Position numbers and translations under genes: made by a program | Notes under the pieces: model-generated | The model's input: only the letters and a program-made list of their open reading frames with translations | The model's database searches: none | What the model was told of the DNA's origin: nothing | IMG/VR virus record: IMGVR_UViG_3300017757_000156 | Coordinates: 1 to 24,058 of that record | Direction: 5' to 3' (one strand) | DNA: 24,058 nucleotides | From: a virus | In this document: in pieces, positions 1 to 24,058 of the stretch | How positions within the stretch are numbered: position 1 is the stretch's first letter | How the letters are laid out: each line of letters starts with the position of its first letter

Positions 1-42
1 GCTAGATCAGGGAGACAGAGTTTAATTAGAACGACTAAATAA
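1..42 (+). CDS. 3' end of an upstream gene (partial, uncertain)
   Basis: Frame 1 is open from the window edge to a TAA at 40-42 and would end in ARSGRQSLIRTTK. The stop lies 4 bases before the next start at 47, which is the normal gene spacing here. A second frame is also open until TAA at 23-25, so the assignment rests only on spacing. No function can be given from 13 residues. Confidence 0.3.
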   Translation, partial: ARSGRQSLIRTTK

Positions 43-46
43 CTGT

Positions 47-253
47 ATGGACTTCTTGATGGATATATTATTATTACCTTACACATTGTTAGTGTGGGGA
101 TTGAAATACATTGTTGCAATTGGTTTGTGGTATTTGTTTTTCAATTGGTTGGTGCAAGCTTTAGAAACATTTGATTGGGAAGAATATCTTCCAAGACGCA
201 AGAAGAAATATAAACACGATTATGGAGAAGACCCCGAGGATTACATTATATGA
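47..253 (+). CDS. small membrane protein, unknown function
   Basis: This encodes 68 residues. Residues 1-38 are strongly hydrophobic (leucine, isoleucine, tryptophan and tyrosine rich) and could form one long or two short membrane helices. The tail is basic and then acidic (RRKKKYK, then GEDPED), so the protein probably sits in the inner membrane with a charged cytoplasmic tail. I do not recognise the family. Its stop overlaps the start of the next small gene in an ATGA at 250-253, so the two are probably translated together. No strong ribosome-binding site is visible, and the ATG at 59 is an alternative start. A role in lysis (holin or antiholin) or in membrane takeover is possible but unsupported. 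Confidence 0.55.
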   Translation: MDFLMDILLLPYTLLVWGLKYIVAIGLWYLFFNWLVQALETFDWEEYLPRRKKKYKHDYGEDPEDYII

Positions 254-426
254 GTGATGAATTAATATTAATCCACATTGGATTTATCGTTGCATTGGTA
301 TACACCGTGTTTCGATCAGGAGAAAAATCAGGACGAGTACAGATGGTTGAGGATATGCTTGACCGTGGTCTTATAACCGAAACAGACTTGGTTAATAAAT
401 ACAATATTAAAGACAAGCATACTTAA
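250..426 (+). CDS. 58-residue single-helix membrane protein
   Basis: The ATG at 250 overlaps the upstream stop (ATGA), and the reading frame ends with TAA at 424-426. The product begins MSDELILIHIGFIVALVYTV, one clear N-terminal membrane helix of about 18 residues. A soluble tail follows with RSGEKSGRVQMVEDMLDRGL and then a segment reading LITETDLVNKYNI that looks like a short helix-turn-helix-like or coiled stretch. Small proteins with an N-terminal anchor and this type of tail are common in T4-like phages, but I cannot name one. It fills what would otherwise be a 190-base gap, and coupling to the upstream membrane gene supports it being real. Confidence 0.6.
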   Translation: MSDELILIHIGFIVALVYTVFRSGEKSGRVQMVEDMLDRGLITETDLVNKYNIKDKHT

Positions 427-441
427 ACACATTATTATATT

Positions 442-1635
442 ATGAAAATTATTGGATACAACTCATCCCACGAAACATCCCTATGTCAGTTTGATTCTGA
501 TACATGGGACTTAGACTTTCTTTTCGAAGAAGAAAGGTTTAGACGAGTCAAGCAATGGACACCCGAACCACCACAACATCAGTTGTTGTGTATCGATAGA
601 GAAGTCATACAGACACCCGATCATTTTATTGGATGCTCTTTTGATCGAAGAGAGTTCGTTCATGACATGGGTGCTCTTGTATGGAACAGAGACTATTTAA
701 AATACAATAAGAAACTCAATCGTCAACTGTTAGACTTCATTGCACAGGAACAAATGACTGAGGATAGACTCATTGAGTTTAATTCTACATTCCCGAATAT
801 CTTTACTGAGTTTAATCTAGATAAACTTAAGAAGTGTGATGGACAAGCGAGGGACGACTTCCTTCATTCTACTGTCGCTGAACAGCTGTTCCTCGAAGAG
901 TTTGTTTACGAAATTCAACATCACCTTTACCATGCAGAGTGTGGTTATTGGTTCAGTCCTTGGAGAGAGAAAGAGTCTGCAATTGCTATCGTATGTGATG
1001 GTGGTGGTGCAAAGTTATATCATGAGAAAGGATTCCCGAACTATCAAGAAGTCGAAACCGTTTACCTATGTCAACCCGATACCGTACCTGAGAAACAATG
1101 GCAGAGAATGTCTAACTATCGTTACTTGGATATGTGGGCAGGTGATGTCTTCTATGAAGAGTCTAGAGAACGAGTACAGATGGCACCTGATCTTATTAAA
1201 GACATGAACGGAGTCGAAACAGTATTCAATAGTAAACCATCGATGGGACAAATCTTTAGTGCATTGAGTATGTTCTTTGGGTTTGATCGTCTTGGTCGTG
1301 CAGCGGGTAAAGTTATGGGTGCAGCTTCTTATCAACACTGGTACGAAGATGAGAGTTACTTTGACATGACCACATACAGTTTAGGTAATCAGTTACAACA
1401 GAAAGCTTTCGATCATACATGTAAGATCATACAAAGAGCAGTGGATAAGAATCCTGATGTCAAGAATATAATCTTGTCAGGTGGTTATGCATTGAACTGT
1501 ACTAACAATGCAAAGTATCTCGATGCATTCCCTAATCATCAAATCTTTGTTGACCCAGTTGCACACGATGGTGGAACTGCAGTGGGTGGTGCAATCAGAT
1601 TAGCTCGTGCATTAAAACATGGAGAAGAAGTATGA
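442..1635 (+). CDS. carbamoyltransferase, N-terminal (Kae1-like) subunit
   Basis: This 397-residue protein matches the N-terminal ASKHA/Kae1-like domain of the NodU/CmcH/TobZ O-carbamoyltransferase family, which uses carbamoyl phosphate and ATP to carbamoylate a hydroxyl group. Visible motifs are the ER-type motif EEERFRR near residues 29-35, the metal-binding HHLYHAECGY at 160-169, the phosphate-loop-like DGGG at 186-189, SGGYALNC from residue 346 and HDGG at 375-378. Family members usually have this domain and a YrdC-like C-terminal domain in one chain of roughly 550-600 residues. Here the chain stops after the first domain and the second is a separate gene joined by an ATGA overlap. The substrate is unknown. 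Phage members of the family have been linked to 5-hydroxymethylcytosine carbamoylation, so DNA modification is one option (inference). The family call is firm. Confidence 0.9.
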   Translation: MKIIGYNSSHETSLCQFDSDTWDLDFLFEEERFRRVKQWTPEPPQHQLLCIDREVIQTPDHFIGCSFDRREFVHDMGALVWNRDYLKYNKKLNRQLLDFIAQEQMTEDRLIEFNSTFPNIFTEFNLDKLKKCDGQARDDFLHSTVAEQLFLEEFVYEIQHHLYHAECGYWFSPWREKESAIAIVCDGGGAKLYHEKGFPNYQEVETVYLCQPDTVPEKQWQRMSNYRYLDMWAGDVFYEESRERVQMAPDLIKDMNGVETVFNSKPSMGQIFSALSMFFGFDRLGRAAGKVMGAASYQHWYEDESYFDMTTYSLGNQLQQKAFDHTCKIIQRAVDKNPDVKNIILSGGYALNCTNNAKYLDAFPNHQIFVDPVAHDGGTAVGGAIRLARALKHGEEV

Positions 1636-2267
1636 TCGTTACCGAGATTCACAGAGAACAATCAGTTGTCGTAGATCATTTATTAAAGAGACAACAGATC
1701 GTTGCAATCTATCAGAACCATTCCGAGTGGGGCCCAAGAGCATTGGGTAATCGTTCAATACTTTTTGACCCTACCAATCCCGAAGCAAAAGACATAGTCA
1801 ACGCAGTAAAGAAGAGAGAACACTATCGTCCCTTTGCATGTACCATCCTAGAAGAATATGCACATGAGTATGTGGACATGAAACAATTGAAGTCAAGTCC
1901 ATACATGTCGTTTGCATTTCAGTGTACGGAGAAAGCACTAGATGAAATCCCTGCTCTTATACATTGTGATAACACTTGCAGAATACAAACAGTTAATGAA
2001 GAACAAAATAAAAACTACTACAATCTTATCAAAGCTATGTACGAAGAGAACGGTGTACCTATTGTTTTTAATACTAGCTTTAACCTACACGGTGAATCTA
2101 TGGTAGAGACGATCTATGATGCAGTGCATACTTGTAATCATTCAGAGATCAATCATCTGTATGTACCCGAAGATCAGGATGTACATATCCCTACAGACTT
2201 TATTAAAGTTAAAGGTGACAAAGATTATAGCAACTTTGAGACCTCTCACAACAGGAACACTGTATAA
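1632..2267 (+). CDS. carbamoyltransferase, C-terminal (YrdC-like) subunit
   Basis: This 211-residue protein is the C-terminal half of a NodU/CmcH-type carbamoyltransferase. It shows SEWGPRALGNRS at 31-42, the KKREHYRPFA region at 60-69, HCDNTCRIQTV at 111-121 and NTSFN at 147-151, all classic signatures of the domain that forms the carbamoyl-adenylate. It starts inside the stop of the N-terminal gene (ATGA at 1632-1635), so the two should be made in equal amounts and assemble into one enzyme. The split falls in the linker between domains and all motifs are kept, so it is a gene fission and not a damaged gene. The last 40 residues extend past the motifs and are not recognisable. Confidence 0.9.
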   Translation: MIVTEIHREQSVVVDHLLKRQQIVAIYQNHSEWGPRALGNRSILFDPTNPEAKDIVNAVKKREHYRPFACTILEEYAHEYVDMKQLKSSPYMSFAFQCTEKALDEIPALIHCDNTCRIQTVNEEQNKNYYNLIKAMYEENGVPIVFNTSFNLHGESMVETIYDAVHTCNHSEINHLYVPEDQDVHIPTDFIKVKGDKDYSNFETSHNRNTV

Positions 2268-2270
2268 ATA
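2263..2270 (+). promoter_or_regulatory. possible T4-type late promoter (TATAAATA)
   Basis: An exact TATAAATA, the consensus for late promoters read by the gp55/gp33/clamp system in T4-like phages. Transcription would begin about 6 bases on, at the GTG start of the IscA-like gene, so it would have to give a leaderless message or serve genes further down. A chance match in AT-rich sequence is quite possible. Confidence 0.3.
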
Positions 2271-2275
2271 ATTGA

Positions 2276-2587
2276 GTGAACATAGATATTACAGACGAAG
2301 CAATAAACCAGTTAATCTTTAAAGGAGTCGACAATGTCAGACTAGGTGTGACTGGTGGTGGATGTGCTGGAATGGAATATGTGTTTAAAGAGGATACTCC
2401 ACTATCAGACGATCTAGTAATAGACTACGGAAAGTTTTCATTTATAGTTGACCCAGTAAGTCAGCCATATCTTGAAGGTATGAGGTTAGACTTTGTTACA
2501 GAAGGTTTGAACCAGTTCTTTAAATTTATAAACCCACACGAAGTTAGTTCATGTGGATGTGGAGTGAGTGTACAGTTTGATATATGA
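2276..2587 (+). CDS. IscA/HesB-like Fe-S cluster carrier
   Basis: This 103-residue protein has the length and cysteine pattern of A-type Fe-S carriers (IscA, ErpA, SufA, HesB). These hold a [2Fe-2S] or [4Fe-4S] cluster, or iron, and pass it to target proteins in the cytoplasm. The ligand cysteines are C30 in GGGCAGMEY and C93/C95 in the CGCG motif near the C-terminus, the expected C-x(60-65)-C-x-C layout. The start is a GTG, because a TGA at 2273-2275 closes the frame just upstream. Related proteins occur in T4-like marine phages. Within this window the possible clients are the radical SAM enzyme and the Bfd-like protein. Whether it serves phage or host enzymes cannot be told. Confidence 0.88.
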   Translation: MNIDITDEAINQLIFKGVDNVRLGVTGGGCAGMEYVFKEDTPLSDDLVIDYGKFSFIVDPVSQPYLEGMRLDFVTEGLNQFFKFINPHEVSSCGCGVSVQFDI

Positions 2588-2605
2588 AACAAACTAAATT
2601 AGATT

Positions 2606-2938
2606 ATGAAAACATCATCAGCAAAAGCGAAAGGTCGTAAGCTACAACAGTGGTTTGCAAACTTACTCGTTGAGAAATTAAATCTTGACGAAGAAGACTT
2701 GGAGTCTAGACCAATGGGTTCCCAAGGTGAGGATATCATCTTAGGAAAACAATCTAGACAAATCTTCCCTTATAGTGTAGAATGTAAGAATCAAGAGAAA
2801 GTAAATGTATGGGAAGCATATGCACAGGCAGAACAGAACTGCAAAGGATACGAACCAGTGGTAGTCATCAAAAGGAATCGACAGAAACCATTAGTCCTAG
2901 TGGACGCAGAACATTTCGTTTCTTTAAGCAAAAAATGA
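2606..2938 (+). CDS. PD-(D/E)XK-fold nuclease, Holliday-junction-resolvase-like
   Basis: This 110-residue protein carries the sparse PD-(D/E)XK signature: an N-terminal helix (KGRKLQQWFANLLVEKL), then RPMGSQGEDIIL with D43, then FPYSVECKN with E59-C-K61. A further helix (WEAYAQAEQN) follows, and a strand with PVVVIKRNRQKPLVLV. This order resembles small archaeal-type resolvases and phage restriction-like endonucleases that cut branched or foreign DNA. The location just before the RimK-like gene is uninformative. Cleavage of recombination intermediates or host DNA is the likely role, and the exact substrate is unknown. Confidence 0.7.
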   Translation: MKTSSAKAKGRKLQQWFANLLVEKLNLDEEDLESRPMGSQGEDIILGKQSRQIFPYSVECKNQEKVNVWEAYAQAEQNCKGYEPVVVIKRNRQKPLVLVDAEHFVSLSKK

Positions 2939-2945
2939 TAAATAC
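2937..2945 (+). promoter_or_regulatory. candidate T4-type late promoter (GATAAATAC)
   Basis: GATAAATAC differs from the TATAAATA late consensus at the first base. It lies between the nuclease stop (2936-2938) and the next gene. Initiation about 6-7 bases downstream would give a short leader of about 28 bases containing the GAGGA ribosome-binding site at 2966-2970. This placement is the best for a late promoter in the window. Confidence 0.45.
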
Positions 2946-2978
2946 ATTCTATACAGCAATTATATGAGGAATTCAAAC

Positions 2979-4391
2979 ATGCGTTCGTTTTCAGAAGTTA
3001 TCCGTGAGGAAACTGATAACAAGAAACCCTACCGCCTAGTGGTGATAGCAGAAAGACGCATGGTGAAAAAGTCTAAGAAGAACTCAGATAAACCAGTTGT
3101 AAAAAAACCAAGTTCAACATCAAGTAAACTCTACAGTCTTGCAAAGGAAGCGGGTTGTGATGTTTACAGTGTTAGAGTTAATGGTGCATACATCGAGAGA
3201 GCAGACGATGGTGTAATCACAATTCACAACTCAGATGATGAGAAAGGATTTCATTTAGATGGTGACACAATCATAATGATTCGTGGAGCTGTTACTTCAA
3301 AAGATTCTTATCTAGATTTAATCAGTCAAATAGAACGATACGGTTTCCCAGTGGTAAACTCTAGGGAGTGTATCGAAGTATGTGCAGATAAGTTTAGAAC
3401 TTATCTAAGACTTCAAGAGATTGGTATGAACCAACCTCGAACAGTATTAATTCCAAACGAAGAACCCGAGACAGTCGACATGGCTGCAAAGAGATTAGAC
3501 GATGAGTTCCCTATGGTGCTTAAAACTCTACAGGGTGCAAAGGGTGTTGGAGTTCTATTGGTGGAGACTGAGAGATCACTACAATCAACGGTGAGTCTTG
3601 TATACAAGATTGACCCAACTTGTGATATCCTATTACAAGAATACATCGACATGGAATATGATGTTCGTGTCATGATAAACAACAGAAGAGTTATCGGTGC
3701 AATGAAGAGGAAAAAAATCATTGATGACTTTCGATCAAATATATCTCAAGGTGCAGAAGCCGAAGAGATAGAACTTACAGAACTAGAGAAAGAAACATGT
3801 TTGATAGCTGCAAAAGCTGTCAACGGTCAGTGGGTAGGTGTTGACTTTATTCCAGCAGAGGATAGAGAAGAGGATGCACCTTACATTCTAGAGGTAAATC
3901 ATTCGCCAGGAACTCAAGGTATCAGTGATGCATTGGGTGAAGAGGTATGTGAAACAATTATAGACGATTACTTTGACAGAGATATATGGAGAAAGAAGGC
4001 AACTGAATGTGGCGTTCTAGAGACCATAGAGGTCGATGGAGAGACGATGACAGCAAAGCTGGACACTGGGAACAGTGCAAAGGCTTGTGCCTTACACGCC
4101 GACTCCTACGAGGTCAAAGGAAAGGTTGTTCACTTTGAAAGGAATGGTAAAAAATATAAGAAACCTTTACTTAGAATGTTAACTTTAATTAAACCCGCAG
4201 AAGAAAGACCAGTAGTCAAGTGTGAATTAAACTTCTTAAATACTATATATGAACAGGAAGTTAGTTTAGATCAGAGAGGGAATATCCCGTTTCTGGCGAA
4301 TAGAGATTTTATGAATAGAGCTAACCTGATGATAAATCCATCAAGGAAGTTCTTATTGACGAATAAACATGATGACACAGAAGACACCTAA
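2979..4391 (+). CDS. RimK-like ATP-grasp ligase fused to RimB-type aspartic protease domain
   Basis: The protein has 470 residues. Residues about 100-330 form an ATP-grasp ligase of the RimK type (MVLKTLQGAKGVGV, LLQEYIDMEYDVRVMI, and the metal site ILEVNHSPG). RimK adds glutamates to the C-terminus of ribosomal protein S6. From about 345 to the end lies a second domain of the 'ATP-dependent zinc protease'/RimB retropepsin-like family, with catalytic-type AKLDTGNSA (D362-T-G), ALHA, a RPVVKCEL strand and an NRDFMNRANLMINPSRKFLL end. In bacteria these are usually separate neighbouring genes. An in-frame ATG at 2964 exists, but the GAGGA at 2966-2970 sits 8 bases before 2979, so I chose the later start. 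The target could be a ribosomal protein or a virion protein. The last 23 bases overlap the next gene. Confidence 0.85.
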   Translation: MRSFSEVIREETDNKKPYRLVVIAERRMVKKSKKNSDKPVVKKPSSTSSKLYSLAKEAGCDVYSVRVNGAYIERADDGVITIHNSDDEKGFHLDGDTIIMIRGAVTSKDSYLDLISQIERYGFPVVNSRECIEVCADKFRTYLRLQEIGMNQPRTVLIPNEEPETVDMAAKRLDDEFPMVLKTLQGAKGVGVLLVETERSLQSTVSLVYKIDPTCDILLQEYIDMEYDVRVMINNRRVIGAMKRKKIIDDFRSNISQGAEAEEIELTELEKETCLIAAKAVNGQWVGVDFIPAEDREEDAPYILEVNHSPGTQGISDALGEEVCETIIDDYFDRDIWRKKATECGVLETIEVDGETMTAKLDTGNSAKACALHADSYEVKGKVVHFERNGKKYKKPLLRMLTLIKPAEERPVVKCELNFLNTIYEQEVSLDQRGNIPFLANRDFMNRANLMINPSRKFLLTNKHDDTEDT

Positions 4392-5094
4392 AACCGTATC
4401 GATACAAGAGAGAATGCAGAACAAAGCATTTGTTGCTCTAGGTGAAGTAGAGCATCAGATAGATCGTCTTCTAGAAACAACCAAGTCAAACTTTTCTATG
4501 TACAAGTATGTTAAACAACTAGGTTACAGTGGTAAGGTTGTACATTACATGAAAGGATTTGCAGAAAATTATTTGTTTGAATTAAAGAATGAAGAGAAGT
4601 GTGATCAGCTAGATGAGGCATACAACTTTCTTAAACCCACTCAAAAGAAACGAGTCATCAAAAAACTAGAGACATGGGAAAGAGAAGTCGAACAGTATTG
4701 TGAAGAATACAAACCGATTCGTAAGGTTCGAATCAAAACACCAGCACAATTAGTTAAGAAGTTACCCTACCTGAATGTTTATGCTCAGGATGATTACAAC
4801 TTCCAATCTATTAATCCCGAAGAGATCATTCGTGCAAGATTACTATACACATATAATACATCAAGTAAAAAACTAACAAGGTTCGAAGGACATTTACAAG
4901 TTAAAGGTTCTAGGATTACAGGATTTGATTCATGTAAAGAAAAGACCTTGACAGATTTGGATTTGCTTGATAGACTATATAAAGGTGGTAATATAATTGC
5001 TTCGAAGTTCTTAGATGAAATACCAAGATCAAAAGAGAAGGACGGAAACGATTTAATTACTAAGAATACATTATTAGTTAAAGTGGTTAAATGA
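4369..5094 (+). CDS. unknown protein next to RNase H
   Basis: This encodes 241 residues and I do not recognise it. The first half is mostly charged helix (for example KRVIKKLETWEREVEQYCEE). The second half looks alpha/beta, with NVYAQDDYNF, EEIIRARLLYTYNTSS and a short LQVKGSRITGFD strand pair. The C-terminus reads NTLLVKVVK. It overlaps the RimK-like gene by 23 bases upstream and RNase H by 4 bases downstream (ATGA at 5091-5094), so it belongs to the same transcript. Two ATGs in a row (4369 and 4372) leave the exact start open. Conserved neighbours of replication genes in T4-like phages often act in replication or late transcription, but nothing here proves this. Confidence 0.7.
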   Translation: MMTQKTPKTVSIQERMQNKAFVALGEVEHQIDRLLETTKSNFSMYKYVKQLGYSGKVVHYMKGFAENYLFELKNEEKCDQLDEAYNFLKPTQKKRVIKKLETWEREVEQYCEEYKPIRKVRIKTPAQLVKKLPYLNVYAQDDYNFQSINPEEIIRARLLYTYNTSSKKLTRFEGHLQVKGSRITGFDSCKEKTLTDLDLLDRLYKGGNIIASKFLDEIPRSKEKDGNDLITKNTLLVKVVK

Positions 5095-5945
5095 TATTAA
5101 TAGATTTTAGTCAGGTCATAATTGCTGGTCTGATGGCACAATTAAAAGTGACCAATGGGGAATTGTCAGAAGATATGTTAAGACATATGATTCTGAATTC
5201 AATAAGAAACTATCAGAAGAGACATACCGAAGAGTATGGGGAGATCGTACTTTGTACAGATGCAGCCCATCCTTGGAGACGAGACTACTTCCCATTGTAT
5301 AAAGCAAACAGGAAGAAGTCTAGAGACAAGGACGATAAAGATTGGGGATTGATCTTTGATACTTTACATAAAGTAAAACAAGAGATCAAAGAAAACTTCC
5401 CGTATCGTTTCATGTATGTTGAGAATTGTGAAGCAGATGATATCATTGCAGTCATGGTACAACATGCTCACATCCTTGCACCGAATGAAAAGGTATTGAT
5501 TGTGAGTGGAGATAAAGACTTCCAACAGCTACAGAGATACGATAACATATCTCAATACTCACCGAATGTAAATAAGTTTATAGAACCCGAAGGTGGTGCA
5601 GAGACATTCTTAAAAGAACATATCCTTAAGGGAGATAAGTCAGATGGTATACCAAACATTCTATCTAACGACAATTGTTTAGACGAAGGTATAAGACAGA
5701 CACCATTAAGGAAACCAATACTAGAGAAGTACATGAGAATTACTATTTCTAGCGATGATAAATACTATAGGAACTATCTAAGAAATCAAACATTAATTGA
5801 TTTTGATTTCATACCTCAAGAGGTAATTGATAGAATAATAAATGAGTATGAGAATACAGCACCAGTAAGAGGTAAAGTATTTGACTACCTAAGAACTCAT
5901 AGATTAAATGAGTTACTAAATCATGTAGAGGATTTTGCATTATGA
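5091..5945 (+). CDS. rnh: T4-type RNase H (5'-3' FLAP-family nuclease)
   Basis: This 284-residue protein is the phage 5' nuclease that removes RNA primers and adjacent DNA from Okazaki fragments, working with gp32 and the clamp. Acidic metal ligands are visible in the expected order: D5 in LIDFSQ, D57 in LCTDAAHPWRRDYFPLYK, EADD at 114-117 and D141/D143 in SGDKDFQQLQ. The helix-hairpin region GDKSDGIPN follows at 181-189. The arginine/lysine-rich stretch after residue 63 is the helical arch. Length is close to T4 RNase H (305 residues). It starts inside the upstream stop (ATGA) and its own stop overlaps the next start in the same way. Confidence 0.92.
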   Translation: MILIDFSQVIIAGLMAQLKVTNGELSEDMLRHMILNSIRNYQKRHTEEYGEIVLCTDAAHPWRRDYFPLYKANRKKSRDKDDKDWGLIFDTLHKVKQEIKENFPYRFMYVENCEADDIIAVMVQHAHILAPNEKVLIVSGDKDFQQLQRYDNISQYSPNVNKFIEPEGGAETFLKEHILKGDKSDGIPNILSNDNCLDEGIRQTPLRKPILEKYMRITISSDDKYYRNYLRNQTLIDFDFIPQEVIDRIINEYENTAPVRGKVFDYLRTHRLNELLNHVEDFAL

Positions 5946-6460
5946 GCGAAAAGAAAAAAGGAAGAGGTAGACCTAAAGGTTCACCCAATAAACCAGTAAT
6001 GGAATTGATTACTGAGAGAGTCAATCTAACTAAGAACGCAGATGTGTTTGAAGTTCTTTGTCAAGCAGATATTGTTGCACAGGAAGATGCAGACAAAGCT
6101 GCACATGGCATTAGAGTGTTTAACCAAGGAAACGCTGCAGTACAGAAAGTATTACAGTGGAACTTTGATTCAACAATCAATAGTACATTACCTGATGGCC
6201 CGACACCATTCAATAAGAATGATGCACCAGCAAGTGATCTATCTGAAACACAATTGAGATTTGAACATAAGAAGTTCAGATACTTTGTGACAGAAGAAGT
6301 ACCACAAACTCGTAGAGAGACAATGTGGATTGAGTTACTAGAAGGCATCCCTTCAAACGAAGCACAGATGATTGACCTTGTAAAAGATGGTAAATGGCCG
6401 TTCAAAAATGTCACACTTGACATAGTCAAAAAGGCATTTCCAGAGCTAACAATTAACTAA
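5942..6460 (+). CDS. conserved phage protein with AT-hook-like N-terminus
   Basis: The 172-residue product starts MSEKKKGRGRPKGSPNKP. The GRGRPKG core matches an AT-hook, which binds the minor groove of AT-rich DNA. The rest is a mixed helical domain (LPDGPTPFNKNDAP in the middle, then a C-terminal helical part with RETMWIELLEGIPSNEA and VKKAFPEL). From memory, similar proteins in marine T4-like phages carry a DUF name (perhaps DUF6433), but I cannot confirm this. It is coupled to RNase H by ATGA at 5942-5945, so a replication or nucleoid-binding role is reasonable inference. The 103 bases after it hold two copies of TATTAATGTC (about 40 bases apart) and a TATAAT at 6529-6534 without a convincing -35 box. 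Confidence 0.65.
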   Translation: MSEKKKGRGRPKGSPNKPVMELITERVNLTKNADVFEVLCQADIVAQEDADKAAHGIRVFNQGNAAVQKVLQWNFDSTINSTLPDGPTPFNKNDAPASDLSETQLRFEHKKFRYFVTEEVPQTRRETMWIELLEGIPSNEAQMIDLVKDGKWPFKNVTLDIVKKAFPELTIN

Positions 6461-6563
6461 ATATTAATGTCATCCGAGACTATACATACAAATGTACACA
6501 GTATATTAATGTCTAAGTGTGTAAAGAATATAATAGTCGTGTATGACTCCATGGAGTATAATT

Positions 6564-7913
6564 ATGGAAGAAGATAATAAAGTGAACAATGTAGACACTA
6601 CTACATTTGCTCAACCCGTACCTGAGAAAACAGAACTGGAGAAGTTGCAAGAGCGTATTGCAAATTTCAAAGTTCAGATAACCCCTACAGTTGCTCAACT
6701 GGCACAGGTGTTAATGAATCAGGCTCTACAGAATCCAACTAAACCCGAAGACCTTGATGGTTATATTCAGGTGAGAAATGAATTGATTGAAGGATTAACT
6801 TCTTATCAAGAACAACTAACCAGCGCACAGAGACGAATGGCTCAGTTGACTGAGGAACACAACATCCTCAAAGCACAGGAACTTGCAAGGAAAGAAGCAG
6901 ACTTGATAGCTGCAAGAGACGGAGAGAGAAAAAGAAGGAAGGATGCCGAAGAGAAAGCTAGACAACTTGAAGCTGTACTTGCATCCCATGGAGTCCACAT
7001 CGATCTAGATGGGGATGGTAAAGTTGGTCTTAATGTTGGAGAAGAGAAAGAGAACTTAACTGCAGAACAACAAGTAACACTTAAGAAGTTACTCGATGAA
7101 TCTAAAGCTGCAGTGACTACAAGTCCAGCATTTGCAAAAGCAAGATCACTAAACCCAGTACCACAATCTGAAACAACAGGTGTGATAACTCATGACCCTG
7201 AGTTACAAGCAAAGATCGATGCAACCAAAGAAGCATTCGAAAGTGCAGGGCCTGATGTACCTACAATAGAACTTCCCGTTCCTGATACAGCAAAAGGAAC
7301 TACAGAGTTCGAACAAGAGGTTGAGGAAGTTGCAAAGACTTCACCTGATGATCTCGAAGAAGTAGGATTCGATGCAAACGGTAGTCCAACAATAGAGTCA
7401 CCAATAAACAACAAACCAGTTATCTCAGATACTAACTCACCTTCAATCATTGAAGAAGAACTTGAGAAAGAAGCTGAAAAGAGAATGGACATCATCGGTC
7501 AGAATGGAAACGATGGTTTACATTACGATCAAGTAGAACAAACACCTAATGTTCGAATCGTTGCAGAGGAAGACATTGCAGAGTTCGAAGAGAAAGTAAA
7601 TGGTGTGAGTGAAGATGATTTCTCAGTACCACCTCCAGCGGAAGAAGATGAAGTTGTAGAAGTTTCTATTCCTACAGAGTCAGAACTTAAAGGAATGACT
7701 AAATCTAAAATCCAACAAGAAGCTAATTCATTAGGGTTTGCCAATGTCACAACTAAGTCGTCTAAGAGTAAAATGATCTCAGACTTCATTGAATCAACAG
7801 AACAGTTTATCGCTGATCTTCAAGACAGTGGTGAGTTCGTAAGTGCGAGGGATGAAGATGACGATGAGGCCACGGATAGTTCCGATGACCGAGACGGTGG
7901 ATACTTCAAGTAA
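6564..7913 (+). CDS. long acidic coiled-coil protein with SAP-like C-terminal domain
   Basis: The 449-residue product has three visible parts. Residues about 20-141 are a long charged coiled coil. Then comes a single DLDGDGKVG loop (about residues 147-155) that looks like a calcium-binding EF-hand or dockerin-type loop. A very acidic, proline- and threonine-rich region with low complexity follows, and near the C-terminus (LKGMTKSKIQQEANSLGF, then SKSKMISDFI) a helix-extended-helix typical of SAP/Rho-N DNA- or RNA-binding modules. The last residues are acidic again (DEDDDEATDSSDD). An ATG at 6543 is in frame, but GGAG at 6553-6556 sits 7 bases before 6564. It could be a virion or scaffolding protein or a nucleic-acid-binding factor. 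I recognise no family. Confidence 0.7.
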   Translation: MEEDNKVNNVDTTTFAQPVPEKTELEKLQERIANFKVQITPTVAQLAQVLMNQALQNPTKPEDLDGYIQVRNELIEGLTSYQEQLTSAQRRMAQLTEEHNILKAQELARKEADLIAARDGERKRRKDAEEKARQLEAVLASHGVHIDLDGDGKVGLNVGEEKENLTAEQQVTLKKLLDESKAAVTTSPAFAKARSLNPVPQSETTGVITHDPELQAKIDATKEAFESAGPDVPTIELPVPDTAKGTTEFEQEVEEVAKTSPDDLEEVGFDANGSPTIESPINNKPVISDTNSPSIIEEELEKEAEKRMDIIGQNGNDGLHYDQVEQTPNVRIVAEEDIAEFEEKVNGVSEDDFSVPPPAEEDEVVEVSIPTESELKGMTKSKIQQEANSLGFANVTTKSSKSKMISDFIESTEQFIADLQDSGEFVSARDEDDDEATDSSDDRDGGYFK

Positions 7914-8283
7914 GTCCGTTATTCGAGAACACAATCAAGACACATTAAGAATCGATCTACCATGGGACATGGTAAACAAAGTAGGATTCCGTTGGTACGA
8001 TGAACTACGAGTCATTCGAGACGAGTATAAACTTCTTTTATCAGTCCTACCTTTACACAAGCCAGAGTTATACGAACACATAACACCAGTTAGATTCGTT
8101 AAGAAAGGTGGATGGGAAAACTCTAAGAATATATTCAGAGAAGTTGACAATGCTTACACTCTAATAGAAAAGGATTTTATCCCACAATTCTCAGAGGGTG
8201 ATGAAGTAGAGTTTAACTATATTCAAGAAACGGAGTCAGAGGAAAGACATGTCGAAGTCAAACATCCCAATTGTAGCAGTTGA
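7858..8283 (+). CDS. unknown 141-residue protein overlapping radical SAM gene
   Basis: The frame overlaps the acidic coiled-coil gene by 56 bases and the radical SAM gene by 35 bases. The start is uncertain: a GTG at 7843 and ATGs at 7852, 7858, 7864 and 7885 are all in frame. I favour 7858 because GAGG at 7847-7850 is 7 bases upstream. The protein is soluble, with a strand-rich centre (TLRIDLPWDMVNKVGFRWYD, LLLSVLPLHKP) and an acidic end (FSEGDEVEFNYIQETESEE). I do not recognise it. The tight overlap with the radical SAM gene suggests co-translation and perhaps a shared pathway. Confidence 0.6.
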   Translation: MTMRPRIVPMTETVDTSSKSVIREHNQDTLRIDLPWDMVNKVGFRWYDELRVIRDEYKLLLSVLPLHKPELYEHITPVRFVKKGGWENSKNIFREVDNAYTLIEKDFIPQFSEGDEVEFNYIQETESEERHVEVKHPNCSS

Positions 8284-9178
8284 CCAATACGACTTCCTAG
8301 ATCACCGTAGGCAACAAGAGAAGAAGCATTGGAATAAGAAAGGTAATGATTTAAATGAACTTGATTCAATCCTCACCGTTGAAATTAATACTACTGAGTT
8401 GTGTAATCGTACATGCGTCTTTTGTCCGAGGCATGACCCAAGAGTATTTCCCAATAGGCAATTGCACCTTACAATTAAAGGTGCATCGACCATCGCAGAA
8501 GAACTAGCTGACAATCAATATCAGGGAAAGATTTCTTTCTCAGGTTTCGGAGAGAACTTACTCAACCCAAACTTTGTAGACATCGTAAGGGAATTCAGAT
8601 TCTATCTACCACAAGCAACAATAGAATGTAACACTAACGGTGATAAGTTAGATGCAGTCTATGTAACTAATTTATTCAAAGCGGGGTTAGACTTACTCTA
8701 TATAAACTTATATGATGGAGTCGAACAGATAGATCATTTTGATTCCATCATGCAGAGTGCAATGATACCACAAGCAAAATACAAGTATCGTATGCATTGG
8801 GGAGACTTTGAGAAACACGGATTAATATTAAACAATCGATCAGGTGTGATTGATTGGGTAGGAGTAGAGGAGAGTGATGTGGAATCGCTACAAGGGAAAC
8901 CATGTCACTATCCGTTCTACAAAATGTTCGTTGACTGGAATGGTGATGTACTATTCTGTTCAAACGATTGGGGGAGAGAACATGTTGTCGGTAACTTATT
9001 GCAACAGTCGTTGCATGAAGTATGGTTCTCTAAACCTATGAATAAGATACGGCGACGATTAATGAGGGGTGACCGTTCTAAGTCACCATGTAATAAATGT
9101 AGTGTCGATGGTTCACTGTTTGGTAAACCATCATTTGAATTAATTAAGGATTACTATGAGAGCCCTAATAACAGGTAA
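8249..9178 (+). CDS. radical SAM enzyme with SPASM/twitch-like C-terminus
   Basis: This 309-residue protein has the radical SAM cluster motif C52-x3-C56-x2-C59 (LCNRTCVFCPR), which binds a [4Fe-4S] cluster and splits S-adenosylmethionine. A glycine-rich SAM-binding strand follows (SFSGFGENLLNP, about 97-107). A C-terminal set of four cysteines (C219, C237, C281, C284), with WNGDVLFCSND and CNKC, would hold one auxiliary [4Fe-4S] cluster, as in SPASM/twitch enzymes that modify peptides or sugars. The ribosome-binding site AGAGGA lies just upstream of the ATG. The gene overlaps an unknown gene upstream and an SDR-fold gene downstream, so the three likely act together. The substrate is unknown. 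Confidence 0.88.
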   Translation: MSKSNIPIVAVDQYDFLDHRRQQEKKHWNKKGNDLNELDSILTVEINTTELCNRTCVFCPRHDPRVFPNRQLHLTIKGASTIAEELADNQYQGKISFSGFGENLLNPNFVDIVREFRFYLPQATIECNTNGDKLDAVYVTNLFKAGLDLLYINLYDGVEQIDHFDSIMQSAMIPQAKYKYRMHWGDFEKHGLILNNRSGVIDWVGVEESDVESLQGKPCHYPFYKMFVDWNGDVLFCSNDWGREHVVGNLLQQSLHEVWFSKPMNKIRRRLMRGDRSKSPCNKCSVDGSLFGKPSFELIKDYYESPNNR

Positions 9179-9737
9179 GACGAAGTTAGCTGGTGCAATC
9201 ATGTCACAACTAGATGGCAAGATCGTATACCAAAAGATCGAAATGGAATCAACAAGAGTTGATGCAAACATACCATGGAAGTATTTTGATGTCTTTATCA
9301 ATTGTGCCCATGTCGGTTTCAAACAAACAGAACTCTTGAATGATTGTTTTGCTGAGTGGAAGAATGATTCGACTAAACTTATTATCAATATATCCAGTCG
9401 AGCTGCAAAATCAAATATCTCAAAAGGGTATTTGTATTCTGCACAGAAAGCTGCACTTAACCATCTCGCTGACAATCTCGTTTATAACTCAGATCGAAGA
9501 TGTGGAATCGTAACATTGAATCTTGGATTGATGGAACATGAAGAAGTTGCATCATTATCATACGATCAAGTTATCGATACAATCAAAGAGATCATCTTTA
9601 ACTGGTATACAAGTCGACCAACCATGACAGAGATCACCTTACAACATCGAGAGAACTATCGAGAGAACCAAAAACACAAACAAGAACTGAAAGATTTGGA
9701 AGAAGATTTTAAAAGATTCAGCGGTACGGAGACCTAA
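9156..9737 (+). CDS. SDR-fold NAD(P)-dependent oxidoreductase
   Basis: The 193-residue product follows the short-chain dehydrogenase/reductase plan. It has a short N-terminal nucleotide loop (LITGKTKLAGAI, residues 4-15), an NCA in place of the usual NNAG (49-51), a catalytic-type serine in INISS (80-81) and Y94-x3-K98 in YSAQKAA. A GIVTLNLG strand follows. The chain is shorter than usual for SDRs (about 250), so the C-terminal substrate cap is reduced, and the end (from about 165) is a charged helix. It overlaps the radical SAM gene by 23 bases. Oxidation or reduction of the radical SAM product, or epimerisation of a sugar, is plausible. Confidence 0.75.
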   Translation: MRALITGKTKLAGAIMSQLDGKIVYQKIEMESTRVDANIPWKYFDVFINCAHVGFKQTELLNDCFAEWKNDSTKLIINISSRAAKSNISKGYLYSAQKAALNHLADNLVYNSDRRCGIVTLNLGLMEHEEVASLSYDQVIDTIKEIIFNWYTSRPTMTEITLQHRENYRENQKHKQELKDLEEDFKRFSGTET

Positions 9738-9745
9738 ATAATATT

Positions 9746-9997
9746 ATGTCAGATATAGAATACAACGATTTTGGATTTACCGCGTTAGACGCAGATGAAC
9801 TATCTGCAGTCGATACGAAGATATCCTCTAGCACAAACGAAGCAAACGCTGTCATTGATAAGCTTGACAACTTTATCAGACCTTTACTTGAAAACCTTGC
9901 AAAGGATTCTGATAAGGATTACATCTATTGGCCTAATCGGGTTGATATCATCAATAAGAAAATCCTCGAATTAGATAAGATTAACGCAGGATTATAA
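9746..9997 (+). CDS. small conserved phage protein (YIYWPNR motif)
   Basis: The 83-residue product has a central helix (NEANAVIDKLDNFIRPLLENLAK, broken here as residues about 32-54), then DKDYIYWPNRVDIINKK. The YIYWPNR core is a pattern I associate with a small conserved protein of T4-like phages, without known function. It is followed directly by the first of the early-type promoters, so it closes the 442-9997 gene block. No membrane segment or metal motif is visible. Confidence 0.65.
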   Translation: MSDIEYNDFGFTALDADELSAVDTKISSSTNEANAVIDKLDNFIRPLLENLAKDSDKDYIYWPNRVDIINKKILELDKINAGL

Positions 9998-10005
9998 AAA
10001 CCCAC

Positions 10006-10035
10006 TTTACACTGCCTCAAGCTTTTTAGTATAAT
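10006..10035 (+). promoter_or_regulatory. sigma70-like early promoter 1
   Basis: TTTACA at 10006-10011 and TATAAT at 10030-10035 are separated by 18 bases. The spacer ends in GCTTTTTAG, which is shared with the promoter at 10451-10480. Transcription should start near 10042 and reach the gene at 10067, giving a leader of about 25 bases. Confidence 0.75.
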
Positions 10036-10066
10036 AACTTCATTACAAACATAATTGGAGTAAGTA

Positions 10067-10339
10067 ATGGAAGCAATATACGAAAACTTTGTTAATGACA
10101 ACGAAGAAAAGATTGTCCGTATGGGACGGAACCTAATCACATTATGTGAGAAGAATAACATGTACCCAAAGGATGATGAGATGTGGAACGCAGCTGTAAC
10201 CGCTGGAAACAAATTAGTAACGATCAATACCACATATGGTATGAAGTCGTTGAGTGAATTGAATACGAAGGAGGCACAAGCGGTTTCTTATTATTTGGAC
10301 AAATATGGTCTTGACCATAAGGCAGAGTCCATGGTATAA
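10067..10339 (+). CDS. small early-type protein, unknown function
   Basis: The 90-residue product is soluble and mostly helical (ENFVNDNEEKIVRMGRNLI, EAQAVSYYLDKYGLD), with one conserved-looking middle part (MWNAAVTAGNKLVTINTTYG). It has its own promoter and a TTGGAG ribosome-binding site a few bases upstream. These features, and its place at the head of a run of short genes, fit an early host-takeover gene. I do not recognise it. The end of the gene contains the next promoter (10311-10340), with the TAA stop lying inside the TATAAT. Confidence 0.65.
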   Translation: MEAIYENFVNDNEEKIVRMGRNLITLCEKNNMYPKDDEMWNAAVTAGNKLVTINTTYGMKSLSELNTKEAQAVSYYLDKYGLDHKAESMV

Positions 10340-10340
10340 T
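10311..10340 (+). promoter_or_regulatory. sigma70-like promoter for the small RNA
   Basis: TTGACC at 10311-10316 and TATAAT at 10335-10340 lie 18 bases apart, the same spacing as in the other three promoters nearby, though the spacer lacks the GCTTTTT element. Most of it lies within the end of the coding region before it. Transcription would start near 10347, at the left edge of a structured non-coding stretch. Confidence 0.5.
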
Positions 10341-10346
10341 AGTTAT

Positions 10347-10447
10347 TACGGTGTAAAAACTGGGGATAGGGACAGGGTTCTAAAACATCACCAAGTCCAC
10401 AACTATTTTACGACATGCGTGAAAACTTGAACCCACCCCTTCTTTTT
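10347..10447 (+). ncRNA. candidate stand-alone small RNA (about 100 nt)
   Basis: No gene fits in 10340-10510. The stretch has a promoter at its left end, can fold by pairing GGGTTC (10375-10380) with GAACCC (10429-10434), extended by GGG (10369-10371) with CCC (10436-10438) and AAGT (10393-10396) with ACTT (10425-10428), and is followed by a T-rich end (TTCTTTTT, 10440-10447) like an intrinsic terminator. The next promoter starts 4 bases on. It resembles no RNA family I know. It could act on phage or host messages. Confidence 0.4.
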
Positions 10448-10450
10448 GCC

Positions 10451-10480
10451 TTGACAATGGCTTAAGCTTTTTAGTATAAT
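10451..10480 (+). promoter_or_regulatory. sigma70-like early promoter 2
   Basis: A perfect TTGACA (10451-10456) and perfect TATAAT (10475-10480) with an 18-base spacer ending in GCTTTTTAG. The upstream CCTTGACAATG is also shared with promoter 3. The transcript should start near 10487 and serve the gene at 10511, which has an AAAGGAG ribosome-binding site. Confidence 0.85.
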
Positions 10481-10510
10481 ATGCTTATAGATTGATAAAG
10501 GAGACTATAA

Positions 10511-10849
10511 ATGGAAAAGAATTTAGAACAACAATGTCAAAAACTCTGTGATGATCTTTTGACAGAACACTTAAAACAATATCCGACTCTTACGGATTAT
10601 TCTTACACTTACAAAGTTGCTCGTAAGTACATCAAAATCATAACCAACAGTGGAGACCAACGCTCAGTTTGGGGTTTCATTAATCGTTTTGAATTTCAAA
10701 AAGGAAATACTGGTATCACTTTCAAAGAAGGTGATGTATTAATGTCTGCTGGTTGGGCAACCCCAGCATTAAATGCTCCAAGGGGCAATCTCTTCAAGGG
10801 ATATGCAATCCATGGAATGAGAAAGTACGGCCCTGATTATTTAAGATAA
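10511..10849 (+). CDS. conserved phage protein, early operon
   Basis: The 112-residue product has an N-terminal helix and then a pattern I associate with a widespread small phage protein of unknown function: KYIKIITNSGDQRSVWGFIN, then GDVLMSAGWATPALNAPRGN, and a GYAIHGMRKYGPDYL end. The strand-turn-strand GDVLMSAGW with APRGN looks like a compact beta fold that might bind nucleic acid or protein. It is driven by the best early promoter in the window, and its stop overlaps the next start (TAATG at 10847-10851). Confidence 0.7.
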   Translation: MEKNLEQQCQKLCDDLLTEHLKQYPTLTDYSYTYKVARKYIKIITNSGDQRSVWGFINRFEFQKGNTGITFKEGDVLMSAGWATPALNAPRGNLFKGYAIHGMRKYGPDYLR

Positions 10850-10974
10850 TGGAAATAATATTTGGAATAGCAATCACTCTCTTTATGGGAGTGTTTGCTC
10901 TATACTCATCTGTAATTGTACACGAAAAGAAAACAGGTAAACGAGTTTATCTACCATGGGAGAAGAGGCCTTGA
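10849..10974 (+). CDS. 41-residue single-helix membrane protein
   Basis: The ATG at 10849 overlaps the upstream TAA. The product begins MEIIFGIAITLFMGVFALYS, one membrane helix of about 22 residues, followed by a basic tail (HEKKTGKRVYLPWEKRP). The TGA stop at 10972-10974 lies inside the -35 box of the next promoter. This compact arrangement supports it being a real gene. The function is unknown, and small one-helix proteins of this sort can be holin partners or regulators of membrane enzymes. Confidence 0.55.
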   Translation: MEIIFGIAITLFMGVFALYSSVIVHEKKTGKRVYLPWEKRP

Positions 10975-11000
10975 CAATGCCTCTGGCTTTTTGATATACT
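10971..11000 (+). promoter_or_regulatory. sigma70-like early promoter 3
   Basis: TTGACA (10971-10976) and TATACT (10995-11000) with an 18-base spacer containing GCTTTTT, the same architecture as promoters 1 and 2. The transcript should begin near 11007 and serve the genes from 11025 on. Confidence 0.78.
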
Positions 11001-11024
11001 GTATATAGAAATGGAGAATAATAT

Positions 11025-11198
11025 ATGGAATGGTTAGAAAATGCAATTGCAATGTACGAGGTGTTGAGTGACAGTGAGAAAGCTCATGTTGATGCAACAC
11101 TCGATAATTTATCAGAGGACTCTGTAGAAGAGGGTGTCTGTGTATGTGGGACTAAGGATTGTCCTGATGCATATGCACATGTTAGTGGAGGTTACTAA
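11025..11198 (+). CDS. 57-residue protein with CxCx4C motif
   Basis: ATG at 11025 is preceded by GGAG (11013-11016), and the frame ends with TAA at 11196-11198, overlapping the next start. The first half is an acidic helix (MEWLENAIAMYEVL, DSEKAHVDATLDNL). The second half has VCVCGTKDCPDAYAHVSGGY, with C38, C40 and C45 and a histidine, a possible zinc or iron-sulfur site. I associate this CxCGxxDCPDAYxH pattern with a small protein recurring in marine phages, but with no known function. It is the first gene behind promoter 3. Confidence 0.65.
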   Translation: MEWLENAIAMYEVLSDSEKAHVDATLDNLSEDSVEEGVCVCGTKDCPDAYAHVSGGY

Positions 11199-11542
11199 TG
11201 GATAAAGTAAAATTAGATAAACTGTATGACGAAAAGTGGGAACTTGAAGCTGCAGTTCGTAAAGTAAATGATGAGACTAAAGTTATCAAGTATGATAATA
11301 TCCCATCAGAAATTTATATCAAGGTTCAGGGTATTGCAGACGATAATGGTATCGATGCAAGTGACTCATCTGATCTTGAATGGAAAATTAAAGAAGTCCG
11401 TGAGGCTGTCAACAAACTGGAATCTGCAATCTATGATTTAGTAGAACCCTTTGAAGAAGCTCTCAGGGATAAAGGTAATGAGATTGATGATATCGAATGG
11501 GCAGAAGAAGATGCCAAGTGGGAAGCACAAAAAGCATCATGA
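11198..11542 (+). CDS. acidic coiled-coil protein, unknown function
   Basis: The 114-residue product is highly charged, with helices at both ends (DKLYDEKWELEAAVRKVN; LEWKIKEVREAVNKLESAIY) and an acidic C-terminus (EIDDIEWAEEDAKWEAQKAS). No cysteine or catalytic motif is visible. Its start overlaps the upstream stop (TAATG) and its own stop overlaps the next start (ATGA at 11539-11542), so it is in the promoter 3 operon. A DNA-mimic or adaptor role is only a guess. Confidence 0.65.
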   Translation: MDKVKLDKLYDEKWELEAAVRKVNDETKVIKYDNIPSEIYIKVQGIADDNGIDASDSSDLEWKIKEVREAVNKLESAIYDLVEPFEEALRDKGNEIDDIEWAEEDAKWEAQKAS

Positions 11543-11736
11543 GTTATACTTATTACAAAGAGATAACCGATTGGAGTGAGTGTGGGGTCAATGTAAAGAA
11601 CCATACTTACATCTTCAATGAGAAGAATCAGAATGTTGGTTATATCAAAACAGGCACTAAGGAAGAGATCATTTATAAGAAACCTTCCAAACTTTTTTCG
11701 AAGGCTCGAAGGAAGTTCATAAAACTAAAGAGGTAA
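11539..11736 (+). CDS. small basic protein, unknown function
   Basis: The frame is open further upstream, to 11497, but the ATG at 11539 is coupled by ATGA to the stop of the previous gene and is the better start, giving 65 residues. The product has a strand-rich start (MSYTYYKEITDWSECGVNV, KNHTYIFNEKNQNVGYIKTG) and a very basic end (KLFSKARRKFIKLKR). The tail could bind nucleic acid. The family is not recognised. Confidence 0.6.
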   Translation: MSYTYYKEITDWSECGVNVKNHTYIFNEKNQNVGYIKTGTKEEIIYKKPSKLFSKARRKFIKLKR

Positions 11737-11740
11737 TATT

Positions 11741-11944
11741 ATGTTTGTTGCAAACTTTCTAGGTGGGCCAGATCGCGGTGACCACTATAAAAAACCGATC
11801 AATGTTAAAGCTACATTGTATGACTTTATTGTATATAAGGTCTTTGGAGCTAATAAGTTCCTACACCATTTCAATAGTAAATGGAATCAGGACTTCAACC
11901 AAGATTACTTTGGAGGAGTAGTATGGATTTCAAAAACGAAATAA
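11741..11944 (+). CDS. small protein before the cell wall hydrolase
   Basis: The 67-residue product starts MFVANFLGGPDRGDHYKKP and is rich in aromatic residues (YDFIVYKVFGANKFLHHFN). It lies 4 bases after the upstream gene, with AGAGG just before. The end overlaps the hydrolase start by 22 bases, and the GGAGGA site for the hydrolase lies within its coding sequence, so the two are probably co-translated. No clear membrane helix or family is seen. Confidence 0.5.
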   Translation: MFVANFLGGPDRGDHYKKPINVKATLYDFIVYKVFGANKFLHHFNSKWNQDFNQDYFGGVVWISKTK

Positions 11945-12438
11945 GATATAGATATCTTGCATTATTTGTCCTAGGGTTTTGCCTAGGTATTTACAGTGGT
12001 AAGGCAATGGCATTCGATGAGAATGGTGAAGCATTTTGTCTTGCAAAGAACATCTACTTCGAAGCTGGTAACCAACCACTCGCTGGAAAAGTTGCAGTCG
12101 CTCAAGTAGTCAAGAATCGTGTTGAGTCGCCAAACTTTCCCGATACTTATTGTGGAGTGATCTACGATGCCAAAGAATGGAGAACATCTTGGACAGGGAA
12201 TCTAATTCCTGTTCGTGGGATGTGTCAGTTCTCATGGTTCTGTGATGGGAAGTCAGACGACCCAAAAGATTCTAAGACTTGGATTGCATCAGTTCAAGTT
12301 GCAAACAATTTTATGATGGCACCTACATGGGATTTGACCGAAGGTGCATTGTGGTATCATGCAGATTACATCTACCCGTATTGGGCACAACATCTGAATG
12401 AAACTGTTACTATAAACAATCACATATTCTATAGGTAA
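11923..12438 (+). CDS. secreted SleB-type cell wall hydrolase (probable endolysin)
   Basis: The 171-residue protein starts at ATG 11923, because a strong GGAGGA lies 6 bases upstream; the frame is open to 11881 but without a signal. Residues 1-30 are a signal peptide with a hydrophobic core (LALFVLGFCLGIYSG) and an AMA cleavage site before F31. The mature part is a Hydrolase_2/SleB domain: FCLAKNIYFEAGNQP with the catalytic-type E47, VAVAQVVKNRV, FPDTYCGVIY, GMCQFSWFCDG and a DPTxGALWYH-like end (DLTEGALWYHADYI). Enzymes of this family cleave peptidoglycan, so it is most likely the phage lysis enzyme and is exported by the host Sec system. Cysteine pairs could form disulfides in the periplasm. 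Confidence 0.85.
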   Translation: MDFKNEIRYRYLALFVLGFCLGIYSGKAMAFDENGEAFCLAKNIYFEAGNQPLAGKVAVAQVVKNRVESPNFPDTYCGVIYDAKEWRTSWTGNLIPVRGMCQFSWFCDGKSDDPKDSKTWIASVQVANNFMMAPTWDLTEGALWYHADYIYPYWAQHLNETVTINNHIFYR

Positions 12439-12441
12439 AAA

Positions 12442-12756
12442 ATGGGAATGATTAATATGAGTGGGTCGATGAAGTTCGGCCCAAGTGGTAAAAGACGAAA
12501 GACTAATGCTTGGAAACAAAAGAAGCGTCATCAAATTAAACTGGAAGAGTTGAGAATGACTCCAACCAGTCAGAAGAAACCTGAGAAAGTTATACCTTCT
12601 CTTACATCTAATGTGGGTTCAGGTCAGGGAACTAAGAACCTTGCATGGGAACTAGAGAAACAAAAGATATCTTCTCAGTATACGATTGCACCAGCGTACA
12701 ACAAGGGTGCATATCAAGTTATAGGAAAAGATTCAGTTAAGGACATAGGCAAATGA
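12442..12756 (+). CDS. basic conserved phage protein (APAYNKGAYQ motif)
   Basis: The 104-residue product has a basic N-terminal region (GPSGKRRKTNAWKQKKRH), a low-complexity middle, and a C-terminal APAYNKGAYQVIGKDSVKDI segment, a short motif I recall in many small phage proteins of unknown function. An ATG at 12457 is an alternative start. It lies 3 bases after the hydrolase and overlaps the next gene by ATGA (12753-12756). Nucleic-acid binding is plausible from its charge. Confidence 0.65.
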   Translation: MGMINMSGSMKFGPSGKRRKTNAWKQKKRHQIKLEELRMTPTSQKKPEKVIPSLTSNVGSGQGTKNLAWELEKQKISSQYTIAPAYNKGAYQVIGKDSVKDIGK

Positions 12757-12989
12757 GTATAGAGCTTGCAAAACTACAGAATGGTGAATTAGTATATGGA
12801 CTTTATGAAGAAGTCGAAGCGTATGCAGAAGAGAAAGAAACATGTGTAGATCGTTATCTAGATCATGTTGCACCTTTTGTAGTTCAGAAGAATTTTACTT
12901 ATGTTGGTAATCAAATGGGTGACCCTTATTCAATTTCCGTTCCATGGAATTATGAAAAGGGGGTTGCGGATGTTACAGATAAGTGGTAG
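12753..12989 (+). CDS. small acidic protein, unknown function
   Basis: The 78-residue product (start coupled by ATGA) has an acidic helix (YGLYEEVEAYAEEKETCVDR) followed by strand-like segments (HVAPFVVQKNFTYVGNQ, DPYSISVPWNYEKGVAD). No family is recognised. It is part of the same run of short genes. Confidence 0.6.
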   Translation: MSIELAKLQNGELVYGLYEEVEAYAEEKETCVDRYLDHVAPFVVQKNFTYVGNQMGDPYSISVPWNYEKGVADVTDKW

Positions 12990-12998
12990 AATGGTAAC

Positions 12999-13544
12999 AT
13001 GAATTTATTTTATTTACATGAAGACCCCGAAGTATCTTCAACACTGCATTGTGATAAACATGTAGTGAAGATGATTATCGAGTATGCTCAAATGTTATCT
13101 ACTGCACATAGGATGTTAGATGGTAAACAATACACCGATGCATCCAGTGGTCGTAGAATTCAAAGATGGAAACTAGAAGATTATATTATGGAAGATATGT
13201 TATACAAAGCTTCTCATATTAATCATCCATCTACTCGTTGGGTTCGTGAGAATGCAATTCAATATCAGTATGCATACGATATGTTTACTAACTTATGTGA
13301 TGAGTACACATACAGATATGGTAAGACACACTTGACTGATTCTAAACTTAGATACTCATTAGATGTATTACCTAAGAATATTAAACTAGGTGAATGGTCA
13401 GAACCACCTCAGTGTATGCCTGAGGATGTTAAGGTTCCGAATGACAGTCTAAAAGCATACCATAAATACTATGCAGTCTACAAGAAAGATTTTGCAAAAT
13501 GGACAGATAGACCTGTCCCAACTTTTATGGATTCATATGCCTAG
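12999..13544 (+). CDS. conserved phage protein with HCDKHVVKM motif
   Basis: The 181-residue product opens MNLFYLHEDPEVSSTLHCDK, then HVVKMIIEYAQMLSTAHRML. The H-C/N-D-K-H-V-V-K-M helix is highly conserved in a family of phage proteins of about this length, of unknown function as far as I know. Conserved histidines, W57-type aromatics (RRIQRWK) and NHPSTRWVRENAIQYQYAY suggest a helical enzyme or nucleotide-binding protein with a metal site, but no published activity comes to mind. Such proteins are sometimes labelled pyrimidine-dimer glycosylase, and I do not see the endonuclease V N-terminus. It overlaps the next gene by 8 bases. Confidence 0.75.
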   Translation: MNLFYLHEDPEVSSTLHCDKHVVKMIIEYAQMLSTAHRMLDGKQYTDASSGRRIQRWKLEDYIMEDMLYKASHINHPSTRWVRENAIQYQYAYDMFTNLCDEYTYRYGKTHLTDSKLRYSLDVLPKNIKLGEWSEPPQCMPEDVKVPNDSLKAYHKYYAVYKKDFAKWTDRPVPTFMDSYA

Positions 13545-13851
13545 ATACGATTTTTATAATGAAGAAACTGGTGAGTTGATTGAATACACAATGTCATGGA
13601 GAGACCTTGACGATTTCAAACTAAACAATCCCCACCTTAAACAACAAGTTTCTGCACCACAAATAGTGGGTGGTACTGGTGATCGAGTTAAAACTGATGA
13701 TGGTTTTAAAGAAGTATTATCTAAAGTAGGTGAAGCTTACAAAGGTTCAGATGTTGATATGAGATACAATGGTGTAGATTCAAAAACTTCTGCAACAAAA
13801 AGAATCATCAAAAAACATGCGGACATCCAGTCCAAAGGAAAGAAATTATGA
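13537..13851 (+). CDS. conserved small phage protein (FmdB-like opening)
   Basis: The frame is open upstream to 13471, but the ATG at 13537 gives the typical opening MPRYDFYNEETGELIEYTMS and is preferred. The 104-residue protein continues with DLDDFKLNNPHLKQQ, DGFKEVLSKVGEAYKGSDV and a TSATKRIIKKHADI helix. This resembles a conserved phage protein with the N-terminal strand pair of FmdB-type zinc ribbons but without their cysteines. The function is unknown. It is coupled downstream to the nuclease gene by ATGA at 13848-13851. Confidence 0.7.
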   Translation: MPRYDFYNEETGELIEYTMSWRDLDDFKLNNPHLKQQVSAPQIVGGTGDRVKTDDGFKEVLSKVGEAYKGSDVDMRYNGVDSKTSATKRIIKKHADIQSKGKKL

Positions 13852-14528
13852 CAGAAGTGAGAACGACATTACTAGAGATAACTGATCTAGAAGCTTTAGA
13901 TTTAAAGACCGAACAGCGAGAAGGTAAAAGATATTACATAGATCAGAAAGGTGAAGCATATCCAAGTGTCACCACTGTAGTTGGTCTAAGGAGTAAAGAA
14001 CAAATTAAGTTGTGGCGTCAACGAGTAGGTGAAGAAACTGCAAATAAGATTTCTACTACAGCTGCAAAACGAGGAACACAATTCCATCAACATGTTGAAG
14101 ACTATCTCAGGAAAGAGAAACCCTTCATCGAGTTTGAGAACATCTTACAAGAACAAATGTTCAGTGCAGTAAGACCAGTATTAGACGAGGTCGTACCACT
14201 TGCCTTAGAGGCACCGTTGTATTCGACTAATCTTAAGATGGCTGGTCGTGTGGATTGTGTAGGAATGTTCGATGGTAAACTTTGTATTATAGACTTTAAG
14301 TCCAGTTCAAAACCCAAAGAAGATTATATGGCAGAGTCTTGGTATATACAAATGACTGCATACTCAATCATGGTCGAGGAATTAACTGGTCATGCAATCG
14401 AAGAGTGTGTAGCGATTGTTGCAGTCGAAGGTTCTAATTCATTTCAATTGTTCGTATGTGAACCACAGGATTATGTGGATGATCTAGTTCAGTTGAGAAA
14501 ACAATACACAAACTTATACGGGATATGA
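13848..14528 (+). CDS. PD-(D/E)XK exonuclease (Cas4/RecB-like)
   Basis: This 226-residue protein has the motifs of phage RecB-type exonucleases in order: YPSVTTVVG near 38-46, RGTQFHQHVEDYL with H80, E121 in LEAPLYS, AGRVDCVG with D136, IIDFKSSSK with D149 and K151, and the QMTAYS motif (Q168, Y172). This gives a metal-dependent DNA exonuclease, probably used in recombination or host DNA breakdown. The four cysteines that would hold the Fe-S cluster of Cas4 are not present in the right places. The stop overlaps the gp33-like start (ATGATG), so the nuclease is co-translated with the late-transcription and replication block. Confidence 0.88.
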   Translation: MTEVRTTLLEITDLEALDLKTEQREGKRYYIDQKGEAYPSVTTVVGLRSKEQIKLWRQRVGEETANKISTTAAKRGTQFHQHVEDYLRKEKPFIEFENILQEQMFSAVRPVLDEVVPLALEAPLYSTNLKMAGRVDCVGMFDGKLCIIDFKSSSKPKEDYMAESWYIQMTAYSIMVEELTGHAIEECVAIVAVEGSNSFQLFVCEPQDYVDDLVQLRKQYTNLYGI

Positions 14529-14776
14529 TGGTTACTAGAAAAGAATTCAGTGAACAAGTCGAGAGGTTACTTTCAAAAGGTAAAGGAACACCCGATGTAA
14601 TGTCAGCAATAATAAAGGTATGTGAGGTCAATAAGGTTGAACCCGAAAGTGCAAAGAGATTAATCTCTACACCACTTAAGGAAAAGCTGCAAGCTGAAGC
14701 AGAACAACTCAACATGATTAATAGACATACACGAAGTCAGTCAACCTTGACTGGTTTCTTTACGGAGAAAAAATAA
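14525..14776 (+). CDS. 33: gp33-like late-transcription coactivator with PIP box
   Basis: The 83-residue product is helical (RKEFSEQVERLLSKG; VMSAIIKVCEVNKVEPESAK; ISTPLKEKLQAEAEQLNMIN) and ends TLTGFFTEKK. The helical pattern, the KEKLQAEAEQLN stretch and the position before gp59 and gp32 match T4 gp33. Gp33 bridges RNA polymerase and the sliding clamp at late promoters. Residues 72-79 read QSTLTGFF, a canonical Q-x2-L-x2-F-F clamp/PCNA-binding box, which fits the clamp-binding C-terminus of gp33. Two adjacent ATGs (14525, 14528) are both possible. Shorter than T4 gp33 (112 residues). Confidence 0.75.
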   Translation: MMVTRKEFSEQVERLLSKGKGTPDVMSAIIKVCEVNKVEPESAKRLISTPLKEKLQAEAEQLNMINRHTRSQSTLTGFFTEKK

Positions 14777-15048
14777 TGGAAAAAGGTGATGTCGTAACAG
14801 TAGTTACAATCAGCGGTGAGTATGTTGGTGTACTCGATTCGTTTGAAGATGCAAGAGTGGTTCTTAATAAACCACGAATGGTTGTTCAATCAGAAAAAGG
14901 TATGGGATTTGCACATGGTGTTGCAGTAACAGGTGAAGAGAATCCTGAAGCAGTAACATTCCTCAATGTGGTTTATATTATCCCAACAAATAAAGCAGTA
15001 GCAAAAGCACATACAGAAGCAACAACTAGCATTCAGTTAGTTAAGTAA
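14776..15048 (+). CDS. small beta-rich conserved phage protein between genes 33 and 59
   Basis: The 90-residue product is nearly all strand: DVVTVVTISGEYVGVLDSF, then ARVVLNKPRMVVQSEKGMGF, then VTGEENPEAVTFLNVVYIIP. This is an Sm/SH3-like small barrel by pattern, a fold that often binds RNA or proteins. I recall similar proteins beside gene 59 in marine T4-like phages. It starts on the last base of the gp33 stop and ends where gp59 begins (TAATG), so it is co-translated with both. The function is unknown. Confidence 0.7.
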   Translation: MEKGDVVTVVTISGEYVGVLDSFEDARVVLNKPRMVVQSEKGMGFAHGVAVTGEENPEAVTFLNVVYIIPTNKAVAKAHTEATTSIQLVK

Positions 15049-15641
15049 TGACGAGTCGTGAAGGATATGATGCATACACTTTATATCTTGGTATAAAGCT
15101 ACACTTCTATTCTACCGACTACAACTTCATTAAGTATAACGGTAAAGTCAAAGCAGATATAAACTCATTCGTTAAACGAAAAGATAAGTATCACTTTGGT
15201 AAGTTATACAAAAAGTATAAACAGAACCTACAGGATTTCTACATTGCAAATCTATCTGTTTATGATCTATGGGCTGGTGATCTTCTAGAGAATGAATGTG
15301 AGAAGAGATACATGGAGTGGAAGAAAAGACAACAGAAACTTTCCTACATGTTTGAGACAGAAGTATCAGACCAAATTAGAAAATACAAGATTAATACTTT
15401 ACTTAAGGTAAACAAGGGACAACACCCTAGACTATTAAAAGCATACTTAGGTAAAGAGATAAGTTTGGAAACACTTTGTATTATGGACGAGATAATCGGA
15501 TTCAGTTCAGACTGGGAAAAACTGATACAGGAAAAGATCGTTTACCCCGAAGTCCACAACAAGATAAACAAATACAAAGCTTTCTTATCTTACCCACAAC
15601 AGGAATACAAAACCAAATTAATTGATCTATGCTCCACATAG
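15048..15641 (+). CDS. 59: gp59-like loader of the gp41 replicative helicase
   Basis: The 197-residue product aligns by eye with T4 gp59 (217 residues): YDAYTLYLGIKLHFYSTDYN and FIKYNGK at the start match the T4 KLYLMIKQHM...YDVIKYN region. KRKDKYHFGKLYKKYKQNL follows, then FYIANL and DLWAGDLLE, the T4 ISNLV and WIGD equivalents. The C-terminal half is a helical domain, rich in basic residues as expected for a protein that binds forked DNA and gp32 and loads helicase. It has the T4 order 33-59-32 around it, with two extra genes. The end overlaps the next gene by 13 bases. Confidence 0.88.
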   Translation: MTSREGYDAYTLYLGIKLHFYSTDYNFIKYNGKVKADINSFVKRKDKYHFGKLYKKYKQNLQDFYIANLSVYDLWAGDLLENECEKRYMEWKKRQQKLSYMFETEVSDQIRKYKINTLLKVNKGQHPRLLKAYLGKEISLETLCIMDEIIGFSSDWEKLIQEKIVYPEVHNKINKYKAFLSYPQQEYKTKLIDLCST

Positions 15642-16357
15642 TAGGTAACGGCCCAAGTCGTAAACAATATGATCTAAACTCTTTCGAAGAGTGGTGGGGA
15701 TGTAATGGTGTATACAGAGATCATACTCCTGATATACTATTCGTCCACGACATTCCCGTTCAACACCAAGCTGTTGTAGATGGATGTTTAGAGAGAGGAA
15801 AGGTCGCGGTCGGAGACTGGAATCATATGGAGATAGATTTGTGGGATGGATTGAAGATGGGATATCCGAATGCAATACACAATCGAACCGAGGACGATAC
15901 ACATTTTGTTGTTCAGGGAGAGGGTGAAGAAGTATATTTCACTAGCTATAATATACCTCTGGGCTGCAACATAATTATGTATAATTATGAGAAGCTCAAG
16001 AACACCTTTTGTGGTATTAGTGCATTAGGATATGCAGCTTACAATGGATACAAAGAGATTACTTTAGTAGGGTTTGATGCATTAGACCCTGAGTTAGATT
16101 CAGTTGATAATGTCTATCAAGGAACTGAGTTCTATCGCTATAAATACAATGCAAATGATACAGTTAACTACATTCAAAAGATGCAGTTCGTATCGTTGCT
16201 TGAAGACCCCTTGTTTGATGATATAAAGGTTTATTTCAAAAACCCTATTGACGATAACAAGGAAGTCATATATAATGAATTATGTTACTATGAAAATAGT
16301 AAATGTAAGTGGTCATTAGGTGTGAGTTCACTTCATGACTTTAATAAGATGCTATAA
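15629..16357 (+). CDS. GNGPS-motif protein, possible glycosyltransferase-like fold
   Basis: The 242-residue protein begins MLHIVGNGPSRKQYDL and continues with WWGCNGVYRDHTPDILFVHD. The glycine-rich G-N-G-P-S loop after a first strand, a CN motif and a later GISALGYAAYNGYKEITLVG-type strand are shared with DUF115/MptE-like and GT42 sialyltransferase-like proteins, which bind nucleotides or nucleotide sugars. Such proteins recur in phages without known function. It starts 13 bases inside gp59 and lies between 59 and 32, an insertion relative to T4. A late-promoter-like TATAAATAC lies inside it. Confidence 0.6.
   Translation: MLHIVGNGPSRKQYDLNSFEEWWGCNGVYRDHTPDILFVHDIPVQHQAVVDGCLERGKVAVGDWNHMEIDLWDGLKMGYPNAIHNRTEDDTHFVVQGEGEEVYFTSYNIPLGCNIIMYNYEKLKNTFCGISALGYAAYNGYKEITLVGFDALDPELDSVDNVYQGTEFYRYKYNANDTVNYIQKMQFVSLLEDPLFDDIKVYFKNPIDDNKEVIYNELCYYENSKCKWSLGVSSLHDFNKML
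16139..16147 (+). promoter_or_regulatory. candidate internal late promoter (TATAAATAC)
   Basis: An exact TATAAATA followed by C, within the GNGPS-motif gene and about 240 bases before gene 32. It could add late transcription of gene 32 and bS21. Since it overlaps coding sequence (codons for Y-K-Y), a chance match is possible. Confidence 0.35.
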
Positions 16358-16377
16358 AATGCAATACGATGTATAAT
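16350..16377 (+). promoter_or_regulatory. possible middle-type promoter of gene 32
   Basis: TATAAT at 16372-16377 has no -35 box, but TGCTATA at 16350-16356 resembles the MotA box (TGCTTTA) used for middle promoters in T4, though 15 bases away where 11-13 is usual. The first transcribed base would be near 16384, giving almost no leader before the AAGGAG site and the ATG at 16391. Confidence 0.3.
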
Positions 16378-16390
16378 ACAAGGAGATACT

Positions 16391-17290
16391 ATGTCAACAT
16401 CATTAGATAAACTACGCGCAGCAATGGAATCTGCGTCTCCAACTCAAGGAGAAAAAAAGTCCTATTCCGATGACAGATTTTGGAAACCCGAACTCGATAA
16501 GAGTGGTAACGGGTTTGCGATAATCCGTTTTCTACCAACCCCCGAAGGCGAAGAAATGCCATGGGTCTCATATTGGGATCACGGATTTCAAGGGCCAGGC
16601 GGATGGTATATTGAGAAGTCTTTAACGACTCTTAATAAACAAGACCCTGTGTCCGAGTACAATACTCAGTTATGGAATACTGGGATAGAAGCAAACAAAG
16701 AGATTGCAAGGAAACAGAAGCGTAGACTTCATTATGTTTCTAATGTCTATGTTGTTTCAGACCCTAAGAATCCCGATAACGAAGGTAAAGTATTCCTTTA
16801 CAAGTACGGTAAAAAAATCTTTGAACAGTTAAAAGAAGCTATCAGTCCAGCATTTGAGGACGAGAAAGCAATCAATCCTTTTGACTTGAGAGGAGAAGGT
16901 GCTAACTTCAAAATCAAAATCAGAAAAGTTGATGGTTATTGGAACTACGACAAATCTGAGTTCGATGGAGCTGCACCACTTTTTGATGACGAAAATCAGT
17001 TGAATGATATATATACTTCTGTTCATTCGCTATCAGAAATTATATCACCTGATGAGTTCAAGTCTTATGACGAACTCAAAACTAAACTCGATAGAGTATT
17101 AGGACTATCAGGTGGAGTGAGTAATTCTACAGCAGAGTCAGTTGCAGAAGACCAAGAAGAAGTGCCTTGGGCAAATGTAAACACTGCCTCCGTTGCAGAT
17201 GAACCCGTAATCGCATCTGCAGATGCATCAGTTGGTGAAACTGGTGACGATGCAATGGATTACTTCAAGAAATTAGCTTCGGACAGTTAA
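16391..17290 (+). CDS. 32: gp32-like single-stranded DNA-binding protein
   Basis: The 299-residue product matches T4 gp32 (301 residues) in plan: a short basic N-terminus for cooperative binding (MSTSLDKLRAAME), an OB-fold core with FAIIRFLPTPEGEEMPWV, PGGWYIEKS, RRLHYVSNVYVV and NEGKVFLYKYGKKIF, and an acidic C-terminal tail (about 245-299) for partner binding. A strong AAGGAGAT site precedes the ATG. Unusually there is not one cysteine in the protein, so the zinc site of T4 gp32 (three Cys and one His) is absent; the region reads DPVSEYNTQLW. It follows gp33 and gp59 as in T4. Confidence 0.92.
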   Translation: MSTSLDKLRAAMESASPTQGEKKSYSDDRFWKPELDKSGNGFAIIRFLPTPEGEEMPWVSYWDHGFQGPGGWYIEKSLTTLNKQDPVSEYNTQLWNTGIEANKEIARKQKRRLHYVSNVYVVSDPKNPDNEGKVFLYKYGKKIFEQLKEAISPAFEDEKAINPFDLRGEGANFKIKIRKVDGYWNYDKSEFDGAAPLFDDENQLNDIYTSVHSLSEIISPDEFKSYDELKTKLDRVLGLSGGVSNSTAESVAEDQEEVPWANVNTASVADEPVIASADASVGETGDDAMDYFKKLASDS

Positions 17291-17300
17291 TTTCGAACTG

Positions 17301-17468
17301 GGGTTATCGTGTTATATAATGCACCTTTGGTGATACAGACGATAACTCACTTGGGCCGTGGAATGCAATTGGGGGCACCAAGTAAGGGTAAGGGAGACAG
17401 CAAAACAAAGCGGGTCTCTCGGTTAAGAACGGGATGCTGTAAGGCGCGGGGTGACTTAACACTTTTTT
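17301..17468 (+). ncRNA. structured RNA leader upstream of bS21
   Basis: This 192-base gap (17291-17482) holds no gene and is GC-richer than its surroundings. Helices seen by eye: GGGTTATCGT (17301-17310) with ACGATAACTC (17339-17348), one G-U pair, enclosing a CACC/GGTG hairpin; ACTTGGGCC (17349-17357) with GGCACCAAGT (17374-17383), one bulged A; GGGAGAC (17392-17398) with GTCTCTC (17414-17420); and possible pseudoknot pairing of AGC (17399-17401) with GCT (17436-17438). It ends in a T run before the bS21 ribosome-binding site. It could be a cis-regulator of bS21 or a free RNA. I recognise no known family. Confidence 0.55.
17422..17468 (+). terminator. possible weak terminator before bS21
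   Basis: GTTAAG (17422-17427) can pair with CTTAAC (17455-17460), or alternatively GTG with CAC around a 6-base loop (17451-17462), and six T residues follow at 17463-17468. The pairing is weak for a strong terminator, so partial read-through or attenuation of bS21 expression is possible. Confidence 0.3.
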
Positions 17469-17482
17469 AATTAAGGAATATT

Positions 17483-17731
17483 ATGCCAAGTGTAAAACCA
17501 AGAAAACATCCGAAGAGTAAACATGTCGAACCATTCGACAGGATGTTACGCAGATTTAAGAAACAAGTAGAAAGAGCTGGTATAATTCAGGAATGTAGAG
17601 ATCGTGAATATTATGTCAAACCTAATCAGAAGAGACATAAGAAGAATCAAGAAATAACAAGACGAAGAAAGATTCAAGCAAAAAGAGACGAACAAGCGTC
17701 AATGAGAAAACGATGGGGAGTGCTTAATTGA
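17483..17731 (+). CDS. rpsU: phage-encoded ribosomal protein bS21
   Basis: The 82-residue product matches bacterial small-subunit protein bS21: [20 protein letters not shown] (the typical EPFDxALRRFKR...KAGI), then [11 protein letters not shown] (the RRREFYEKP block) and a long basic helix ([15 protein letters not shown]). It has about ten extra basic residues at the N-terminus ([11 protein letters not shown]). bS21 sits near the anti-Shine-Dalgarno region of 16S rRNA and helps initiation, so a phage copy may steer the ribosome to phage messages. Phage-encoded bS21 is known in marine phages. An AAGGA lies 5 bases before the ATG. The stop overlaps the TTG start of the next gene. Confidence 0.9.
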
Positions 17732-17901
17732 TATTGTGCATTTGTAACAATGTCAGAAGTTCTGAAACCCATAGATACCATCTAATAGGAACCCAGTGTG
17801 GGAATTGTATATGTCAAAGGGAAGTAAAAGAAGACCTGAAACGGGAACTCAGTACCAAGATAATTGGGAACGAATCTTTGGCAAACCTGAGCCTAAGATA
17901 A
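17728..17901 (+). CDS. Bfd-like [2Fe-2S] protein, TTG start, hidden small gene
   Basis: A TTG at 17728 lies 7 bases after GGGGAG (17715-17720) and overlaps the bS21 stop (TTGA). The frame runs to TAA at 17899-17901 (57 residues). Residues 3-30 read like a bacterioferritin-associated ferredoxin: LCICNNV with C4 and C6, then [10 protein letters not shown] with C24 and C27, the expected pair of cysteine pairs, then a [11 protein letters not shown] helix. The stretch between the pairs is shorter than in typical Bfd. The Bfd-like part fills the 79-base gap before the next gene, and the last 91 bases run through the start of that gene in another frame. It may move electrons to release iron or serve Fe-S enzymes. 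Confidence 0.55.
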
Positions 17902-17999
17902 AAGAACATAAGAAGACACCTTCACACGGACTTACTCAAGTCCATAAAGACCGAACAAAATATAATCGTAAGAAATTTGATATCGACTTAGAATCCTAA
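17811..17999 (+). CDS. small conserved phage protein (MSKGxxRR...IFGK)
   Basis: The 62-residue product begins [20 protein letters not shown] and continues [15 protein letters not shown]. The MSKG-x-RPx...W-x-IFGK pattern recurs in small basic phage proteins of unknown function. A GTG at 17796 could extend it by five residues, but GGGA 7 bases before 17811 favours the ATG. Its last 12 bases overlap the end of the tape-measure gene on the other strand. Confidence 0.65.
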   Translation: MSKGSKRRPETGTQYQDNWERIFGKPEPKIKEHKKTPSHGLTQVHKDRTKYNRKKFDIDLES

Positions 18000-20288
18000 G
18001 TCATCGTAGTCATTACCAGCACTTGCAGCTGCTTTTCTATTAATTGCTTGTGGGTCTTCCATTCTAGAATACCCTGAGACATTAGTTTGTGAAACATTTT
18101 GGAAGACATTACTCTTAGGGTCTGTATTTCCATACATCTTGTATTCTTCCACTTGAGCTTCTTGTCTTTGTTTCTGTAATTCAAATCTACCCTTTTCAAG
18201 TTCCGATGAAGCCATGTCTTGACCTGCTGTGGTCGTGTCTTGCATTCCACTTAACTCAGTTCTGGCGACATCCTCACTACGGTAGATATCCTCGTCTGCA
18301 TAAGCACCACGGTCAGAGAATTGAGTAAGACCTCTTTGTTTTGCAAGTTCAAGAGTATCGAGTAGACCCATTTTTGCAAACTCACCACCCTCAGCCATGA
18401 GAGATTTTGCAGCGTCAATTTCTGTAGTATTGAATCCCATTGTGATTGCAACTTCTTCATCAGAGATTTCTTTTGCAGGCACATAGTCTTCTCTTCCTTT
18501 AAGACTACCTTGCATTGCACCAACTTCATTTGAGAGTTCATTAGCTTCACCTTGGAGTCTTTCTGTAGAAGTATATGCATATGCATCACCACCAACCATG
18601 TTACCTTCTTTATCACGAAGGATACCAAGGTCAGCTTGTTCTTGCATGGTTTCATACTTTTCTTCGTTTGCAAAGGCCTGTGCCTTCATTTGTGCTTCTC
18701 TTTCGACTAATGCATCTCTTTCACCAGCCTGCATGTCCATGAGGAATTGTCGTTTTGCATCACCTTCTAGAATAACACCATTATGTCTAATCGTAGAGTT
18801 CTCCATGTCTCTTTCGATTTGTGCATCTAGATTTTCTCTCTTCTTCTCAATCCTTTTTTGTTCAGCATCAGCAGCTTCTGAATCTGCTTGCTTCTCAAGG
18901 AAAATATATTCATTACGAGCATCGAGTGCATCTTGTTTACCTTTCAGTTCTTCCTGTTTTGCTTTCCTCTCGTCAAGAAGTGCCTGAGTATCCATCTCAT
19001 CAAATTGTGCTTGTTGATCTAGTTTCTCAAAGTGTAGCTTTTGTCTCTTTTGAATCATCCTCATTTTTTGCATCTGAGATGCGTTTTGGAATTCTTCATC
19101 TCCACGAAGTTCTTGCATAGCCATTTGAGTTGCTTTTTCTTCATTCTCTTTCTTCTTAGCTTTTCTTTTCTTAATACCTTCGAGTTCTTTTTCTTCCTCA
19201 TCGGAAGTAAGACCTAAGAATGATTTGATCTTTAATATCTTTTCTCGAATGAAGTCAGATATGTTTTGCCAGATTTTACTAAAGAACCCAGTAATGTTAC
19301 CAACTATATCTGATACCTTCTGTTTCATTGCAGTAAATTTTGCAAAGATGTAGTCTTTGTTCTCTTGGAATTTCCTATAGATAAACATCCCTGCCATAAC
19401 TATGGCTGCAACACCTAAACCTATTAAGAGTGCAATACCAATTATTGGGGCTGCAGCTGCAATCATACCCGCTGCAGCAACTGCCATTGATATACCTGAT
19501 GCAATCAGTCCACCAATAAACAATAGTGCTTGGAATGCCATTCCTATAGATGCAACAACAAGTTGTGCAGTTATTCTAAGGAATGCAACTGATATGTTTA
19601 AAAGTCCTCTAAGAATAAATGTAGTTGCTGATGCAAGGAATTGTAATGCAGCTTTACCTAAGAAGATACCTTGTTGTAATAGATAACCACTTAGTTTTTT
19701 AAGACCACCACCTAAGGCAGTCATACCTTTCATAAAGAGTTCTTTACCTTTACCTAGTAGATCGATCTCTTTACCAAAGAATCCTGATACCTTCTTAACT
19801 GCATCATTCAATAAAGTGAAAGGTGCAGTTGCAATTGTCCAACCAGCTTTAATCTTATCGGTTGCATCTTTAACAACCTTGTTTAGATCAAACCCAGTTA
19901 ATTCGTTTAGTGCATCACCTATGTTTTTAAATGATTTACTAAACTGTATATCAGGAATATTTTCACCGATTTTACCCCATAGTTTATCGCCGTCTTTTAA
20001 TGCAGACATGGATAAACCGTTTGCAAAATCATTCCATGCAGTAAGACCTCCAGCCATCATCTTGTCTTGGAACTTACCTAAACCTTTATCAAGTAACTTT
20101 CCTCTTACACGGATATTCTTATCCGTTGAGTCTAATGCACCATCTAGTTTCTTTGCAGATTCAGACATAGAACTACCAAACTCACCTGCGATTTTGGCTG
20201 TCTCTTGCTTGAAACCTTCAAATTCCTTTGCGGTCTCTCCTAAAGATTTTTTAAGTTTATCAACTACTGGTTGAAGGGTATCGGCCAT
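17988..20288 (-). CDS. tail tape-measure protein (gp29-like)
   Basis: The 766-residue product is the largest protein here. Residues 1-60 are a charged helix, residues about 200-305 are a long hydrophobic stretch with alanine- and glycine-rich segments (AAAGMIAAAAPIIGIALLIG), and about 340-560 is a charged coiled coil. The rest is a low-complexity C-terminal part. The mix of helical coil with a central membrane-active region is the hallmark of tape measures, which set tail length and may help DNA cross the host membrane. T4 gp29 has 590 residues. It follows the hub and tube-fold genes in the same strand. Its end overlaps the opposite gene by 12 bases, with no terminator visible between. Confidence 0.8.
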   Translation of the reverse strand: MADTLQPVVDKLKKSLGETAKEFEGFKQETAKIAGEFGSSMSESAKKLDGALDSTDKNIRVRGKLLDKGLGKFQDKMMAGGLTAWNDFANGLSMSALKDGDKLWGKIGENIPDIQFSKSFKNIGDALNELTGFDLNKVVKDATDKIKAGWTIATAPFTLLNDAVKKVSGFFGKEIDLLGKGKELFMKGMTALGGGLKKLSGYLLQQGIFLGKAALQFLASATTFILRGLLNISVAFLRITAQLVVASIGMAFQALLFIGGLIASGISMAVAAAGMIAAAAPIIGIALLIGLGVAAIVMAGMFIYRKFQENKDYIFAKFTAMKQKVSDIVGNITGFFSKIWQNISDFIREKILKIKSFLGLTSDEEEKELEGIKKRKAKKKENEEKATQMAMQELRGDEEFQNASQMQKMRMIQKRQKLHFEKLDQQAQFDEMDTQALLDERKAKQEELKGKQDALDARNEYIFLEKQADSEAADAEQKRIEKKRENLDAQIERDMENSTIRHNGVILEGDAKRQFLMDMQAGERDALVEREAQMKAQAFANEEKYETMQEQADLGILRDKEGNMVGGDAYAYTSTERLQGEANELSNEVGAMQGSLKGREDYVPAKEISDEEVAITMGFNTTEIDAAKSLMAEGGEFAKMGLLDTLELAKQRGLTQFSDRGAYADEDIYRSEDVARTELSGMQDTTTAGQDMASSELEKGRFELQKQRQEAQVEEYKMYGNTDPKSNVFQNVSQTNVSGYSRMEDPQAINRKAAASAGNDYDDLGF

Positions 20289-20294
20289 TTAATA

Positions 20295-20489
20295 TTACTC
20301 AGTTAAAAGTTGGGCTTCTACTTTGTCGATCTCTTCTTGCCAAAGTTTTACAGCTTTGTCATAAGATTCCTTTGCAGACTCGTATTGAAAATCTTCCAGT
20401 TCGTCCTTGTTAGGTTCTACTGGAGGATTGTCTTTGAGTGCAACGAGGTGATCTGCATCAACATGATCGTCTCTAATTTCTTCTGCCAT
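20295..20489 (-). CDS. small acidic protein between membrane protein and tape measure
   Basis: The 64-residue product is acidic and helical (MAEEIRDDHVDADHLVALKD; FQYESAKESYDKAVKLWQEE). A TAGGAG site lies just before the ATG. No family is recognised. The position directly before the tape measure is where tail assembly chaperones often lie, so a chaperone-like or virion role is a reasonable guess. Confidence 0.6.
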   Translation of the reverse strand: MAEEIRDDHVDADHLVALKDNPPVEPNKDELEDFQYESAKESYDKAVKLWQEEIDKVEAQLLTE

Positions 20490-20498
20490 TTGTTACTC

Positions 20499-20876
20499 CT
20501 ATTTTTCGTTGTTTGTTGAATGTTCTTTTGCAGCGGAATTGACATATAGTCCAAACCAAGCTGCTCCAGCACCAACTAGAATTGATATCAATCCTGATTG
20601 TTCCATGGATGGTTCAGGTAAATCTAAGAACCACATTACTACCCAATAAATTAAGAATATGTAAACACTTAAAAATGCTCTTGGCCATATTCTCCATGCA
20701 TCCACTGCTCTCGCAAGGTGAATCCATTTTTGCCATGGGTTAACTGTATCATTCGCTTTAAGATCACGAATCTCATCCTTAAGAGCACCATTCTCTTGAA
20801 TCATCTCCATGAACTTGGATAAGTCCATTTCGACTTCGTTTCGAGACATGTCTCCACTGAATCTTTCGTCTGCCAT
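20499..20876 (-). CDS. two-helix membrane protein, possible holin
   Basis: The 125-residue product has an acidic N-terminal coil (about 15-42), then KWIHLARAVDAWRIWPRAFL and two hydrophobic segments: SVYIFLIYWVVMWFL (about 70-84) and GLISILVGAGAAWFGLYVNS (about 96-115). The GAGAAWFGLYVNSA end resembles a motif I recall in holin-like phage proteins. Helix topology and size fit a holin, but location in the baseplate block also allows a structural membrane role. AGGAGA precedes the ATG. Confidence 0.55.
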   Translation of the reverse strand: MADERFSGDMSRNEVEMDLSKFMEMIQENGALKDEIRDLKANDTVNPWQKWIHLARAVDAWRIWPRAFLSVYIFLIYWVVMWFLDLPEPSMEQSGLISILVGAGAAWFGLYVNSAAKEHSTNNEK

Positions 20877-20906
20877 TTTTTATTTCTCCTAATTTAGTCA
20901 TTGGGA

Positions 20907-21110
20907 TTATCGTCTATTCTTGCTTTGATTAGCTCTTTGACGCTCCCGTTCTTTTTCTTCCTCTAAATGTTGAAGTAATAATTTAATGTAGATTTCCCTT
21001 TCCCATGGCATCATATTATCTAATTCCGTTAAGGAATAATTATGATGTTGCATTAACTGAAAGTTTGTTGTGAGATAGTTTAATAAACTATCATGAGAAA
21101 GGGCTATTAA
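20907..21110 (-). CDS. 51: gp51-like baseplate hub frame, reached by -1 frameshift
   Basis: In the -1 frame relative to gp26, the sequence stays open for 67 residues after the T8 tract, ending with TAA at 20907-20909. It reads LIALSHDSLLNYLTTNF, QLMQHHNYSLTELDNMMPWE, REIYIKLLLQHLEEEKERER, a pattern that matches gp51-type hub assembly proteins of marine T4-like phages as I recall them (HHxYSLxELxxMxPWEREIY). The frame has no start codon before it: a TAA lies upstream of the T tract in this frame and the first ATG is only at the QHH region. The conserved LSHDSLLNYL part would then be lost, so a fused gp26-51 product of 300 residues is the likely second product. Confidence 0.65.
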   Translation of the reverse strand, partial: LIALSHDSLLNYLTTNFQLMQHHNYSLTELDNMMPWEREIYIKLLLQHLEEEKERERQRANQSKNRR

Positions 21111-21116
21111 AAAAAA
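21074..21116 (-). promoter_or_regulatory. programmed -1 frameshift site with stem-loop
   Basis: On the minus strand the end of gp26 reads GGT TTT TTT TAA. The T-TTT-TTT heptamer (within T8 at 21109-21116 on the plus strand as A8) fits the X-XXY-YYZ slippage rule and lies directly before the stop. Seventeen bases on, a perfect 8-bp stem with a 3-base loop (GATAGTTT, AAT or ATT, AAACTATC, 21074-21092) may stall the ribosome. The tract could also slip during transcription. Confidence 0.6.
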
Positions 21117-21808
21117 CCCTGTATACCAGTAATCTTCTTACTGATTTCTTTCCCACATGTTCCACACTCAGTGTCTACATCTTTTTCAAGTCGCGGTATT
21201 GAATTGAAAAATTCTGCAAGGTCTTCTAATTGTTGAACAGATAAGTTGTCTACAAACTCCTCTAGTTCTGCAGTAGGTGAATCATTCACTGAATAAATCT
21301 CCGTACTATCAAAAATATTAACCATGCATAGTTTTAACATCTCAATAGAAGAGGTAGCTTCATCCATCCCTTGTAACTGTTCTACAATAGCAACAGTTGG
21401 ATATTTTAACTCCACTCCAATTTCATCATTTATCATAATCTTGTTATTGGGGGTATCACCCACAACTCCAACATTATCTAAATCTATTGTACATTCCCCA
21501 TGACCATCACAGTCAGGATTATGACATGTTAAATTGACCGTTGTTGTTTCACCTACAGATTTAACTCTTATCTTTAGGAATAAGTATTCCATATCGATAG
21601 TAGATAACAACTTTGCTTTGATCTTATTAAAAGTACATGCTTCAATAAGGTCTTGCACAGCCCTAAACATTGCTTTTTCGTTCTCTTCTTGTTGAGCAAG
21701 CATTAAAACTTTTTGCTCTTTAACTAGAAAAGGACGAAATTCAATTTCTTTTCCGTCACTAGGAAGTACACATGTGTACTTCGGTGCCGATTGCTTTGGT
21801 AAAGCCAT
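21107..21808 (-). CDS. 26: gp26-like baseplate hub assembly protein
   Basis: The 233-residue product matches the T4 gp26 (208 residues) baseplate family: LPSDGKEIEFRPFLVKEQKV near 15-34, IDMEYLFLKIRVKSVGE at 71-87 and a cysteine-rich part (C95, C100, C106 in TCHNPDCDGHGEC, and C215/C218 in CGTCGK) that may bind zinc. Gp26 acts in assembling the central hub of the baseplate. A GAGGAT site lies before the ATG, partly inside a small hairpin. The stop follows a T8 tract and a gp51-like frame continues beyond it. Confidence 0.8.
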   Translation of the reverse strand: MALPKQSAPKYTCVLPSDGKEIEFRPFLVKEQKVLMLAQQEENEKAMFRAVQDLIEACTFNKIKAKLLSTIDMEYLFLKIRVKSVGETTTVNLTCHNPDCDGHGECTIDLDNVGVVGDTPNNKIMINDEIGVELKYPTVAIVEQLQGMDEATSSIEMLKLCMVNIFDSTEIYSVNDSPTAELEEFVDNLSVQQLEDLAEFFNSIPRLEKDVDTECGTCGKEISKKITGIQGFF

Positions 21809-21831
21809 AATGTATCCTCAATTTGAGGTGA

Positions 21832-22668
21832 TTAACCACCACCTCTTCTTTCATTGGTTATATATTTCGAATTGACTCCTAGGTCTCTCGAAATGTTAGA
21901 ACCTCTAGTGATTGCAGTATCAAAACTTCCAAGTTTTCTACCTAGGTCACCAGCCTTTTTATTAAATCTTCCTGCTACCTTGAGTCCTTCAAGGATTGCA
22001 TCAAAAACTCTTCTACCTTTATTTAGACCACTCAATTCGAAGTTTCCTTGTTGAGGTTGGTTAAATGTTCCAACATCACCCATAGGTTGATACTCCGAAG
22101 ACCAATGTCTATAATTTAAAGTAAATCCAAATTCTAAAATCTGATCTGTACTGTCCATACTCAACTCTTGAGCATCTAAAGAAGATGGATAACATTCATG
22201 CAATGTGTATATCATTGCAGATGTGCCGTCTTTTCTTAATACATGTATACGAACTGAACACGGTTGTGCATAGTCACTATAAAAACTGAATACTTGTCCC
22301 TCGATTGCACCACCTTCATTTTGTAGTGCAGTCCTTGTTGATACATCTGCCGAGTGAACCATTCTCAACCATTCTTCTATAATCATTCTATCCATGAAGT
22401 TTGCATCACAGATAAAACTAAAATCTACAGACTCACCATAATCGACAGTCCCGTCAGGCATATATCTATGACGATAATGTTGAGCTGTTCCTACGGACTT
22501 GCCTGGCAATGTTGCAGAGGTGCATAAGATACTAAGGTTCTCTCTTACATTAACTGCTGAAAAAGCAGGTGGTAATGTTAAGAACTCTACAACAAACTTA
22601 TTTGGTTGTAAGGGTTGACCTATTTGAGACTTGAGTAAGTCTATTCCTTCTTTATGTGATTCTGCCAT
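21832..22668 (-). CDS. tail-tube-fold baseplate protein (gp54/gp48-like)
   Basis: The 278-residue product has the tail-tube plan: NKFVVEFLTLPPAF at the start, LSILCTSATLPGKSVGT, then GTVDYGESVDFSFICDANF and MIIEEWLRMVHS. Further on are VRIHVLRKDGTSAMIYTLHE and SSLDAQELSMDSTDQILEFG. These match the T4 gp54 run of strand, W-helix and ELSYDGDNQITTFDVTF-like segment, with which gp54 starts tail-tube growth on the baseplate. A low-complexity glycine- and asparagine-rich end follows. Gp48 or another tube-related protein is the alternative. It starts on the stop of the upstream gene (TAATG) and lies before gp26. Confidence 0.72.
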   Translation of the reverse strand: MAESHKEGIDLLKSQIGQPLQPNKFVVEFLTLPPAFSAVNVRENLSILCTSATLPGKSVGTAQHYRHRYMPDGTVDYGESVDFSFICDANFMDRMIIEEWLRMVHSADVSTRTALQNEGGAIEGQVFSFYSDYAQPCSVRIHVLRKDGTSAMIYTLHECYPSSLDAQELSMDSTDQILEFGFTLNYRHWSSEYQPMGDVGTFNQPQQGNFELSGLNKGRRVFDAILEGLKVAGRFNKKAGDLGRKLGSFDTAITRGSNISRDLGVNSKYITNERRGGG

Positions 22669-23252
22669 TAAATTATCTTCCTAATACTATCTCTATAAAT
22701 TGAATTTGCATTATAGGTTGTTCCCTTAGTTACAAATTTTTGACTTGGTAACATAACAACCAAGTCCATATGTTCAGGTTGTACTTCTACAATCCTACTG
22801 TTTAGATAACCATATTGATATTGTTTTATACATGGTTTTGCCCATCTAAGTCTACTAACACTTTTTACAGCTGGGTATCTAATGTTAAATGCATAGTCAC
22901 CGTCATAGTCAGTAAAGAAATCATACATCCCATCCATGAGAAGAGCTCTATATCTAGGTGCAATGTAATGTAAATTTAAACCTAAGAACCCAGTTGGATA
23001 TCTTCTGACGCAGATTGTAAGAGGGAATGTATCATAATACTCTAATTTGTCATGTCCCTTTGCATGGTACATGAACATATACATCTTCCCTAATTCAAAT
23101 CTTTGAACAAAATTTTGACCTTCTTTCAGGAACTTTTCAGGAGACCTTCTTATGTCTCTCACATTTCCCTGAAACCATTGTAGTGAATCATAGGTTAGAT
23201 TCTCTATCTGTTCGGGTCGTTTCTCTACGATATCTGAAAATAGACTTGCCAT
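22668..23252 (-). CDS. conserved T4-like phage protein, possibly gp2-like DNA end protector
   Basis: The 194-residue product has QRFELGKMYMFMYHAKGHDK, then LEYYDTFPLTICVRRYPTG and FLGLNLHYIAPRYRALLMDG. The block G-x-MYMF-Y...LPYYD-x-FPL...GFxGLNLHY is conserved in a family of T4-like phage proteins that I recall as DNA end protector (gp2) or an uncharacterised structural protein. I cannot tell which. The C-terminal part is strand rich (RIVEVQPEHMDLVVMLPSQK). The gene ends where the tube-fold gene starts (TAATG), so it belongs to the virion assembly operon. Confidence 0.5.
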   Translation of the reverse strand: MASLFSDIVEKRPEQIENLTYDSLQWFQGNVRDIRRSPEKFLKEGQNFVQRFELGKMYMFMYHAKGHDKLEYYDTFPLTICVRRYPTGFLGLNLHYIAPRYRALLMDGMYDFFTDYDGDYAFNIRYPAVKSVSRLRWAKPCIKQYQYGYLNSRIVEVQPEHMDLVVMLPSQKFVTKGTTYNANSIYRDSIRKII

Positions 23253-23258
23253 TGTCTA

Positions 23259-24058
23259 TTATTTATGATAATTGTTATATAAAACGAAGTTTTCTTTTTC
23301 TAATTTCTCACCTTCTTGAGGCATTGCCATAATATGTTTTAAATCTTCTACCCTGAGATGACCTTCAATGCCTACACCACCACCATATGATCTCATTTCA
23401 AACAAAGGTTTTAGGATTTCATCACATGTTCCATTTAAGGAAATCCTCACTCCTCTACAAGCATCTACCGAGTCAGTTACTACTTTATAGAGATCATTTC
23501 GTTCTTCACCTACATGCATTTCTAGTTTGTCTTTGAATTTAACTGCAAATAAAGCCTTATCATTATGGTGACTATACAATTGAAACCATTCATCGAAATC
23601 TATTTGAGGTTGTGGTAATCTATCTGCAACATCCCACACTACAAACTCCTCGTTGCAATCAGTGTATTCTATAGCATGAACACGGAACTGGCCTGGATGT
23701 GCAAACCATTTACCTCTTTCTTTTAACGATGCTTGAGGAACAGAATACAACCCCTCATTTTCTATAATACGAACTAACCACTGAATCTTACATGCATGAA
23801 AGAACATATTGTTCTGAGTGTCCATCATCCATTCACTCCATTTTTTGTGATCTGTTTTTTTCCATGCAAGATCATCTTTGAATTGCATCATGGATTGATT
23901 TGAGTTGGGTGCTTTATGTAACCATGCAGCTCCGTATGCTGTTAGAGTATCTACGGGTTCACCTTTAAAGATTACTTCATAAGTACCTTCTGTTTTAGTA
24001 ATACCAGCTTCCTTTGCTTCATTAAAAGAAACGATCTTAGGTTTACTAACCTTACTAA
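23259..24058 (-). CDS. unknown protein, 5' end outside the window
   Basis: The frame is open from the right edge to TAA at 23259-23261, giving at least 265 residues. An ATG at 23891 could start a 210-residue version, but the frame continues upstream with clear protein-like sequence (FNEAKEAGITKTEGTYEVIF, then KGEPVDTLTAYGAAWLHKAP), so the true start lies beyond the window. The body includes QFRVHAIEYTDCNEEFVVWD, WFQLYSHHNDKALFAVKFKD and a GGGVGIEGHLRVEDL segment. I do not recognise the family. It precedes the virion-protein genes in the minus-strand block. Confidence 0.6.
   Translation of the reverse strand, partial: SKVSKPKIVSFNEAKEAGITKTEGTYEVIFKGEPVDTLTAYGAAWLHKAPNSNQSMMQFKDDLAWKKTDHKKWSEWMMDTQNNMFFHACKIQWLVRIIENEGLYSVPQASLKERGKWFAHPGQFRVHAIEYTDCNEEFVVWDVADRLPQPQIDFDEWFQLYSHHNDKALFAVKFKDKLEMHVGEERNDLYKVVTDSVDACRGVRISLNGTCDEILKPLFEMRSYGGGVGIEGHLRVEDLKHIMAMPQEGEKLEKENFVLYNNYHK

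Follow-up and report, generated by a model that had tools for sequence, protein, structure and literature searches.

What is made at a gp26-family gene whose last codons run through a tract of eight T residues directly into a stop codon, when a second open frame, seemingly lacking a start of its own, lies beyond that stop in the −1 register? The question arose from a locus of an uncultured virus represented by an IMG/VR record, of which 24,058 bases (hereafter, the window) were analyzed. As we argue below from sequence comparisons, this T4-like phage of the ocean very probably derives two forms of a tail-building chaperone, one long and one short, from this locus through a slip of the ribosome back by one base on the T run, an arrangement shared by hundreds of related phages. 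The features on which the argument turns are as follows.

21107..21808, minus strand: gp26-family gene (TAC-N, the predicted short form), 233 aa, with the C-terminus ...GIQGFF; phrog_150, 2.1e-58; PF12322, 1.9e-55
21110..21116, minus strand: slippery heptamer T_TTT_TTT, read directly, within the T8 tract 21109-21116
21107..21109, minus strand: gp26 stop codon TAA, abutting the slip site on its 3′ side
20907..21110, minus strand: ORF2, in the −1 frame, 67 codons (21110..20910) and a stop (20909-20907); phrog_634, 8.1e-27
21138..21140, minus strand: TAA in the −1 frame 5′ of the slip site, read directly

An earlier note on this DNA had described the end of gp26 as GGT TTT TTT TAA in a T8 tract, followed by a −1 frame that is open for 67 residues, is preceded by a TAA and has no start before its conserved part, and direct reading bore out each of these points. 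The heptamer stands in the phase required for tandem −1 slippage, with the gp26 stop immediately 3′ of it. Because of the TAA at 21140-21138, a start for ORF2 further upstream is impossible, and the frame itself holds no ATG, GTG, or TTG before an ATG at residue 20. The inferred product of gp26 matches PF12322 with 188 bits (cut-off 24.5) over residues 9-233, that is, it is homologous over its whole length to the T4 gp26 family, and its AlphaFold2 model has a mean pLDDT of 94. Searched against protein families, as the note had suggested, the 67-residue frame matched phrog_634 (“baseplate hub assembly catalyst”) at profile positions 58-120 of 121; its model consists of three helices with a mean pLDDT of 85. 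One gp26-like place was found within the 24-kb fragment of the genome, and no separate full-length gp51 gene was found within it.

The note had also called for a check that the T tract and the frame relation are conserved. Relatives were gathered by searching IMG/VR with gp26 and ORF2 as queries, together with annotated phages. At every one of 255 scorable loci, the ORF2 homologue was offset from gp26 by −1, and an in-frame T_TTT_TTN was present at all 208 non-redundant loci, nearly always two or three codons 5′ of the gp26 stop. As a control for bias we considered 164 loci chosen by gp26 similarity alone: heptamer and −1 ORF2 were both present in 162 of the 162 whose contig extends past gp26, the contigs of the remaining two (L054 and L257) ending about 40 bases or less from the gene. 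Elsewhere in gp26, T_TTT_TTN occurred at 13 of 18,918 codon positions (0.07% per codon). Moreover, the encoded residues vary (S, N, D, and rarely G, A, or R before; F or L in second place), whereas the nucleotides are constant as T TTT TTN. At 50% identity there are 35 lineages, 34 of which were tested; given the residues and each lineage's own codon usage, T.TTT would turn up in every one of the 34 with a probability of about 10^-16, a figure that treats the lineages as independent, which is true only in part. The arrangement of a slip site followed by a −1 ORF2 is far beyond chance, and coincidence is excluded as its source.

Scans of IMG/VR with the gp26 sequences of KVP40, Cr30, and T4 as queries returned few relatives. 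Heptamer and −1 ORF2 were also present in members of the Straboviridae (KVP40 and EniLVp02), the Pootjesviridae (phiM9 and OLIVR5), Otagovirus (Astolliot), and Menderavirus (Moby), and in Caulobacter phage Cr30, Pseudoalteromonas phage XG4, and Desulfovibrio phage 7757. The canonical heptamer was absent in Maynard (Ackermannviridae) and in Vibrio phage K452 (L174:4720-4900 and L176:4700-4910), in both of which an ORF2-like −1 frame with an MPWH motif follows gp26 without T_TTT_TTN. In Mosig (L163:5000-5030) and in L096, frame 0 continues for about 30 nt beyond the slip site, giving a short form with a longer tail than elsewhere.

T4 itself served as counterpart and control. Its gene 51, for a protein of 249 aa, is encoded on the strand opposite to gene 26. 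In a single-domain alignment that crosses the junction, a profile of virtual gp26–ORF2 fusions scored 51 bits with T4 gp51 (model positions 23-279, gp51 residues 15-244), as against 19 bits for a profile of gp26 and 21 bits for one of ORF2 taken separately, and hhalign agreed with the collinearity. Independently, in the PHROGs, a T4-type gp51 matches phrog_150 over positions 13-280 of 282 and also matches phrog_634. By this end-to-end match across the junction, T4 gp51 corresponds, as one covalent chain, to the product predicted from the frameshift, and its architecture of a gp26-like N-terminal part and an ORF2-like C-terminal part is shared by that product as a virtual fusion. The name “gp51-like,” which the note had given to ORF2, is thus apt in that ORF2 is homologous to the C-terminus of gp51, but incomplete in that T4 gp51 has a gp26-like N-terminal domain as well. 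Finally, T_TTT_TTN was absent from the end of gp26 in T4, JS98, Ac42, Abraxas, JK32, kaaroe, and F48, all of which have a separate gp51; the end of T4 gp26 keeps two phenylalanines, coded in GAG TTC TTT.

It has been reported that T4 gp51 is needed for assembly and is not present in the particle (PMC3004832), and that the gp51 of cyanophages and marine vibriophages is missing the first ~200 residues, cyanophage gp51 having only some 20% of its usual length and the short form being the only one in cultured cyanophages (Sullivan et al. 2010, PMC3037559). The “short gp51” of that study is the same ORF2 as the one described here. Sullivan et al. read it as a shortened separate gene, whereas we read it as the tail of a −1 frameshift product, a reading that would explain where the ~200 N-terminal residues missing from cyanophage gp51 come from.

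Could ORF2 nevertheless be a separate small gene, a short gp51 with its own start, entered at the internal ATG or, alternatively, by ribosomes that terminate at the gp26 stop and start again there? Public annotations do list it separately, often from an internal ATG (as in Mosig, S-RSM4, and Melnitz), an ATG overlaps the gp26 stop in KVP40, Cr30, Moby, phiM9, XG4, and EniLVp02, and a possible start (ATG, GTG, or TTG) lies near the junction in 15 of 82 lineages. Such a start is lacking near the junction, however, in the other 67 of the 82 lineages, the window among them, and the protein sequence ahead of the internal ATG is under constraint. Over ORF2 as a whole, dN/dS in the −1 frame was 0.02-0.20 (ten pairs; for the window, approximately 0.12 against L003 and 0.08 against L008, both near relatives), with a mean of 6-7 stops in the other two frames over the same DNA. 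Codons 1-18 beyond the slip, all 5′ of the internal ATG, gave a dN/dS of 0.11 (83 pairs) and include the invariant residues L4, H6, and N16, so that ribosomes must already be translating ORF2 when they reach that ATG. Furthermore, the same residues are fused to a gp26-like domain in T4 gp51, and the heptamer is retained even where an ATG occurs. The note had named a start for the second frame in homologues as the observation that would tell against a frameshift; starts were indeed found, in the six phages with the overlapping ATG, but all six keep T_TTT_TTN and most lineages are without a start. We therefore consider a separate gene very unlikely. For the window in particular, an ORF2 start as the main route was rejected, there being no ATG, GTG, or TTG ahead of the conserved part, which lies 5′ of the internal ATG. 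In the six phages, the overlapping ATG means that a free ORF2 product might be made by reinitiation in addition to the fusion. Slip site and overlapping ATG were located at L168:4810-4825, L169:4693-4708, L170:4696-4711, L171:4684-4699, L177, and L178:4678-4693.

A fusion of gp26 and ORF2 could in principle also come about by slippage of RNA polymerase, rather than the ribosome, on the T tract. Runs of at least eight T residues can slip in transcription, and a T8 run is present in the window and in 27 of the 82 lineages. In 49 of the 82, however, the tract is no longer than T6, too short for efficient polymerase slippage, so that slippage of the ribosome accounts better for the lineages as a whole; moreover, the run is held in the phase suited to tandem tRNA slippage. 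Polymerase slippage is in our view very improbable as the basis of the arrangement, although it could contribute in the window, with its T8 run, and the same protein would result. As to a homopolymer error in sequencing or assembly, or the remnant of a decayed gene, homopolymer runs are prone to insertions and deletions, but identical or homologous junctions recur in independent contigs (L001, L002, and more than 200 others) and in finished genomes of cultured phages, and the −1 frame is under strong purifying selection. The replicate genomes and the dN/dS values together rule out error and decay, to which we attach next to no probability.

Programmed −1 frameshifting at the end of gp26 is thus the reading that we retain, and what its products would do is suggested by the genes on either side (all, like gp26, on the minus strand).

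21832..22668, minus strand: tail-tube-like gene, just 5′ of gp26; phrog_45 (tail tube), 4.3e-30
20499..20876, minus strand: gene for a small protein that has hydrophobic segments, 3′ of ORF2 and 5′ of the tape-measure-like gene; phrog_10198 (unknown function), 1.6e-21
20295..20489, minus strand: 64-aa ORF without a family match
17988..20288, minus strand: tape-measure-like protein of 766 aa, downstream; phrog_1272 (tape measure), 5e-4, a weak match

The order tail tube, gp26, ORF2, two small ORFs, and tape-measure-like gene is that of lambda V-G/GT-H, and Cr30 has an annotated tape measure gene in the same place. When the gp26 model was compared with the PDB by Foldseek, HK97 gp13, a tail assembly chaperone (2OB9), had the highest probability among the 50 matches listed (0.44), a weak match with E = 1.0; a sequence search of solved structures gave no match. 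Homology and position make a chaperone role for the gp26 and ORF2 products likely.

We hold with high confidence, then, that two paired tail assembly chaperones are encoded here, TAC-N (gp26) and TAC-NC (300 aa), the latter made by −1 frameshifting. The analysis shows the sequence features, the homologies, the selection on ORF2, the gene order, and the constancy of the slip site, whereas slippage itself, its rate, and the chaperone role are inferred. Most ribosomes would end at the gp26 TAA and yield the short form, TAC-N, of 233 aa, with a role like that of lambda gpG. A minority, with both tRNA-Phe on T_TTT_TTT, would shift back one base and read through ORF2. The resulting long form, TAC-NC, of 300 aa, would have a gpGT-like role, its last 67 residues forming a helical domain whose homologue is the C-terminal part of T4 gp51. 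If lambda is a guide, a mixture of both forms would coat the tape measure protein and recruit tail-tube subunits. The note's proposal of a programmed −1 frameshift producing a gp26–gp51-like fusion, in parallel with G/GT, came through every sequence-level test: it agrees with the conserved slip site and frame relation, selection on the early codons, collinearity with gp51, the lack of a slip site where T4-type phages have a full-length gp51, and a location flanked by the tail tube and tape measure genes. Weighing on the other side are the ATG that overlaps the gp26 stop in the six phages named above, which are among the more distant cultured ones, the −1 frames of Maynard and K452 without a canonical heptamer, the merely suggestive 2OB9 match, and, in the window, the weak SD-like element and the long hairpin spacing described below.

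Two elements might stimulate the shift. One is a hairpin that the note had pointed out.

21074..21092, minus strand: 8-bp A/U-rich hairpin GATAGTTT-ATT-AAACTATC, stem 21092-21085 / 21081-21074, −6.2 kcal/mol

The hairpin is exact as described, and it begins 17 nt past the heptamer, a spacing longer than usual; it is not clearly conserved among relatives. Across lineages, RNA 3′ of the slip site exceeded its synonymous controls slightly in stability (mean z −0.84, SE 0.15), but pairing occurred at no fixed place and the hairpin of the window is not common to all relatives. We rejected it as a conserved stimulator, and it remains a candidate that may help frameshifting in the window. The other element is a match to the anti-SD sequence approximately 7-9 nt 5′ of the heptamer, with a mean of about −6 kcal/mol over 82 lineages against a background mean of −0.2 (−6.1 against −1.2 kcal/mol when the background is taken as the best of seven). 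This SD-like element is present in 89% of lineages and weak in the window (−2.8 kcal/mol). Synonymous controls gave −4.9 against the observed −6.1 kcal/mol, 60 of the 82 lineages being better than their control. The element appears to be largely set by conserved residues, mainly Glu-Gly, and was set aside as a stimulator.

A broader reading, which we put forward only tentatively and think rather unlikely as a whole, would have three interchangeable routes to the long chaperone in T4-like phages, with the free C-domain peptide as a third product having a role of its own and with the SD-like element as a stimulator. The routes would be frameshifting only (most marine lineages and the window), frameshifting plus an overlapping ATG (KVP40, Cr30, Moby, phiM9, XG4, and EniLVp02), and duplication without a slip site (T4).

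How does the locus compare with systems already described? With T4 it shares a gp26 homologous over the whole length and, in the virtual −1 fusion, collinearity with gp51; T4, however, lacks a slip site and keeps the two genes apart, one on each strand, whereas the window has one locus with a slip site for both forms. Like lambda gpG/gpGT, the window would derive a short and a long form from a single locus by −1 slippage, between the tail tube and tape measure genes. The lambda slip site is G_GGA_AAG, in contrast to T_TTT_TTN here, and the likeness set out here is one of organization. A TAC locus has also been described in the Vandenendeviridae and Andersonviridae (Pseudomonas phage Adele), with a conserved stop-free −1 frame and an invariant GTTTTT ending TAC-N (PMC12846349); it lies upstream of the tape measure gene, as in the window, but in different phage families, and the likeness is by description.

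The note had known of no description for this phage group. That statement does not stand, at least by the accounts of later papers: Vladimirov, Gautam and Davidson (2022; Virology 566:9-15) are cited as having identified the tail assembly chaperone genes of T4-like phages (PMC10885494, PMC12846349). The Adele paper credits them with poly-T −1 signals in the TAC-N genes of T4-like phages (PMC12846349), and PRFect cites them for “some T4-like phages” in which frameshifting is replaced by two genes, a short one and a long, fused one (PMC10885494). We infer from these citing papers that gp26 and gp51 are the genes that were named. On the strength of the credit given there, the phenomenon is prior art rather than a new kind, and, the basic idea having been published, the gain here is one of scope and detail. 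As far as could be checked, the uncultured virus is a new member, and the broad survey and the distribution of overlapping starts are additional detail.

In most of the marine T4-like genomes examined, the second half of the chaperone is either omitted or annotated as a “gp51” gene of its own, with a start that is open to doubt. The frameshift reading would supply a rule for annotation: look for T_TTT_TTN at the end of gp26 and continue in the −1 frame. It would also provide, in one phage superfamily, a clear switch between a protein pair made by frameshifting and one made by gene duplication.

We also note several other genes in the window, all on the plus strand. A Nol-like carbamoyltransferase (442-2267) is split into two ORFs, an N-terminal one (442-1635) and a C-terminal one (1632-2267; PF16861, 1.9e-58), which overlap by four bases (ATGA); phrog_1601 spans both as one protein. 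It is followed by an Fe-S cluster biosynthesis protein of the IscA/SufA-like kind (2276-2587; PF01521) and by a protein with a RimK-like ATP-grasp domain (2964-4391) whose C-terminal part resembles a putative ATP-dependent zinc protease family (PF05618, below the cut-off). Further along, at 8249-9178, lies a gene for a radical SAM protein with a SPASM domain.
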